NCBI RefSeq assembly: GCF_026162645.1
Contig: NZ_JAOTBE010000002.1
Location: 62,001-126,000 of the forward strand
Direction of reading: 5' to 3'
DNA: 64,000 nucleotides
From: Paracoccus rhizosphaerae
GTDB lineage: Bacteria; Pseudomonadota; Alphaproteobacteria; Rhodobacterales; Rhodobacteraceae
Shown: positions 1-64,000 of the stretch, piece after piece
Numbering within the stretch: the stretch's first letter is position 1
Layout: the number at the start of each line of letters is the position of its first letter
Position numbers and translations under genes: made by a program
Notes under the pieces: model-generated
What the model was told of the DNA's origin: nothing
Seen by the model: only the letters and a program-made list of their open reading frames with translations
Databases searched by the model: none

Positions 1-104
1 AAGAGGATGAACCCCCATGGATCGGCATCGCGGAAGAAGGCGGCTTCGTCGGGCGACAGCGTCAGCCCGCCGATCCCCCCCAGGATCGTGGCATTCGCCG
101 CCAC
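1..104 (-). CDS. nagZ: Beta-N-acetylhexosaminidase NagZ, N-terminal fragment (cut by window edge)
   Basis: Reading the minus strand from a GTG at 104-102 gives an open frame to the window edge containing ILGGIGGLTLSPDEAAFF followed by DADPWGFILF. This resembles the N-terminus of GH3 family NagZ enzymes, which remove N-acetylglucosamine from anhydro-muropeptides in the cytoplasm during cell-wall recycling. The GTG lies one base after the stop of the SPOR gene, implying translational coupling, and argS, SPOR protein, nagZ is a usual order in Rhodobacterales. Only about 34 codons are visible, so the active site is outside the window. The start is chosen by frame and coupling; an ATG at 106-104 is in another frame that soon stops. 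Confidence 0.75.
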   Translation of the reverse strand, partial: MAANATILGGIGGLTLSPDEAAFFRDADPWGFIL

Positions 105-105
105 A

Positions 106-1257
106 TCAGCCGCCGAGCGCCAGGCAGTCGGTTCCGGAGGATTGCAGCGCCGAACAGAACTGCCGCGCCTCGCTGATCGAACCGAAGCCCGCCACGCGCA
201 GGCGCCAGAAGGTGCGGCCGTTCGACTGGTGTTCCTGGATGACCGGTGCCTTTCCCGAAAACAGCGACCCGTTGCGGCCCGACAGGCGCTGCCATTCGCC
301 TTGGGCGATGTCATTGCTGTCAAAGGCGCCAACCTGCACGACCGGTCCGCTGGCCGAGCTGGCGGCGGGAGCGGGCGCAGGTGCTGGGGCTGAGGCAGGC
401 GCAGGTGCCGGGGCGGCGGCGGCCGGCGCGGGTGTCGGCGCGGCGGCGGAGGCTGCAGCAACCTGCACAACGCGCGGGCGCGGAGCCGGGCGGGGCGAGG
501 CGACCAGGATGCCGGGGTTGGCCTGAGCCTGGGCTTGTGCCAGCGCCTCGGCGATGGCGGCGGCCTGGGCGGGCTGGCCATTCTCGTCGGTGACGACTTC
601 GGTCACCGGGCCCTCGGTCGCGGGCGCGTCGATGATCGCGGCCTGATCGACCGCCTCGTCTGCCAGCGCGCGTTCGGCAGCGGCGGCGGCCTCGGCCTCG
701 GCCATGGCGCGGGCTTCGCTGTCGGAAAGGGGCATCACCGGATCTCCGGCGAAGGTCAGCGGCGTTTCCGACGGGTTCGCCGGTTCGTGCGCGGTCGCGC
801 CAAGTTCGCCCATGGCGACGTCATCCTCGGCCAGCCCCACGGCGGCGGGGGCGATGGCGACCTGGTCGATCGGCGCCGCGGCTTCGCCGCCAGCAACGGT
901 GTTGATGGCCAGGCCCGTGTGGTTCGTCAGCTCTCCGCCGGGGTTTTCGGGCGTGGTTCGGGCCTCGCCTTCGACCGCGCGGATGACAGGGACGGCGGAC
1001 ACGTCCCGCGATACCAGCTGCCAACCCCAGGCGAGCAGCACCACCATCAGCGCGACCGAGGCGACGGCGCCCACGTAATGCGTCAGCCGCGCCAGCCGTG
1101 CCGACAGGCTGTCCGGCGCGGGGCCAGCCTCGTGCCGCAGCCCGGTGCGATCCGCGTCGCGGCTGTCGGTCCAGCCCGCCTGGTCATACGAGAATTCGCG
1201 CTTCACCTTGTGACGCGAGAACACATAGCCGCCTTCGCGGAAGTCCATTACTGCCAT
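106..1257 (-). CDS. SPOR domain-containing membrane protein
   Basis: A protein of 383 residues if the ATG at 1257 is used (GTG at 1308 would give 400). It has a cytoplasmic head, one transmembrane segment (about residues 62-81, YVGAVASVALMVVLLAWGW), a long Ala/Pro/Glu-rich periplasmic stretch ending in alternating Pro-Ala runs, and a C-terminal SPOR domain (about the last 75 residues, starting near VVQVGAFDS). SPOR domains bind denuded glycan strands at the septum, so a role in division or peptidoglycan remodelling is likely, as for FtsN-type proteins; FtsN identity itself is not shown. It lies 72 bases downstream of argS (21 if the GTG start is used) and one base before nagZ, in a probable operon. 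Confidence 0.8.
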   Translation of the reverse strand: MAVMDFREGGYVFSRHKVKREFSYDQAGWTDSRDADRTGLRHEAGPAPDSLSARLARLTHYVGAVASVALMVVLLAWGWQLVSRDVSAVPVIRAVEGEARTTPENPGGELTNHTGLAINTVAGGEAAAPIDQVAIAPAAVGLAEDDVAMGELGATAHEPANPSETPLTFAGDPVMPLSDSEARAMAEAEAAAAAERALADEAVDQAAIIDAPATEGPVTEVVTDENGQPAQAAAIAEALAQAQAQANPGILVASPRPAPRPRVVQVAAASAAAPTPAPAAAAPAPAPASAPAPAPAPAASSASGPVVQVGAFDSNDIAQGEWQRLSGRNGSLFSGKAPVIQEHQSNGRTFWRLRVAGFGSISEARQFCSALQSSGTDCLALGG

Positions 1258-1329
1258 GTCTGCCTGCCTGCCGGTTGTTCCGGGTTCACTTTTGCCTGCT
1301 TCAACCACGGCCGGCAGTGGCGCTGTTGA

Positions 1330-3072
<1,743 letters not shown>

Positions 3073-3139
3073 GTGAAGCTTCCTGATTGACCCCCGCGGG
3101 TTAACGCCAGAGGTCGCCCGAGGTCAACCGAAAGCCCCC

Positions 3140-5029
3140 TCAGCTGCCAGTTTCACCCCTCTCGCGCCGTTCGCGTGCCACATCGGCGGCCTCGGCCGCC
3201 AGTTCCGGATCGGGCGCATCCGAGGGTTCGGAAAGTTCGGGCGGCAGGAACGCCGTGATCCAGTCGCCGGCCTGCACCGTCACCGGCTGGTCGGGACCGG
3301 CAAAGCGCAGCACGCCCGCCTTGGTGACTACTGCGAAGGGCTCGGCGCCGGGACGTTCGGCCTGCCAGTCGTCCATGTCGTATTCCTCGGACAGTCGCGT
3401 GCTGCGCAGCGTCCAGCCCTCGGCCAGGCGCTGGTTCACGGCCTCGAAGGTGGGGCGGCCTGCCAGGCGCTGTCCGCCCAGCTGCGCCGGCAACGCATGG
3501 CGCGAGCGGTCGCGCACGCGGCTGATCTGCCAGACGGCGTCGCGGCCCAGGTCCGGCCCCAGGTCGGTGGCGACCAGGGTGTTGTAGGCGTCGTTGTCGG
3601 ACGCGGCCAGAACGACCGGATAGGCGATGAATTCGACCTGATGCTCGGCGGCCTCGCCCAGGATGTCGCCATAGTAGGTCTGAAGCCCGGCGTTGCGGGC
3701 AGGCGTCAGGTGCTGGCGGTTCGTGTCGGCGATCAGCGTGTCGACGCCCGCTTTCTCAAGCGCCTGCGACAGCGCCACGGCGAATGGCGATCCGCCGACG
3801 ATCAAGAGGCCCGGACGCTCGGGTCCCGACAGGCCAAGCCGCCGCGCCATGGGCGCCAGGGTGAAGCCGTGGATGATCACGGTCGCCAGCACGATGATGA
3901 ATGACAGGGGCGCCAGCGTCGCGCCGTCCTCGATCCCCGCCTCGACCAGCTTGGCCCCGAAGAGGCCCGAGACCGCGACCATGACGACGCCGCGCGGCCC
4001 CGTCAGGGCGATCAGCCAGCGCTCCTTCATCGGCAGCTGCGTGCCGATCAGCGGCAGCATCACCTGCAGCGGACGCGCCAGCGCCACTGTGAATACCACG
4101 AACAGCGCGGCCCGCCAGGTCAGCTGCCCCAGGGTTGCGAAGTCCATCGATGCGGCCATCAGAACAAAGACACCCGACACCAGCAGGACCGTGGCATGTT
4201 CCTTGAAACGGTGCAGCTCGACATAGGAAGACAGCTTGGCATTCGCCAGCATCATGCCCATGATCGTCACCGCCAGAAGGCCGGTTTCATGCAGCACGCT
4301 GTCGGTGGCCGCGAAGACAGCGATGACGCTGACGAACAGCACCGGCACCTTCATGTATTCCGGCACCCAGGCCCGGGCGAAGGCCAGCGCCATGCCCTTG
4401 CCCGCGACCCAGCCCGTCACCGCCGCAAAGCCGATCCCGGTGCCCAGCAGCCAGGCCGCCGCGCCGACCGAGACGCCGGTTTCAAGGACCAGCACCACCT
4501 CGAGCACGAGAACCGCGATCAGGACGCCAATCGGGTCGTTCAGGATCGCCTCCCATTGCAGGACCTGTGCGGGGCGCGTGCGCAGGCGAGCCTGGCGCAG
4601 CATGGGCGCAATCACCGTAGGGCCGGTCACCACCATGACGCCGCCAAAGACCGCCGCCGACTGCCAGGACAGCCCGACCGCCAGCCACAGGACCAGCGCG
4701 GACAGCGCCCAGCCCAGTGGTGCGCCGACGAAGACCAGCCGCCGCACCGGCGCGCGCGCGTCGCGCAGTCGGGCATAATCCAGGGTCAGGCCGCCCTCGA
4801 ACAGGATGATGGCGACCGCCACGGCGATCAGCGGGCGATAGATCGGGCCAAGGTCGCGCTCTGGCAGGAACCAGCCCAGCACGGGGCCGACCAGCAGGCC
4901 GATGCCCAGCATCAGCACGATGGCGGGCAGCCGCATCCGCCAAGCCAGCCACTGCGCGCCCACCCCAAGGACACCCACCAGCGCCACCACCTGCACCGGG
5001 CTCAGGCCCTGAATGACTTCGCCTTCCAT
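3140..5029 (-). CDS. CPA1-type cation:proton antiporter with C-terminal RCK/TrkA domain
   Basis: A 629-residue integral inner-membrane protein. About 12 hydrophobic segments fill residues 10-400, with typical Na+/H+ exchanger stretches such as IILFEGGLTLDYARLR and ILNDPIGVLIAVLVLE (the ND pair fits the CPA1 ion-binding site) and ALTGPRGVVMVAVSGLF. After the membrane domain comes a Rossmann-like RCK_N segment (about 405-510, LLIVGGSPFAVALSQALEKA) and a TrkA_C-like tail, so gating by nucleotide is possible. Such proteins exchange Na+ or K+ for H+; the ion cannot be told from sequence. The acidic/Arg-rich C-terminus (ERRERGETGS) is probably disordered. It is divergent from the helicase gene across 243 bases. 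Confidence 0.85.
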   Translation of the reverse strand: MEGEVIQGLSPVQVVALVGVLGVGAQWLAWRMRLPAIVLMLGIGLLVGPVLGWFLPERDLGPIYRPLIAVAVAIILFEGGLTLDYARLRDARAPVRRLVFVGAPLGWALSALVLWLAVGLSWQSAAVFGGVMVVTGPTVIAPMLRQARLRTRPAQVLQWEAILNDPIGVLIAVLVLEVVLVLETGVSVGAAAWLLGTGIGFAAVTGWVAGKGMALAFARAWVPEYMKVPVLFVSVIAVFAATDSVLHETGLLAVTIMGMMLANAKLSSYVELHRFKEHATVLLVSGVFVLMAASMDFATLGQLTWRAALFVVFTVALARPLQVMLPLIGTQLPMKERWLIALTGPRGVVMVAVSGLFGAKLVEAGIEDGATLAPLSFIIVLATVIIHGFTLAPMARRLGLSGPERPGLLIVGGSPFAVALSQALEKAGVDTLIADTNRQHLTPARNAGLQTYYGDILGEAAEHQVEFIAYPVVLAASDNDAYNTLVATDLGPDLGRDAVWQISRVRDRSRHALPAQLGGQRLAGRPTFEAVNQRLAEGWTLRSTRLSEEYDMDDWQAERPGAEPFAVVTKAGVLRFAGPDQPVTVQAGDWITAFLPPELSEPSDAPDPELAAEAADVARERRERGETGS

Positions 5030-5109
5030 CCGGGCTCCTTCGCTTGCACCGTCGCTGACAAGCGCGTTCCGGGGCCAGTGGTTCCGATCAGGCCCGCCGA
5101 CGCAAAAGA

Positions 5110-5138
5110 TTGACGTGGCAACGTCTTTCGTTTAGGGA
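5110..5138 (+). promoter_or_regulatory. Candidate sigma-70 promoter for the DEAD-box helicase
   Basis: TTGACG at 5110-5115 is followed after 17 bases by TAGGGA at 5133-5138, a fair -35/-10 pair in the 243-base divergent region. It would give a 5' leader of about 130 bases before the helicase ATG at 5273. The -10 match is weak; a transcript start map would decide. Confidence 0.35.
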
Positions 5139-5272
5139 ACGCGGGCCTGCATCCGGCAGGCATGAAGGCGGGGCGTCGAAGACTGCGTCCCAACTTTGCC
5201 GCCAGGCGCAGGACGCGCGCGGCATGGAACGCATCGCGCCAGAAACCGGCGCGGCTTATTGGAAAGCCCCGA

Positions 5273-7315
5273 ATGACGAAATTCGCTGATCTGAAGCTTG
5301 ACCCCAAGGTGCTGCAGGCCGTGCACGAAGCCGGCTACGAAAGCCCGACGCCCATTCAGCAAGGCGCGATTCCGCCGGCGCTGGAAGGCCGCGACGTGCT
5401 GGGGATCGCTCAGACCGGAACGGGCAAGACGGCCAGCTTCACGCTGCCGATGATCACCCTGCTGGGTCGCGGCCGGGCGCGTGCGCGGATGCCGCGGTCG
5501 CTGGTCCTCTGCCCGACCCGCGAACTGGCCGCCCAGGTGGCCGAGAACTTCGACGTCTATGCCAGGCACACCCGGCTGACGAAGGCGCTGCTGATCGGCG
5601 GCGTCAGCTTCGGCGAACAGGACAAGCTGATCGACCGCGGCGTGGACGTGCTGATCGCCACGCCGGGCCGGCTGCTGGATCATTTCGAACGTGGCAAGCT
5701 GCTTCTGACCGGCGTGCAGATCATGGTCGTGGACGAGGCTGACCGCATGCTGGACATGGGCTTCATCCCCGATATCGAGCGGATCTTCCAGCTGACGCCC
5801 TTCACGCGCCAGACGCTGTTCTTCAGCGCCACCATGGCCCCCGAGATCGAGCGCATCACCAACACCTTCCTCCATTCGCCCGAACGGGTCGAGGTCGCCC
5901 GCCAGGCCACCGCCAGCGAGACGATCACGCAGCGCCTGATCGAGATCGCGCCGGCCCGTCGCGACGCCGCTGCCAAGCAGAAGCGCGACCTGCTGCGCGC
6001 CCTGATCGACGCCGAGGGCGAGGGGCTGACCAACGCCATCGTCTTCTGCAACCGCAAGACTGACGTTGACATCGTCGCCAAGTCGCTGGCCAAACATGGC
6101 TATGACGCCGCCCCCATCCACGGCGATCTGGACCAGAGCCAGCGGACCCGAACGCTGGAATCCTTCCGCGACGGCAAGCTGCGCCTGCTGATCGCGTCCG
6201 ACGTGGCGGCGCGGGGCCTCGACATCCCGGCGGTCAGCCACGTCTTCAACTATGACCTGCCCAGCCATGCCGAGGATTATGTCCACCGCATCGGCCGCAC
6301 GGGCCGTGCGGGTCGCCTGGGAACCGCCGTCAGCATCTCGACCCCCTCGGACGAGAAGTATCTGACAGCCATCGAAGGGCTGCTGAAGACCTCGCTGCCG
6401 CGGGCCGAGGCGCCGGCCGGCTTCACCGCCGCCGGGTCCGAGGCCGCACCGGCCGAACGCGAAGGCCGCAAGGGCGGCTCGCGCGACCGCAGCCGCCGCC
6501 GCCGCCGCGACGACGACCGGCCCGAGGTTGCCGCCGAAGCCGCGCCCGAACCCGCGCGTCCGCGCGCCGAAGCTCGGCCCGAACCCCGCCGGGAAGAGCC
6601 GCGCCGCGATGATCGTCGGGGCGACCGCCGAGATGGTCGGCGCGGGCGCGATCAGGACGGCCGCGGCCAAGACCGTGGCCAGCCGATCGTCGGCATGGGC
6701 GATCACGTCCCGCAGTTCATGCTGGTCGAGCTTCGCACCGAGCTTGCGTCATCAGAGCCCGCCGCCGACCCTGTGGCCGAAACGCAACCGCAGCCGGCGC
6801 CGGCGGAATCTGCAGCCAAGCCCGCCAGCCGCCGGTCCCGTGGTCGGCGCAAGCCCGAGGCGCCCGCCGCCGAAGCCGCGCCCGAGGTTGCGCGCCAGCC
6901 TGAAGCGGTGATCGTCGAAAAAACGCCCGCCCAGGCCGAGGCTCCGGCCGCCGAAGCGGCAGAAACCGCCGCCGAGGTCGCGTCGAAGCCCAAGCGCACG
7001 CGTCGCAAGAAGACTGACGACGCGGTTCCCGAAGCCGAAGCGCCCAAGCCAGCGCGCACCCGCCGCAAGAAGCCCGAACCCGAGGCGGCATCCGAGGAGA
7101 CGGCCGAGAAGCCCAAGCGCACCCGCCGCAAGAAGGCCGACGATGCCGCCGCCCCCGAAGCCGAGGCACCTAAGCCCGCGCGCGCCCGCCGCAAGAAGGC
7201 CGAACCCGAAGCCGCAGCCGAGGAGCCGGCCGAGAAACCCAAGCGCACCCGCCGCAAGAAGGCCGAGGCCGAGCCTGCCGCCGAACAGACGCGGGATGCC
7301 GACGCCGAGGCGTGA
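5273..7315 (+). CDS. DEAD-box ATP-dependent RNA helicase, RhlE-like, with long basic repeat tail
   Basis: A 680-residue helicase from ATG 5273 (MTKFADLKLD); an earlier in-frame ATG at 5162 would add 37 basic residues not typical of the family. Motifs in order: Q motif near 25-30 (PTPIQQ), motif I AQTGTGKT (46-53), PTRELAAQV, DEAD (154-157), SAT, and HRIGRTGRAGR. The core ends near residue 390. The last ~290 residues are low complexity: an Arg/Glu-rich block, then five alternating KP(K/A)R(T/A)RRKK units encoded at 6986-7261. Such tails bind RNA non-specifically. Likely role: RNA remodelling in ribosome assembly or mRNA decay. Its stop overlaps the lnt start by one base. Confidence 0.93.
   Translation: MTKFADLKLDPKVLQAVHEAGYESPTPIQQGAIPPALEGRDVLGIAQTGTGKTASFTLPMITLLGRGRARARMPRSLVLCPTRELAAQVAENFDVYARHTRLTKALLIGGVSFGEQDKLIDRGVDVLIATPGRLLDHFERGKLLLTGVQIMVVDEADRMLDMGFIPDIERIFQLTPFTRQTLFFSATMAPEIERITNTFLHSPERVEVARQATASETITQRLIEIAPARRDAAAKQKRDLLRALIDAEGEGLTNAIVFCNRKTDVDIVAKSLAKHGYDAAPIHGDLDQSQRTRTLESFRDGKLRLLIASDVAARGLDIPAVSHVFNYDLPSHAEDYVHRIGRTGRAGRLGTAVSISTPSDEKYLTAIEGLLKTSLPRAEAPAGFTAAGSEAAPAEREGRKGGSRDRSRRRRRDDDRPEVAAEAAPEPARPRAEARPEPRREEPRRDDRRGDRRDGRRGRDQDGRGQDRGQPIVGMGDHVPQFMLVELRTELASSEPAADPVAETQPQPAPAESAAKPASRRSRGRRKPEAPAAEAAPEVARQPEAVIVEKTPAQAEAPAAEAAETAAEVASKPKRTRRKKTDDAVPEAEAPKPARTRRKKPEPEAASEETAEKPKRTRRKKADDAAAPEAEAPKPARARRKKAEPEAAAEEPAEKPKRTRRKKAEAEPAAEQTRDADAEA
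6986..7261 (+). repeat. Coding tandem repeat of basic KP(K/A)RxRRKK units
   Basis: Five copies of a nine-residue basic motif, alternating KPKRTRRKK and KPARTRRKK/KPARARRKK, separated by 15-16-residue acidic Ala/Glu/Pro linkers. The DNA is also repetitive (cccaagcgcacccgccgc recurs), so this stretch is likely to vary in copy number between strains and to be prone to assembly collapse. Confidence 0.85.
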
Positions 7316-8862
7316 TGGCTGGCGCCGGCTCAAGCCTCTACCTGCCACGACTGACGCGCAGGGGCCGCCCGCCCCTGCGCCGACTTCTGTCTGACGCCGG
7401 ACTGGGGGCCATCGCGGCCTTGGGCCTTGCGCCTTTCGGACTCTGGGCAATAACCCCCGTCGCATTCTCCATCCTTCTGTGGCGCATGATGGCGGCCCGT
7501 CCGGGGGCGGTTTTCTGGCACGCACTGGCAGCCGGCTTCGGCTGGTTCGCGCTGGCCCTGTCCTGGATCGTCGAGCCTTTCCTGGTCGAGCCCGAAATCT
7601 ATGGCTGGATGGCGCCCTTCGCCCTGCTGCTGATGGCCCTTGGCGGAGCACTCTTCTGGGCGCTGCCGTCCTGGGCCGCCGCCGGCTTTTCCTCGGGCCG
7701 CAGCCGCCTGTTGGCCGTCGCGGCCGCCCTGATCCTGTCCGACTGGCTGAGAGGCTGGATCTTCACCGGCTTTCCCTGGGCGCTGATCGGCCATGCCTGG
7801 ATCGACACTCCGGTCGCCCAACTGGCGGCCTGGTTCGGTGCGCCGGGGCTTGGGGCGCTGACAATGGCGCTGGCGCTGCTGCCGCACCTGGCGCGACGCG
7901 GGGCCGCGACCGGCGTCGCCGCCATCCTGCCGGGTCTGGCCTTGGCGCTGCTCGTGACTGGGGCGGCCTGGGCGGCGGGCCTGTCACGATTGGCCGCGCC
8001 CGGCCCCGCCGACACCGACGTCATGCTGCGGATTGTCCAGCCCAACGCCACGCAGCACCTGAAGTGGGACCCCGAATGGTCGCAGGTCTTCTTCCAGCGG
8101 CTCATCGACCTTTCGGCCGAACCCGGCCCCCGCGATCTGGTCATCTGGCCCGAGACCGCGGTGAACTTTCTTCTGGACGAGGCCGGCGCCGTGCTGCCTG
8201 CGATGTCCGACGCCGCGGGCGCCCCGCTGGTCATGGGCATCCAGCGCCGCGATGGCAGCCGGTTCTACAACAGTTTGGCTGTCATCGGGCAAGGCGGCCG
8301 GGTCGGGCAGATCTACGACAAGTTCCATCTCGTCCCGTTTGGCGAATACATCCCCTGGGGGGATGCGCTGTCGCGGGTAGGGATAAGCGCCTTCGCCGCC
8401 CAGCAGGGGAACGGCTATTCCGCCGGCCCGGGGCCGGCGATCCTCTCGGCGCCGGGTGTTCCTGATTTCCAGCCGCTGGTCTGCTACGAGGCGATCTTCC
8501 CACAGCATCTCCGCGGCCTCGACGACCGGCCCGGCTGGCTCCTGCAGGCGACCAACGATGCCTGGTTCGGGCGCATCTCTGGCCCCTACCAGCACCTTGC
8601 CCAGGCCCGAATGCGCGCGATCGAGACGGGCCTGCCGCTGATCCGTGCCGCCAATACCGGCGTCAGCGCGGTCGTCGATTCCCGCGGCACGATCCGCGAC
8701 AGCCTTGATTTGAACACGCAGGGCAAGATCGACGCGCGACTGCCGAGCGCCCTGCCGCCGACGCCGTGGATGCGCTGGGGCAACATTCCGGTCGTGACAG
8801 CGCTGACCCTGATCCTGCTGATCATCGGTCTTGCACGCCGCCCGGTCCTGCGTCGGTCCTGA
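7315..8862 (+). CDS. lnt: Apolipoprotein N-acyltransferase
   Basis: A 515-residue inner-membrane enzyme that transfers the third acyl chain from phospholipid to the N-terminal Cys of lipoproteins. The first ~220 residues hold several hydrophobic helices (for example ALIGHAWIDTPVAQLAAWFG); the C-terminal nitrilase domain faces the periplasm. The catalytic triad is visible as Glu280 (VIWPETAVNF), Lys336 (YDKFHLVPFGEYIP) and Cys390 (LVCYEAIFP). The ATG at 7315 overlaps the helicase stop (TGATG); an in-frame GTG one codon upstream is less likely. Length and motifs match bacterial Lnt. Confidence 0.95.
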   Translation: MAGAGSSLYLPRLTRRGRPPLRRLLSDAGLGAIAALGLAPFGLWAITPVAFSILLWRMMAARPGAVFWHALAAGFGWFALALSWIVEPFLVEPEIYGWMAPFALLLMALGGALFWALPSWAAAGFSSGRSRLLAVAAALILSDWLRGWIFTGFPWALIGHAWIDTPVAQLAAWFGAPGLGALTMALALLPHLARRGAATGVAAILPGLALALLVTGAAWAAGLSRLAAPGPADTDVMLRIVQPNATQHLKWDPEWSQVFFQRLIDLSAEPGPRDLVIWPETAVNFLLDEAGAVLPAMSDAAGAPLVMGIQRRDGSRFYNSLAVIGQGGRVGQIYDKFHLVPFGEYIPWGDALSRVGISAFAAQQGNGYSAGPGPAILSAPGVPDFQPLVCYEAIFPQHLRGLDDRPGWLLQATNDAWFGRISGPYQHLAQARMRAIETGLPLIRAANTGVSAVVDSRGTIRDSLDLNTQGKIDARLPSALPPTPWMRWGNIPVVTALTLILLIIGLARRPVLRRS

Positions 8863-8906
8863 AATATCCGCCGGGGAGTCGCGCAGCGACGGGGGCGGCA
8901 GCCCCC
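8863..8906 (-). repeat. Intergenic hairpin repeat, copy near lnt/J-protein ends
   Basis: Read on the minus strand: hairpin GGGGGC-TGCC-GCCCCC, second hairpin GTCGC-TGC-GCGACT, then CCCCGGCGGATATTTC, which abuts the lnt stop codon. The architecture equals the recJ-leader copy at 10941-11005, where CCCC..GGGTAcTTGG follows the same two hairpins. It lies between convergent genes and may serve as terminator for both. Confidence 0.6.
8891..8906 (+). terminator. Hairpin terminator of lnt
   Basis: GGGGGC (8891-8896), loop GGCA, GCCCCC (8901-8906), followed by TTGCCCTTGTCCC. It lies 28 bases after the lnt stop and 19 bases beyond the stop of the opposing J-domain gene, so it can act on both strands. 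The T-tract is poor. Confidence 0.5.
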
Positions 8907-8925
8907 TTGCCCTTGTCCCAGCGGA

Positions 8926-9555
8926 TCAATCGCGGATGAATCGGCTGTCCTTGATCTGATCCCAGGCCCAGACCACCTCCGACAGGCGATCCTCGTCCGA
9001 CCGGTCGCCGCCGTTCATGTCGGGATGCAGGTCCTTGACCAGCGACTTGTACTGCTTGCGGATTTCCGTGCGCGTCCAGCTGTCCTTCGCCTCGAGGATG
9101 TCCAGCGCCCGACGCTCGGTCGGGGGCAGCTTGCGGGCCGCCGACTGGGCGCGGGCCTCGGGCGCGGTGCCGTTTGCGCCCAGGATTTCCAGCGGGTCGC
9201 TGACCCCGTGACGGGCCCACTTGTCCTCCTGGGCCGACTTGCCGAAGGGCTTGGTCGGACGTTCCCAAACCGTGGCGTTGTCGATGAACTGCTGGAACTC
9301 TTCCTCGGACTGGCCCTGGAAATAGTTCCAGTTCGCATTGTATTCGCGCACGTGTTCCTTGCAGAACCAGAAATAGTCATCAAGGTTGCGAGGGTTCTTG
9401 GGTGCGCGGTACTGGCCGGGCTCGTTGCAGCCCTCGCGTTCGCAGATGCGGGTCGATGTCTCGAAGGCGCCGGACATCCCGCGCCGCCCCTTGGTCTTGC
9501 GCTTCTTGTCCTTGGCGGCGGAAATGTCGAAACCGAACGGGTCGTTCTTGCTCAT
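8926..9555 (-). CDS. J-domain (DnaJ-like) protein
   Basis: A 209-residue cytoplasmic protein. The C-terminal ~70 residues form a J domain with the HPD motif (VKDLHPDMNGG), which stimulates Hsp70 (DnaK) ATPase. There is no Gly/Phe region or full DnaJ zinc domain, so it is not canonical DnaJ; a small Cys pair lies near the N-terminus (CEREGCNEPG) and a FCKEH motif in the middle. Related proteins next to bolA are common in alphaproteobacteria; their client is unknown to me. Divergent from bolA with an 81-base gap. Confidence 0.85.
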   Translation of the reverse strand: MSKNDPFGFDISAAKDKKRKTKGRRGMSGAFETSTRICEREGCNEPGQYRAPKNPRNLDDYFWFCKEHVREYNANWNYFQGQSEEEFQQFIDNATVWERPTKPFGKSAQEDKWARHGVSDPLEILGANGTAPEARAQSAARKLPPTERRALDILEAKDSWTRTEIRKQYKSLVKDLHPDMNGGDRSDEDRLSEVVWAWDQIKDSRFIRD

Positions 9556-9636
9556 GGAGGGGCACCTTTGCGACTCGGAGGCGGCAGTTTAGGGTATTTG
9601 GCGGCACATGAAAGGCCTTGACGAAAGGATGACCGG

Positions 9637-9888
9637 ATGATCGCCGACAAGATGCGCACTAGACTGGCCGCCCTGCGCCCCACCACGCTGGAGATTCGTG
9701 ACGACAGCGAAAGCCACCGCGGGCATGCAGGCTTTCGTGAGGGCGGAGAGAGCCATTTCCATATCCGCATCGCCTCGCCCATGTTCAAGGGGATGTCGCG
9801 GCTGCAGCAGCACCGTCTGGTCCATGCCACGCTTGGCGACATCGTGCCGCAGATCCATGCTCTGTCGCTGGATTTGTCTGAAAGCTGA
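9637..9888 (+). CDS. BolA family protein
   Basis: An 83-residue protein whose fold elements match BolA: ESHRGHAGFREGGESHFHIRIASPMF then LVHATLGDIVP. BolA-type proteins pair with monothiol glutaredoxins through a shared [2Fe-2S] cluster bound in part by a conserved His (here in SHFHIRI or RLVHATL), and act in iron-sulfur trafficking and stress. ATG 9637 follows GGATGACCGG weakly. It is divergent from the J-domain gene and 81 bases upstream of glpX. Confidence 0.9.
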   Translation: MIADKMRTRLAALRPTTLEIRDDSESHRGHAGFREGGESHFHIRIASPMFKGMSRLQQHRLVHATLGDIVPQIHALSLDLSES

Positions 9889-9969
9889 CGCGTTAGCGCC
9901 GTCACCCTTGCCGCCCCCTTTCCGGCCCCCTAAGACACCGATGAAGGCAAGGAGAGAGGGACCAGCCAC

Positions 9970-10935
9970 ATGACCGCGCCCAAGGATTTCAACGACCGGA
10001 TGCTGTCACTGGGCCTCGCCCGCGTCAGCGAGGCCGCAGCCCACGCCTCGGCCCGCCTGATCGGCCGCGGCGACGAGAAGGCCGCCGACCAGGCCGCCGT
10101 CAACGCCATGCGCGACCAGCTGAACATGCTGGACATCAAGGGCGTCGTCGTCATCGGCGAGGGCGAGCGCGATGAGGCGCCGATGCTGTTCATCGGCGAA
10201 GAGGTCGGCACCGGCGACGGCCCCGAAGTTGACATCGCGCTGGACCCGCTTGAAGGGACCACGCTGACCGCCAAGGACATGCCGAACGCGCTGACCGTCA
10301 TCGCCATGGCGCCGCGGGGGACGCTGCTGCACGCGCCAGACGTTTATATGGACAAGCTGGCGATCGGTCCGGGCTATCCGACCGACGTGATCAGCCTGGA
10401 CATGAGCCCGGCCGAGCGGGTCCATGCTTTGGCAAAGGCACGCGGCGTCAATCCCGGTGATATCACGGTGTGCATCCTGGAACGCCCTCGGCACGAGGAC
10501 ATGATCGCCGAGGTCCGCGAGACAGGCGCCGCGATCCGCCTGATCACCGACGGCGACGTGGCCGGCGTGATCCACACGGCCGAGGCCGAACTGACCGGCA
10601 TCGACATGTACATGGGATCGGGCGGTGCGCCCGAGGGCGTCCTGGCGGCGTCGGCGCTGAAATGCATGGGCGGCCAGATGTGGGGCCGGCTGCTGTTCCG
10701 CAACGACGACGAGAAGGGCCGCGCCCGCAAGGCCGGGATCACCGACCTGGATCGCATCTATTCCCGCGACGATCTGGTGACGGCCGACGTGATCTTCGCG
10801 GCGACCGGGGTCACCAACGGGTCGATCGTGGCCGGCGTCAAGCGCGAGCCCGGCTATCTGACGACCGAGACGATCCTGATGCGGTCCAAGACCGGATCGG
10901 TGCGGCGGATGATCTATCGCAATCCGATCAAGTGA
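9970..10935 (+). CDS. glpX: Class II fructose-1,6-bisphosphatase
   Basis: A 321-residue enzyme that hydrolyses fructose 1,6-bisphosphate to fructose 6-phosphate in gluconeogenesis. Family signatures: VVIGEGERDEAPML (metal-binding Glu/Asp), DIALDPLEGTTLTAKDMPNALTV and YMGSGGAPEGVLAASALKCMGG. Length is standard for GlpX (about 320-340). In Rhodobacterales glpX is often followed by recJ, as here. The gap to recJ holds a structured intergenic repeat. Confidence 0.96.
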   Translation: MTAPKDFNDRMLSLGLARVSEAAAHASARLIGRGDEKAADQAAVNAMRDQLNMLDIKGVVVIGEGERDEAPMLFIGEEVGTGDGPEVDIALDPLEGTTLTAKDMPNALTVIAMAPRGTLLHAPDVYMDKLAIGPGYPTDVISLDMSPAERVHALAKARGVNPGDITVCILERPRHEDMIAEVRETGAAIRLITDGDVAGVIHTAEAELTGIDMYMGSGGAPEGVLAASALKCMGGQMWGRLLFRNDDEKGRARKAGITDLDRIYSRDDLVTADVIFAATGVTNGSIVAGVKREPGYLTTETILMRSKTGSVRRMIYRNPIK

Positions 10936-10940
10936 GGTAT

Positions 10941-11005
10941 GGGGGGCGCTGCCCCCCGTCCCGTTCCGGGACTCCCCCTGGGGTACTTGGACAAAGAAGA
11001 AGAGG
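10941..11005 (+). repeat. Intergenic hairpin repeat forming the recJ leader
   Basis: Hairpin GGGGGG-CGCTG-CCCCCC (10941-10957), then GTCCC-GTTCC-GGGAC, then CCCCCTGGGGTACTTGG and ACAAAGAAGAAGAGG. The last AGAGG (11001-11005) lies four bases before the recJ GTG, so the repeat supplies its ribosome-binding site. The 3' half matches the minus-strand copy in front of fabG (42434-42464) over a long near-identical run. Confidence 0.75.
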
Positions 11006-11009
11006 CAGA

Positions 11010-12746
11010 GTGGCGTTTCTGGGAATCGACAGCTCGCTGACGGGGCGGCGCTGGATCGGCCCGGATGCGGCGCTCGAGCGGCGGGCCGAGGGCCTGGCGC
11101 AGCAGGCGGCGCTGCCGCTGCCGGTCGCGCGGGTACTGGCCGAGCGCGCGGTGGAGCCGGCCGAGGCGGCAGGCTTCCTGACGCCCAGGCTGCGCGACCT
11201 GCTGCCGGACCCGCTGCTGCTGCGCGACATGGGCGCGGCGGCAGAGCGCTTGGTCCAGGCGGCCGTTGCGGGGCAGCGGATCGCGATCTTTGCCGATTAT
11301 GACGTCGATGGTGGTTCCTCGGCCGCGCTGCTGATCGACTGGCTGCACCAGATGGGTCGGCAGGCGACGCTTTATATCCCGGATCGCATCGACGAGGGCT
11401 ATGGGCCGAATGTTCCTGCGATGGAGGCGCTGGCCCAAGGCCACGACCTGATCGTCTGCGTCGATTGCGGCACGCTGAGCCATGATGCGCTGGCCGCCGC
11501 CCAGGGGTGTGACGTCGTCGTGCTGGACCACCATCTGGGCGGCGAGACGCTGCCGCCGGCGCTGGCCGTCGTGAATCCGAACCGCGCTGACGAGGACGGC
11601 AGCCTGGGCCACCTGTGCGCGGCCGGGGTGGTCTTCCTGACACTGGTGCAGGCCGGGCGGCTGTTGCGGGCCAGGGGGCTGCCGGAACCCGACCTGATGG
11701 CGATGATGGACCTGGTGGCGCTGGCGACCGTCGCCGATGTGGCACCGCTGGTCGGTGTGAACCGCGCCTTCGTTCGGCAGGGGCTGGCGGTGATGGCGCG
11801 GCGGCAGCGTATAGGCCTGGTTGCGCTGTCGGATGTCGCGCGGCTGGACGGGCCGCCGGCCGCCTTTCACCTGGGCTTCCTGCTGGGCCCGCGGATCAAC
11901 GCTGGCGGGCGCGTCGGGCGGGCCGACCTGGGCGCGCTTTGCCTGTCTTGCCGCGATCCGCACCAGGCCGCGGATCTGGCCCGGCAGCTGGACGACCTGA
12001 ACCGCGACCGCCGCGCCATCGAGGCTGCCGTGCGGCTGGAGGCCTTGGCGCAGGTCGAGGCACGTGGAAGCGCCCAGCTGTCATGGGCAGCCGGCGCCGG
12101 CTGGCATCCCGGCGTCGTCGGCATCGTCGCCGCCCGCGTGAAAGAGGCGACGGACCTGCCGTCGGTCGTCATCGGGGTCGAAGGCGGCATCGGAAAGGGC
12201 AGCGCCCGTTCGGTTCCGGGTGTCGACTTGGGCCGCGCCATTCAGCGGCTGGCGCGCGAGGGGCTGCTCCTGAAGGGCGGCGGTCACGAAATGGCCGCCG
12301 GGCTGACCGTCGAGGAGGCGAAAATCGCCCCCGCGATGGAGCGTCTGGCCGAGCTGATCGGCCGCGACCTGGCCGGACGCAGCGCAACGCGCGACCTGCG
12401 CATCTCGGGGCTGCTGGAAGGGTCGGGCGCCACGCCGCAGATGTACCGGATGCTGGAGGATGCGGGCCCCTATGGACAGGCCGCCCCTGCCCCACGCTTT
12501 GCCTTTGCCGACCAGCTGATCGACAGCGCGGCCACGATGGGCGACCGGCACCTGCGCCTGTCCTTCCGCAGCCCCGGCGCGCCGGCGCTGGAGGCCGTGG
12601 CCTGGGGCGCCATGGATGGACCTCTGGGACCGGGCCTGATCGGCGCGAAGGGGCGGCGTTTCCACCTGGCCGGCAAGCTGGAGCTGTCCACTTGGGGCGG
12701 GCGCGAACGCCTGCGCCTGCGCCTGGACGACGCCGCAGCGGTCTGA
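11010..12746 (+). CDS. recJ: Single-stranded-DNA-specific exonuclease RecJ
   Basis: A 578-residue 5'-3' ssDNA exonuclease of the DHH superfamily used in recombination and mismatch repair. Motifs: IFADYDVDGGSSAALL (metal site), CVDCGT, VVLDHHLGGE (DHH), and the DHHA1 region KGGGHEMAAGLTVE; a C-terminal OB-like segment follows (STWGGRERLRLRLDD). The start is GTG 11010, preceded by AGAGG; the frame stays open upstream through glpX but without family similarity. Length matches alphaproteobacterial RecJ. Confidence 0.93.
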   Translation: MAFLGIDSSLTGRRWIGPDAALERRAEGLAQQAALPLPVARVLAERAVEPAEAAGFLTPRLRDLLPDPLLLRDMGAAAERLVQAAVAGQRIAIFADYDVDGGSSAALLIDWLHQMGRQATLYIPDRIDEGYGPNVPAMEALAQGHDLIVCVDCGTLSHDALAAAQGCDVVVLDHHLGGETLPPALAVVNPNRADEDGSLGHLCAAGVVFLTLVQAGRLLRARGLPEPDLMAMMDLVALATVADVAPLVGVNRAFVRQGLAVMARRQRIGLVALSDVARLDGPPAAFHLGFLLGPRINAGGRVGRADLGALCLSCRDPHQAADLARQLDDLNRDRRAIEAAVRLEALAQVEARGSAQLSWAAGAGWHPGVVGIVAARVKEATDLPSVVIGVEGGIGKGSARSVPGVDLGRAIQRLAREGLLLKGGGHEMAAGLTVEEAKIAPAMERLAELIGRDLAGRSATRDLRISGLLEGSGATPQMYRMLEDAGPYGQAAPAPRFAFADQLIDSAATMGDRHLRLSFRSPGAPALEAVAWGAMDGPLGPGLIGAKGRRFHLAGKLELSTWGGRERLRLRLDDAAAV

Positions 12747-12757
12747 CGCAACCCGCG

Positions 12758-12770
12758 CCCCCTGCGGGGG
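12758..12770 (+). terminator. Short GC hairpin after recJ
   Basis: CCCCC-TGC-GGGGG followed by GTTCTGG, 11 bases after the recJ stop. The small loop and absent T-run make termination uncertain. Confidence 0.35.
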
Positions 12771-12822
12771 GTTCTGGTCAGTGCCCGAAGCGGCCGCTAA
12801 CCTGACCATCAAGGAGGACCCG

Positions 12823-13515
12823 ATGAACCTGACCTGGCTTGGCCATTCCGGCTTCCGGCTGGAAATCGAAAACGCCGTGATCCTGATCGACCCCTGGATG
12901 ACGGGCAACCCCGCCTTCCCTGACGGCGCGCGTGAGGATGCGATCAAGGGTGCGACGCACATCCTTCTGACCCATGGACATGGCGACCACAGCGGCGACA
13001 CGCTCTCGATCGCCAAGGAGCTGAATATCCCGGTCGTCGGCATCTTCGACCTGATCAGTTTCTGGCAGGAATCTGAAGGCATCGAGGGCACGGGCTTCAA
13101 CAAGGGCGGCACGGTCGATCTGGGCGGCGCGCAGGTGACGATGGTCAATGCCTCGCACTCCAGTTCGATCAACGGACCTCAGGGGCCGATCTATGCGGGC
13201 CACGAATCGGGTTACATGATCGCTGGCGAGGGGCGGGTAATCTACGTCTCGGGCGACACCGACATCATGGCGGACATGGAGTGGATGGGCGACCTGCACA
13301 AGCCGGACATCGGAATCCTGTGTGCGGGCGGCCACTTCACCATGGACATGACCCGCGCGGCCTACGCGGCCAGGCGCTATTTCAACTTCAAGACCGTCAT
13401 TCCCTGCCACTACAAGACCTTCCCCGCGCTGGAACAGGATGCGGGTGCACTGGCCGCCGGCCTGCCGGGCGTTCAGGTCATCGAACCCAAAATCATGAAG
13501 GCCATCGCACTGTGA
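12823..13515 (+). CDS. UPF0173 metal-dependent hydrolase (beta-lactamase fold)
   Basis: A 230-residue metallo-beta-lactamase-fold protein. The metal motif is LLTHGHGDHSGD; other ligands fit HSSS, SGDTDIMADMEW and CHYKTF. The start is ATG 12823, with AGGAGG nine bases upstream; MNLTWLGHSGFRLE is the usual N-terminus of the UPF0173/UlaG-like group. The true substrate is unknown. Its stop overlaps the GTG of the following aminopeptidase gene, so the two are probably translated together. Confidence 0.9.
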   Translation: MNLTWLGHSGFRLEIENAVILIDPWMTGNPAFPDGAREDAIKGATHILLTHGHGDHSGDTLSIAKELNIPVVGIFDLISFWQESEGIEGTGFNKGGTVDLGGAQVTMVNASHSSSINGPQGPIYAGHESGYMIAGEGRVIYVSGDTDIMADMEWMGDLHKPDIGILCAGGHFTMDMTRAAYAARRYFNFKTVIPCHYKTFPALEQDAGALAAGLPGVQVIEPKIMKAIAL

Positions 13516-15311
13516 GCTTCCAGACCTTCGAAGACCCCGCCGGCGGCGGCGACCACGCGGCCCGGCTTCAGGCCCTGAGGGACGTGATGCGCGATCAGGA
13601 TCTCTCGGCCATCATCGTGCCCCGCGCCGACGTCCACCAAGGCGAATATGTGGCCGAGGCAGACGCAAGACTGGCGTGGCTCACCGGCTTCACCGGCAGC
13701 GCGGGCTTTGCCATCGCGACGCTGGACCGCGCCGGCGTGTTCGTGGACGGCCGCTATCGGGTGCAGGTCCGCGGCCAGATCGACCTGCGCCACTTCACCC
13801 CCGTCGACTGGCCCGAGACGCGCCCGTCGGGCTGGCTGCGAGAGGCGCTGCCGCAGGGCGGGCGCGTCGGTTTCGATCCGTGGCTGCACACGCGGCGAGA
13901 GATCGAGACCATGGAGACCGCCCTGCAAGGCAGCTCGATCGCGCTGATCGCGTTGGAGGGCAACCCGGTCGATGCCATCTGGCCGGATCGCCCCGCCCCC
14001 CCGGTCGGAGCCGCGCGCATCCATCCGACCGAGCTTGCCGGGGAAACCTCTGCCCAGAAACGGTCCTGGCTGGCTGCCGAACTGAAGGCGGCGGGCCAGG
14101 CGGCGGCGCTGCTGACCCTGCCGGATTCGATCTCGTGGCTTCTGAACATCCGGGGCAGCGACCTGCCCAAGAACCCGGTGGTCCAGTCCTTCGCTGTGCT
14201 GTCGGACAGCGGCCACCTGGCGCTGTTCGCCGACTCCGCCAAGTTCGACGACGACCTGCGTGCCCATCTCGGCAACGAGGTCAGCATCCTGCCGCACGAT
14301 GCGCTCTCAGCCGCGCTAATCGACCTGGAAGGTCCGGTCCGCCTGGATCCGGGCAGTGCACCGGAAGCGGCGTTCCGCATCTTGGACGACGCCGGCACCG
14401 ATGTTATGCGCGGACCCGACCCCGCGATTCTGCCCAAGGCGCGGAAGAACGCGGCCGAACTTGCCGGCATGCGCGCCGCCCATCACCGTGACGGGATCGC
14501 GATGGTGCGGCTGCTGGCTTGGCTGGACGCGCAGGACCCGGCCTCTCTGACCGAGATCGACGTCGTCCGCCGTCTTGAGGATCTGCGCCGGGACGCCGGT
14601 ATCCTCGACATCAGCTTCGACACGATCATGGGCGCGGGACCGAACGGCGCCATCGTCCATTATCGCGTCACCGAGATGACGAACCGCCGCCTGTCGGGCG
14701 GAGAGCTTCTGCTGATCGATTCCGGCGGGCAGTATGCCGACGGCACGACCGACATCACCCGCACGGTGGCGCTCGGCCAGGTCAGGCCCGATGCCGTCCA
14801 GCCATTCACCGCCGTCCTGCGCGGGATGATCGCCCTCAGTCGGGCCAAGTTTCCAAAGGGCGTCGCCGGCGCGCATCTGGACGCGCTGGCGCGGCAGTTC
14901 CTGTGGCAGCAGGGGCTCGACTTCGACCACGGCACCGGCCACGGCGTGGGCGCGGCGCTCTGCGTTCACGAAGGCCCAGTGCGGATCAGCCGCGCCAGCG
15001 ACATGGCGCTCGAATCGGGGATGATCCTCTCGAACGAGCCCGGGTATTACCGCGAGGGCAGCTTCGGCATCCGGATCGAGAACCTGATCGTCGTCGCAGA
15101 GGCTGACGCAGAGCCCGGCCGCCAGATGCTGGGCTTCCAGACGCTGACGCTCTGCCCCATCGACCGCCGCCTGATCGATCGCGCCGCCTTCTCCGCGAAT
15201 GAGGTGGCCTGGCTCGACGACTATCACGCCTGGGTGCGGCAGGAACTGCGCGATCACCTGGACCCAGCCGAACAGGCTTGGCTCGACGCCGCGACCGCTC
15301 CCTTGGCGTAA
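13512..15311 (+). CDS. Xaa-Pro aminopeptidase (M24B family)
   Basis: A 599-residue aminopeptidase P-type enzyme, the long three-domain form: two N-terminal creatinase-like domains (about 1-300) and the pita-bread catalytic domain. Metal ligands are in LLIDSGGQYADGTTDITRT (two Asp), the His of GTGHGVGAALCVHEGP, SNEPGYY (Glu) and GIRIENL (Glu). It removes N-terminal residues before proline. The GTG at 13512 overlaps the preceding stop (GTGA). The frame continues open far upstream, but that part is the shifted frame of the UPF0173 gene. Confidence 0.92.
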   Translation: MSFQTFEDPAGGGDHAARLQALRDVMRDQDLSAIIVPRADVHQGEYVAEADARLAWLTGFTGSAGFAIATLDRAGVFVDGRYRVQVRGQIDLRHFTPVDWPETRPSGWLREALPQGGRVGFDPWLHTRREIETMETALQGSSIALIALEGNPVDAIWPDRPAPPVGAARIHPTELAGETSAQKRSWLAAELKAAGQAAALLTLPDSISWLLNIRGSDLPKNPVVQSFAVLSDSGHLALFADSAKFDDDLRAHLGNEVSILPHDALSAALIDLEGPVRLDPGSAPEAAFRILDDAGTDVMRGPDPAILPKARKNAAELAGMRAAHHRDGIAMVRLLAWLDAQDPASLTEIDVVRRLEDLRRDAGILDISFDTIMGAGPNGAIVHYRVTEMTNRRLSGGELLLIDSGGQYADGTTDITRTVALGQVRPDAVQPFTAVLRGMIALSRAKFPKGVAGAHLDALARQFLWQQGLDFDHGTGHGVGAALCVHEGPVRISRASDMALESGMILSNEPGYYREGSFGIRIENLIVVAEADAEPGRQMLGFQTLTLCPIDRRLIDRAAFSANEVAWLDDYHAWVRQELRDHLDPAEQAWLDAATAPLA

Positions 15312-15337
15312 GGTTCCGCGCGCCGACCGGGGGGCGC

Positions 15338-15374
15338 GGGGGGCGAGCAGCCCCCCGCCGTCGCGGGACGCAAT
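15338..15374 (+). repeat. Convergent-end hairpin repeat, copy 1
   Basis: GGGGGG-CGAGCAG-CCCCCC followed by GCCGTCGCGGGACGCAAT. The same CCCCCCGCCGTCGCGGGACG tail recurs at 29164-29202 between uspA and queE. Both copies lie between convergent genes, here aminopeptidase P and the SDR, and may act as two-way terminators. Confidence 0.6.
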
Positions 15375-15387
15375 TCCAAGTGTCGGG

Positions 15388-16053
15388 TCAGAGACTGTCC
15401 AGAATCCGCGCCGCCTCGTCCCGGCAGGGTGTCAATGCGCCGCGATCCTCGCCCGGATAGAACCTGGCGCGAACCGCCGTCGGCATCGGCGCCGGCGCGT
15501 CGATGACAACCCGTGGTCCTGTCTGCACCGTCTCGGCCTGCCAGCTGCGGGCCAGTGCAATCTGCGCGGCCTTGGTGGCGCCATAGGCCCCGAAGAACTT
15601 TTGCCCGCCGCGCGCATCGTCGAAGAACAGGGCCGTGCCGTTGCCCAGACGCAGCAAAGGCTCCAGCAGGGCGATCAGTCCGCGCGTGACCTCGACATTC
15701 GTCAGCATCGACTTGGACCAGTCGCGTCCTTCGATCTGCGGCGCCGGGGCCAGCGGCGCGGCATGGACCGCGCAATGCGCCCAAAGGGCAAGCCCGCCCC
15801 AGCGAGCATGGATCGCCTGCACCATCTGCTGCATCGCGGCCGGATCGGTCACATCCATCGGTGCCAGAGTGGCCTGCCCGCCATCGGCCCGGATCCTGTC
15901 ATCCAGCTCTTCCAGCGCGCCGACCGTGCGGGCCACCGCCATCACGTGAGAACCCCGCCGCGCAAGCCCTTCGGCCAGCGCCGCTCCCAGCCCTCGGGAA
16001 GCCCCTGTCACCAGCGCCAGCCGCGGCGCCCCTGCCTGATCTTGGTCATTCAT
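15388..16053 (-). CDS. SDR-family protein lacking the usual catalytic serine
   Basis: A 221-residue short-chain dehydrogenase fold: nucleotide motif TGASRGLGAALAEG (13-mer region near the N-terminus), DVTDPAAM, and YGATKAAQIA (Tyr-x3-Lys). Two expected elements are altered: the NNAG-type strand reads ALWAHCAVH, and the position 13 residues before the Tyr, normally Ser, is Phe within ALFFDDARGGQ. The cofactor site thus looks usable, while the active site is not canonical. Substrate unknown. It may be a non-catalytic or divergent member. Convergent with aminopeptidase P. Confidence 0.8.
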   Translation of the reverse strand: MNDQDQAGAPRLALVTGASRGLGAALAEGLARRGSHVMAVARTVGALEELDDRIRADGGQATLAPMDVTDPAAMQQMVQAIHARWGGLALWAHCAVHAAPLAPAPQIEGRDWSKSMLTNVEVTRGLIALLEPLLRLGNGTALFFDDARGGQKFFGAYGATKAAQIALARSWQAETVQTGPRVVIDAPAPMPTAVRARFYPGEDRGALTPCRDEAARILDSL

Positions 16054-16118
16054 ACCGGCTCACTTGCCACCGTGCCGCCCGCCTTGCAAGTGCCGTTCCG
16101 TGGCACACGGACAGGCAA

Positions 16119-16148
16119 AAGCCCTGCCACCGTCAGGCGGCAGGGCTT
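16119..16148 (-). terminator. Intrinsic terminator of gltA
   Basis: On the minus strand AAGCCCTGCC, a 10-base loop, GGCAGGGCTT, then TTGCC. The 10-bp stem starts 19 bases after the gltA stop and ends in a T-run: a standard intrinsic terminator. Confidence 0.8.
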
Positions 16149-16166
16149 CATGTCGTGGCCCTTCGA

Positions 16167-17456
16167 TCAGCGGTTGCTCACGTCCACATAGTCGCGCTTG
16201 TCGCTGCCCACATAAAGCTGGCGCGGGCGGCCGATCTTGTTCTGCGGATCGCCGATCATTTCTTTCCACTGGGCGATCCAGCCCACCGTACGCGACAGCG
16301 CGAAGATCGGCGTGAACATCGAGGTGGGGAAGCCCATCGCCTCGAGGATGATGCCCGAATAGAAGTCGACGTTCGGATAGAGCTTCTTCGACACGAAGTA
16401 CTCGTCCTCCAGCGCGATCCGCTCCAGCTCCTTGGCGACCTGCAGGGTCGGGTTGTCGGCCACGCCCAGAAGGTCCAGAACCTCGTCCGCCGATTCCTTC
16501 ATGACCTTCGCCCGCGGGTCGAAGTTCTTGTAGACGCGGTGACCAAAGCCCATCAGGCGGAACGGATCATCCTTGTCCTTGGCGCGGGCGATGAATTCCG
16601 GGATGCGGTCCACAGTGCCGATCTGGCGCAGCATCTCCAGGCAGGCCTGGTTGGCGCCGCCATGTGCGGGACCCCAGAGGCAGGCGATGCCCGCCGCGAT
16701 GCAGGCGAACGGGTTCGCCCCCGACGATCCGGCCAGACGCACCGTCGAGGTCGAGGCGTTCTGTTCGTGATCCGCATGCAGCGTGAAGATGCGGTCCATG
16801 GCGCGGGCCAGAGCCGGATCGACATTGTATTTCTCGGCCGGGACCGAAAAGCACATGTTGAGGAAGTTCGACGCGTAATCCAGCTCGTTCTGCGGATAAA
16901 CGAAGGGCTGGCCGATCGAATACTTGTAAGCCATCGCGGCAATGGTCGGCAGTTTGGCGATCAGCCGGATTGAGGCGACCTCGCGCTGCCAGGGATCGCT
17001 GATGTCGGTGCTGTCGTGATAGAAGGCCGACATGGCCCCCACGACGCCCACCATCGTTGCCATCGGATGCGCGTCACGGCGGAAGCCGCGGAAGAAGTTG
17101 TGCATCTGCTCGTGCACCATCGTGTGGCGCGTGATGCGGCTTTGGAAATCCGCCATCTGCTCGGCCGTCGGCAGTTCGCCGTAGAGCAGCAGGAAGCACA
17201 CTTCCAGATAGTTCGACTTGGCGGCTAGCTGCTCGATCGGATAGCCGCGATACCACAGCTCTCCCTTGTCACCGTCGATATAGGTGATCGTCGAATCGCA
17301 GCTGGCGGTCGAGGTGAAGCCAGGGTCATAGGTGAACACATCCGCCTGACCATAGAGCTTGCGGATATCCAGAACCTCGGGTCCCTGGGTCGGGCTGAGG
17401 ATCGGCAGGTCGAATTCCCGTTCGTCGATTCGCAGTTTGGCTGTCTTGTCCGCCAT
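16167..17456 (-). CDS. gltA: Citrate synthase (type II)
   Basis: A 429-residue enzyme condensing acetyl-CoA and oxaloacetate to citrate at entry to the TCA cycle. Signatures: the N-terminal strand domain, [19 protein letters not shown] (catalytic His region), PAHGGANQA (His) and the citrate synthase signature [14 protein letters not shown], with Asp in the later PNVDFYSG. Length equals the hexameric, NADH-sensitive type II family of Gram-negative bacteria. It is 69 bases downstream of gltX on the same strand. Confidence 0.97.
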
Positions 17457-17525
17457 CCTGTGCGTCCTTTCCGGCTAGGCCTGGCCCTTCGCACGCTGAA
17501 GGGACCGGGCACGTTGCGACAGGCT

Positions 17526-18920
17526 TCAGCCTGCCAAATCGGTCTGGTCCTGAAGCCGGGCCAGCGTTTCGTCGCGGCCAAGCGCAGTCATCATGTCGAA
17601 TACACTGGGGGTCGCGCTGGTCCCTGCCAAGGCTGCCCGAAGGGGGCCCGCGATCTTGCCAAGCCCCACGCCGTTTTCATCGGCAACCCGCTTGGCCGCG
17701 CCCTCCAGATCGTCACGCGTCCAGCTAGCATTCTGCACTGCGGCAGTCAATGATTTCAGCATACCACGGGATACCGCATCCAGGGACTTGGTCGCCTTTT
17801 CATCGATTTGCAGCGGCCGTTCGACCACCGCGAAGCGTGCCTGATCCAGCAGCGCAGGCAGGGTCTTGGCCTTGTCCTTCAGCGCCCCCATCGCGCCCAT
17901 GATCCGGTCTCGCTGGACTCCCGTCAGGGGTGCGCCGCCCGTTTCCGCGACGTAGTCCTGCAGCGCGGCCATGACGGCATCGTCGCTCATCGTGCCCAGG
18001 TGATGGCCGCTGACATGCTCCAGCTTCTTGAAGTCTAGCCGCGCCGGCGCCCGGCCGATGCCTGACAGATCGAACCACTCGCAGGCCTGCGCGTCGTCGA
18101 ACAGCTCGTCGTCGCCATGGCTCCAGCCAAGCCGCGCCAGATAGTTGCGCATCGCCGCCGGCGGATAGCCGAGCGCTGCAAATTCGTGCAGGCCCACCGC
18201 CCCGTGGCGCTTGGACAGCTTCTTGCCGTCCTCCCCGTGGATCAGCGGGATATGGGCGAAGACCGGACGATCCCAGCCCATCGCGTCATAGATCTGGATC
18301 TGCCGCGCGGTGTTCGTCAGGTGATCGTCGCCGCGGATCACATGCGTCACGCCCATGTCGTGATCGTCCACCACCACGGCCAACATGTAGGTGGGCGTCC
18401 CGTCGCTACGCAACAGGACCATGTCGTCCAGCTGGTCGTTGGCAACGCGCACCTCCCCCTGCACCTGGTCGTCGATCACCGTCTCGCCGGTGCGCGGCGC
18501 CTTCAGGCGGATCGCGAAGGGTGCGTCGGGCAGGTCAGTGGCATCACGCCACGGGCTGACGAAGGGCTGGCGCGGGTGCTGCTCGCGCCAGGCGGCGATT
18601 TCGTCGGTCGTGGAGAAGCACTTGTAGGCGCTGCCGTTCGCCAGCATCTGGCGGGCGACCTCCGCGTGGCGGTCCTTGCGGGCGAACTGGCTGACGGGCT
18701 CTCCGTCCCAGTCCAGGCCCAGCCAGGTCAGGCCCTTGAGGATCGCCTCGGTCGCCTCGGGGGTGGAGCGGGCGCGGTCGGTATCCTCGATCCGCAGCAG
18801 GAACCTGCCGCCACGGCCCCGCGCGAACAACCAGTTGAACAGCGCCGTCCGCGCGCCCCCCACATGCAGGTAGCCGGTCGGAGAGGGGGCGAAGCGGGTA
18901 ACGACGGGGATCTGGGACAT
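17526..18920 (-). CDS. gltX: Glutamate--tRNA ligase
   Basis: A 464-residue class I synthetase. The start is ATG 18920 ([10 protein letters not shown]); an upstream extension of the frame has no family similarity. [13 protein letters not shown] carries the HIGH-type motif and [12 protein letters not shown] the KMSKS-type motif. The C-terminal half is the all-helical anticodon-binding domain. Alphaproteobacteria often have two GluRS copies, so the discriminating or non-discriminating role cannot be settled here. Divergent from comEC over 106 bases. Confidence 0.94.
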
Positions 18921-18954
18921 GAGGGCCTTCGGCAGATACGGATCCTGGCAGGCA

Positions 18955-18970
18955 TTAACGGTTCGGTAAC
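18955..18970. promoter_or_regulatory. CtrA-like binding site between gltX and comEC
   Basis: TTAA-CGGTTCG-GTAAC matches the CtrA consensus TTAA-N7-TTAAC with one mismatch in the second half. It lies 57 bases upstream of the comEC ATG and 35 bases upstream of gltX. In Rhodobacterales, CtrA controls gene-transfer-agent recipient functions including comEC, which makes the match worth testing; a single degenerate site can occur by chance. Confidence 0.4.
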
Positions 18971-19026
18971 CATCGCCATGCCAATCTTGTGCCTTGTGAT
19001 AATCAACGGCCTTGGAAAGGACAAGG

Positions 19027-21165
19027 ATGTTGCCCCAATCGGGCGCGTTGCCCCAGGGTCTTGCCGCGGTGCAGCCGCGTGTCGTGCCACGGCCCCGCCC
19101 TGCCGCGGCCGTGCGCGCGGGGCTGTTTCCATGGGTGCCGGTATGCCTGTCGGCGGGCATCGGGCTGTGGTTCCTGCGACCGGCGCTGCTGGCCTGGCAG
19201 GAATGGGCGGCCGTGGCCGGCGTGGCGCTGGCGGCCTTCGCAGTCGCGCGCCTGGCTCCGGTCTGGGCGGAGCGGGGGCGGATCGGCTGGGGCGCCGCAG
19301 ACGGCCTGCACCTGGCGGCCCTGGCGGTCTGCCTGATCGCCTGCGGCACCGCCCTGGCCGGGTTCCGCGCCGCCAATGTCGCCGCCCCCGTGCTGGAATG
19401 GCGTTATTATGGCCCGGTCGAGGGTCGCGTGGTCGAGATCGACCGATCGGGCCGCGATCGGATGCGGCTGACGTTGGACCATGTCGTGCTGCGCGACCTG
19501 CCGCCCGACCGGACGCCCGCGCGGGTGCGCCTGTCGCTGATGGGCGATGACGACCTGCCGCCCCTGGGCCAGCGGGTGATGCTGACCGCGCATCTGGGAC
19601 CGCCCCCTGCCCCGGCCTCGCCGGGCGGATTCGATTTCCGCCTGCACGCCTGGTTCGAGGGGCTGGGTGCCGTCGGCTATACCCGCACCCCGATCATGTC
19701 CGTCGCCCCGCCCGAAGGCGGCATTTGGTGGATGCACCGCGCCCGCATGGCGATCAGCCGGGCGATCCAGGACCGCATCGGCGGCCAGGCGGGGGCGGTC
19801 GCCTCGGCGCTGATGACAGGGGACCGTTCGGGCATTTCCGAACAGACGAACGAGGTGATGCGGGCGTCGAACCTCTATCACATCATCTCCATCTCGGGGC
19901 TGCACATGGGGATGCTGGCAGGCTTCGTCTATGGCGGCCTCCGGCTGGCGACGGTTTTGGTTCAGGGCGCGGGGATCGGGCTTGGCCGGCCGCTGCACAA
20001 GGCGGCGGCCGGCGGGGCGCTTGTGGCGGCGGCGGCCTATCTGTGGCTGTCGGGCGGCGGCGTCGCGACCGAGCGCGCCTTCATCATGGTCGCCGTCATG
20101 CTGGGCGCGATCATGGCAGACCGCCGCGCCATTTCGCTGCGCACCGTGGCGGTCGCGGCGACGATCATCCTGATCTACAGCCCCGAAGTCGTCACCGGCG
20201 CCGGCTTCCAGATGAGCTTTGCCGCCACCATTGCGCTGATCCTGTCCTATGGCCCCTGGTCGCGCGTCGCGCCGCACATTCCCTGGTGGCTGCGCCCGGT
20301 CGCGATGCTGATCGTGTCCTCGCTGGTGGCGGCGGTTGCGACATCGCCCATCGCGGCGGCGCATTTTAACCGTATGGCGCAATACGGGCTGCTGGCGAAC
20401 CTGCTGGCGGTGCCGGTGATGGGCACGCTGGTCATGCCGGCGGGCGTGATCGGGGCGATCCTGGCCCTGGTGGGGCTCGAGGCGCCGGCGCTCTGGATCA
20501 TGGGGATCGGCACGAAATGGATGCTGCTGGTGGCCGAACATGTCGCGAACCTGGGCGGGGCGGTGACGGCCATCGCGCTTCCGCCGGCCGCCGTGGTGCC
20601 GATGATGGAGTTCGGGGCGATCCTGGCCATTCTCTGCTGGCGCGGCCGTTGGCGCAGGGGGCCCACCTCGGCCGGGCTGGGTCTGGGCGTGGCGCTGATG
20701 GCCGCGGCAGCGGCGCTCTGGATCACGGCGCGTCGGCCGCTGCTGCTGATCGCCCCGGAAGGCGAGGCCGTGGGGCTGATGACGCCCTTGGGGCGGGCCA
20801 TCTCGAAGCCCTCCGGCGGGGCCTTCGTCGTCTCCTCATGGCTGCAGGAGGACGGCGACATGGCCAGCCAGGAAGACGCCGCCGCGCGCCCTGCGTGGAC
20901 AGGCGACCGCCGCGACAGGGTCGCGGACCTGGCGGCGGGCTGGCAGGTGTGGCACTTCACCGGCAAGGGTTCGGGCGAACGCGCGGCGACCGCTTGCCGT
21001 CCACTGCGCATCGTCGTCGCATCCGAGCCCGTGGATCTCGACGCCGCGCCGCGCTGCCTGCTTCTGGACCCGCAGCGGCTGAAGGCGACGGGCGCGGCAT
21101 CGATCGACTTTCGGGAAGACGTGCCGATCCTGCACCACGCTGCCCCGCTGGAGCTGCGACGCTAG
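19027..21165 (+). CDS. comEC: ComEC/Rec2-type DNA uptake channel
   Basis: A 712-residue polytopic inner-membrane protein. It has N-terminal helices, a DUF4131-like soluble segment (about 120-230), and the Competence core: [33 protein letters not shown] and [13 protein letters not shown]. The C-terminal part has only a shortened soluble domain, so the metallo-beta-lactamase domain of the longest ComEC forms appears degenerate. It moves single-stranded DNA into the cytoplasm in natural transformation and gene-transfer-agent reception. Start ATG 19027 is preceded by AAGGACAAGG; a TTG at 19012 is less likely. Confidence 0.92.
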
Positions 21166-21417
21166 ATATCACATGCTGATCCGGGCGGCTGACACCGCAG
21201 GGCCGGTCGCGGAATGCGCACCCGGCGCAGGGTCAGCGCCACCTTGGAAGGCCGCCAACAGGGGCGAACCAAAAACTCGGACAACGTCTCTCTCGCGGCT
21301 CAAGCACCGCATGCCATCCGTTGCGTTGTGAGGCCCGGCCACTTCACTATTCCCGTAAGGTCAGGGGCCCGCCCGGCGCCAGCGCAGCGGCGGCAGTCGA
21401 GTGGCCGGCAACGCAAG

Positions 21418-21440
21418 GGGCCGGCAATTCCTGCCGGCCC
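21418..21440 (-). terminator. Terminator of the class III aminotransferase gene
   Basis: GGGCCGGCA-ATTCC-TGCCGGCCC, a perfect 9-bp stem nine bases after the aminotransferase stop on the minus strand. It is followed by CTTGCGTTG, a weak T-run. The rest of 21166-21448 shows no gene. Confidence 0.6.
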
Positions 21441-21448
21441 TGCCGTCT

Positions 21449-22810
21449 TCAGGCCACCTCGGCAAAAACCTTGCCAAGCGCCTTGTCCAGCTTTTCGAAC
21501 ATCTCGTCCATCTGGGCGGGCGTCAGGATGAATGGCGGGCAGAGGACGATCGACTGGCCCAAGGGACGGCAGATCAGGCCCATGTCGGTGCAGGTGTTGG
21601 CGATGCGTTCGCTGACTGACAGGTGCCCCTCGAACGGGGTCTTGGTCGCCTTGTCGCGCACCGCCTCCAGCGCCCACATGAAGCCCACGCCGCGATATTC
21701 GCCGATGTTCGGGTTCCGGGCCAGCTGGCGCAGCCCCTCCTCGAAGCGCGGGGCCAGGTCGATGACGTTCTGGGCCAGCCCTTCGTTCATGACCACGTCG
21801 ATGGCCTTCAGCGCCACTGCGCAACCGACCGGATGACCCGAGGCGGTGAAGCCGTGCGGGAACTCCTCGATCCGGTCGATGGCGGCCTGCAGGCGGTCGG
21901 TCAGCTCGGGCCCCAGGATCACCGCGCCCATCGGGAACAGGCCCGCCGTCAGGTTCTTGGAGCTGATGATGGCGTCGGGTTCAAACTCATAGGTCTGGCT
22001 GCCCCAGGTGTTCCCGGTGCGGCCGAAGCCGGTGATGACCTCGTCCGCGATCATCGGGATGCCGTGCTTCTTCAGGACCGGCATGATGGCCTGGAAATAG
22101 CCCGCGGAGGGCGGGATCACGCCCCCTGCCCCCTGCACCGGTTCGGCGAAAAAGCCGGCGATGGTGTCGGCGCCCTCACGTTCGATCGTCTCGTCCAACT
22201 CGCGCGCCAGGCGCGCGGTGAACTGCTCTTCGGTCTCGCCCTCCTCGCCATAGCGCCAGTAATGCGGGCAGGTCAGGTGGATGAAGCCCGGCAGCGGCAG
22301 GCCGAAGACCTCGTTATAGGGCTTGCCGGTCATGCTCGCCGAGACCGCCGTCACGCCGTGATAGGCGTTCCAGCGGGTCAGGATCTTGCGCTTCTGCGGA
22401 TTGCCCTCGGATGCGTGCATGAACCACAGCATCTTGACCATGGTGTCGTTCGCCTCGGAGCCGGAGTTGGTGTAGAACACCTTGCCGCGTGCGAAGGGCG
22501 ACACCTCGATCAGCTTTTCGGACAGCATCACCGTCTGGTCGGACATCCGGCCGAAGAAGGCGTGATAGCCGGGGAAGCGGTCGTATTGCGCCTTGGCGGC
22601 CTCGGCCAGACCCTTGTGGTCAAAACCCGCGACCATATTCCACAGGCCGGAATTGGCATCGAGGTAGCGGTTGCCGTTTACGTCCACGATATAAGGCCCC
22701 TCGCCATGCGTCAGAACGACGGCACCGCGCTTGTGAACGCTTGGCAGGTCGGTGAACCCGTAGAGCGAATATTCGTCGGCGCGGGCTTCCCAGCTTTGCG
22801 GGGTCGTCAT
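21449..22810 (-). CDS. Class III PLP-dependent aminotransferase
   Basis: A 453-residue omega-transaminase-like enzyme. GSEANDTMVKM is the phosphate region, PMIADEVITGFGRTG has the PLP-binding Asp, and the lysine forming the internal aldimine is in ISSKNLTAGLFPMGAV. Start ATG 22810 (MTTPQSWEAR) is preceded by AGGAG. Family members act on beta-alanine, GABA, putrescine or aromatic amines with pyruvate; the substrate cannot be chosen from the sequence. It stands alone, divergent from miaB. Confidence 0.88.
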   Translation of the reverse strand: MTTPQSWEARADEYSLYGFTDLPSVHKRGAVVLTHGEGPYIVDVNGNRYLDANSGLWNMVAGFDHKGLAEAAKAQYDRFPGYHAFFGRMSDQTVMLSEKLIEVSPFARGKVFYTNSGSEANDTMVKMLWFMHASEGNPQKRKILTRWNAYHGVTAVSASMTGKPYNEVFGLPLPGFIHLTCPHYWRYGEEGETEEQFTARLARELDETIEREGADTIAGFFAEPVQGAGGVIPPSAGYFQAIMPVLKKHGIPMIADEVITGFGRTGNTWGSQTYEFEPDAIISSKNLTAGLFPMGAVILGPELTDRLQAAIDRIEEFPHGFTASGHPVGCAVALKAIDVVMNEGLAQNVIDLAPRFEEGLRQLARNPNIGEYRGVGFMWALEAVRDKATKTPFEGHLSVSERIANTCTDMGLICRPLGQSIVLCPPFILTPAQMDEMFEKLDKALGKVFAEVA

Positions 22811-23025
22811 CGTGATGCTCCTGTAACCGGTTTGGCCACAGGCTAGCCGTCCCAACCGCCACGTTCAATGGCCGCCCACGCGGGTGCAAGGCAGCCTCTT
22901 TGCACCGAACCTCATGCGGCGGCGATGGTGCGGTGCGCAGGCGAAGCAACGGACGCGGCGGCCTGACGCCTTTCCAAGGCGCACGGTTTGCTGTAACAGC
23001 ACGCGGATTCCAAGGACTGCATGTC

Positions 23026-24354
23026 ATGACCCAGAACGCCCCGTCGAAGGCCGTCAAGAAGCTATTCATCAAGACCTATGGCTGCCAGATGAACGTCTAT
23101 GACAGTCAGCGCATGGCCGAGGCCATGGGCGCCGAGGGCTATGTCCTGACCGAGGACCAGGCGGACGCCGACATGGTCCTGCTGAACACCTGCCACATCC
23201 GCGAAAAGGCGGCCGAGAAGCTCTATTCCGACCTGGGCCGGCTGAAGCCGCTGAAGGCGGAGAAGCCGGACCTGAAGATCGGGGTCGCCGGCTGCGTCGC
23301 ACAGGCCGAGGGCGAGGAGATCGTCCGCCGGATGCCGCTGGTCGATCTGGTCGTCGGCCCGCAGACCTATCACCGCCTGCCCGCCATGGTGCGCGGAGAA
23401 GCGCCGCGGATCGTCACCGACTTTCCCGAAGAAGACAAGTTCGACCACCTGCCGGAACGCCGCGCCACCCGGCGTGCACCTGCGGCCTTCCTGACCGTGC
23501 AGGAGGGCTGCGACAAGTTCTGCGCCTTCTGCGTGGTCCCCTATACCCGCGGGGCCGAGGTCAGCCGGCCAGTGGACCGCATCCTGCGAGAGGCCCGCGA
23601 CCTTGTCGACCGGGGCGTGCGGGAAATTACCCTGCTGGGCCAGAACGTCAACGGCTGGCACGGGGCTGGCGAGGGTGGCGAATGGGGCTTTGGCCGGCTG
23701 ATCCGCGCCCTGGCCGAGGTTCCGGGGCTGGACCGCATCCGCTATACCACCAGCCACCCCAACGACATGGCCGACGACCTGATCGAGGCGCATCGCGACA
23801 TCCCCGCGCTGATGCCCTATCTTCACCTGCCGGTGCAGTCGGGCAGCGACCGCATCCTGAAGGCGATGAACCGAAAGCACACGGCCGACCAGTACCTGCG
23901 CCTGATCGACCGCATCCGCGACGCGCGGCCCGACATCCTGCTGACCAGCGACTTCATCGTGGGCTTCCCCGGAGAGACGGATCAGGACCACGCCGACACG
24001 CTGCGGCTGGTGGAGCAGGTGGGCTTCGGCACGGCCTTCAGCTTCAAGTATTCGCCGCGTCCCGGCACACCCGCCTATGACCGCCCCGAGGTCGAGGGCA
24101 ATGTATCCGATGCCCGCCTGCAGGAACTGCAGGCCCTGCTGACCCGCCAGCAAAAGGCCGCGCAGCAGTCGATGGTCGGCCGCACGCTTGGCGTGTTGTT
24201 CGAAAAGCCGGGACGCATCCAAGGCCAGATGGTCGGCAAATCCGATTATCTGCATTCGGTCTTTGTCGAGGCGCCAGATGCCCAGGTAGGCGATCTGGTG
24301 CAGGTCAGGATCGTGGAAAGCGCCCCGAACTCTCTACGCGGAGAGCTGGCGTAA
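23026..24354 (+). CDS. miaB: tRNA (N6-isopentenyl adenosine(37)-C2)-methylthiotransferase MiaB
   Basis: A 442-residue radical-SAM methylthiotransferase. Three N-terminal cysteines (Cys20 in KTYGCQMN, Cys56 in NTCHIRE, Cys90 in VAGCVAQ) hold the auxiliary [4Fe-4S] cluster, and Cys162, Cys166, Cys169 (CDKFCAFC) the radical-SAM cluster. A TRAM domain forms the C-terminus. It converts i6A37 to ms2i6A37 in tRNAs reading U-starting codons. The start is ATG 23026; the frame is open further upstream without family similarity. Confidence 0.96.
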
Positions 24355-24357
24355 GTC

Positions 24358-24389
24358 GGCCCCCGACCGGGCGCACGTGGTCGGGGGCC
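24358..24389 (+). terminator. Terminator of miaB
   Basis: GGCCCCCGACC, 10-base loop, GGTCGGGGGCC: an 11-bp perfect stem starting three bases after the miaB stop and followed by GCTCTTTC. Confidence 0.75.
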
Positions 24390-24452
24390 GCTCTTTCACG
24401 CGGTCGGGCCAGCGCGAAAGCCTAGTTGCGGCACAAGGCCGCGAAGAAGGTG

Positions 24453-24492
24453 CCGGTCCCCCGAGGAACGCGCGAACAGGACGGGGGACCGG
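24453..24492. terminator. Second large hairpin between miaB and ccoP
   Basis: CCGGTCCCCCG and CGGGGGACCGG form an 11-bp perfect stem around an 18-base loop, between the miaB and ccoP terminators. Either a back-up terminator or an mRNA 3'-end stabiliser for the cco transcript. Confidence 0.45.
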
Positions 24493-24495
24493 ACT

Positions 24496-24523
24496 TTTCC
24501 GTGCCGATGCGCTGGCACGGAAA
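24496..24523 (-). terminator. Hairpin downstream of ccoP
   Basis: On the minus strand TTTCCGTGCC, an 8-base loop, GGCACGGAAA, 18 bases after the ccoP stop. There is a 10-bp stem but no T-run on the minus strand, so it may protect the 3' end more than terminate. Confidence 0.55.
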
Positions 24524-24541
24524 CCGGGGGGCCAAGGGCAG

Positions 24542-25558
24542 CTATTCGCCGCCGCCAAGCCCGTGGACATAGACCGCGAGGGCGCGGATTTCGGCCTCGG
24601 ACAGACGGCTGGACCAAGCGGGCATCACGCCGTAGGGGCCCTCGCTGATGATCCGGGTCAGGGTGTCGCGGTCGCTGCCATAGAGCCAGACCTGGTCGTT
24701 CAGCGCGGGCGCGCCCTGATCGCGGTTGCCGCTGCCGTCCTCCATGTGGCAGGCGGCGCAGTTGTCGGCAAAGACCGCCGCGCCCTCGGCCGCACGTTCG
24801 GCGTTGTGGGGCAGGCCTGACAGCGACAGCACGTGGTCGGTGACCTGCACGATCTGCGCCTGGTCCAGCAGCCCGTCGGTACCGAAGCGCGGCATCTCGG
24901 AATAGCGTGTCTCGGGGTCGAGTGGGTCGCGGATGCCGTGCTGCAGGGTCTGGTGGATGTCGGCCAGGCTGCCGCCCCACAGCCAGCTGTCGTCCAACAG
25001 GTTCGGATAGCCCGTCCCCCCTGCCGCGCCGGCCCCGTGGCACTGTGCGCACCAGTTGCGATAGAGCGCGGCGCCCGCATTGGTCGCATAGCCGGTCAAT
25101 TGCGGGTCCGACGGGATCTCCTCCAGCGGCGCTGCGACCAGGGCGGCCTGGACGGGGGCGTTGGCGGCTTCGAACCGGTCGATCTCGGCCGCGACCTCCT
25201 GCCGGGTGTCGGTCTGCAGAAGGCCTTGGGTCGCCTGGGTCACCAGCGGGATGGCAGGATAGGCGAGGACATAGCCGACGGACCAGATGATCGTGGCATA
25301 GAACGTCCACAGCCACCAGCGCGGCATCGGGTTATCGTATTCGGTGATCCCGTCCCATTCGTGCCCGGTCGAGGGCGTTTCCTGCAGCGCCACCCCGTGC
25401 CGCCCCTTGCGGCGCGTCTTGGGCGTGACGGGCTGGTCGGGGGCCGGCCGGGGCGGGATGTCGCCCGCCAGCTTGGCGGCATGTTCGACATCGGCGGCGG
25501 CGCGGCGCAGCTTGATCTTGTCGGCGTCATCCGCCGGTTTCCGGGGCTCGTCGGACAT
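24542..25558 (-). CDS. ccoP: cbb3-type cytochrome c oxidase subunit III, dihaem c
   Basis: A 338-residue membrane-anchored cytochrome c. An N-terminal cytoplasmic segment and one transmembrane helix ([21 protein letters not shown] region) are followed by two c-type haem domains with CAQCH and CAACH, plus downstream Met ligands in MPRFGTDG and VMPAWS. It passes electrons from soluble cytochrome c to CcoO/CcoN in the high-affinity oxidase. The ATG overlaps the ccoQ stop by one base (TGATG). No ccoG-H-I-S follows; the next gene is convergent miaB. Confidence 0.96.
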
Positions 25559-25746
25559 CAGCGGTCCTCCTTAGTCTTGTCCTCGGCCGGACGGGTTTCG
25601 TTGCGGAAGATGCTCTCGGCGGCGTCCCTCTGAACGCGGCGTGCGCCGGGGCGGAACACGAAGAGGATCACGCCCACGAAGATCACGGTCAGCGCCAGCA
25701 GGACCCAGCTGTCGGCCAGCGTGCGAAGAAAACTGTAGGTTTCCAT
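25558..25746 (-). CDS. ccoQ: cbb3-type cytochrome c oxidase subunit CcoQ
   Basis: A 62-residue single-span membrane protein ([17 protein letters not shown], hydrophobic until about residue 30) with a charged C-terminal tail. Size, topology and position between ccoO and ccoP identify CcoQ, which stabilises the oxidase. CcoQ sequence is weakly conserved, so the call rests largely on context. Confidence 0.9.
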
Positions 25747-25753
25747 GGCGGCC

Positions 25754-26476
25754 TCAGCGGTTCGGGTCGGGTTCGAAGGTCGAGAAATCGACCATCGTGC
25801 CCAGGACCTGCAGATAGGCGATCAGGGCGTCCATCTCAGTCAGCTGGGGCTGGCGGTCGAAGTTGCGCATCTGCGCGCCAGGATACCGCTCCTGCAGGGC
25901 CGGGTCGCCGAACGGGTCGGCCTGGGCGCGAAAATCGGCCACGGCGTTCTGCAGCATCTCCTCGGTATAGGGCACGCCCACGGCGCTGTCGGTGCGCAGG
26001 CGGTCGCGGATGTGGTCGGGCGTGATCATCCGGTCCAGCAGGAAGCCATAGCTGGGCATGATCGATTCCGGCACCACGGATCGCGGGTCGCGCAGGTGGT
26101 CGATGTGCCATTCGTCCGAATAGCGGCTGCCGACGCGCGCCAGGTCGGGGCCGGTGCGCTTGGACCCCCATTGGAACGGGTGGTCGTACATCGATTCCGC
26201 CGCAAGGCTGTAGTGGCCATAGCGCTCGACCTCGTCCCGCATGGGGCGGATCATCTGGCTGTGGCAGACATAGCAGCCCTCGCGGACATAGATGTCGCGG
26301 CCGGTCAGTTCCAGCGGCGTATAGGGACGCACGCCCTCGACCTCTTCGATGGTGTTCTCCAGGTAGAACAGCGGGGTGATCTGGACGATGCCGCCGATGG
26401 TGACGACCAGGAAGGAAAAGATCAGCAGCAGCGTCGCGTTCTTTTCCAGGATCTTGTGTTTTTCCAGGATGGCCAT
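25754..26476 (-). CDS. ccoO: cbb3-type cytochrome c oxidase subunit II, monohaem c
   Basis: A 240-residue membrane-anchored cytochrome c. Start ATG 26476 ([13 protein letters not shown]); an N-terminal transmembrane helix ([18 protein letters not shown]) precedes the haem motif in [13 protein letters not shown], and the Met ligand is likely in IMPSYGFL. It relays electrons from CcoP to CcoN. It is 10 bases downstream of ccoN and seven bases upstream of ccoQ. Confidence 0.96.
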
Positions 26477-26486
26477 GATCTGCCCC

Positions 26487-28091
26487 TTATTCGGCCGGAA
26501 CGGCGATGGCGGTGGGTGCGGCCTTGGGCTGGCGGGCGACGGTCGCCCACAGGTTCCAGGCCATGATGATGCCGCCCGCCAGGTAGAGGACCCCACCGAG
26601 GCCCCGCACCACGTACATCGGGAACTTGGCGGCGACGGTGTCGGCGAAGGCGTTGACCAGGAAGCCGTTCTGGTCGACCTCGCGCCACATCAGGCCTTCC
26701 ATGATGCCGGTGACCCACATCGAGCTGGCGTAGAGGACGATCCCGATCGTCGCCAACCAGAAGTGCCAGCTGACCAGCGACAGGCTGTAGAGCCGTTCCC
26801 GCCCCCAGAGCCGCGGCGTCAGGTAATAGAGCGCCCCGAAGGTGATCATCCCGTTCCAGCCGAGCGCGCCGGAATGGACATGCCCGATGGTCCAGTCCGT
26901 ATAATGCGACAGGCTGTTCACGGACTTGATCGACATCATCGGACCTTCAAAGGTCGCCATGCCATAAAAGCCCACCGCGACGACCATCATGCGGATGATC
27001 GGGTCGGTCCGCAGCTTGTCCCAGGCGCCAGACAGCGTCATCAGGCCGTTGATCATGCCGCCCCAGCTGGGCATCCACAGCATGATCGAAAACACCATCC
27101 CCAGTGTCGCGGCCCATTCGGGCAGCGCGGTATAGTGCAGGTGGTGCGGGCCGGCCCAGATATAGAGAAAGATCAGCGCCCAGAAGTGGATGATCGACAG
27201 CTTGTATGAATAGACAGGACGCTCGGCCTGTTTCGGGATGAAGTAATACATCATCCCCAGGAAGCCCGCCGTCAGGAAGAAGCCGACCGCGTTGTGGCCG
27301 TACCACCACTGCACCATCGCATCCTGCACGCCGCTGAAGAGTTGCACGGACTTCGACCCCCAGATGCTGACCGGCAGCGACAGGTTGTTGACGACGTGCA
27401 GCATTGCGATGGTCACGATGAAGGCCAGATAGAACCAGTTCGCGACATAGATATGCGGCTCGCGGCGCTTGATGATCGTGCCCAGGAAGACGGCCAGATA
27501 GACCAGCCAGACAGCGGTCAGCCACCAGTCCACGTACCATTCCGGCTCGGCATATTCCTTGGACTGGGTGGCGCCCAGGATATAGCCGGTCGCGGCCAGC
27601 ACGATGAACAGGTTATAGCCCCAGAAGACGAACCACGCGGCGTTTCCGCCCCAGAGCCGCGCCGCCGAGGTGCGTTGCACGACATAGAAGCTGGTGGCGA
27701 TCAACGCGTTGCCGCCGAAGGCGAAGATCACCGCGCTGGTATGCAGCGGGCGCAGCTTGCCGAAGTTCAGGTAGCCCTGAGTCAGATCGGACAGGTTCAG
27801 TGACGGAAAGGCCAGTTGGAAGGCGATGAAGGTGCCGACCAGAAAGCCCACCACGCCCCAGAGGACGGTGGCCACGACGCCGAAGCGGACCGGTCCGTCC
27901 AGGTATTCGTTCGGGTCGACGACCGGCACCGGCTCGTCGATGCGGCGCAGTATCCACAGGAACAGGCCGCCCGCCACCAGCATCACCGTCAGCGCGTTAA
28001 CCATATAGGCCGGATCACGCGCCAGGTTGGCCCCAATCGCGGCGAAGAGCGCAATACCGCCCAACCCCATCAGTCTCACGTAATTCCACAT
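26487..28091 (-). CDS. ccoN: cbb3-type cytochrome c oxidase subunit I
   Basis: A 534-residue catalytic subunit with about 13-14 transmembrane helices. Visible ligand helices: [17 protein letters not shown] (low-spin haem His), [16 protein letters not shown] (CuB His), the HH pair in [13 protein letters not shown], and [12 protein letters not shown]. It reduces oxygen to water and pumps protons at low oxygen. First gene of ccoNOQP. Two FNR-type boxes lie 114-149 bases upstream; a -10-like TTATTT (28182-28177) is spaced for FNR activation from the nearer box. Confidence 0.97.
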
Positions 28092-28176
28092 GGCGTCCCC
28101 GTGCCCATCAGCCTCGCATCCCGGTCTCCGCCCGCCAGAGGGCGAATCGGCACTCCGGGGCAGTCGATGACGCCGG

Positions 28177-28182
28177 AAATAA
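28177..28182 (-). promoter_or_regulatory. Candidate -10 element of the ccoNOQP promoter
   Basis: TTATTT on the minus strand. With a start near 28170 the nearer FNR box (centre 28211.5) would sit at about -41.5, the classic position for FNR class II activation. Inferred from spacing only. Confidence 0.45.
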
Positions 28183-28204
28183 GGGAACGGCGGCGGGGCG
28201 GACC

Positions 28205-28218
28205 TTGATCTGCGTCAA
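28205..28218. promoter_or_regulatory. FNR-type box 1, ccoN-uspA intergenic region
   Basis: TTGAT-CTGC-GTCAA, nine of ten consensus positions of TTGAT-N4-ATCAA, extended by matching CC/GG flanks. It lies 114 bases upstream of ccoN and is the best placed for ccoN activation. FnrL, encoded at 31 kb, is the likely binder. Confidence 0.85.
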
Positions 28219-28226
28219 GGTTCGAG

Positions 28227-28240
28227 TTGATCCTAATCAA
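28227..28240. promoter_or_regulatory. FNR-type box 2, perfect consensus
   Basis: TTGAT-CCTA-ATCAA, a perfect palindromic FNR site whose centre is 22 bp (two helical turns) from box 1 and 63 bp upstream of the uspA start codon. It may serve uspA, or act jointly with box 1 on ccoN. Confidence 0.88.
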
Positions 28241-28296
28241 GGCGTGCAGCCGGACACCGGCCCATCGTCGGGGCATCAGACACCACGGAGGCGACC

Positions 28297-29136
28297 ATGG
28301 CCTACAAGACGATCCTGACCGTCCTCAGCCACCAGGCGCAGTTGCCGCAACTGGATGCGGCTGCCGCGCTGGCGGCGGCGCAGGACGCGCATCTGGACAT
28401 TCTCTGCCTGGGGATCGACCACAGCCAGCCCGGCTACTACTTTCCCGGCGGCGCGGCTTACGGGCTGCAGGAAGCCATCGACACGGCGATGTCCGACGCC
28501 GAAACGCTGGAGCATGGCATCCGCCAGCACATGGCCGGCGCGTCCGACCTTTGCTGGGCCACAGAATCGGCGGTGGCGCAGTCAGGCAGCATTGCGGGCC
28601 TCGTGGGGCTGCGGGCGCGCTTCTCTGACCTCACCGTCTTGGCCAGCCCCTATGCCGAGGGTCAGCCCGGCGACGCCGAAACCATCACTGAAGCCGCGCT
28701 CTTCGAAGGCTCCTGCCCTATCCTCGTTCTGCCGAAGGCCGAGGCCCCCGCCCTGCCGCCGCGCCGCGTGCTGGTCGCCTGGAACCAGTCGGCCGAGGCG
28801 CTGACCGCCATCCGCCGCGCGCTGCCGCTGCTTCAGGCCGCCGATGCGGTCGAGGTAACCTGCATCGACCCCGGCCGCACCGGGCCCGAGCGCTCGGACC
28901 CCGGTGGCGCGCTGACGCAGATGCTGACCCGCCACGGCGTCCGGGCCGAAATCGCGATCTTGGCCCGCACCGCCCCCACGATCAGCGCCGAGATCAACCG
29001 CCGCGCGATCGAGATCGGCGCCGATCTGGTCGTCATGGGCGCCTATGGCCATTCACGACTGCGGCAGGCGATCCTGGGCGGCGCGACGCGGAACATGCTG
29101 GAACAGGCGCGGGTGCCGGTCTTCATGGCCCGCTGA
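28297..29136 (+). CDS. Universal stress protein, tandem UspA domains
   Basis: A 279-residue protein with two Usp folds: the first (1-145) is divergent, the second (about 150-279) carries the ATP-binding type motif GADLVVMGAYGHSRLRQAILGGATRNML, matching G-2x-G-9x-G(S/T). GGAGG precedes ATG 28297. Divergent from ccoNOQP, with an FNR box in the shared promoter, which suggests induction at low oxygen. Usp genes next to cbb3 operons are frequent in alphaproteobacteria; the molecular role is not known. Confidence 0.9.
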   Translation: MAYKTILTVLSHQAQLPQLDAAAALAAAQDAHLDILCLGIDHSQPGYYFPGGAAYGLQEAIDTAMSDAETLEHGIRQHMAGASDLCWATESAVAQSGSIAGLVGLRARFSDLTVLASPYAEGQPGDAETITEAALFEGSCPILVLPKAEAPALPPRRVLVAWNQSAEALTAIRRALPLLQAADAVEVTCIDPGRTGPERSDPGGALTQMLTRHGVRAEIAILARTAPTISAEINRRAIEIGADLVVMGAYGHSRLRQAILGGATRNMLEQARVPVFMAR

Positions 29137-29163
29137 GGGTTGTCACGACGCGCAGGGGGGTGC

Positions 29164-29202
29164 GGGGGGACGGCCAGTCCCCCCGCCGTCGCGGGACGCA
29201 AT
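29164..29202 (+). repeat. Convergent-end hairpin repeat, copy 2
   Basis: GGGGGGA-CGGCCAG-TCCCCCC followed by GCCGTCGCGGGACGCAAT. Its tail is identical to that of copy 1 (15338-15374). It sits between the convergent uspA and queE genes and touches the queE stop codon. Confidence 0.6.
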
Positions 29203-29906
29203 CATACCCCGCGCTTGTTGCCCCACAGCATCACGTGCAGCTGCGGCAGGACGCGCGCTGCAAACCAGCCGTCGGCGCAGACCTTCTCGACCAGCCACAG
29301 GACGCGGTCGGCCACATCCTGCGCCGCCACCGGCACTGCCGGATCAACCTGCGGATTGCCCGGCTGCAGATAGAGCGGCAGGTCAGGATACCTGCCCGCC
29401 ACCTCCTGCGCCCAAGCATAATCCGTCTCATTGAAGATCACGATCTTCAGCGCCATCCATGGGGCCCCTGCCGCAATGCACGCCTCAAACGCCGCCCAAT
29501 CGGGTTGCTCGCCGCTGGAGGGCGGCTTGGGGCTCAGGACCAGCATCGCCAGATCCTCGAACCAGTCCCGCGCAATAGACCCCTGGGTCTCCAGCGCGAA
29601 GGCGTATCCCTCGGCCCGCCCCGCCTTGATCAGCGGCCCGAAATCCTGGATCGCCGGATTGCCACCGGAAATCGACACCGTCAACGGCCGCCCGCCCGAC
29701 AGCGCCCGCACCCGGTCCATGACCTCTCCGCTCTCCATCGCGGCCCAAGTGTCGCGGAAGGCGCTGTCCACCGCGTGCATCGAATCGCACCAGGAACAGC
29801 GATAGTCGCAGCCGCCGGCGCGGACGAAGACCGTCGGCTGGCCAATCAGCGCGCCTTCGCCCTGGATGGTCGGGCCGAAGATCTCGGCGATGCGCAGGCG
29901 GCTCAT
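29202..29906 (-). CDS. queE: 7-carboxy-7-deazaguanine synthase
   Basis: A 234-residue radical-SAM enzyme converting 6-carboxytetrahydropterin to 7-carboxy-7-deazaguanine. The cluster motif is CDYRCSWC in [18 protein letters not shown], preceded by [13 protein letters not shown], the QueE substrate-binding N-terminus. Start ATG 29906 ([10 protein letters not shown]) overlaps the queD stop by four bases (ATGA). Last gene of queC-queD-queE. Confidence 0.95.
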
Positions 29907-30256
29907 GGCCGAAACTCCGCCCAGGTTTTCGGCGTCTCGCTGACCTTCACGGCGCTGACCTCCGGCCATCGCGAGCGGCACCACAGGAAGAAATGCCGCG
30001 CCAGGTTCTCGGCCGTCGTCGGCCCGTCCAGCACGTCGTTCAGGTGGCGGTGATCAAAGCTTTCGTCGATATAGGCCTTCAGCGGCGCCAGTTCGTGATA
30101 GTCGCGCAAGAAGCCGTCCGCGTTCAGATCCGGCGCCGCCAGCTCCACCACCACGACATAGTTGTGGCCGTGCAGCCGCGCGCATTGGTGATCGGGCGCC
30201 AGATGATCCAGCCGGTGCGAGGCGCTGAAGTGGAACTCCTTGCTGATGCGGAACAT
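29903..30256 (-). CDS. queD: 6-carboxy-5,6,7,8-tetrahydropterin synthase
   Basis: A 117-residue PTPS-family enzyme making 6-carboxytetrahydropterin from dihydroneopterin triphosphate. Zinc ligands are His in FSASHRLDH and in [10 protein letters not shown], and the catalytic Cys is in [14 protein letters not shown] 30256 overlaps the queC stop by one base; a GTG one codon upstream is possible. Second gene of the que operon. Confidence 0.95.
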
Positions 30257-30963
30257 CACGCGCCCTCTGCCGCATGGGCGGCGACGGCGGCCTTCCAGTA
30301 ATCGGGATCATCGTAGTCGGTCGGGTCGGCCACGCCAGCCAAGTGGAACGCCTCGCGCCGCTCGACGCAGGTGCCGCAGCGCCCGCAATGCCGCGCCCCA
30401 CCCTTGTAGCAGGACCAAGTCTGCGCGAAGGGCGTCCCGGCAGCAGCCCCCGCCGCCACGATGTGGGCCTTGGTCGCGCGCACGAAGGGCACGTCCAGCG
30501 CGACATCGGCATAGCCGTCCAGCGCCGCCCGCTGCATTTCGCCGAAGGCGTCGGTGAAGGCCGGGCGGCAGTCGGGATAGATGAAATGGTCGCCCCCGTG
30601 CACCGCCGCCGCGACCGCCGCGTCGCCATTGGCGGCGGCAATGCCGAAGGCGATCGTCAGCATGATCGGGTTGCGGTTCGGCACCACGGTGACGCGCATC
30701 GTCTCCTCGGCGTAGTGGCCGTCAGGCACGGCCACGTCGTCGGTCAGCGCTGACCCCGACAGGGCCGCCCCCAGGCCCGACAGATCGACCAGGTGGAACG
30801 GCACCTGCAGCCGCCGCGCGCATGCGGCGGCGAAATCCAGTTCCTTGCGATGGCGCTGGCCGTAATCGAAGCTGACGATGCGCGACAGGCGCCCCTGCGA
30901 TGCCAGCACATGCGCCAGCGATACGGAATCGAGTCCGCCAGAGCAGACAAGCGTGGTGTTCAT
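30256..30963 (-). CDS. queC: 7-cyano-7-deazaguanine synthase
   Basis: A 235-residue ATP-dependent enzyme converting 7-carboxy-7-deazaguanine to preQ0. The PP-loop SGGLDS is at residues 8-13 and a C-terminal Zn cluster has four Cys in the CGRCGTC region. Start ATG 30963 (MNTTLVCSGG). A preQ1-I riboswitch motif ends seven bases before it, so translation is probably repressed by preQ1. First gene of queC-queD-queE; queF and folE are not in this window. Confidence 0.96.
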   Translation of the reverse strand: MNTTLVCSGGLDSVSLAHVLASQGRLSRIVSFDYGQRHRKELDFAAACARRLQVPFHLVDLSGLGAALSGSALTDDVAVPDGHYAEETMRVTVVPNRNPIMLTIAFGIAAANGDAAVAAAVHGGDHFIYPDCRPAFTDAFGEMQRAALDGYADVALDVPFVRATKAHIVAAGAAAGTPFAQTWSCYKGGARHCGRCGTCVERREAFHLAGVADPTDYDDPDYWKAAVAAHAAEGA

Positions 30964-30970
30964 CCTGTGA

Positions 30971-31006
30971 CCCTTGTTTTTGTGACCCGGGTAGGCTGCG
31001 ACCGGG
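30971..31006 (-). promoter_or_regulatory. preQ1-I riboswitch aptamer upstream of queC
   Basis: Minus-strand RNA reads P1 5' strand CCCGG, loop TCGCAGCCTAC, P1 3' strand CCGGG, then TCACAAAAACAAGGG. P1 is a perfect 5-bp helix. The GGTCGCAG loop and the A-rich ACAAAAACAAGGG tail match, from memory, the Thermoanaerobacter tengcongensis preQ1-I aptamer almost base for base. The tail ends in AAGGG, seven bases before the queC ATG, so the ribosome-binding site is inside the aptamer, as in translational preQ1-I switches. The first enzymes of the preQ1 pathway lie directly downstream. Confidence 0.9.
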
Positions 31007-31045
31007 AAACGCCCGGTTATCATCAGCGATGCCGGATGTGAAGGG

Positions 31046-31822
31046 TCAGGCGGGCAGGCCGCCGTCCGAATCGTCGCCCGATTCCTCGACCAGACGGGCG
31101 AAATCAGGAAGGATGACGCCGCGCTTCCCCTCCAACTCGATCACGCCGTCGCGTTTCAGCGCGGTGATCTGGCGGCTGACGGTTTCGATCGTCAGGCCCA
31201 GGTAATCCGCCATCGCCTCTCGGGTCAGCGGCAGTTCCAGCACCATCCGCCCGCCGGGCTGGCGCTTGTGCAGCGCCGCCTGACGCCGCGCGATGATCGA
31301 AATGAACGACGCGATCTTTTCCCGCGCCGTCTTTCGCCCCAGAAGCAGCATCCATTCGCGGGCCGCGTCCAGCTCGTCCAGCGTCATCTCCAGCAGGCGA
31401 TGCGCCAGATGCGGGGTCGCACGCATCATCTGGTCGAAGGGCTTGCGCCGGAAACAGCACAGCACGACCTTGGTCGCCGCCGTCGCGTTGTACGCCGCCT
31501 GATCGCGCCCCGGACGGCCGAGGAAATCGCTTGGCAGCAAAAGGCCCACCATCTGGGTGCGACCATCCTCCAGCGTCTGCGTCAGCGAGGCCACCCCCGT
31601 CACGACCGAGCCGACGAAGTCCATGCGGTCGCCTTCCCACACGATCGGCTGGCCGGCCTCGTAGGTGCGATAGAACTTCATCTCCTCGAGATTGCTCAGC
31701 TCCTCGCCTTCGCAATGGGCGCAGACGGCCCTGTACCTGATCGGACAGTCCGTGCAGCGCATGTCCTCATGCGTTGTGCCCTTCGAACCGGGCTTGATCT
31801 GGGTCAAGGCAGGTGTGCGCAT
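31046..31822 (-). CDS. fnrL: FNR-type oxygen-sensing transcription regulator FnrL
   Basis: A 258-residue CRP/FNR protein from ATG 31822. Four N-terminal Cys (23, 26, 34, 37; CTDCPIRYRAVCAHC) and Cys122 fit an oxygen-labile [4Fe-4S] cluster. The nucleotide-binding-like barrel and dimer helix precede the helix-turn-helix LTREAMADYLGLTIETVSRQ, whose E..SR recognises TTGAT half-sites. Starts at 31843 (265 aa) or 31762 (238 aa) are also possible; with the shortest, an FNR box at 31794-31807 would lie in the promoter, not in the gene. Divergent from hemN. Confidence 0.93.
   Translation of the reverse strand: MRTPALTQIKPGSKGTTHEDMRCTDCPIRYRAVCAHCEGEELSNLEEMKFYRTYEAGQPIVWEGDRMDFVGSVVTGVASLTQTLEDGRTQMVGLLLPSDFLGRPGRDQAAYNATAATKVVLCCFRRKPFDQMMRATPHLAHRLLEMTLDELDAAREWMLLLGRKTAREKIASFISIIARRQAALHKRQPGGRMVLELPLTREAMADYLGLTIETVSRQITALKRDGVIELEGKRGVILPDFARLVEESGDDSDGGLPA
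31794..31807. promoter_or_regulatory. FNR-type box at the fnrL-hemN divergence
   Basis: TTGAT-CTGG-GTCAA, nine of ten consensus bases, centred 41.5 bp upstream of the hemN ATG. Depending on the fnrL start it is either intergenic or encodes the TQIK residues of FnrL. It could activate hemN or autoregulate fnrL. Confidence 0.8.
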
Positions 31823-31841
31823 CTTGCCCAAGGATAGGCGC

Positions 31842-33194
31842 ATGGAGCATCTTTCGCAACTCAGACGCGCCGGCCTGTTTCAGTCACGGGCGCCCCGCTA
31901 TACCAGCTATCCGCCGGCGACGCAGTTCAAGGCGGTCGACGCCGACCTTGTCGGCGGGTGGATGGCGGCCGTGCCGGAGGGGGCACGGATCTCGCTTTAC
32001 ATCCACATTCCGTTCTGCCGCAGGCTCTGCTGGTTCTGTGCCTGCCGCACCCAGGGCACCCAGAGCGTCGAGCCGGTCCGCGCCTATGTCGCCACGCTGC
32101 AGGCCGAGCTTCTGGCCCTGCGCCACCGGCTGCCGCCCGGCATCGGGCTGTCGCGCCTGCACTGGGGCGGCGGGACGCCGACGCTGCTGCCGCCCGACCT
32201 GATCTGCCAGTTGGCCGGCGCGGTCTTCAACCTGTTCCCGCTGGAAGAGGGCGGAGAATTCTCGGTCGAGATCGACCCGTCCGAGATCGACGCCCCGCGC
32301 ATGGCGGCCCTGGCCAAGGCGGGGATGACGCGGGCGTCGATTGGCATCCAGGACTTCGACCCGCAAATCCAGGACGCCATCGGCCGCCCGCAAAGCTTCG
32401 AGATCACGGCCGAGGCGGTCCGCCTGATCCGCGACCATGGGATTGGCGGGCTGAACGCCGACATCCTCTATGGCCTGCCGCACCAGACCCTGCCGGGTAT
32501 CGCTGACACGGTGCAGAAGGTGCTGGCCCTGTCGCCCGACCGGGTGGCCCTTTACGGCTATGCGCATGTCCCTTGGATGTCGAAGCGGCAGGTGATGATT
32601 CCGGCCGAGGCCCTGCCCGACGGCGAGGCGCGCCTGTCGCTGTTCGACACCGCATCCGAGCTGTTCATTGACGACGGCTTTCAGGCGATCGGCATCGACC
32701 ATTTCGCACGGCCCGGCGACGGGCTGGCGAAGGCTGCCGCCGAAGGGCGGCTGCGGCGGAATTTCCAGGGCTATACCGATGATCCTGCGCAGGTGCTGAT
32801 CGGTCTGGGGGCGTCGTCGATCTCGCGCTATCCGCAAGGCTATGCGCAGAACGCGCCGGCGACGGGCGCCTATACGGCTGCGGTGCGCGAGGGACGCATC
32901 CCCGCCGTCCGCGGCCACGCGCTGACCTCTGATGACGCCTGCCGCGGCCGGATGATCGAGGCGCTGATGTGCGATTTCCGCATCGACATGACCGAGATCA
33001 CGCAGCGGTTCGGCCTTTCCATTGAGGCACAGATGGACCTGTTCGGGCCGATCCTGTCGCGGTTCGCAAACGTGCTGCGGCTGCATGGCCCGATTCTTGA
33101 GATCATGCCAGAAGGGCGCCCGCTGACGCGGCTGATCGCTCAGGCGCTGGATGCCTATGGCGCGCCGGAGGGCAGCCATTCAGTCGCGATCTGA
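31842..33194 (+). CDS. hemN: Oxygen-independent coproporphyrinogen III oxidase
   Basis: A 450-residue radical-SAM enzyme that decarboxylates coproporphyrinogen III to protoporphyrinogen IX without oxygen. The N-terminal RYTSYPPATQF and YIHIPFCRRLCWFCAC (CxxxCxxC plus Cys) are typical of true HemN, not HemW. Start ATG 31842 is preceded by AAGGA; the frame is open further upstream. An FNR box lies just upstream, consistent with anaerobic induction by divergently encoded FnrL. Confidence 0.95.
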   Translation: MEHLSQLRRAGLFQSRAPRYTSYPPATQFKAVDADLVGGWMAAVPEGARISLYIHIPFCRRLCWFCACRTQGTQSVEPVRAYVATLQAELLALRHRLPPGIGLSRLHWGGGTPTLLPPDLICQLAGAVFNLFPLEEGGEFSVEIDPSEIDAPRMAALAKAGMTRASIGIQDFDPQIQDAIGRPQSFEITAEAVRLIRDHGIGGLNADILYGLPHQTLPGIADTVQKVLALSPDRVALYGYAHVPWMSKRQVMIPAEALPDGEARLSLFDTASELFIDDGFQAIGIDHFARPGDGLAKAAAEGRLRRNFQGYTDDPAQVLIGLGASSISRYPQGYAQNAPATGAYTAAVREGRIPAVRGHALTSDDACRGRMIEALMCDFRIDMTEITQRFGLSIEAQMDLFGPILSRFANVLRLHGPILEIMPEGRPLTRLIAQALDAYGAPEGSHSVAI

Positions 33195-33206
33195 CGCGTG
33201 GTGCTG

Positions 33207-33255
33207 GCGGGGGTTTCACACCCCCGCACCCCCGTGGGATATTTGTGGACCGCCG
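33207..33255 (+). repeat. Degenerate intergenic hairpin repeat between hemN and polA
   Basis: GCGGGGGT-TTCAC-ACCCCCGC (33207-33227) followed by ACCCCCGTGGGATATTTGTGGAC. The tail resembles the CCCC-GGGTATTTGGAC part of the copies at 10941 and 42434. It lies between convergent hemN and polA and could terminate both. Confidence 0.5.
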
Positions 33256-33265
33256 CAGGAGGGGG

Positions 33266-36064
33266 TCAGTGTGCCTCGGCCCAGTTGGCGCCAGCGCCCG
33301 CGTCGACCACAAGCGGGACTGACAGGCGCACGGCCGGTTCGGCGGCACCCTCCATGATGCCGCGCGCACGCGCGATCAGGTCGTCCACGGCGTCTTCCTG
33401 CACCTCGAAGACCAGTTCGTCATGGACCTGCAACAGCATCCGCGCGGGCAGGTCGGCAATCGCGTCCGGCATGCGGATCATCGCGCGGCGGATGATGTCG
33501 GCGGCCGCGCCCTGGATCGGCGCGTTGATGGCCGCACGACGTGCTCCGCCCGCCGCGGGACCCGACTGGTTGATGCCCGGCGTGTTGATCCGCCGCCCGA
33601 AGAGCGTCGTGACAAAGCCGTCGCGCTTGGCGTCGGCCACCGTCTTGTCCATGTAGGCGCGAATTTCTGGAAAGCGTTCGAAATAGGTGTCGATGAAGCT
33701 CTGCGCCTCGGCCCGCGGGATGCGCAGGTTGCGCGACAGGCCGAACCCCGAGATGCCGTAGATCACGCCGAAGTTGATCGCCTTGGCGCTGCGCCGGATC
33801 ATCGGGTCCATGCCTTCGACCGAGACGCCGAACATCTGGCTGGCGGTCATGGCATGGATGTCGATCCCGTCGCGGAAAGCCTGCTTGAGCGCCGGGATGT
33901 CCGCCACATGGGCCAGGATGCGCAGCTCGATCTGGCTGTAGTCGAGGCTGACTATGCGGTAGCCATCCGGCGCGACAAAGGCCTGGCGGATGCGGCGGCC
34001 TTCCTCGGTCCGGATCGGGATGTTCTGCAGGTTCGGATCGGTCGATGACAGCCGCCCTGTCTGTGCCCCGGTAATCGAATAGCAGGTGTGCACCCGCCCC
34101 GTATCCGGGTGAACATAAGTCGGCAGCGCATCGGTATAGGTCGATTTCAGCTTGCTGATCTGGCGCCAGTCCAGCACCCGCGCCGGCAGGTCGTGACCTT
34201 CGGCGGCCAGGTCCTCCAGCACGTCGGCACTGGTGGAAAAGGCGCCGGTCTTACCCTGCTTGCCGCCCGCCAGACCCATCTTGTCGAACAGGATCTCTCC
34301 CAGCTGCTTGGGGCTGCCGATGTTGAAGCTTTGGCCCGCAAGGCCGTAGATCTCGTCCTCGAGGCCCGCCATCTTCTGCGAGAACGCGTTCGACATGCGC
34401 TTCAGCACCTCGGTGTCTATGCGCACGCCCGCCATCTCCATCTGCGCCAGCACAGGGATCATCGGGCGTTCCAGCGTGTTATAGACGGTGGTGACCTTTT
34501 CCACCGACAGCATCGGCGCAAAGTGCCGGTAGAGACGCAGCGTGACGTCCGCATCCTCGGCCGCATAAGGGGCGGCTTTGTCGATCGCCACCTGGCCGAA
34601 GTGGATCTGGCTCTTGCCCGATCCGATCAGGTCCTTGATGGGGATGCACTTGTGGCCGAGGTAGCGTTCCGCCAATTCGTCCATGCCGTGATTGTGGGTG
34701 CCGGCGTTCAGGGCATAGGACATCAGCATCGTGTCGGCGACCGGTGTCATATGGACGCCGTGGCGGGCCAGGATCTTCCAGTCGTATTTCAGGTTCTGGC
34801 CGATCTTGAGGATGGACGGGTCCTCCAGCACCGGCTTCAGCGCGGCCAGCACGGTCGCGGGGTCCATCTGACCTTCCACCCGCGCGGACTGGCCGAAGAG
34901 GTCGTCGCCGCCCGCCACGTGGCCCACGGGAACATAGCAGGCCAGGCCCGGCGCAACGGCAAGGCTGATGCCCACCAAATCGGCGCGCATCTCATCAAGG
35001 CCCGTGGTTTCGGTGTCGATCGCCACCTGCCCCGCCTCGCGGATCGCGTCGATCCAAACGTCCAGTGCCTGAGGGGTCGACACGGTTTCATAGGCGGCGG
35101 TGTCGATGGCTGGCTGTTCCGGTGCGGCCGGCGCGTCGCTGGCAGGCGCCGCCTGCACCGCGGGGGCCTCGGTGCCGAGGCTCTCGGCCACGCGGTTGGT
35201 CAGGGTCCGGAACTCCATCTCGGACAGGAAGGCCAGCAGGCGGTCGGGATCCGGGGCCTTCACCTCCAGATCCTCCAGCGGGACGTCCAGCGGCGTGTCG
35301 CAGTCCAGCGTCACCAGCCGCTTGCTGATGCGGATCTGCTCGGCATGCTCGATCAGGGTCTGGCGGCGTTTCGGCTGCTTGATCTCCTCTGCCCGCTCCA
35401 ACAGCGACTCCAGGTCGCCGTATTCCTGGATCAGCAGGGCAGCGGTCTTGATGCCGATGCCAGGCGCGCCCGGCACGTTGTCGACCGCGTCTCCTGCCAG
35501 CGCCTGCACATCCACCACGCGGTCGGGACCGACGCCGAACTTCTCGAACACCTCGTCGGGGCCGATCAGCTTGTTCTTGATCGGGTCCAGCATGTCGACA
35601 CCGTCGCCGATCAGCTGCATCAGGTCCTTGTCGCTGCTGATGATCGTGGCCGTGCCTCCGGCGTTGCGGGCCGCGCAGGCCATGGCCGCAATGATGTCGT
35701 CGGCCTCATAGCCCTTGGTCTCGATGCAGGCGATGTTGAAGGCGCGTGTCGCGTCGCGGGTCAGCGGGAATTGCGGGCGCAGATCCTCGGGCGGCTCGGG
35801 GCGCTGCGCCTTGTAGGCGGGATAGATCTCGTTCCTGAAGGTCTTCGACGAATGATCAAAGATCACCGCCGCATGAGTTGGCGCGGTGTGGCCGTCATCA
35901 GTCTGAACATAGCGCCACAGCATGTTGCAGAACCCCGCGACCGCGCCTACGGGTAGTCCGTCGGATTTCCGCGTCAGCGGCGGCAGCGCGTGATAGGCGC
36001 GGAAGATGAAGGCCGATCCGTCGATCAGATGCAGATGACAGCCCTTGCCGAAACGCTCGCCCAT
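33266..36064 (-). CDS. polA: DNA polymerase I
   Basis: A 932-residue polymerase of the three-domain form: 5'-3' exonuclease (about 1-300), 3'-5' exonuclease (about 340-530) and family A polymerase. Proofreading residues look intact: [17 protein letters not shown] and [10 protein letters not shown]. Polymerase motifs are [14 protein letters not shown] (A), [19 protein letters not shown] (B) and [12 protein letters not shown] (C). It fills gaps and removes RNA primers. ATG 36064 is chosen; a GTG two codons upstream is possible. AAGGA precedes it. Confidence 0.96.
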
Positions 36065-36143
36065 GATCACCTATCCTTGCTGGTCAGGGCTGCCTTTTGC
36101 CACGACCCGAGCCGATCTTCCAGAAGGATGCCGAAGAACCGTC

Positions 36144-36323
36144 ATGCCGAAGATGCGCCGCAAGTCTGACCTGCCCACGAAGACCTGCGCCGCCTGCGGG
36201 CTGCCCTTCGCATGGCGCAAGAAATGGGAACGGGATTTGGACCGCGTCCGCTACTGCTCGGATCGCTGCCGCAGGGCCAAGGCATCGGACCACGGCGCGG
36301 GCGGCAAGGCCGCCCCGGTTTGA
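36144..36323 (+). CDS. DUF2256 small zinc-ribbon protein
   Basis: A 59-residue protein: basic N-terminus, [17 protein letters not shown] and [10 protein letters not shown]. The CxxC ... CxxxC arrangement suggests a single zinc knuckle. The pattern matches the DUF2256 family; its function is unknown. The start ATG 36144 (MPKMRRKS) fits the family length. Divergent from polA, convergent with the zf-CHCC gene. Confidence 0.8.
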
Positions 36324-36325
36324 CC

Positions 36326-36342
36326 GCCCCCTCAATGGGGGC
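36326..36342 (+). terminator. Short hairpin after the DUF2256 gene
   Basis: GCCCCC-TCAAT-GGGGGC, two bases after the DUF2256 stop and shared with the convergent zf-CHCC gene. No clear T-run. Confidence 0.4.
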
Positions 36343-36369
36343 CGTCAAGCCGTCACGGTCCGTCGGGTG

Positions 36370-36615
36370 TCAGTGGTCGTCGTGGGCGTGGTCCCGGTCG
36401 ATTACGAAGCGCTTGTCGCAATAGCCGCAGTCGACAAAACCGGCCTCGGGTGCGATGGCCAGCCACACGCGCGGATGACCCAGCCCCGCCGCATCGTCGC
36501 CGTCGCAGCTGACGCGCCAGCGCGTCACGACCTCGGTCACGGGCGCAGGGCGCGACAGCGCCTCCATGCCGGTTTCGGTCGACAGAGGCGTCTCGGGTGT
36601 CACGTGCTGCGTCAT
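36370..36615 (-). CDS. zf-CHCC domain small protein (NDUFS6-like)
   Basis: An 81-residue protein from ATG 36615 ([10 protein letters not shown]). The zinc pattern is Cys in WRVSCDG, His in LGHPRVWL, and Cys pair in [13 protein letters not shown]. This is the CHCC zinc finger found in the mitochondrial complex I accessory subunit NDUFS6 and its alphaproteobacterial relatives. A role with NADH dehydrogenase is known for homologues; here it is inferred. A His/Asp-rich tail (DRDHAHDDH) ends the protein. Confidence 0.82.
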
Positions 36616-36706
36616 GGCTGGCCTTCTTGTGGCGGCTTGCATCATCTGGTCTAACCCCCATTAGCGCAGCGCCGCCTGCCTTCGCAAGCATTGCCAAGGA
36701 AACCCC

Positions 36707-37630
36707 ATGTCAGACGCCATCCAGATCACCGGTCTTCGCAAGACGTATGCGGCCCAAGGCAATGCCCCCGCCAAGGAGGCGCTGAAGGGTGTCGACCTGA
36801 CCATCCGCTCGGGCAGCATCTTCGGCCTTCTGGGACCGAACGGCGCGGGGAAATCCACGCTGATCAACATCCTGGCCGGCCTGGTGAACAAGACGTCGGG
36901 CCAGGTGACGATCTGGGGCTTTGATCAGGACCGCAACCCGCGCCAGTCCCGCGCCGCCATCGGGGTGATGCCGCAGGAGCTGAACATGGACCCGTTCTTT
37001 TCCCCCCGCGCCAGCCTCGAGGTGCAGGCGGGTCTCTACGGCGTGCCAAAGGCCGAACGCTGGACGGATGAGCTTCTGGCCCTGGTCGGCCTGACCGATC
37101 AGGCCAACGCCTATGCCAGGAACCTGTCCGGCGGGATGAAGCGGCGGCTGCTTCTGGCCAAGGCTCTGGTCCACCGCCCGCAGATCCTGGTGCTGGACGA
37201 GCCGACCGCCGGCGTCGACATCAACCTGCGGGAAATGCTCTGGGCCAACGTCCGCAAGCTGAACGAACAGGGGATGACGATCATCCTGACGACGCACTAT
37301 CTCGAGGAAGCCGAGCAGATGTGTGACGAGATCGCCATCATCAACCACGGCGAAGTGGTCATTCGCCAGAACACCCGCGACCTGCTCTCGCGCACCGACG
37401 GCAAGACGCTGGTGCTGGACACGGGAGGCCCGGCGACCCTGCCGCCGCTGCCGGAGGGCGTGCGCCAGGAACGCCGTCCCGACGGACGGCTGGCCATCAC
37501 CTATCCGCCCTCGCGCCTGCGCGCCGACCAGATCCTCGACGCGCTGCGCGGCGCGGGCATCCCGATCCTCGACGTCGCGACCGAACAGCCCGACCTCGAG
37601 GACGTCTTCGTGGAACTCACCCGCGCCTGA
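36707..37630 (+). CDS. ABC transporter ATP-binding protein (ABC-2 type, DrrA-like)
   Basis: A 307-residue ATPase. Walker A GPNGAGKST, signature LSGGMKRRLLLAKA, Walker B ILVLDEPTAGVD and the switch His in ILTTHYLEEAEQ are intact. A C-terminal DUF4162-like tail is present. This subfamily normally pairs with an ABC-2 permease encoded directly downstream, but the next gene is the convergent HIT gene 21 bases away, so the partner must be elsewhere. Transported substrate unknown. Confidence 0.88.
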   Translation: MSDAIQITGLRKTYAAQGNAPAKEALKGVDLTIRSGSIFGLLGPNGAGKSTLINILAGLVNKTSGQVTIWGFDQDRNPRQSRAAIGVMPQELNMDPFFSPRASLEVQAGLYGVPKAERWTDELLALVGLTDQANAYARNLSGGMKRRLLLAKALVHRPQILVLDEPTAGVDINLREMLWANVRKLNEQGMTIILTTHYLEEAEQMCDEIAIINHGEVVIRQNTRDLLSRTDGKTLVLDTGGPATLPPLPEGVRQERRPDGRLAITYPPSRLRADQILDALRGAGIPILDVATEQPDLEDVFVELTRA

Positions 37631-37651
37631 TCGCCATCCGCGCGGCGCGGT

Positions 37652-38029
37652 TCAGCGGGCGCCGCTCATCGGCCCCATCGGCGCACCACCCATGATGTGC
37701 AGGTGGAAATGCGGCACCTCCTGCACGCCGTGCGAGCCAGCATTGCTGATCGCGCGGAAGCCCTGCCCCTCTTCCAGCCCGATGCCCTCGGCCGCGCAGA
37801 CCTCGGCGCAAAGCCGCATCAGGCCGGCGATTTCGCCCTCGGCGGCATTGGCCGCGAAGTCGTCGAAGCTGACATATTTGCCCTTCGGGATCACCAGGAC
37901 ATGGACCGGTGCCTTTGGCGCGATGTCCCTGAACGCCAGGGCGTGGTCATTCTCGGCCACCTTGTCGCAGGGAATTTCGCCCCGCAGGATACGCGCGAAG
38001 ATGTTGCTGTCGTCATAGGTGAAGGCCAT
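37652..38029 (-). CDS. HIT family hydrolase (HinT-like)
   Basis: A 125-residue histidine-triad protein. EVPHFHLHIMGG holds the H-x-H-x-H nucleotide-binding motif; NAGSHGVQEV is also typical of HinT. It likely hydrolyses adenosine phosphoramidates or acyl-adenylates. ATG 38029 (MAFTYDDSNIF) has AGGA upstream. It is 14 bases after the glycosyltransferase stop on the same strand. Confidence 0.92.
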   Translation of the reverse strand: MAFTYDDSNIFARILRGEIPCDKVAENDHALAFRDIAPKAPVHVLVIPKGKYVSFDDFAANAAEGEIAGLMRLCAEVCAAEGIGLEEGQGFRAISNAGSHGVQEVPHFHLHIMGGAPMGPMSGAR

Positions 38030-38043
38030 GGGCGTCCTTTCTT

Positions 38044-39621
38044 TCAATCCGTGAACAGATGCGGGGTCTCCGCGATCTTCTGCGCCACGCCCCAGTCCAG
38101 GTCCAGGAAGGCGGCGATCGCCGCGGCGTTGCGGTCCGGCGGCGCAGCGTCAGACACGACCGAAAGCTGCGCAAAGCCCGCCTCCTTCAGCCGGTCGGCC
38201 TCGTGTTCCAGGTCGCTGCGCATGACCGGCAGCAGCCGGGCCAGCACATCGTCGGGCGCGTCCGCGCCGACCAGCCCGATCCGTCCCATATGGCCGCGGA
38301 CATAGTCGTCGTCGAAGCGGCTGTCGATGAACAGCACCCGCGTCTCGGCCCGGTCCTTCTCGAAATCCGCGACCAAGTTCAGGGCCGAAGGGTCGACGCA
38401 GAAGACCAGCCGGTTGGTCTCGAATTCGTCGAACAGCAGCTTGACCAGCGCGCGTCGGTGACGTTCCCGCTTGCTCAGCGACGACGCCACGCGGCCCATC
38501 TCGGGCAGGTTCGCGTCCAGCTCGTTGAAGATATAGTCGACGGCTGGGACAGGCGTGTGGTGTCGGATCGCGGCTGCCAGGCGCTTGGCGACATGCCACT
38601 TCTTGGCGACGATCATGTGGACCACACGCTCGGCGCCCAGGCTGCCGTCGGCTTCCCAGAAGCGCGGGGCGAAGCGCCGGCCGATGCGCCCGCGCCCGGT
38701 CAGGAACGCGAACAGCCGCCGCCCCTCGGCCGCGATCGGGAAGTCAAGGCCGGTGCTCTGCCACAAGGCCCCCAGCCGTTCGCGCAGTTCCAGCGCCTCG
38801 GGGCTGATCTTGCGGGCGAACAGGTAATCCTGCCGCAACAGCAGGTCGTAGTGGTCGTTGCAGAAGACCACCGGCATCCCGTAATCCGTGAAGATCAGGA
38901 AGGTCAGCGTCCGCGTGCGGATCTGCGTTCGCGGAACCAGATGGGCCACCAGCGTCTGGAAGAACGTCTCGTCCGGAATCCAGGTGGTGCTGAAGAAGCG
39001 AACGATCTCGGGGCGCTGGCGGATCAGGTCCAGGATCGCCTCGACCGTCTGGCGGCGCAGGCACCACCACTGCGACCCGATCATCACCTGCAGGTCCCGC
39101 GGGACCTCTCGAGCCAGGCCAAGCCGCTGCTGCAGCTTGACCGAGGCATAGAACAGCTTTTGCTGGCTGCGTTCGTTGAACCAGTGGCGATAGATCAGGC
39201 GCTCTTCCTTGAGGCCGGTCTTGATCCAGTCACTTTCGAAGAAGTCGAAGCTTTCGATGAAGTCGCAATCCTCGGCATCAAGGAACGACCTGGCGAACTC
39301 TGCCGACTTGATCGGCATGCAGTCGCCCGAGAGCATGTAGAAATGCGTGGCCTGCGGAAACGCCGCCTCGGCCGCGCGCAGCGCCTCCAGGGTGGCGGCG
39401 ACCAGGGACCACTCGCCCCAGCCGCACTTGCGCCGGCGCGGCGCGAAGACCACGCCGGGATGATCGCCAAGCGCGTCCCTGATCTGCTGGAACATCGCCG
39501 GCGGCGCGCTCTTGTCGAAGTGGATTGACACGAAATCGCCCGTTGCCGTCAGCCGCCTCGCCTGGTCGATGACCCCCTGCGGGTCCTTGTGGGTCAGCAG
39601 GATGAACGCGATCCGAGCCAT
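38044..39621 (-). CDS. Beta-1,6-N-acetylglucosaminyltransferase-like protein with DUF5928 C-terminus
   Basis: A 525-residue protein. The first ~300 residues match the GT14-type fold: ARIAFILLTHKDP, IHFDKSAPP, WGEWSLVAATLEALRAA, FYMLSGDCMPIKS and STTWIPDETFFQTL. The remaining ~220 residues correspond to the DUF5928 region found with this enzyme in Rhodobacterales, function unknown. It probably adds a sugar to a surface glycan. It is divergent from a sulfotransferase gene over 154 bases, suggesting a shared glycan product. Confidence 0.8.
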   Translation of the reverse strand: MARIAFILLTHKDPQGVIDQARRLTATGDFVSIHFDKSAPPAMFQQIRDALGDHPGVVFAPRRRKCGWGEWSLVAATLEALRAAEAAFPQATHFYMLSGDCMPIKSAEFARSFLDAEDCDFIESFDFFESDWIKTGLKEERLIYRHWFNERSQQKLFYASVKLQQRLGLAREVPRDLQVMIGSQWWCLRRQTVEAILDLIRQRPEIVRFFSTTWIPDETFFQTLVAHLVPRTQIRTRTLTFLIFTDYGMPVVFCNDHYDLLLRQDYLFARKISPEALELRERLGALWQSTGLDFPIAAEGRRLFAFLTGRGRIGRRFAPRFWEADGSLGAERVVHMIVAKKWHVAKRLAAAIRHHTPVPAVDYIFNELDANLPEMGRVASSLSKRERHRRALVKLLFDEFETNRLVFCVDPSALNLVADFEKDRAETRVLFIDSRFDDDYVRGHMGRIGLVGADAPDDVLARLLPVMRSDLEHEADRLKEAGFAQLSVVSDAAPPDRNAAAIAAFLDLDWGVAQKIAETPHLFTD

Positions 39622-39775
39622 GAGCCTTGTAGTGTCCGTCCCATCGAATTAACGCAGCCCGCCGCAAGGCGTTGTATTCATCCCCGCGTTTTGCTTTGTG
39701 TGTGTAACCGATTTTAGCGTCGGAACAAGCAAGACGGCCCCGACTTCGTCATCGGCCGCGCAATCGGAGAGAGTG

Positions 39776-40594
39776 ATGGGGTTTCCCGGCGTCTGGATGA
39801 CCGAAAGCGAAAGCATGATCTATCGGGTGGTGCCAAAATGCGCCTGCTCGACCATCGGCCAGATCATGTACTACTCCGATCACGGCCGGTTCTTCGACGG
39901 CGACATCCACGATGCGACCGAAGGGCTGCACAAGTGGTCGCTGGACCACAGCCAGGGCCCGATCGAACGCGCCGTGCAGTCGCATGACGCGCTGACCTTC
40001 ACCTGCGTCCGCAACCCCTATGCGCGCATCCTGTCGTCGTTCTTCGACAAGATCGCCGGCATCCAGCGCAACGGGCGACGCTATCGCGGCAACTTGGTGC
40101 CGCAGCTGGTGCAGCGCTATGGCATCGACGTCGGCAGCCCGGAAAATGGCTTCCAGTTCGACCAGATCGCCAGCTTCCGCCGCTTCCTGCTGTTCGCCCG
40201 CGACACGATCCGCTTCCGCAAGCCGATGGAGCCCGACATCCACTGGTCGGCCATGTCCGGCCACATCTCGACCTTCATCGTGAACGGCGGCCGCTATGAC
40301 CGCATCTTCTTCACCGAAACATTCGACGAAGGAATGGGGCAGGTCCTGGCAGAGTCGGACACGCGGGTGGCGCTGGATCTGGCCGACGTGCCGCGCTTCA
40401 ACGAATCGGAAGGTCACGGGCCCAAGCGGGCGCACAGGGTCAGCGACTATTTCGACGACCTGTCGCGCCACCTGGTGTGGGAAATCTACAAGGACGATTT
40501 CCAGCTGTTCCGCTATGACTTCAACAACCCCGACAACAAGATGCCCCTGGCCGAGGTCGACCTGGACGAGGTTCACGCCAAGCTGGGTCGCTGA
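39776..40594 (+). CDS. Sulfotransferase family 2-like protein
   Basis: A 272-residue protein from ATG 39776 (MGFPGVWMTE), preceded by GGAGAG. The PAPS-binding 5'-phosphosulfate loop fits YRVVPKCACSTIGQIM (cf. PKCGST-type loops) and the 3'-phosphate site TCVRNPYARILSSFFDK. This pattern is that of carbohydrate sulfotransferases (Sulfotransfer_2). No signal peptide is seen, so sulfation would be cytoplasmic. The divergent glycosyltransferase may act on the same molecule; the acceptor is unknown. Confidence 0.78.
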   Translation: MGFPGVWMTESESMIYRVVPKCACSTIGQIMYYSDHGRFFDGDIHDATEGLHKWSLDHSQGPIERAVQSHDALTFTCVRNPYARILSSFFDKIAGIQRNGRRYRGNLVPQLVQRYGIDVGSPENGFQFDQIASFRRFLLFARDTIRFRKPMEPDIHWSAMSGHISTFIVNGGRYDRIFFTETFDEGMGQVLAESDTRVALDLADVPRFNESEGHGPKRAHRVSDYFDDLSRHLVWEIYKDDFQLFRYDFNNPDNKMPLAEVDLDEVHAKLGR

Positions 40595-40602
40595 ACGCGA
40601 AA

Positions 40603-40622
40603 CGGGCGCCCGAAGGCGCCCG
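40603..40622. terminator. Two-way terminator between the sulfotransferase gene and dps
   Basis: CGGGCGCC-CGAA-GGCGCCCG, a perfect 8-bp stem with a stable CGAA tetraloop, nine bases after the sulfotransferase stop and 25 bases beyond the dps stop. Confidence 0.75.
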
Positions 40623-40646
40623 TCGTGGCGGCGTGTCGGGCGCCGG

Positions 40647-41120
40647 TCACTCCAGATGGCTCTCCAGGAACCACAGGTCCTTGTCCAGCTCCCGCGAGAC
40701 GCCGGTCAGCAGATCGGCCGTGTCGGCATCGCCGGAATCGTCGGTACTGTCGATGGCCTTGCGGACCTTCTCGCCATGATCGCGGATGCGGTCGCAAAGC
40801 TCTTTCAGGTGGTCCTGCACCTTGGTCACGTCGGTCGGATAGGGCTTCAGCGTGGTCGAGTCCTTCACCACCTCGGCGGTGCCCATAGCCCGCCCGTCAA
40901 GGATCTGCACGCGTTCCGCCATCACGTCGGTATGCGCCAGCACGCGGGCATAGACGGCGTCCAGAAATTCGTGAACGGCAATGAAGTTCGGGCCCTTCAT
41001 GTTCCAATGCGCCTGCTTCACGGCAAGGCCCAAGGCAATGCTGTCCGAGACGCGGGCATTCAGCGTTTCAATGGATGTCTTGCGGGCGTTGTCTTCAAGC
41101 CCCTTCACGTTCACGGCCAT
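40647..41120 (-). CDS. dps: Dps-type ferritin (DNA protection during starvation)
   Basis: A 157-residue four-helix ferritin-like protein. The inter-subunit ferroxidase ligands His38, His50, Asp54, Asp65 and Glu69 have exactly the spacing of E. coli Dps (51/63/67/78/82). It oxidises and stores iron using peroxide as a 12-mer. AGGAGG precedes the ATG. The N-terminus is short, lacking the long Lys-rich tail, so DNA binding may be weak. No clear OxyR or Irr site was recognised upstream. Confidence 0.94.
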   Translation of the reverse strand: MAVNVKGLEDNARKTSIETLNARVSDSIALGLAVKQAHWNMKGPNFIAVHEFLDAVYARVLAHTDVMAERVQILDGRAMGTAEVVKDSTTLKPYPTDVTKVQDHLKELCDRIRDHGEKVRKAIDSTDDSGDADTADLLTGVSRELDKDLWFLESHLE

Positions 41121-41214
41121 GGAAGCCTCCTGCTTGCGGATGTTTCGCCGCTATAACAGGGTGCTTGGCCTTCAGGTTCCACAATGCGCCCGAATGCGGG
41201 GCCGCCCATGAAAA

Positions 41215-41242
41215 ACGGCGCCTCCCGATCCGGGGGCGCCGT
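41215..41242 (-). terminator. Intrinsic terminator of acpP
   Basis: On the minus strand ACGGCGCC, a 12-base loop, GGCGCCGT and then TTTTC. The 8-bp stem plus T-run lies 40 bases after the acpP stop. Confidence 0.85.
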
Positions 41243-41282
41243 CTGGCCGCCGCGCTGTGGCGCGCGGCCGAAAGGCTTCGGA

Positions 41283-41516
41283 TCAGACCGCGCCCTTGAT
41301 GAAGTTCACCGCATCGCCGACGGTCTGGATGGTTTCGGCGGCGTCGTCGGGAATCTCGATCCCGAACTCTTCCTCGAAAGCCATGACCAGCTCGACGGTG
41401 TCGAGGCTGTCGGCGCCCAGATCGTCGATGAACGAAGCGGATTCGACCACCTTGTCCTCATCGACACCCAGATGCTCGACCACGATCTTCTTCACGCGAT
41501 CAGCGATATCGCTCAT
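41283..41516 (-). CDS. acpP: Acyl carrier protein
   Basis: A 77-residue acidic protein carrying acyl chains on 4'-phosphopantetheine at Ser37 in [12 protein letters not shown]. It serves fatty acid, lipid A and lipoate synthesis. Downstream of fabG and fabD on the same strand; its own promoter is likely (see 41611-41638) and a strong terminator follows, as expected for this abundant protein. Confidence 0.98.
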
Positions 41517-41610
41517 GTCATATCCTCATTCTCGCGGGCATCCGCCCAACTTTTGCGCGGACACGCGGTCCGGTTCAGCACAGGGCGGTTCCCCTGCTGC
41601 TAAAGCGGGG

Positions 41611-41638
41611 GATATAGCACCCATGAACGGTCATGCAA
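41611..41638 (-). promoter_or_regulatory. Candidate promoter of acpP
   Basis: On the minus strand TTGCAT (41638-41633), 16 bases, TATATC (41616-41611). It lies in the 171-base gap between fabG and acpP and would give a leader of about 85-90 bases containing a short hairpin (CCCCCGC..GCAGGGG). The -35 match is modest. Confidence 0.45.
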
Positions 41639-41687
41639 CCGCTTTCGAAACGATTCCTGCCGCGCGTTGCCGCCGCGACAGATCGCC

Positions 41688-42425
41688 TCAGATCATCGCC
41701 ATCCCGCCGTTGACATGCAATGTGGCGCCGGTGACATAGGCCGCCTCGGGGCTGGAAAGATAAAGAACGGCTGCGGCGATCTCCTCGGGGCTGCCCATGC
41801 GGCCCGCGGGGATCTGGCCCAGGATCTTGCCCTTCTGTTCGTCGTTCAGCTTGTCGGTCATGGCCGTCGCGATGAAGCCAGGCGCCACGCAGTTCACGGT
41901 GATCCCCCGGCTGGCGACCTCGTAGGCCAGCGACTTCGACATGCCTACAAGGCCCGCCTTGGCGGCGGCATAATTCCCCTGCCCCGGATTGCCAGTGGCA
42001 CCCACGACCGAGGTGATGTTGACGATCCGCCCCCAGCGCGACTTCATCATGCCGCGCAGGACGCTGCGCGACAGCTTGAAGACGCTGGACAGGTTCACGT
42101 CCAGCACCTGCGCCCATTCGTCGTCAGACATCCGCATGAACAGGTTGTCGCGCGTGATGCCGGCATTGTTGACCAGGATGTCCAGCGATCCCATCGCCTC
42201 GGCCGCGGCCTTCGGCAGCGCGGCCAGCGACTCGGCGTCGCCCAGGTTCGCCGTCACGACATGGGCCCGATCGCCCAGCCTGTCGGCAAGTTCGCGCAAA
42301 GGGGTCTCGCGCGTGCCCGACAGCGTCACCGTCGCGCCCGCCCCATGCAGCGCCTCGGCGATGGCGCCGCCGATCCCGCCCGAGGCGCCCGTTACCAGCG
42401 CCGCCTTCCCTGTCAGATCGAACAT
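41688..42425 (-). CDS. fabG: 3-oxoacyl-[acyl-carrier-protein] reductase
   Basis: A 245-residue SDR that reduces 3-oxoacyl-ACP with NADPH in the fatty acid elongation cycle. TGASGGIGGAIAEAL binds cofactor; NNAGITRDNL, the Ser of NITSVVGATG and YAAAKAGLVG (Tyr-x3-Lys) complete the active site. Its ribosome-binding site AGAGG comes from the intergenic hairpin repeat between fabD and fabG, six bases before ATG. Confidence 0.96.
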   Translation of the reverse strand: MFDLTGKAALVTGASGGIGGAIAEALHGAGATVTLSGTRETPLRELADRLGDRAHVVTANLGDAESLAALPKAAAEAMGSLDILVNNAGITRDNLFMRMSDDEWAQVLDVNLSSVFKLSRSVLRGMMKSRWGRIVNITSVVGATGNPGQGNYAAAKAGLVGMSKSLAYEVASRGITVNCVAPGFIATAMTDKLNDEQKGKILGQIPAGRMGSPEEIAAAVLYLSSPEAAYVTGATLHVNGGMAMI

Positions 42426-42433
42426 CCCAAGCC

Positions 42434-42481
42434 TCTTCTTCTTTGTCCAAATACCCTCGGGGTCCGGGGCGGCGCCCCGGT
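42434..42481 (-). repeat. Intergenic hairpin repeat forming the fabG leader
   Basis: On the minus strand a perfect palindromic hairpin CCGGGGC-GCC-GCCCCGG, then ACCCCGAGGGTATTTGG and ACAAAGAAGAAGAGG. From GGGTA onward it differs from the recJ-leader copy (10941-11005) by a single base. It separates fabD from fabG and supplies the fabG ribosome-binding site. Confidence 0.75.
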
Positions 42482-42488
42482 CCGCCGC

Positions 42489-43415
42489 TCAGCCCTTCAG
42501 CGCGGCGATATCGCCCGGCACGCCCACGTTGCGGACGGTGACGTCCCTGGCGATGCGCTTGATCATGCCCGACAGCGCCTTGCCGGCCCCGATCTCCCAG
42601 AACTCGGTCACGCCGGCCTCGGCCATGTTGGCGATGGATTCGCGCCAGCGGACAGTGCCTGTCACCTGCTCGACCAGCAGGCGGCGGATGGCGCCGGGTT
42701 CGATCACCGCCTCGGCGCGGACATTGGCGATCAGCGGCACGGCTGGCGGCTGGATGTCGACCCCCGCCAGCGCGTCGGCCATCACCGCCGCCGCGGGTTG
42801 CATCAGCACCGAATGGAACGGGGCCGAGACCGGCAGCATCAGCGCCCGCTTCGCGCCGGCAGCCTTCATCGCCTCGGCCGCGGCCTCGACCGCACCCTTG
42901 TGGCCCGAGATCACGACCTGTGCCGGATCGTTGTCGTTGGCGGCTTGCACGACCTCGTCTCCGCCGATTTCGCGGGCGATGCGGTCCACCGTCTCGAAAT
43001 CCAGGCCGAGGATCGCGGCCATCGCGCCCACGCCCACCGGGACCGCATCCTGCATGGCCTGGCCGCGCAGGCGCAGCAGGCGCGTGGTGTCGGACAGCGT
43101 CAGCGATCCAGCCGCGCAAAGCGCCGAATATTCCCCCAGCGAATGCCCGGCGACGAAGTCGGCGTCATGGATGTTGATGCCCTCGGCCTCCATCGCGCGA
43201 AAGGCCGCGATCGAGGTGGCCATCAGCGCCGGCTGCGCGTTGCGGGTCAGCGTCAGGGTGTCGGCATCACCTTCCCAGATGAGCTCCGACAGCTTCTCGC
43301 CCAAAGCCTCGTCGACCTCGTCGAAGACGTCGCGTGCGGCCGGCCAGGCTTCGGCCAGTTCGCGTCCCATGCCGATCGTCTGCGCACCCTGCCCCGGAAA
43401 CACGAATGCCCGCAT
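42489..43415 (-). CDS. fabD: Malonyl-CoA:ACP transacylase
   Basis: A 308-residue enzyme transferring malonyl groups to ACP. The nucleophile Ser92 is in VAGHSLGEYSAL, the N-terminal FPGQGAQ loop and a conserved Arg/His (SAPFHSVLM) are present. It precedes fabG and acpP. Length matches bacterial FabD. Confidence 0.96.
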   Translation of the reverse strand: MRAFVFPGQGAQTIGMGRELAEAWPAARDVFDEVDEALGEKLSELIWEGDADTLTLTRNAQPALMATSIAAFRAMEAEGINIHDADFVAGHSLGEYSALCAAGSLTLSDTTRLLRLRGQAMQDAVPVGVGAMAAILGLDFETVDRIAREIGGDEVVQAANDNDPAQVVISGHKGAVEAAAEAMKAAGAKRALMLPVSAPFHSVLMQPAAAVMADALAGVDIQPPAVPLIANVRAEAVIEPGAIRRLLVEQVTGTVRWRESIANMAEAGVTEFWEIGAGKALSGMIKRIARDVTVRNVGVPGDIAALKG

Positions 43416-43506
43416 GGCATCCTCCCCAAAATCATTGCGTTGTCACTGGGCATAGCCGTTGCTTCCGCCTGCCGCAACCGATGGCACCCGGAACGCGCGC
43501 AAGAAG

Positions 43507-43529
43507 AAAGGGGCCTCAAGGGCCCCTTT
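43507..43529 (-). terminator. Intrinsic terminator of ndk
   Basis: AAAGGGGCC-TCAAG-GGCCCCTTT, a perfect 9-bp stem, followed on the minus strand by CTTCTT. It lies 27 bases after the ndk stop. Confidence 0.75.
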
Positions 43530-43556
43530 CAATCTGTCAATGCTGTCCTGCCGGTC

Positions 43557-43979
43557 TCAGCCGACCAGTTCCAGACCCGAGAAGAAGAACGCGATCTCTT
43601 CCTTGGCGGTCTCTGGGGCGTCCGACCCGTGGACCGAGTTTTCGCCCATCGACAGCGCGAATTCCTTGCGGATCGTGCCTTCGTCGGCATTTGCGGGGTT
43701 GGTCGCGCCCATCACTTCGCGGTTCTTGGCGATGGCGTTCTCGCCTTCCAGGACCTGCACGACGACCGGCTCCGAAGCCATGAACTCGACCAGCTCGCCA
43801 TAGAACGGACGGTCCTTGTGGACTTCGTAGAACTTGCCCGCCTGCTCGGCCGACAGCTTGATGCGCTTCTGCGCGACGATGCGCAGGCCGGCCTCCTCGA
43901 ACTTGGCGTTGATCTTGCCGGTCAGGTTGCGGCGGGTCGCGTCGGGCTTGATGATCGAAAGGGTGCGTTCGGTGGCCAT
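43557..43979 (-). CDS. ndk: Nucleoside-diphosphate kinase
   Basis: A 140-residue enzyme transferring the gamma phosphate between nucleoside triphosphates and diphosphates. [16 protein letters not shown] is the N-terminal signature and the phospho-His is in [14 protein letters not shown]. Length is standard. Stands alone between fabD and the divergent AI-2E family gene. Confidence 0.97.
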
Positions 43980-44125
43980 GGGTCGTTACCTTGTCTGATC
44001 GGCGGGCCTGGCCCGCGCTTCACGGAAATCCGCGCCCGGTTAGCAGGCTTGGCCGCCCCCGGCAAGAAGGCGCGGCGGAACCGGCGCTTGGGCAGCCGGC
44101 TTGATCATCCAGCACAGGAGATCCC

Positions 44126-45220
44126 ATGACAGACCCGCGCCAGACCCCGCCCGCACGGCCCCAGACCGCCTCAGGCGCGGGGATCGACCGGGCGCTGACC
44201 AACGGCACGCTGTTCCGGACGGCGCTGCTGTTGCTGCTGCTGGGCGCGGCGCTGGCGTGGTCGCATGTTCTTCTGCTGGTCTTCGGTTCGATCCTGGTGG
44301 CGATCGCAATGCGCGCGGGGGGCAACGGGTTGCACCGGCTGATGGGCCTGCCCGTCAAACTGGGCGTGATCCTGGTCGTGGTGGCCGTGATCGGGGTGGT
44401 GGCCGGCGGCATCTGGCTGGCCGGGTCGTCCATCGGCGCGCAGTTCCGCGACCTTCTGGACGCGCTGCCGCAGTCATGGGACGCGCTGACAGGGTGGCTG
44501 CCGGGCGACCTTCTGGGCGAGACGGTCGAGGACCAGCTGCCCCAGGACGTGGAGGCCGGGGCCGAACGCCTGGCCGAGCGTTTGCCAGACCTGATGGGCC
44601 TCGTGACGGGCGCGGTGAACACGGTTCTGGGCAGCCTGTCCTCGGTCCTGCTGATGCTGATCACGGCCGTCTACCTGGCGATGGAGGCGCGTCTCTATCG
44701 CGACGGGGCGATCCGGCTGGTGCCGCTGCGCCACCGGGGCCGCGCCCTGGAGATTACGGACGAACTGGGCGGCCAGCTGGCCCGCTGGATGGCGGGACAG
44801 GCGCTGGACATGGTCGTGGTCGCGATCTTGGCCGGTCTGGGCCTGTGGCTGCTGGGGGTGCCGCTGACGCTGATCCTGGCGCTGATCGCAGGTGTCACCA
44901 ACATCGTGCCGATCGTCGGGCCGGTCTTCTCGGGCGCCATCGCGGTGCTGGTGGCGCTGCCGCAGGGCGTGGACACGGCGCTTTACGTCGCGCTTCTGTT
45001 CCTGGCCATCCAGACCTTCGAGGGCGACGTCCTGATGCCGCTGATCCAGCGCTATGCGGTGCAGCTGCCGCCCGCGCTGACCATCGTCGCCATCGTGGCC
45101 TTCGGCGGCCTTTTCGGTTTCGTCGGCGTGGTGCTCGCGACGCCGCTGCTGATCGTCGCGCTGCTGCTGATCCGCCGCCTTTACGTGCAGGACACCCTGG
45201 GCGACCCGGACGTCGAATGA
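44126..45220 (+). CDS. AI-2E family transporter
   Basis: A 364-residue membrane protein with about seven or eight helices, a soluble middle segment (about 110-190, FRDLLDALPQSW onward) and the conserved C-terminal half NIVPIVGPVFSGAIAVLVAL and FLAIQTFEGDVLMPLIQRYAVQLPP region. Family members include TqsA/YdiK; substrates range from autoinducer-2 to ions and are not predictable here. Confidence 0.87.
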   Translation: MTDPRQTPPARPQTASGAGIDRALTNGTLFRTALLLLLLGAALAWSHVLLLVFGSILVAIAMRAGGNGLHRLMGLPVKLGVILVVVAVIGVVAGGIWLAGSSIGAQFRDLLDALPQSWDALTGWLPGDLLGETVEDQLPQDVEAGAERLAERLPDLMGLVTGAVNTVLGSLSSVLLMLITAVYLAMEARLYRDGAIRLVPLRHRGRALEITDELGGQLARWMAGQALDMVVVAILAGLGLWLLGVPLTLILALIAGVTNIVPIVGPVFSGAIAVLVALPQGVDTALYVALLFLAIQTFEGDVLMPLIQRYAVQLPPALTIVAIVAFGGLFGFVGVVLATPLLIVALLLIRRLYVQDTLGDPDVE

Positions 45221-45295
45221 GAAAGGACGATGTCTTGATGATTCCGTCACAGGAAGATCCTATGATGTCCGGGGGTCCAACAGAGGTCTGTCAGG

Positions 45296-46057
45296 ATGGA
45301 ACCGCTGTCCAGGGGACGTTATCGCGCGCGACTGGCCGCCACTGAGCAAGACCTGCGCGATTCGCAACGGCTGCGATGGCAGTGCTTTCTGGCTCGCACC
45401 GGAGAGGTCGATGACGGCCATCGCCTTGACGCCGACGACATGGACGCCGCCTGCCAGCATGTGCTGATCGAGGAGGCGGCGTCGGGGACGCTCGTCTGCA
45501 GCTTCCGCTTCCTGCCGCTGGCGGATGGCTCTCAGATCGCGCGCAGCTATTCGGCCCGGCACTATGACCTCGCCGCGCTTGGCCGCTTCGACGGCCCCAT
45601 GGTCGAGATGGGGCGCTTCTGCATTCACCCCGACCACCGTGACCCGGACATCCTGCGCACGGCCTGGGCGGCGCTGACCCGGCATGTCGACGACACCGGG
45701 GTCGAGATGCTGTTCGGCTGTTCGAGCTTCTTTGGTTGCGATCCTGACGCGCATGCCGAGGCCTTCACCATGCTGAAGGACCGCCATCTGGCGCCGCGAC
45801 GCTGGTGGCCGCGCGTCAAGGCGCCCAGCGTGTTCCGCTTTGCCCGCGTGCTGCGCCTGCGCCAGCCAGACCCCCGGCGCGCAATGGCCGCCATGCCGCC
45901 GCTGCTGCGCAGCTATCTGGCGATGGGCGGCTGGGTTAGCGACCATGCCGTCGTCGATCAAGCGCTGAAGACCATGCATGTCTTCACCGGGGTCGAGATC
46001 CGCGCCATTCCCGCGGCGCGACGGCGGCTGCTGGACACGATGGCCGGGCTGACCTGA
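45296..46057 (+). CDS. GNAT-family N-acyltransferase, OlsB-like
   Basis: A 253-residue protein of the acyltransferase group that includes L-ornithine N-alpha-acyltransferase OlsB. Features: RLRWQCFLARTGE, ADDMDAACQHVLIEE, VEMGRFCIHPDHRD, MLFGCSSFFGCDP and LPPLLRSYLAMGGWVSDHAVVD, which fit OlsB-type enzymes using 3-hydroxyacyl-ACP. OlsB starts synthesis of phosphorus-free ornithine lipids. The usual partner olsA is not adjacent, so a different amine acceptor remains possible. Confidence 0.78.
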   Translation: MEPLSRGRYRARLAATEQDLRDSQRLRWQCFLARTGEVDDGHRLDADDMDAACQHVLIEEAASGTLVCSFRFLPLADGSQIARSYSARHYDLAALGRFDGPMVEMGRFCIHPDHRDPDILRTAWAALTRHVDDTGVEMLFGCSSFFGCDPDAHAEAFTMLKDRHLAPRRWWPRVKAPSVFRFARVLRLRQPDPRRAMAAMPPLLRSYLAMGGWVSDHAVVDQALKTMHVFTGVEIRAIPAARRRLLDTMAGLT

Positions 46058-46182
46058 AAACTGCCTGTTCGCCGCGCATTCTGCCCGATCCGCGTGCAAT
46101 CGAACTCTCCTTGCCTGCCTTCAAAGCACGTGCGTCGGCAGATGCCGTTGACGCTGCCGCTTCCTTGGCAACCCATGCCCAC

Positions 46183-46998
46183 ATGTTCGACAGCGCCACC
46201 AGCCAGATCCGCATGCAGCGCAGCCACGGGGCGGCGCAGGTGGTCATGGGGCCGCGCGGCCTGATCGACCTGTCGCAACGTGGATCGGCCAAGGCGATGC
46301 TGCCCCGCATGACCGCCGGCCTGCCCGAGATCGTGTTCCTGAACACCTCTGGCGGGCTGGCCTCGGGCGACAGCCTGTCCTTCGCCGTCGATCTGCGACC
46401 GGGCACCCGCGCCGTCGCCACGACGCAGACCGCGGAACGCGCCTATCGCGCGCAGCAGGGTCCTGCCCGGGCGAAGGTCGCCCTGTCGGTGGGCGCGGGT
46501 GGCTGGCTGGACTGGCTGCCGCAGGAAACGATCCTCTATGACGGCGCCCGGCTTGAGCGAGAAACGACCGTCACCCTTGCGCCGGACGCGGGCTGCCTGC
46601 TTCTCGAGATCCTGGTCCTCGGTCGCCTCGCCATGGGTGAACGTCCGCAGCGCCTGCAGCTTCGCGACCGCAGGATCGTGCGCCGTGGCGGCCGGGTCGT
46701 GCATCACGACTCGCTGGCCCTAGACGATGCTGCCCTGACCCGGCTAAGCGGCCCGGCCCTGCTGAACGGGGCGCGCGCAGTGGCGACCTTGGCGATGGTC
46801 GCCCCCCATGCGCCCGATCTGCTGACCCCGGCCCGCGCGGTCCTTGACGAACCCGGCGTCACCGCCGCCGCAAGCGCGCCGCCCGGGCGGCTGGTCCTGC
46901 GGATGCTGGCCGACGACGGTTGGCCCCTGCGGCGGCAGATCAATCGGCTGCTCCGCGTCCTGCGCCCTGATCCCCTTCCCCGCATCTGGCAGGTCTGA
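46183..46998 (+). CDS. ureD: Urease accessory protein UreD
   Basis: A 271-residue chaperone that, with UreF and UreG, inserts nickel into apo-urease. Family stretches: [55 protein letters not shown] and [19 protein letters not shown] 46183 is chosen because UreD is about 270-280 residues; a TTG at 46111 would add 24. First gene of the urease operon; ureA follows after five bases. Confidence 0.93.
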
Positions 46999-47003
46999 CG
47001 ACA

Positions 47004-47318
47004 ATGAACCTTTCCCCCCGCGAACGCGAAAAGCTGCTGGTCTCGGTCGCCGCCATGGTGGCGCGCGGCCGCCTTGAACGCGGCGTCAAGCTGAACCACC
47101 CCGAGGCGATCGCCCTAATCACCGACTTCGTGGTCGAGGGTGCGCGCGACGGCCGGTCGGTCGCCGACCTGATGCAGGCGGGCGCCCATGTCATCACCGC
47201 AGACCAGTGCATGCCCGGCATCCCGCAGATGATCGAATCCGTCCAGGTCGAGGCGACGTTCCCCGACGGCACCAAGCTGGTCACCGTCCACCACCCCATC
47301 CGCGAGGCTTCCGAATGA
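47004..47318 (+). CDS. ureA: Urease subunit gamma
   Basis: A 104-residue structural subunit: [31 protein letters not shown] and VTVHHPI near the C-terminus are typical of UreA. It packs with UreB and UreC in the (alpha-beta-gamma)3 enzyme. Its stop overlaps the next start by four bases (ATGA). Confidence 0.97.
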
Positions 47319-47872
47319 AACGACTGCTTCCTGCCGCCATGCTGGCCCCCTCTGCCGCGCTGGCCCATCCCGGCCATGTCCAGGAAGGCGGCCAGTTCCT
47401 GCACGGGTTGGCCCACCCGGTCGGCGGCGCCGATCACCTGCTGGCGATGGTCGCGCTCGGGCTTCTGGCCGCGCAGCTGGGCGGGCGCGCGGCTTGGGCG
47501 CTGCCCGCGACCTTCGTCGGCGCGATGCTGGCGGGCGGCGCGATGGGCGCAGGCGGCGCGGGCTTTCCGGCGGTCGAGCCGATGATCCTCGCCTCGGTCG
47601 TGATCCTGGGCGTGCTGGTGGCGATGGCAGTGCGCCTGCCGCTGGCCGCGCTTCTGCCGATGGTGGCAGCTTTCGGCGCGGCCCATGGGTGGGCGCACGG
47701 GACGGAAGGCCCGGCGACGGGACTGGCGCTTTACGCCGCAGGCTTCGCACTGGCGACCCTGGCGCTGCACCTGGGCGGCATCGCCTTCGGCCGCCTGCTG
47801 GCGCGAGGGCTGGAGCTGCGTGTCCTCGGCGGCGGGACCGCATTGGCGGGCATCGCGCTGGCGGTGGCGTGA
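47315..47872 (+). CDS. HupE/UreJ family metal permease
   Basis: A 185-residue membrane protein starting at ATG 47315. A signal-like N-terminus ends at AHPGHV; then [12 protein letters not shown], the HupE/UreJ nickel-binding signature, and a further His motif in [15 protein letters not shown] within about six helices. Proteins of this family take up nickel or cobalt. Its place inside the urease operon, between ureA and ureB, points to nickel supply for urease. Confidence 0.9.
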
Positions 47873-47873
47873 C

Positions 47874-48175
47874 ATGATCCCAGGAGAAATCTTCCCCGCC
47901 GATGGCGAGATCGCCCTGAACGAGGGGCGCGACATGATTACGCTGATGATCGCGAATACCGGCGACCGGCCGATCCAGGTCGGCAGCCACTATCACTTTG
48001 CCGAAACCAATCCCGCGCTGGACTTCGACCGCGCCGCCGCACGCGGCATGCGTCTGGCCATCCCCGCCGGCACCGCCGTCCGCTTCGAGCCCGGCCAGTC
48101 GCGGCAGGTGACGCTGGTGGGCTACGCGGGTGACCGGACAGTGCACGGCTTTCGCGGCCAGATCGGGGGCGCGCT

Positions 48176-48179
<4 letters not shown>
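47874..48179 (+). CDS. ureB: Urease subunit beta
   Basis: A 101-residue subunit: [51 protein letters not shown] and the C-terminal GFRGQIGG. The start is ATG 47874, one base after the hupE stop. Its stop overlaps the GTG of ureC by four bases. Confidence 0.97.
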
Positions 48180-49861
<1,682 letters not shown>

Positions 49862-49872
49862 AAAGGCCCCCC

Positions 49873-50376
49873 ATGATCTCCCACGCCCATTCCGTCACCC
49901 GTAAGGCCACCGGCCCCTTCCAGGGCGAAATCGCGCTGGATTACGAAGGCCGCCTGCTGCGCCGCAAGCGGCTGGCCTGCGACGGCGGCGACTTCCTGGT
50001 GGACCTGCCCGAGGTGACCAGCCTGAACGACGGCGACGCCTTCGCGCTGTCGGACGGGCGCAGCATCGTCGTGCACGCCGCCGCGGAACCGGTGCTGGTC
50101 ATCACGGGCGACCTGCCGCGCCTGGCCTGGCATATCGGCAACCGCCACACGCCCTGCCGGATCGAGCCCGACCGCCTGATCATCCGCCAGGACCATGTGC
50201 TGGAGGCGATGCTGCGCCAGCTGGGCGCCGACCCGCAGCCCGCGCTGCTGCCCTTCAGTCCGGAAGGCGGCGCCTATGGCCACGGCCGCACCTTCGGTCA
50301 CGATCACGGCGATTCGCACGGCCATGACCAAGGAAAGCACCATCACGAACACAGCCACGCCCATGACCACGCCTGA
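49873..50376 (+). CDS. ureE: Urease accessory protein UreE, nickel carrier
   Basis: A 167-residue metallochaperone. Core features: SLNDGDAFALSDGR, LPRLAWHIGNRHTPCRIE (metal-binding His in WHIGNRH). The C-terminal ~35 residues hold at least 12 His with Asp and Glu ([22 protein letters not shown]), a nickel storage tail. The final 14 bases overlap the ureF start. Confidence 0.95.
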   Translation: MISHAHSVTRKATGPFQGEIALDYEGRLLRRKRLACDGGDFLVDLPEVTSLNDGDAFALSDGRSIVVHAAAEPVLVITGDLPRLAWHIGNRHTPCRIEPDRLIIRQDHVLEAMLRQLGADPQPALLPFSPEGGAYGHGRTFGHDHGDSHGHDQGKHHHEHSHAHDHA

Positions 50377-51004
50377 GGCCGCCCGGCTGCAACTGGCGCA
50401 GATGCTGTCGCCCGCCTTTCCGATCGGCGGCTTTGCCTGGTCGCAGGGTCTGGAATGGGCGATGGACCAGGGGCTGGCCACGCGCCGGACGCTGCCGCAA
50501 TGGCTGGCCGACTGGCTGGACCACGGCGCGGGCTGGACCGATGCCGTGCTGGTCGCGCTGTCGCTGCGACCCGGCGCCGACCACCAGGCGCTGGACGATC
50601 TGGCCCGCGCGGCCTGCCCGACAAGCCAGCGCCTGACCGAAACGGCCGAACAGGGCGCGGCCTTCGCGGCCAACGTCACGGCGCTGTCGGGTCGCGCGCA
50701 GGACCCGGCGGCACTGCCCGTGGCTTTCGGCCGCGCCTGCGCCGCAATGCCCCTGCCCGCGGCCGAGATTGTCGCGGCCTTCCTTCAGGCCCAGGCCGCC
50801 AGCCTTGTCAGCGCCGCCGTCCGCTTTCTGCCCCTGGGCCCCGTCGAGGGGCAGCACATGCTGGCCGACCTGCAGCCGCGCATCCTGGCGCGGGCGCTGA
50901 TCGCCTTGGACGCGTCCGAGGACGATCTGGCCGGCGCGGCCTGGGGCGCGGACATCGCCACGATGCGCCACGAAACCATGACCACAAGGATCTTCCGTTC
51001 ATGA
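50363..51004 (+). CDS. ureF: Urease accessory protein UreF
   Basis: A 213-residue all-helical accessory protein acting as GTPase activator/checkpoint in the UreDFG complex. Signatures: [22 protein letters not shown] and [17 protein letters not shown]. Start ATG 50363 ([10 protein letters not shown]), overlapping the ureE tail by 14 bases; an earlier in-frame ATG inside the ureE His tail would give a non-conserved extension. Its stop overlaps the ureG ATG. Confidence 0.94.
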
Positions 51005-51624
51005 GCCAGCACGGCCCCCTCCGCGTCGGCATCGGCGGCCCTGTCGGCGCCGGCAAGACGACGCTGACCGAACAACTGGCCCGCGCGCTGGCCCCCCGCC
51101 TGTCGATGGCCGTCGTCACCAACGACATCTATACCCGCGAGGACGCCGAGGCGCTGATGCGCGCCCAGGTCCTGCCCGCCGAACGCATCCGCGGGGTGGA
51201 GACCGGCGGCTGCCCCCATACCGCCATCCGCGAGGATGCCAGCATCAACTTGGCCGCCATCGCCGACCTGAACGCGGCCTTTCCAGATCTGGACCTGATC
51301 CTGATCGAATCGGGCGGCGACAATCTGGCCGCGACCTTCAGTCCGGAACTGGCAGACCTGACGATCTATGTGATCGACACGGCGGCAGGGCAGGACATCC
51401 CAAGGAAGCGCGGGCCGGGACTGGCACGGTCCGACCTGCTGGTCGTCAACAAGACCGACCTGGCCCCTCATGTCGGCGTCGATGCGGTTCTGCTGGAAAA
51501 GGATGCACATGAGGCACGCGGCCCCCGCCCCGTCGTCATGGCCCAGCTGCGCCACGGCAAGGGCGTGCAGCAGATCGTCGATTTCCTGGTGACGCAGGGC
51601 GGGCTGACGCTGCAGCCGGCTTGA
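51001..51624 (+). CDS. ureG: Urease accessory protein UreG (GTPase)
   Basis: A 207-residue SIMIBI GTPase that drives nickel delivery. P-loop [25 protein letters not shown] (Cys-Pro-His nickel site), [15 protein letters not shown] and the guanine-specificity NKTDL. ATG 51001 overlaps the ureF stop (ATGA). Last urease gene; 182 bases separate it from urtA. Confidence 0.97.
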
Positions 51625-51749
51625 GATTGCCCGCGTAGAAGGCAGGGGCGCCGACGGCTGCCCAAGCTTGCGCCAAGCCCTGCGCCGACCGTCCCGAAGC
51701 TGCCGCTTTCCTGTCCAATGGGCAAAATTTGCGCTCAGTCTGCTGGTGC

Positions 51750-51764
51750 GGGGGCCGCGCCCCC
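51750..51764 (+). terminator. GC hairpin between ureG and urtA
   Basis: GGGGGC-CGC-GCCCCC, 126 bases after ureG and 42 bases before urtA. Its position nearer urtA suggests a leader element or attenuator more than a terminator; no T-run is present. Confidence 0.3.
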
Positions 51765-51806
51765 AATGAACAACAGGGACACCGGCCGCCCGGCCAAGGG
51801 GAAAAG

Positions 51807-53087
51807 ATGAGCAAGCTGACCAAGATCCTGATGCTGACCAGCGCCGTCGCGCTGGCCCAGACCGCCCACGCCCAAGAGGGAGAGCCGATCAAGATCGGCG
51901 TCCTGCATTCGCTGTCGGGAACCATGGCGATTTCGGAAACCACGCTGAAGGACACCGTCCTGATGCTGGTCGAACAGCAGAATGCCAAGGGCGGCGTCCT
52001 TGGCCGCCCGCTCGAGGCGGTGGTGGTGGACCCTGCCTCGGACTGGCCGCTGTTTGCCGAAAAGGCGCGAGAGCTGCTGACCGTCAGCGACGTGGACGCG
52101 ATCTTCGGCTGCTGGACATCGGTCAGCCGGAAATCCGTCCTGCCGGTGATCGAGGAGCTGAACGGCCTGCTGTTCTATCCCGTGCAATACGAGGGCGAGG
52201 AATCCTCGAAGAACGTGATCTATACCGGCGCCGCGCCGAACCAGCAGGCGATCCCGGCGGTCGACTACATGCGCGACGAGCTGGGTGTCGAGAAGTGGGC
52301 GCTTCTGGGCACCGACTATGTCTATCCGCGCACGACGAACAACATCCTCGACGCCTACCTGAAGGACAATGGCGTGGCCGAAGAGGACATCTTCGTCAAC
52401 TACACCCCCTTCGGCCACAGCGACTGGTCCAAGATCGTGGCCGACGTGGTCGCGCTCGGCGCCGACGGCAAGAAGGTCGGCGTGGTGTCGACCATCAACG
52501 GCGACGCGAACGTCGGTTTTTACAAAGAGCTGGCCGCGGCGGGCGTCAGCGCCGACGACATCCCGGTCATGGCATTCTCCGTGGGCGAGGAGGAGCTGTC
52601 GGGCCTGGATACCGCGAACCTTGTCGGGCACCTGGCCGCCTGGAACTATTTCCAGACCGCCGAAAGCGACGCGAACACGGACTTCATCACCGGCTGGCAC
52701 GAATTCACCAACCCCGAACGGGTGACGAACGACCCGATGGAGGCGACGATGATCGGCTTCAACGCCTGGGTCGCGGCTGTCGAAAAGGCGGGCACCACCG
52801 ATGTGGACCCGGTGCTGGACGCGATCGTGGGCGTCGAGGTCCCGAACCTGACCGGTGGCACTGCCACCGTCCTACCCAACCACCACATCACCAAGCCCGT
52901 CCTGATCGGAGAGATCCGCGAGGATGGCCAGTTCGACATCGTCAGCCAGACCGACCCCGTGCCGGGCGACGCCTGGACGGATTTCCTGCCCGAATCGGCG
53001 GTGCTGGATGCCGACTGGCCGGGCAAGGACTGCGGCATGTTCAACACCGACACGCAGACCTGCGTTCAGGTTCAGTCGAACTATTGA
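51807..53087 (+). CDS. urtA: Urea ABC transporter, substrate-binding protein
   Basis: A 426-residue periplasmic protein of the branched-chain amino-acid/amide binding family. The signal peptide is about residues 1-22 (LMLTSAVALAQTAHAQ). UrtA-like segments: IGVLHSLSGTMAISE, FGCWTSVSRKSVLPVIEE, LLFYPVQYEGEE and GTDYVYPRTTNNIL. AAGGGGAAAAG precedes ATG 51807. Starts the urtABCDE operon next to urease, giving high-affinity urea uptake. Confidence 0.96.
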   Translation: MSKLTKILMLTSAVALAQTAHAQEGEPIKIGVLHSLSGTMAISETTLKDTVLMLVEQQNAKGGVLGRPLEAVVVDPASDWPLFAEKARELLTVSDVDAIFGCWTSVSRKSVLPVIEELNGLLFYPVQYEGEESSKNVIYTGAAPNQQAIPAVDYMRDELGVEKWALLGTDYVYPRTTNNILDAYLKDNGVAEEDIFVNYTPFGHSDWSKIVADVVALGADGKKVGVVSTINGDANVGFYKELAAAGVSADDIPVMAFSVGEEELSGLDTANLVGHLAAWNYFQTAESDANTDFITGWHEFTNPERVTNDPMEATMIGFNAWVAAVEKAGTTDVDPVLDAIVGVEVPNLTGGTATVLPNHHITKPVLIGEIREDGQFDIVSQTDPVPGDAWTDFLPESAVLDADWPGKDCGMFNTDTQTCVQVQSNY

Positions 53088-53141
53088 CCTGACGGCCGGG
53101 CGGCTTTCGCGGCCCGGCCCTCTCCCGAAAGGATGCCCTGC

Positions 53142-55058
53142 GTGACCCGGTTCCGCCTGCTTGCCTGCGCTCTTGCGCTGATCCTGCCCATCCCGGCGCT
53201 GGCCAATCCCGCGCTTCAGGCGGTGGTTGACGGCAATATCGACCAGATCGAGCGCCCCTCGCGACTGACCGTCGGCCCCTTGGTGGCCGAAATCGCCGCA
53301 ACCGGGCCCGAGGGGCTGGCCTTGCTGCAGGCATGGGCGGGCCGCGACCTGTCGCTGACCGATGACGGTCGGCTGCTGATCGCGGGCGACCCGCCCCTCG
53401 ACGCGGTGACTGGCGACCTGGCGCCCGGCGCCGAGGGCAGTGCGCTGCGCCCGAACTCTGGCGTGCGCGGCGTGATCGAATCGGCGCTGGTGACGGGGCT
53501 TCTGTCGGACCCGGACCCGGCACGGCGGGCATCGGCGCTGGACACGCTGGCCCGCGGCGGCACCTTCGAACAGCTGCAGGCGCTCCGCGGAGCGCTGGAC
53601 GATCCCGACCCTGCCTTGGCCGCCCGCAAGGCGCGACTGGAGCGCCTGCTGACCATCCAAGTGGGCGAGGACAACGCTGCCCGCGTGAATGCCATCAACG
53701 ACCTGGCGGGCGACGTCGGGCTGGACTTCAGGGCCGCGCTGAACCCGCTGCTGGCAACGCGGACCGTCGCCGCGCCCGAACCGCCGGACGGCGCCAACGT
53801 CGCGCGCGAACTGACGCCGGGCGGCGACGACCTTCCCCGCGATGCGGCGCTGGCGCAGCTGGTCCAGCAGGACCTGCTGCAGCCGCCGCTGACCCGCGAT
53901 GGGCTACGCGGCGTTCTGGCCCAGCATATCGTCGACGGAAAGGTGGGCGGCATCCCTGTGGCCGATCTGTCGTCGCCCGACGCCCGCGACCGCGCCTATG
54001 AGGCTCTGGAAGCCGCCGGCACCGTCCCCCCCGCCGCCACCGATGCCGAGGCCGAGGCCGCGCTGGAGGCGAACCGCTTCTTCCAGCTTTATGCCGAAAC
54101 CGATCCGGCCGTGACGGATGCCGCCGCCGCCGCGCAGACCCGCGCTCAGGTCCGGCTGGCCGCGATGACCACCATCGATTTGGGTCTGGACGCGCTGTCG
54201 CTGGCTTCGATCTATTTCTTGGCCGCCATCGGGCTGGCGGTGACCTTTGGCGTGATGCGCGTGATCAACATGGCGCATGGCGAATTCATCATGATGGGCG
54301 CCTATACCGGATACACCGTGCAGACGCTGATCGCGGACCGCACGCTGTCGCTGATCGTGGCGCTGCCCCTGGCCTTCGCAATGACCTTCGTTGCGGGAGT
54401 GGTCCTCTACCGGCTGGTGATCCGCCACCTGGCCCATCGCCCGCTGGAAACGCTGCTGGCGACCTTCGGCGTGTCCATCGCGCTGCAGCAGCTGGCCAAG
54501 AACATCTTCGGCACACAGGCCCGCCCCCTGACCTCGCCCGCCTGGCTGGAGGGGTCGATCACGGTCAACGACGTGATCGGCGTCAGCTCGATCCGCGTGG
54601 CGATCTTCGTGCTGGCGCTGATGTTCCTGGGCCTGTTCCTGTTCATCATGAAGCGCACGCGCCTGGGGCTGGAGGTGCGCGCTGTCACCCAGAACCCCGG
54701 CATGGCCGCCAGCATGGGCATCAACCCCGACCGCATCGCCATGCTGACCTTTGGCCTGGGGTCAGGCATCGCGGGCATCGCGGGCATCGCCATCGGGCTT
54801 TTCGCGCAGGTCACGTCCGAACTGGGCCAAGGCTACATCGTGCAAAGCTTCATGACCGTGGTCGTGGGCGGCGTGGGCAACATCTGGGGTACGCTGGCCG
54901 GGGCCACGCTGATCGGCGGTCTGTCCAAGGTCATCGAATCGCTGAACCCCGCGAACACGCTGGCGGCGCAGACCTTCATGATTCTCTTCATCATCATCTT
55001 CATCCAGTTCCGTCCGCGCGGGATCATCCCGCAGCGCGGCCGCGCAGCCGAGGCGTGA
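53142..55058 (+). CDS. urtB: Urea ABC transporter permease UrtB
   Basis: A 638-residue permease from GTG 53142, chosen because GAAAGGA is eight bases upstream; ATG 53133 would have none at proper spacing. Residues 1-20 look like a signal peptide (LLACALALILPIPALANP). Residues ~20-345 form a helical periplasmic region with repeated DPDPA..RxxAL units, then the LivH-type membrane domain begins (IYFLAAIGLAVTFGVMRVI, NMAHGEF). The long N-terminal extension is a known feature of UrtB; its job is unclear. Confidence 0.93.
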   Translation: MTRFRLLACALALILPIPALANPALQAVVDGNIDQIERPSRLTVGPLVAEIAATGPEGLALLQAWAGRDLSLTDDGRLLIAGDPPLDAVTGDLAPGAEGSALRPNSGVRGVIESALVTGLLSDPDPARRASALDTLARGGTFEQLQALRGALDDPDPALAARKARLERLLTIQVGEDNAARVNAINDLAGDVGLDFRAALNPLLATRTVAAPEPPDGANVARELTPGGDDLPRDAALAQLVQQDLLQPPLTRDGLRGVLAQHIVDGKVGGIPVADLSSPDARDRAYEALEAAGTVPPAATDAEAEAALEANRFFQLYAETDPAVTDAAAAAQTRAQVRLAAMTTIDLGLDALSLASIYFLAAIGLAVTFGVMRVINMAHGEFIMMGAYTGYTVQTLIADRTLSLIVALPLAFAMTFVAGVVLYRLVIRHLAHRPLETLLATFGVSIALQQLAKNIFGTQARPLTSPAWLEGSITVNDVIGVSSIRVAIFVLALMFLGLFLFIMKRTRLGLEVRAVTQNPGMAASMGINPDRIAMLTFGLGSGIAGIAGIAIGLFAQVTSELGQGYIVQSFMTVVVGGVGNIWGTLAGATLIGGLSKVIESLNPANTLAAQTFMILFIIIFIQFRPRGIIPQRGRAAEA

Positions 55059-55059
55059 C

Positions 55060-56295
55060 ATGACCCGCAAGCCATTCATCCTGCAGAGCCCTTCGATCCT
55101 GGTCGTCCTGGCGGTGCTGGCGGTCTTCACCGTCGCGGTCACGGTGCTCAGCCACGCCTATGGGTCGGGCGTCATCCCGACCTCGACGGTCAAGGTCTTC
55201 GGCATGACGCTGTGTCTGGCGCTGGCCGCCGTTGCGATGGACCTGGTCTGGGGCTATTTGGGCATCCTGTCCCTGGGGCAGATGGCGTTCTTCGCGCTTG
55301 GCGGCTACATGATCGGGCAGTGGCTGATGTACGCCCGGACGGAAAGCATCGTCGCCGTTCAGCTGGCCCAGAGCCCGATCCCGCCCACCGCGCTGGAACT
55401 GCAAGAGGCCGTGGCGAACCAGATCTTCGGCGTCGTCGGCAGCGCCGACCTGCCGCTGGTCTGGTCCTTCGCCCATTCCCTGCCGCTGCAAATGCTGCTG
55501 GTTGTCGTGGTGCCGGGCCTTCTGGCGCTGGTCTTCGGCTGGCTGGCCTTCCGCAGCCGGGTGAACGGCGTCTATCTGTCGATCCTGACGCAGGCGATGA
55601 CGCTGGCCCTGGCGCTGTGGCTGTTCCAGAACGACAGCGGCTTTCGCGGCAACAACGGGCTGTCGGGCCTGCAGAACCTGCCGGGGCTGGAGGGCGTGGA
55701 CCAGGCGACGCTGTCGGTCTGGTTCCTCTGGGCATCCGCCGCGGCGCTTGGGGTCTTCTACCTGCTGGCGGCCTGGGTGGTCAGCGGCAAGTTCGGCAGC
55801 GTCATCCGCGCGATCCGCGACGACGAAACCCGCGTGCGGTTCCTGGGCTACCCGGTCGAAGGCTTCAAGCTGGTCGTCTTCACCTTGGCCGCGATGATCA
55901 CCGCCGTGGCGGGCGCGCTTTACTATCCGCAGGCGGGCATCATCAACCCGGCCGAACTGATGCCCATCGCCTCAATCTATCTGGCGGTCTGGGTCGCCAT
56001 CGGCGGCCGCGGCCGGCTTTACGGGGCGGTCATCGGGGCCGTGGTCGTGTCGCTTCTGTCCAGCTGGTTCACCGGCGGTCGGGCGCCCGACCTGAACCTG
56101 GGCGTCTATGTCGTGAACTGGGTGGACTGGTGGCAGGTGGCGCTTGGCCTGTCCTTCGTACTGGTCACGCTGTTCGCGCCGAAGGGCATCGCCGGCATCT
56201 TCGACCGGTTGGCGGGCGTCATGCCGCCCAGTCGGCGCGGCCTCGACCTTGGAGCCGATCAGGGCGCCCTGCAAGAACAGGAGGCAAAGGCATGA
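55060..56295 (+). CDS. urtC: Urea ABC transporter permease UrtC
   Basis: A 411-residue LivM-type permease with about ten helices: MDLVWGYLGILSLGQMAFFALGG region, VNGVYLSILTQAMTLAL and RDDETRVRFLGYPVEGFK (EAA-like loop contacting the ATPases). ATG 55060 follows the urtB stop by one base; the stop overlaps urtD by four bases. Confidence 0.95.
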   Translation: MTRKPFILQSPSILVVLAVLAVFTVAVTVLSHAYGSGVIPTSTVKVFGMTLCLALAAVAMDLVWGYLGILSLGQMAFFALGGYMIGQWLMYARTESIVAVQLAQSPIPPTALELQEAVANQIFGVVGSADLPLVWSFAHSLPLQMLLVVVVPGLLALVFGWLAFRSRVNGVYLSILTQAMTLALALWLFQNDSGFRGNNGLSGLQNLPGLEGVDQATLSVWFLWASAAALGVFYLLAAWVVSGKFGSVIRAIRDDETRVRFLGYPVEGFKLVVFTLAAMITAVAGALYYPQAGIINPAELMPIASIYLAVWVAIGGRGRLYGAVIGAVVVSLLSSWFTGGRAPDLNLGVYVVNWVDWWQVALGLSFVLVTLFAPKGIAGIFDRLAGVMPPSRRGLDLGADQGALQEQEAKA

Positions 56296-57032
56296 GCGCC
56301 CTTCTGGAGGTCAGCGGCATCAGCAAGTCCTTCGACGGGTTCAAGGCGATCAACAACCTGTCGTTCTCGATCAACGCGGTTGAGCTGCGGGCCGTCATCG
56401 GCCCGAACGGCGCCGGCAAGACCACCTTCATGGACATCGTGACCGGCAAGACCACGCCCGATGACGGCGAGGTCCGCTTTGGCGAAAATGGCCGGTCGCT
56501 GCTGAAGATGAACGAGGCGCAGATCGCCCGCGCCGGCATCGGCCGCAAGTTCCAGCGTCCCACCGTCTTCGAGGACCAGACCGTCGCAGACAACCTGACC
56601 ATGGCGCTGAAGGCCGACCGCAACCCCTTCGCCGTCTTGGGCTGGCGACCGTCGCGCAAATCGCAGGCGCGCGTTCTGGCCTTGGCCGACGAGGTCGGCT
56701 TGTCCGCCCAGCTGACCCGCCGCGCCGGAGAGCTGAGCCACGGCCAGAAGCAATGGCTCGAGATCGGCATGCTGCTGGCCTCAGCCCCCCGCCTGCTGCT
56801 GGTCGACGAGCCGGCCGCCGGCATGACGCTGGCGGAACGCGAACAGACGACCACGCTGCTGTGCAAGCTGGCCGAGACGCGGGCGGTCGTGGTCGTCGAA
56901 CACGACATGGACTTCGTGCGCCGCCTGAACTGCAAGGTCACGGTGCTGCACCAGGGGTCAGTCCTGGCCGAGGGCAGCCTGGACCACGTGACCCGCAATC
57001 CCAACGTCATCGACGTCTATCTGGGGCGATAG
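56292..57032 (+). CDS. urtD: Urea ABC transporter ATP-binding protein UrtD
   Basis: A 246-residue LivG-type ATPase. Walker A GPNGAGKTTF, signature ELSHGQKQWLEIGM (LSHGQ variant, normal for UrtD), Walker B LLLVDEPAAGM and the switch His in VVVEHDMDFV. Start ATG 56292 overlaps the urtC stop (ATGA). Confidence 0.96.
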   Translation: MSALLEVSGISKSFDGFKAINNLSFSINAVELRAVIGPNGAGKTTFMDIVTGKTTPDDGEVRFGENGRSLLKMNEAQIARAGIGRKFQRPTVFEDQTVADNLTMALKADRNPFAVLGWRPSRKSQARVLALADEVGLSAQLTRRAGELSHGQKQWLEIGMLLASAPRLLLVDEPAAGMTLAEREQTTTLLCKLAETRAVVVVEHDMDFVRRLNCKVTVLHQGSVLAEGSLDHVTRNPNVIDVYLGR

Positions 57033-57033
57033 G

Positions 57034-57741
57034 ATGCTGACCGCGACGAACCTAACCCTTCATTACGGCGGCAGCCAGATCCTGCACGGCATCGACATCA
57101 CCGCCCGCCTGGGCGCCGTCACCTGCGTGATGGGCAACAACGGCGTCGGCAAGACCTCACTGATGAACCTGCTCGCCGGGCGACATCCCCGGACAGGCGG
57201 AGAGGTCGTCCTGGACGGCAAGCCGCTTGGCCGCCTGTCGGCGCAGAAGATGGCGCGGATGGGCGTCGGCTATGTGCCGCAGGGGCGGGCGATCTTCCCG
57301 ATGCTGACCGTGCGCGAGAACATGGAGACGGGCTTTGCCTGCCTGCCCCGCGCCGACCGTCGCATTCCCGACGAGATCTTCGAGAGCTTCCCAGTCCTGG
57401 CCGAGATGGCGCACCGGCGCGGCGGCGACCTGTCCGGCGGCCAGCAGCAGCAGCTGGCCATCGCCCGCGCGCTGATCACCCGGCCCCGCATCCTGCTCTT
57501 GGACGAGCCGACCGAGGGCATCCAGCCCAACATCATTGCCCAGATCGGCCGCGTCATCGCCGCTTTGCGCGACCAAGGCGACATGGCGATCGTCCTGGTC
57601 GAGCAGTTCTTCGACTTCGCCTGGGACCTGGGCGACGATTTCCTTGTCATGGAACGCGGCCGGGCGGTCATGCAGGGACCGAAATCCTCGTTGCGCCGAG
57701 AGGACCTGCACGCCCGCCTGGCAGGCCATGCCGCCGCTTGA
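57034..57741 (+). CDS. urtE: Urea ABC transporter ATP-binding protein UrtE
   Basis: A 235-residue LivF-type ATPase. Walker A GNNGVGKTSL, signature LSGGQQQQLAIARAL, Walker B ILLLDEPTEGIQPNII and Gln in VLVEQFFDFAW, which marks the LivF/UrtE group. ATG 57034 follows the urtD stop by one base. Last gene of the transporter operon. Confidence 0.96.
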   Translation: MLTATNLTLHYGGSQILHGIDITARLGAVTCVMGNNGVGKTSLMNLLAGRHPRTGGEVVLDGKPLGRLSAQKMARMGVGYVPQGRAIFPMLTVRENMETGFACLPRADRRIPDEIFESFPVLAEMAHRRGGDLSGGQQQQLAIARALITRPRILLLDEPTEGIQPNIIAQIGRVIAALRDQGDMAIVLVEQFFDFAWDLGDDFLVMERGRAVMQGPKSSLRREDLHARLAGHAAA

Positions 57742-58371
57742 CATCAATGTGGCGGTCCCCCGACCCGCGCCGCAGCTCCAACCCGGCTCTGGCGCCGCAG
57801 CATCCAGGTCCTTCGGCCGCGCAATGACCCGAAGCAAATGCGGCGTGTCGCAGGCCCGCGGTGATCGCTTTACGCGGACGCGGGCTTCGATGATGGAGCT
57901 GCCCAATCCCGGCTCGGCGATATGCCTCCGAAGACGCCGCATGGGAGGCTTTCAACAGCCGGTCGGAGAGGCCACGGCCATTGATACGGCGCCCTCGCCC
58001 AGGTGTTTCAGCACCTGCCCATCGACCAGCCTTCGTTGCTTCTGACTGACTGATCCGGGACGCAGCGCTCCTTCTTGCCTGCCTCATGGCGGATACTGGG
58101 ACGTTCCTCTCGACACGATCCACCATGTGCATGTTTCGGTGCGGCAGCGCGATGCAGATGAGCAGAGGTGGCGCGTGGCACATGGGATAGGGATCGATAA
58201 GGGCTGATGCACGAAAATAGCGGTTCGACGCGAACGGTCTGAACGGGCGATCCAAACTTTCTTCGCCAGCTAGCCCGGCTCTGGCCCCCGTCACCCATCA
58301 AGGATGGCGAGCACGCAGCGTTCAGGACACCCTGTCACTGGCGGTCGCGAACCACTGGCATCCGCGCTAAC
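57742..58371. other. 630-base stretch without a recognisable gene
   Basis: Between urtE and holC. Short open frames exist on both strands but none resembles a known protein or has a convincing ribosome-binding site. The part from about 58020 to 58270 is visibly less GC-rich and less codon-like than its surroundings. No tRNA, terminator with T-run or direct repeat was recognised. It may be decayed DNA of foreign or pseudogene origin. Confidence 0.5.
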
Positions 58372-58821
58372 TCAGCGCTTACGCTCCCATCGGCCGGATT
58401 CCTCGGACCAGTATTCGGCCTCGACCTCGGCGCCGGTCAGGGCGCGCCACTGCTCGCGGGCGCGGGCGACCGCGCCGCTGTCGCCGCCGTCGAAGAGGAT
58501 GCAGGTCCGCTGCAGCGCCACCGCCTCGGGCGGGGCGACGTCGACACCGTCGATGGCCATCAGGCAGGACGGCGCATTCGCCGCAGGCTGCCCCGGCACC
58601 GTCAGCAGCACCGGCTGGCGCAGATCGTGCGGCCCCCCGGCGAGGCCATGCGGCAGGAAGCCGTCACCCTGCCACAGCTGCTGGTCCAGCCGATCGAGCC
58701 GCGCCGGATCGGGGCCGCGCAGTTCGACGCGCCAGCCGGCCTGAAGCGCCTTCGTCAGAAGGACGGGCAGCAGCGCCTCGGCCGGCGAGCGGGTGAGGTG
58801 ATAGAACAGCGCCTTGCCCAT
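58372..58821 (-). CDS. holC: DNA polymerase III subunit chi
   Basis: A 149-residue clamp-loader accessory protein that links the replisome to SSB. GKALFYHLTRSPAEALLPVLLTKAL and GWRVELRGPDPARLDRLDQQLW are the HolC N-terminal pattern; FDGGDSGAVARAREQW is conserved. ATG 58821; a TTG one codon upstream is possible. It follows pepA on the same strand, the usual order in Rhodobacterales. Confidence 0.92.
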   Translation of the reverse strand: MGKALFYHLTRSPAEALLPVLLTKALQAGWRVELRGPDPARLDRLDQQLWQGDGFLPHGLAGGPHDLRQPVLLTVPGQPAANAPSCLMAIDGVDVAPPEAVALQRTCILFDGGDSGAVARAREQWRALTGAEVEAEYWSEESGRWERKR

Positions 58822-58900
58822 CAAGCGGCCCCGACCGCAGCCGGCCGAAACCGGCGCGCCGCGGGCGCGATGGGCGCGCCACTCGGGTCACGGCGGCGGG

Positions 58901-60373
58901 TCACCGGCCCTCGTATTCGTCGCGCACCAGCCGATCGAGCGTCATGACGCCCCAACCCGTCGCCCCCTTGGGCGCAAGGTCGGTGGCCTGCGGCGGCAAC
59001 GTCACCCCGGCGATGTCGATATGCGCCCAGGGCTGCCCCTCCTTGATGAAGCGCTGCAGGAATTGCGCCGCGGTGATCGACCCGGCCGCGCGGCCGCCCG
59101 AGTTCTTCATGTCGGCCAGCCGTGACTTGATCAGCGTGTCATAGGCCGGGGCCAGCGGCATCCGCCAAGCGCCCTCGCCCTCGGCGCGCGCGGCCGCGAG
59201 GATCTCGTTGGCCAGCGAGTCGTCGTTCGAGAAGATGCCGGCATGTTCGTGCCCAAGCGCGACGATGACCGCGCCGGTCAGGGTCGCCAGGTTGATCACC
59301 GCCTTGGGGTTGAAGCGGTCCTGCGCGTACCAGAGGACATCGGCCAGAACCAGCCGACCCTCGGCGTCGGTGTTCACGACCTCGATCGTGTCGCCCTTCA
59401 TGGACTTCAGGATGTCGCCGGGGCGATAGGCGCCGCCGTCCGGCATGTTCTCGACCAGTCCGACAAGGCCCACGACGTTAGCCTTGGCGCGGCGCAGGGC
59501 CAGGGTGCGCATGGTGCCCGCGACGACGCCTGCGCCGCCCATGTCCATCGTCATCTCCTCCATGCCCGCGCCGGGCTTGATCGAGATGCCGCCGGTGTCG
59601 AAGACGACGCCCTTGCCGACAAGGGCCAGGGGGGCCTCGTCGCCGCCGCCGTTCCAGCGCATGACGACCATCTTCGAGGGGCTTTCGCTGCCCTGGCCCA
59701 CGGCCAGAAGCGCGCGCATGCCCAGCTTGCGCAGCTGGTCCTCGTCAAGGACCTCGACCTCCAGGCCGATCTCCTGCATGGCCAGCAGGCGGTCGGCGAA
59801 GTCGCTGGTGGTCAGGATGTTGGCAGGTTCGTTCACCAGGTCGCGGGTGAAGAACACGCCTTCGGCCAAGGCAGCCGAATCCGAGGCGCTGCGGGCCAGT
59901 GCCTCGGGATCCTTGACCATGAAGGTCACGCGCGAACGGCCGCCGGGCTTCTCGTCCTCGGGTTTGGTCTTGTAGGCGTCGAAGTCATAGCCTCGAAGCG
60001 CCAGCCCCAGCGCCACCTGGTCGGCCAGCTTGTGACTGCCCGCCAGAACCAGCGTGTGGACGTGCCCCAGCTTGGCGCCGATGGCGGCGCCGGCGCGGCG
60101 CGCCTTGGCCTGGGTGGCGGTGTTGGGCAGCACGACCAGCACCAGCGCCTCGGCGGCCATGCCGGCGGGAAAGGCCAGTTCCAGCGCCTGCCCCGGTTTC
60201 AGCGCCTGCCCCGCTTTCGACGCAAGCGCGCGCGCCGCCGCCTCGCGCGTGGCACGCGGCAGCTTGCCGGGCAGCTTGTCGCCGGCCGTCAGGATCAGCG
60301 CGACACGGCCCTGATGCTCGGCCAGTTTCTCGGGGGCGATTTCGGTGAAGCTGATTTCGACAGGCTGTGTCAT
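58901..60373 (-). CDS. pepA: Leucyl aminopeptidase (M17)
   Basis: A 490-residue cytosolic two-metal aminopeptidase. Catalytic-domain signatures: GKGVVFDTGGISIKPG (metal Lys/Asp), MTMDMGGAGVV and NTDAEGRLVLADV. The N-terminal domain is the usual variable one. Divergent from lptF with 111 bases between. PepA of other bacteria can also bind DNA in Xer recombination; this is not shown here. Confidence 0.95.
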   Translation of the reverse strand: MTQPVEISFTEIAPEKLAEHQGRVALILTAGDKLPGKLPRATREAAARALASKAGQALKPGQALELAFPAGMAAEALVLVVLPNTATQAKARRAGAAIGAKLGHVHTLVLAGSHKLADQVALGLALRGYDFDAYKTKPEDEKPGGRSRVTFMVKDPEALARSASDSAALAEGVFFTRDLVNEPANILTTSDFADRLLAMQEIGLEVEVLDEDQLRKLGMRALLAVGQGSESPSKMVVMRWNGGGDEAPLALVGKGVVFDTGGISIKPGAGMEEMTMDMGGAGVVAGTMRTLALRRAKANVVGLVGLVENMPDGGAYRPGDILKSMKGDTIEVVNTDAEGRLVLADVLWYAQDRFNPKAVINLATLTGAVIVALGHEHAGIFSNDDSLANEILAAARAEGEGAWRMPLAPAYDTLIKSRLADMKNSGGRAAGSITAAQFLQRFIKEGQPWAHIDIAGVTLPPQATDLAPKGATGWGVMTLDRLVRDEYEGR

Positions 60374-60484
60374 CTGGAACGGTCCTCTCGTCTGGTTGCG
60401 CCGACCCTAGCCCCCCGCCCGGCCCTTTTCCAGAGCCGCCCTTGCGGCTAAGCAAGGCGAAACGTCACGCGAAGAAGGCAGCCC

Positions 60485-61603
60485 ATGCCCCGGATCGACC
60501 GCTATATTCTTGGCCAGCTGCTGACGTTGTTCGGCTTCTTCGCGCTGGTGCTGGTGTCGGTCTACTGGATCAACCGGGCGGTCAGCCTGTTCGACGACCT
60601 GCTGAACGACGGCCAGACCGCGCTGGTCGTGCTGGAGTTCACGGCGCTGACGCTGCCGCTGGTGATCTCGGTCGTGCTGCCGGTGGCGGCCTTCGCCGCG
60701 ACCGCCTACGGCACGAACCGCCTGTCCGGCGAATCCGAGCTGGTGGCGATGCAGTCGGCAGGCCTGTCGCCCTGGCGGCTGGCGCGGCCGGTCCTGGTCT
60801 TCGGGGTCGCGGTGGGGCTGATGGTCGCGGTGCTGGTCCACGGGCTGGTGCCGATGGCGCGGGCCCGGCTGGCCGACCGGTCGGCCGAGATTGCCGAGAA
60901 CGTGACCGCACAGTTCCTGCGGCCGGGATCGTTCCAGTATCCCACGCGCGACGTGACGCTGTTCATCCGCGACGTTGCCGCCGACGGCCGCCTTCTGGAC
61001 CTGTTCATCGAGGATGCGCGAAACCCTGATGACCGCGTGACCTATACAGCGCAAGAGGCGCTCGTGGTGCGCACCGACACCGGCCCCGTCCTTGTCCTGC
61101 TGGAGGGGATGAGCCAGAACCTGCGCCAGGACCCGGGCGGCCCCCGCATGGCGGTGACCAGGTTCGACGAATTCAGCTATGACATCGGGGCGATGTTCGG
61201 CGGACGCGGCAACCGGGGGCGCGACCTTCGCGACTATGGCACGCTGCGGCTGCTGGATCCCGACGCCCAGCTGCTGGAGGCGACCGGCGCCACGCCCCAG
61301 GACGCCCGCCGCGAGGCGCACGAGCGCATCGCCCAGCCCCTGCTGTCGCCGGTCGCTGCGATGATCGGCTTTGCCACGCTGATGATCGGCAGCTTTTCAC
61401 GCTTTGGCGTGTGGCGGCAGGTGGGTTGGGCCATCCTTGGGCTGATCCTGGTGCAGTTCCTTTCAAACGCGGCGGCCAACCAGGTCGGGCGCAACCCGGC
61501 GCTGTGGCCGGTGCTCTATCTGCCCGCGCTGGCGGGGGCGGCGCTGTCTGCGGGCCTTCTGTGGATCGCGGCGCGTCCGCGCGGCCCGAGGGGCGCGGCA
61601 TGA
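60485..61603 (+). CDS. lptF: LPS export ABC transporter permease LptF
   Basis: A 372-residue YjgP/YjgQ permease: six helices around a periplasmic beta-jellyroll (about 105-270). MPRIDRYILGQLLTLFGFF and NRLSGESELVAMQSAGLSPWRLARP are typical. With LptG, LptB and LptC it extracts LPS from the inner membrane. Its stop overlaps the lptG start by four bases. Confidence 0.94.
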   Translation: MPRIDRYILGQLLTLFGFFALVLVSVYWINRAVSLFDDLLNDGQTALVVLEFTALTLPLVISVVLPVAAFAATAYGTNRLSGESELVAMQSAGLSPWRLARPVLVFGVAVGLMVAVLVHGLVPMARARLADRSAEIAENVTAQFLRPGSFQYPTRDVTLFIRDVAADGRLLDLFIEDARNPDDRVTYTAQEALVVRTDTGPVLVLLEGMSQNLRQDPGGPRMAVTRFDEFSYDIGAMFGGRGNRGRDLRDYGTLRLLDPDAQLLEATGATPQDARREAHERIAQPLLSPVAAMIGFATLMIGSFSRFGVWRQVGWAILGLILVQFLSNAAANQVGRNPALWPVLYLPALAGAALSAGLLWIAARPRGPRGAA

Positions 61604-62709
61604 TTCTGGCCAGCTATGTCGCTAAACGCTTCCTGCGCAGCTTCCTGCTGATCGCTGGCGTCTTCCTGCTGATCCTGTTCCTGATCGACATGATCGAGAT
61701 GATCCGCCGCTTTTCGGACCGCGGCATCGGTCTTGGCGGCGCGGCGCGGCTGGCGGCGCTGAACATCGCCGGCAGCTTCTATTCGATTCTGCCCCTGATG
61801 ACCGTGCTGGCAGGGATCGCGCTGTTCCTGGGCCTTGCCCGCAGTTCTGAGATGGTGGCGATCCGCGCCTCCGGGCGGTCGGCGCTGCGGGTGATCACGG
61901 CCCCCGCGCTGACGGCGGTGGCGGTCGGCGCGCTGACGGTCGGGCTGCTCAACCCGCTGGTGGCGGCGACCGAGGCGCTGTTCGACGATGCCGTGGCCGA
62001 GATCGACCGCGCCGGCAGCCAGACCGTCAGCGTCGGCGACAGCGCCGTCTGGCTGCGCCAGGCCGTGCAGGAAGGCGGCGAGGAAGCCGGCCAGATCGTC
62101 ATCCGTGCCAGCCGGGCCAGCCCGGATGCCGTGACGCTCTATGATGCCAGCTTCCTGGTCTTCGACGCCGATGCGGGCCCCGTCCGCCGGATCGAGGCGC
62201 GCCAGGCCCGCCTGACCCCCGGCGCGTGGATCCTGAGCGATGTCGCCGATTTCCCGCTGGACCGCCCCAATCCCCAGGCCGAGGTTACCCGCAGCCAGAG
62301 CCTGACGCTGGCGTCCGACCTGACCGCGCAGCGCATCCGCGAAGGCTTCGGGCGGCCCGAATCGGTCTCGGTCTGGCAGTTGCCGGCCTTCATCGCCGGG
62401 CTGGAGCGTGCGGGCTTTTCCGCCGCCCGCCACAGCGTCTGGTTCCAGATGGAGCTGGCGCGACCGTTCCTGATGGCCGCGATGGTGATGATCGCCGCCG
62501 CTTTCACCATGCAGCATGTCCGGGGCCGCAACACCGGCACTGCGGTCCTTCTGGCCTTCGGTGCGGGGATTGCACTGTTCTTTCTGCGCAACCTGGCGCA
62601 GGTTCTGGGGGATAATGGTCAGATCACGCCGGCCATGGCGGCCTGGACCCCGCCCATCGTCGGCGCCCTGCTGGCCATGGCCCTGATCCTGAAACGAGAG
62701 GATGGATGA
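61600..62709 (+). CDS. lptG: LPS export ABC transporter permease LptG
   Basis: A 369-residue YjgP/YjgQ permease beginning MILASYVAKRFLRSFLL at ATG 61600. RSSEMVAIRASGRSALRV is the coupling helix region and the periplasmic domain spans about 100-260. It overlaps lptF and lptD by four bases each, so all three are probably translated together. Confidence 0.94.
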   Translation: MILASYVAKRFLRSFLLIAGVFLLILFLIDMIEMIRRFSDRGIGLGGAARLAALNIAGSFYSILPLMTVLAGIALFLGLARSSEMVAIRASGRSALRVITAPALTAVAVGALTVGLLNPLVAATEALFDDAVAEIDRAGSQTVSVGDSAVWLRQAVQEGGEEAGQIVIRASRASPDAVTLYDASFLVFDADAGPVRRIEARQARLTPGAWILSDVADFPLDRPNPQAEVTRSQSLTLASDLTAQRIREGFGRPESVSVWQLPAFIAGLERAGFSAARHSVWFQMELARPFLMAAMVMIAAAFTMQHVRGRNTGTAVLLAFGAGIALFFLRNLAQVLGDNGQITPAMAAWTPPIVGALLAMALILKREDG

Positions 62710-64000
62710 CCCCGCGCGTGCAGAAGACCGTTGATCGGGCAAGGATGCTGGCCGCGGCGCTGGCCGGTGCCACGGCGCTGGCCCTGCCGGCCGGCGCGCA
62801 GACGCTGTTCGATGCGCCGGGGGCGGTCATGCCGAACATGCCCGGAGCGCCGGTGACGGATCGCGACGGCTCGGCGCTGGCGCCTGCCGCGCCCAGTCTG
62901 GGCAGCGACCCGGTGGGCGACCGCACGCCCCTGACCATCACGCCGGCCAGCGTCGCGCCCGAAGCCCGCCTGACCCTGCCCGGTACCGACCTGTCGGAGG
63001 ACGAGACCAGCCCCGCCACAGTGCTGGCTGATAACGTCGTGCTGCGCGACGACCGGACGCTGATCGCGGCGGGCGGCGTCGTCATCTGGCACCAGGGGGC
63101 ACGGCTGATCGCGTCCCGCGTCATCGTCGACGGCCAGACCGGCGCACTGACCATCGAGGGGCCGATCCACCTGTCCCGCCCCGGCGCCGACCCCGACAGC
63201 GAGGCCGTGCTGATCGCCGATTCGGCCCAGCTGGACCAGGACCTGCAGAACGGGATCATCCTGGGCGCGCGCCTTGTCCTGGCGCGAGAACTGCAACTGG
63301 CCGCCACCCGCTTGGAACGCCGCGACGACGGACGCATCAGCGAGCTGAGCCAGGTCGTCGCCTCGTCGTGCCAGATCTGCGCCAGCGACCCGACGCCCCT
63401 GTGGGAGATCAGGGCCCGCCGCATCACTCACGACGCCGAGACCCGGCTGATCACCTTCGACCACCCGCAATTGCGCGCCTTTGGGGTGCCGCTGGCCTAT
63501 GCGCCCTTCGCGCTGACCGCGCCCGATCCCACGGTGGAACGCCGGTCGGGGTTTCTGCGCCCCGAGATCCGCACGACTTCGGGCCTGGGATTCGGCGTCA
63601 AGCTGCCCTATTTCCAGACCCTGGGCGACAGCGCCGACCTGACCTTCACGCCCTACCTGTCGCTGGACCGCACCCGGACGCTGGAGCTGCGCTATCGACA
63701 AGCCTTCGCCAACGGCGCGACGGAGTGGAACGGCGCCATCAGCCGCGACGACCTTCGCGAGGGCGAGACGCGCGGCTATGTCTTCGGCGTCGCGCGCTTC
63801 GATCTGCCGCGCGGCTATCGTCTTGGCATGCAGGTGCAGTCGGCCTCGGACCGGGCCTATCTGCTGGACTATGACGTCACCGATGCCGACCGCCTGTGGA
63901 GCGGGCTGACCCTGGAACGGGTGCGCCGCGACAAGCTGGTCTGGGGCAGGGTCGGCAACTATGAGACGTTGCGCGAGGATGAGGATGGCGCGACCTCGCC
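62706..64000 (+). CDS. lptD: LPS-assembly protein LptD, N-terminal part (cut by window edge)
   Basis: An open frame of 431 codons from ATG 62706 to the window end without a stop. A signal peptide (ARMLAAALAGATALALPAGAQ) is followed by an OstA-type domain (ADNVVLRDDRTLIAAGGVVIWHQGARLIASR, short segments) and the start of the LptD beta-barrel (RSGFLRPEIRTTSGLGFGVKLPYF region). The Cys pair SSCQICASDPTPLW fits the disulfide-forming cysteines. It inserts LPS into the outer membrane. ATGA overlap with lptG. Confidence 0.93.
   Translation, partial: MTPRVQKTVDRARMLAAALAGATALALPAGAQTLFDAPGAVMPNMPGAPVTDRDGSALAPAAPSLGSDPVGDRTPLTITPASVAPEARLTLPGTDLSEDETSPATVLADNVVLRDDRTLIAAGGVVIWHQGARLIASRVIVDGQTGALTIEGPIHLSRPGADPDSEAVLIADSAQLDQDLQNGIILGARLVLARELQLAATRLERRDDGRISELSQVVASSCQICASDPTPLWEIRARRITHDAETRLITFDHPQLRAFGVPLAYAPFALTAPDPTVERRSGFLRPEIRTTSGLGFGVKLPYFQTLGDSADLTFTPYLSLDRTRTLELRYRQAFANGATEWNGAISRDDLREGETRGYVFGVARFDLPRGYRLGMQVQSASDRAYLLDYDVTDADRLWSGLTLERVRRDKLVWGRVGNYETLREDEDGATS

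Follow-up and report, generated by a model that had tools for sequence, protein, structure and literature searches.

The leader of queC in Paracoccus rhizosphaerae very probably carries a preQ1-I riboswitch of the type II pattern, belonging to an alphaproteobacterial branch that falls below the Rfam cut-off, and would lower translation of the preQ1-making genes when preQ1 is plentiful. The element lies on the minus strand at 31006-30971 of the window (the whole 64-kb stretch of DNA analysed here), between the stop codon of fnrL (31046; NCBIfam FnrL, 444.6 bits against a cut-off of 300) and the queC ATG (30963-30961). It consists of a 5-bp hairpin with an 11-nt loop and an A-rich tail, TCACAAAAACAAGGG, which runs into the queC Shine-Dalgarno sequence, such that the leader reads CCCGG-TCGCAGCCTAC-CCGGG-TCACAAAAA-CAAGGG, followed by seven bases and the queC ATG. 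The features of the locus are as follows.

31014..31042, minus strand: supposed promoter (TTCACA 31042-31037, 17 bases, TAACCG 31019-31014), picked by eye from likeness to relatives such as L027 and L030
31002..31006, minus strand: P1 5' strand, CCCGG; its outer pair covaries
30991..31001, minus strand: hairpin loop TCGCAGCCTAC, 11 nt, made up of TCGCAG (supposed P2 half), CCTA and the supposed preQ1-pairing C directly 5' of the P1 3' strand
30986..30990, minus strand: P1 3' strand, CCGGG, from sequence and covariation
30977..30985, minus strand: L3, A-rich TCACAAAAA, putatively crossing the P1 minor groove; its length is coupled to the fifth P1 pair
30971..30976, minus strand: CAAGGG, from sequence, supposed P2 3' half and queC Shine-Dalgarno
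30256..30963, minus strand: queC, the regulated gene (NCBIfam TIGR00364, 160.4 bits, cut-off 150.3; Pfam QueC)
29903..30259, minus strand: queD, overlapping queC and queE (TIGR03367, 87.7 bits, just under the cut-off of 89.25)
29202..29906, minus strand: queE (TIGR03365, 345.4 bits, cut-off 206.1), its start taken as the first ATG of the listed frame in line with the family start

These coordinates confirm the 5-bp CCCGG/CCGGG helix and the A-rich tail ending seven bases before the ATG, both of which figured in the original prediction, and they place the Shine-Dalgarno AAGGG (30975-30971, seven bases 5' of the ATG) within that tail, in keeping with its proposed double role. The loop had been given as TCGCAG; these letters are present, but account for only the first half of the full 11-nt loop. 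The further claim that the downstream genes make the preQ1 precursor agrees with QueC and QueE scoring above their NCBIfam cut-offs, and QueD just below. The window holds a single instance of the core pattern, which none of 100 dinucleotide shuffles reproduced. Model R2, built solely from 40 elements from outside the window's genus (alignment A2), makes one match at E up to 10 in the 64 kb, and this is the window copy, with 50.0 bits and E 5.6e-13.

Relatives of queC were picked by protein alone, and in 79 of the best 80 matches listed (70-88% identity) the element lies just 5' of the start codon, the exception being L049. All 79 read CCGG-TCGCAGCC[TC]AC-CCGG, then CAAAA(A)CAAGG before the start; within 3 kb flanks, 75 of the 80 loci have QueD and QueE downstream, and 52 have QueF. 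For whole genomes a looser pattern was used, which fixes only GGTCGCAG, ACCC and AAAACARG, with GGTCGCGG also allowed in the class scan. It was found in 19 of 61 relatives, every one of these a member of the window's genus, and in at least 21 of 248 family, 8 of 357 class and 11 of 339 phylum genomes, where the samples overlap and the counts are lower bounds because the scans require the pattern; the reversed pattern, used as a control, gave 0 in every row shown. Model R1 found at least 24 of 248 family and 13 of 385 class genomes, with only 26 or 17 candidates scored per genome; six weak matches (L132-L134, L140, L141 and L145) were unconvincing by eye and are uncounted. At 60 of the 61 distinct places carrying the pattern, a QueC (45) or QueF (15) match starts 3-71 nt downstream on the same strand. 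The remaining place, L236, is the sole one outside the Alphaproteobacteria in the phylum scan; having three P1 pairs only and no QueC, QueD, QueE or QueF downstream, it was taken as a chance match, and is kept in the counts of 61 here and 133 below.

Within the genus, the element is present in 19 of the 26 genomes with a queF match and in none of the 11 without one. Seven genomes have one copy at queC and another at queF, with the genes apart; five have a single copy, at queC, and there queF lies about 1.1 kb further downstream; and the other seven lack a queC match and carry their copy at queF. In seven further genomes queF is present and the element absent, and R2 at E up to 10 gave no match in these seven queF loci, nor in L049 or L236. 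The P. rhizosphaerae genome itself holds a second copy on another contig (model R1, 37.1 bits, E 2.5e-6), directly 5' of a QueF gene (TIGR03139, 143.7 bits, cut-off 86.9) with a TTG start chosen by eye; R2 scores it at 40.4 bits, and a 251-base scan gave no RF00522 match at E up to 10. A third R1 match in this genome (C178, 19.7 bits, E 0.106) lies inside a 241-codon open frame and was taken as chance.

Several individual loci merit description. The queF leader L178, of genome G021, keeps by eye the promoter-like letters and the AAAACAGGAG tail with the hairpin missing, and may perhaps represent natural loss of the aptamer; the queC-like gene of the same genome (66% identity) is also absent from the pattern matches. 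Fulvimarina manganoxydans (L031) carries, with the element, a queC 82% identical to that of the window, with no queD, queE or queF in its 3 kb flanks, and the same leader letters recur in IMG/VR contig L252; this queC and its element are possibly mobile. In Thioclava sediminum (L040), the strand opposite queC carries a TPP riboswitch (2696-2790, minus strand) some 200 bases upstream of the gene.

Evidence for an RNA structure comes from alignment A1, in which 60 distinct elements (the window's and those of other loci) share 27 invariant columns. The outer P1 pair is A-U in 31, C-G in 13, U-A in 7, G-U in 4, U-G in 2, G-C in 1 and unpaired in 2, and is therefore paired in 58 of 60 rows by all six standard types. 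Double-changed cells number 23 at this pair against 7.4 in shuffles, and the covariation score is 0.226 against 0.047, with 0 of 500 shuffles as high by either measure. Two other measures do not clearly beat the shuffles, namely further pair types (5 against 3.8; 37/500) and the number of pairs with a double change (500/500 as high). Covariation of P1 in related genomes, which the original prediction had set as a refuting check, is thus found at the outer pair. The four inner pairs are invariant in A1, and the third and fourth swap in five distant elements only: the queF element L160, in which the fourth pair becomes G-C, and four phage elements with other P1 sequences (L245, L248, L260 and L261). 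The letters of the A-rich L3 and tail are present and invariant in A1, as are the residues expected to touch the ligand in all 60 rows; with the P2 letters invariant, covariation of P2 cannot show. The AC directly 5' of the P1 3' strand is likewise invariant (60/60), in rows gathered with an expression that fixes the C of AC and leaves the A free.

A wider set of 133 distinct elements, in which flanks were included when counting distinct sequences, reveals a second structural signature. The loop is TCGCAGCCTAC in 103, TCGCAGCCCAC in 26 and one of four others once each, and the tail is CAAGG in 119 and CAGG in 14. When its length is measured from the fifth 3' position as far as CA(A)GG, L3 is 9 nt long in 74 elements, 10 in 25, 6 in 29, 8 in 3, and 12 and 14 once each. 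The fifth P1 pair is formed in all 101 elements with an L3 of at least 9, in 1 of 3 with 8, and in 5 of 29 with 6 (Fisher p 2e-19 for L3 of at least 8 against 6, a statistic that ignores shared descent). Three genera of the same family have short forms at queC as well (L207, L212 and L218), so the split is not merely one of queC against queF. Such coupling fits an L3 that crosses the P1 groove, and argues for an H-type pseudoknot. Plain folding, which models neither pseudoknot nor ligand, instead prefers for the window leader a different structure, in which the Shine-Dalgarno G's are base-paired and P1 has a mean probability of 0.03; its stability does not exceed that of shuffled sequences (z 0.44). 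Across 88 leaders, the same kind of program, blind to pseudoknot and ligand, returns a median P1 probability of 0.40 and a G-G unpaired probability of 0.29. Among 87 CAAGG elements, the ninth loop position is linked to the letters after AAGG, GGGA following in 11 of 12 elements with C and in 4 of 75 with T; no pairing explains this link, which may reflect shared descent.

The original prediction also called for a search with the Rfam covariance model, and here the outcome is literally against it: RF00522 gave no significant match, scoring 18.3 bits (E 0.25 against 4227 families) as the best of three matches in a permissive scan of 401 bases, against a gathering score of 39 bits. Neither preQ1-II (RF01054) nor preQ1-III (RF02680) was among these three matches at E up to 10. 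A gathering-level Rfam scan of the window did not list the element. The window also contains a match to 5_ureB_sRNA (48325-48614, minus strand, 74.6 bits); a conserved urease gene, to which this family would be antisense, may account for it. Searched against the whole genome, RF00522 ranks the element as its best match (E 0.609). With stricter filters at E 0.001 it found nothing in 190 alphaproteobacterial genomes, the window's own included, few of which are carriers; 20 of the 80 queC loci, each carrying the element, gave no match at gathering level. In 40 carrier genomes at E up to 10, its best match was at the element in 19 and elsewhere in 14 (in two of the latter, G016 and G313, the element ranks second), with no match in 7. 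As the model also responds in 13 of 14 control genomes at this threshold, only the positions of matches are informative, and the 12 top matches over the 40 genomes are all the element (best 36.1 bits, E 1.8e-5). None of the 40 passed the cut-off, and the window's queC copy was absent among the matches listed in that run, which scored a shorter list of candidates than the whole-genome search above. A gathering cut-off is a detection threshold and not a structural feature, and in our view the comparative evidence outweighs its being missed. The assignment to preQ1-I is upheld by conservation, gene association, outer-pair covariation and P1-L3 coupling, each of which is observed in the sequences compared.

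The original prediction remarked on the position of the element directly downstream of fnrL, inside an oxygen-responsive block. This proves to be a local neighbourhood only, as fnrL lies upstream in 5 of the best 80 queC loci listed, all from records named Paracoccus, and the element in 79. We accordingly give neither fnrL nor oxygen control a part in the mechanism, since the leaders also have a promoter-like signal of their own. In 87 distinct leaders, the 60 bases 5' of P1 hold a best sigma-70-like match that scores 6.89 on average, compared with 6.12 in shuffles (sd 0.07) and 6.00 in the preceding 60 bases, and the -10 box starts 13-17 bases before CCGG in 56 of the 87. The boxes in the window are weak: its own best-scoring sigma-70-like match lies elsewhere, and a consensus promoter scan of the window did not find them. 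A transcript from the supposed promoter would have its 5' end near the first base of P1, and read-through from fnrL into the leader may also occur.

Relatives of the element occur on phages. In viral contigs the pattern gave 21 stretches, of which 2 precede queC, 2 precede one YhhQ-like gene and 1 precedes queT; 16 of the 21 had no QueC, QueD, QueE or QueF match, and the pattern is thus less specific here than in cellular genomes. Viral loci chosen for YhhQ-like relatives have the element upstream in 4 of 4, two of which encode the same protein. Model R1 scored 27.1, 24.8, 16.3 and 12.1 bits in the four viral contigs tested, and RF00522 scored 21.4-25.5 bits in 3 of 4 scanned. In five IMG/VR contigs (L248, at 2524-2562, L257, L260, L261 and L245), preQ1-I-like elements that differ in P1 sequence immediately precede genes of the Vut_1 (YhhQ-like, PF02592) and QueT (PF06177) families, as assigned by Pfam in L248 and L245. 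In these two contigs the gene before carries DUF6610, and might, as a guess, encode a DNA-modifying deazaguanine enzyme. In L241 (60-99) and L242 an element-like stretch (R2, 22.2 bits) has no recognised queuosine gene after it.

Three other readings of the conserved block deserve consideration. It could be a DNA operator for a repressor protein of the queuosine pathway, overlapping the transcription start, and not an RNA aptamer; the near-invariance of CCGGTCGCAGCC[TC]ACCCGG, just downstream of a promoter-like signal, would suit such a site. An operator is nevertheless hard to reconcile with an outer P1 pair that changes on both sides together and whose formation is tied to L3 length, with an A-rich tail that merges into the Shine-Dalgarno sequence, or with the RF00522 model ranking the element first over 40 genomes, and we regard this reading as highly improbable. 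We think it scarcely credible that the block is a conserved translation-initiation leader or protein-binding site devoid of metabolite sensing. The tail does hold the Shine-Dalgarno sequence, and plain folding favours other structures, but a generic leader should not stand at preQ1 genes in 60 of 61 places in cellular genomes, have relatives before phage YhhQ-like and QueT transporter genes, or keep the residues expected to touch the ligand unchanged in 60 rows.

The remaining reading concerns the ligand, as a preQ1-I-like aptamer might sense another deazaguanine (preQ0) or guanine. QueC makes preQ0, QueF consumes it in the step from preQ0 to preQ1, and sequence cannot reveal a ligand. A copy precedes queF, however, and it would make little sense for this gene to be repressed by the substrate of its enzyme; we therefore give this variant a very slim chance, and the queF copy suggests preQ1 rather than preQ0 as the effector.

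Under the preferred reading, that of a preQ1 riboswitch acting on translation, the ligand, the pseudoknot contacts, and the direction and level of control are drawn from the known family. In the absence of preQ1, the Shine-Dalgarno sequence in the leader would be available, and queC, queD and queE translated. Given enough preQ1, the metabolite would stack on P1 and pair with the C just 5' of the P1 3' strand, the A-rich L3 would dock into P1, and the CAAGG tail would pair with the loop TCGCAG, hiding part of the Shine-Dalgarno sequence and thereby lowering translation. Nested folding of the window leader, which pairs the Shine-Dalgarno G's with no pseudoknot involved, speaks against so simple a scheme. 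The queF copy on the other contig would close the same feedback loop at the last step, from preQ0 to preQ1.

Among known preQ1 riboswitches, the element appears closest to type II preQ1-I. The Thermoanaerobacter tengcongensis aptamer has a 5-bp P1 topped by GG/CC, TCGCAG at the start of its loop, and the tail CAAAACAAGG; P1 with GG/CC adjoining the loop is likewise present in the window element and the A1 rows. Type II is marked by AC before the P1 3' strand, and T. tengcongensis belongs to it (PMC11625349). The window element shares the AC directly before the P1 3' strand, and the likeness asserted in the original prediction holds, by this AC rule and by letter agreement. The window loop is one base longer, with CCTA in place of the TAA of T. 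tengcongensis, and P1 is nearly fixed here as CCGG/CCGG. The T. tengcongensis riboswitch is translational, burying the first two Shine-Dalgarno bases (PMC11625349; PMC3905878), and controls a putative transporter (PMC3905878), whereas the present element precedes synthesis genes. In this it resembles the type II riboswitch of Bacillus subtilis queCDEF, which has the same genes downstream and acts by transcription termination (PMC11625349); it differs in mode, no terminator-like site having been found at 30900-31300. Type III, known from Escherichia coli, is translational, with AC at the specificity base, UU flanking the P1 5' strand and a fully paired AAGG (PMC11625349). The window element is similar in its Pseudomonadota host and in the AC at the specificity base, but U-C, not UU, flanks the P1 5' strand in all 60 A1 rows; we conjecture that the loop CCT might pair with AGG. 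The preQ1-II and preQ1-III classes bind the same ligand with other folds (PMC11625349).

More tentatively, and with considerable doubt, the alphaproteobacterial elements may form a preQ1-I subtype of their own. It would be defined by a near-fixed CCGG/CCGG P1, a loop TCGCAGCC[T/C]AC, two size forms (a 5-bp P1 with a long L3, and a 4-bp P1 whose L3 is some three bases shorter), and a loop CCT adding anti-Shine-Dalgarno pairing to AGG. Phages would carry relatives of it upstream of transporter genes of their own for deazaguanine precursors, and two of these contigs have an adjacent DUF6610 gene that may modify DNA.

Earlier surveys describe preQ1 riboswitches as mostly limited to Firmicutes and one or two proteobacterial lineages, in a study tabulating 15 Rhodobacterales and 15 Rhizobiales genomes (PMC3766115), or as present in only a few groups, gamma-Proteobacteria being named (PMC2258182); another lists pathogens (PMC9495176). 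In what was accessible of the preQ1-riboswitch literature on Alphaproteobacteria (Rhodobacter, Paracoccus, rhizobia, Roseobacter), queC or phages, we found no report of the element. Type II is described as including Pseudomonadota (PMC11625349), so some of these sequences may have been collected earlier. The kind of riboswitch is already known; it is this branch that lies below the cut-off of the standard RNA library. Feedback control of queuosine synthesis by its product through a very small RNA would thereby be extended to Alphaproteobacteria that RF00522 misses at its cut-off, among them genomes in which queF was matched and queC was not. The way in which P1 length and L3 length go together amounts to a natural experiment on how far an H-type pseudoknot tolerates change, and where a genome has two copies, it can be tested directly which of the steps is under control.
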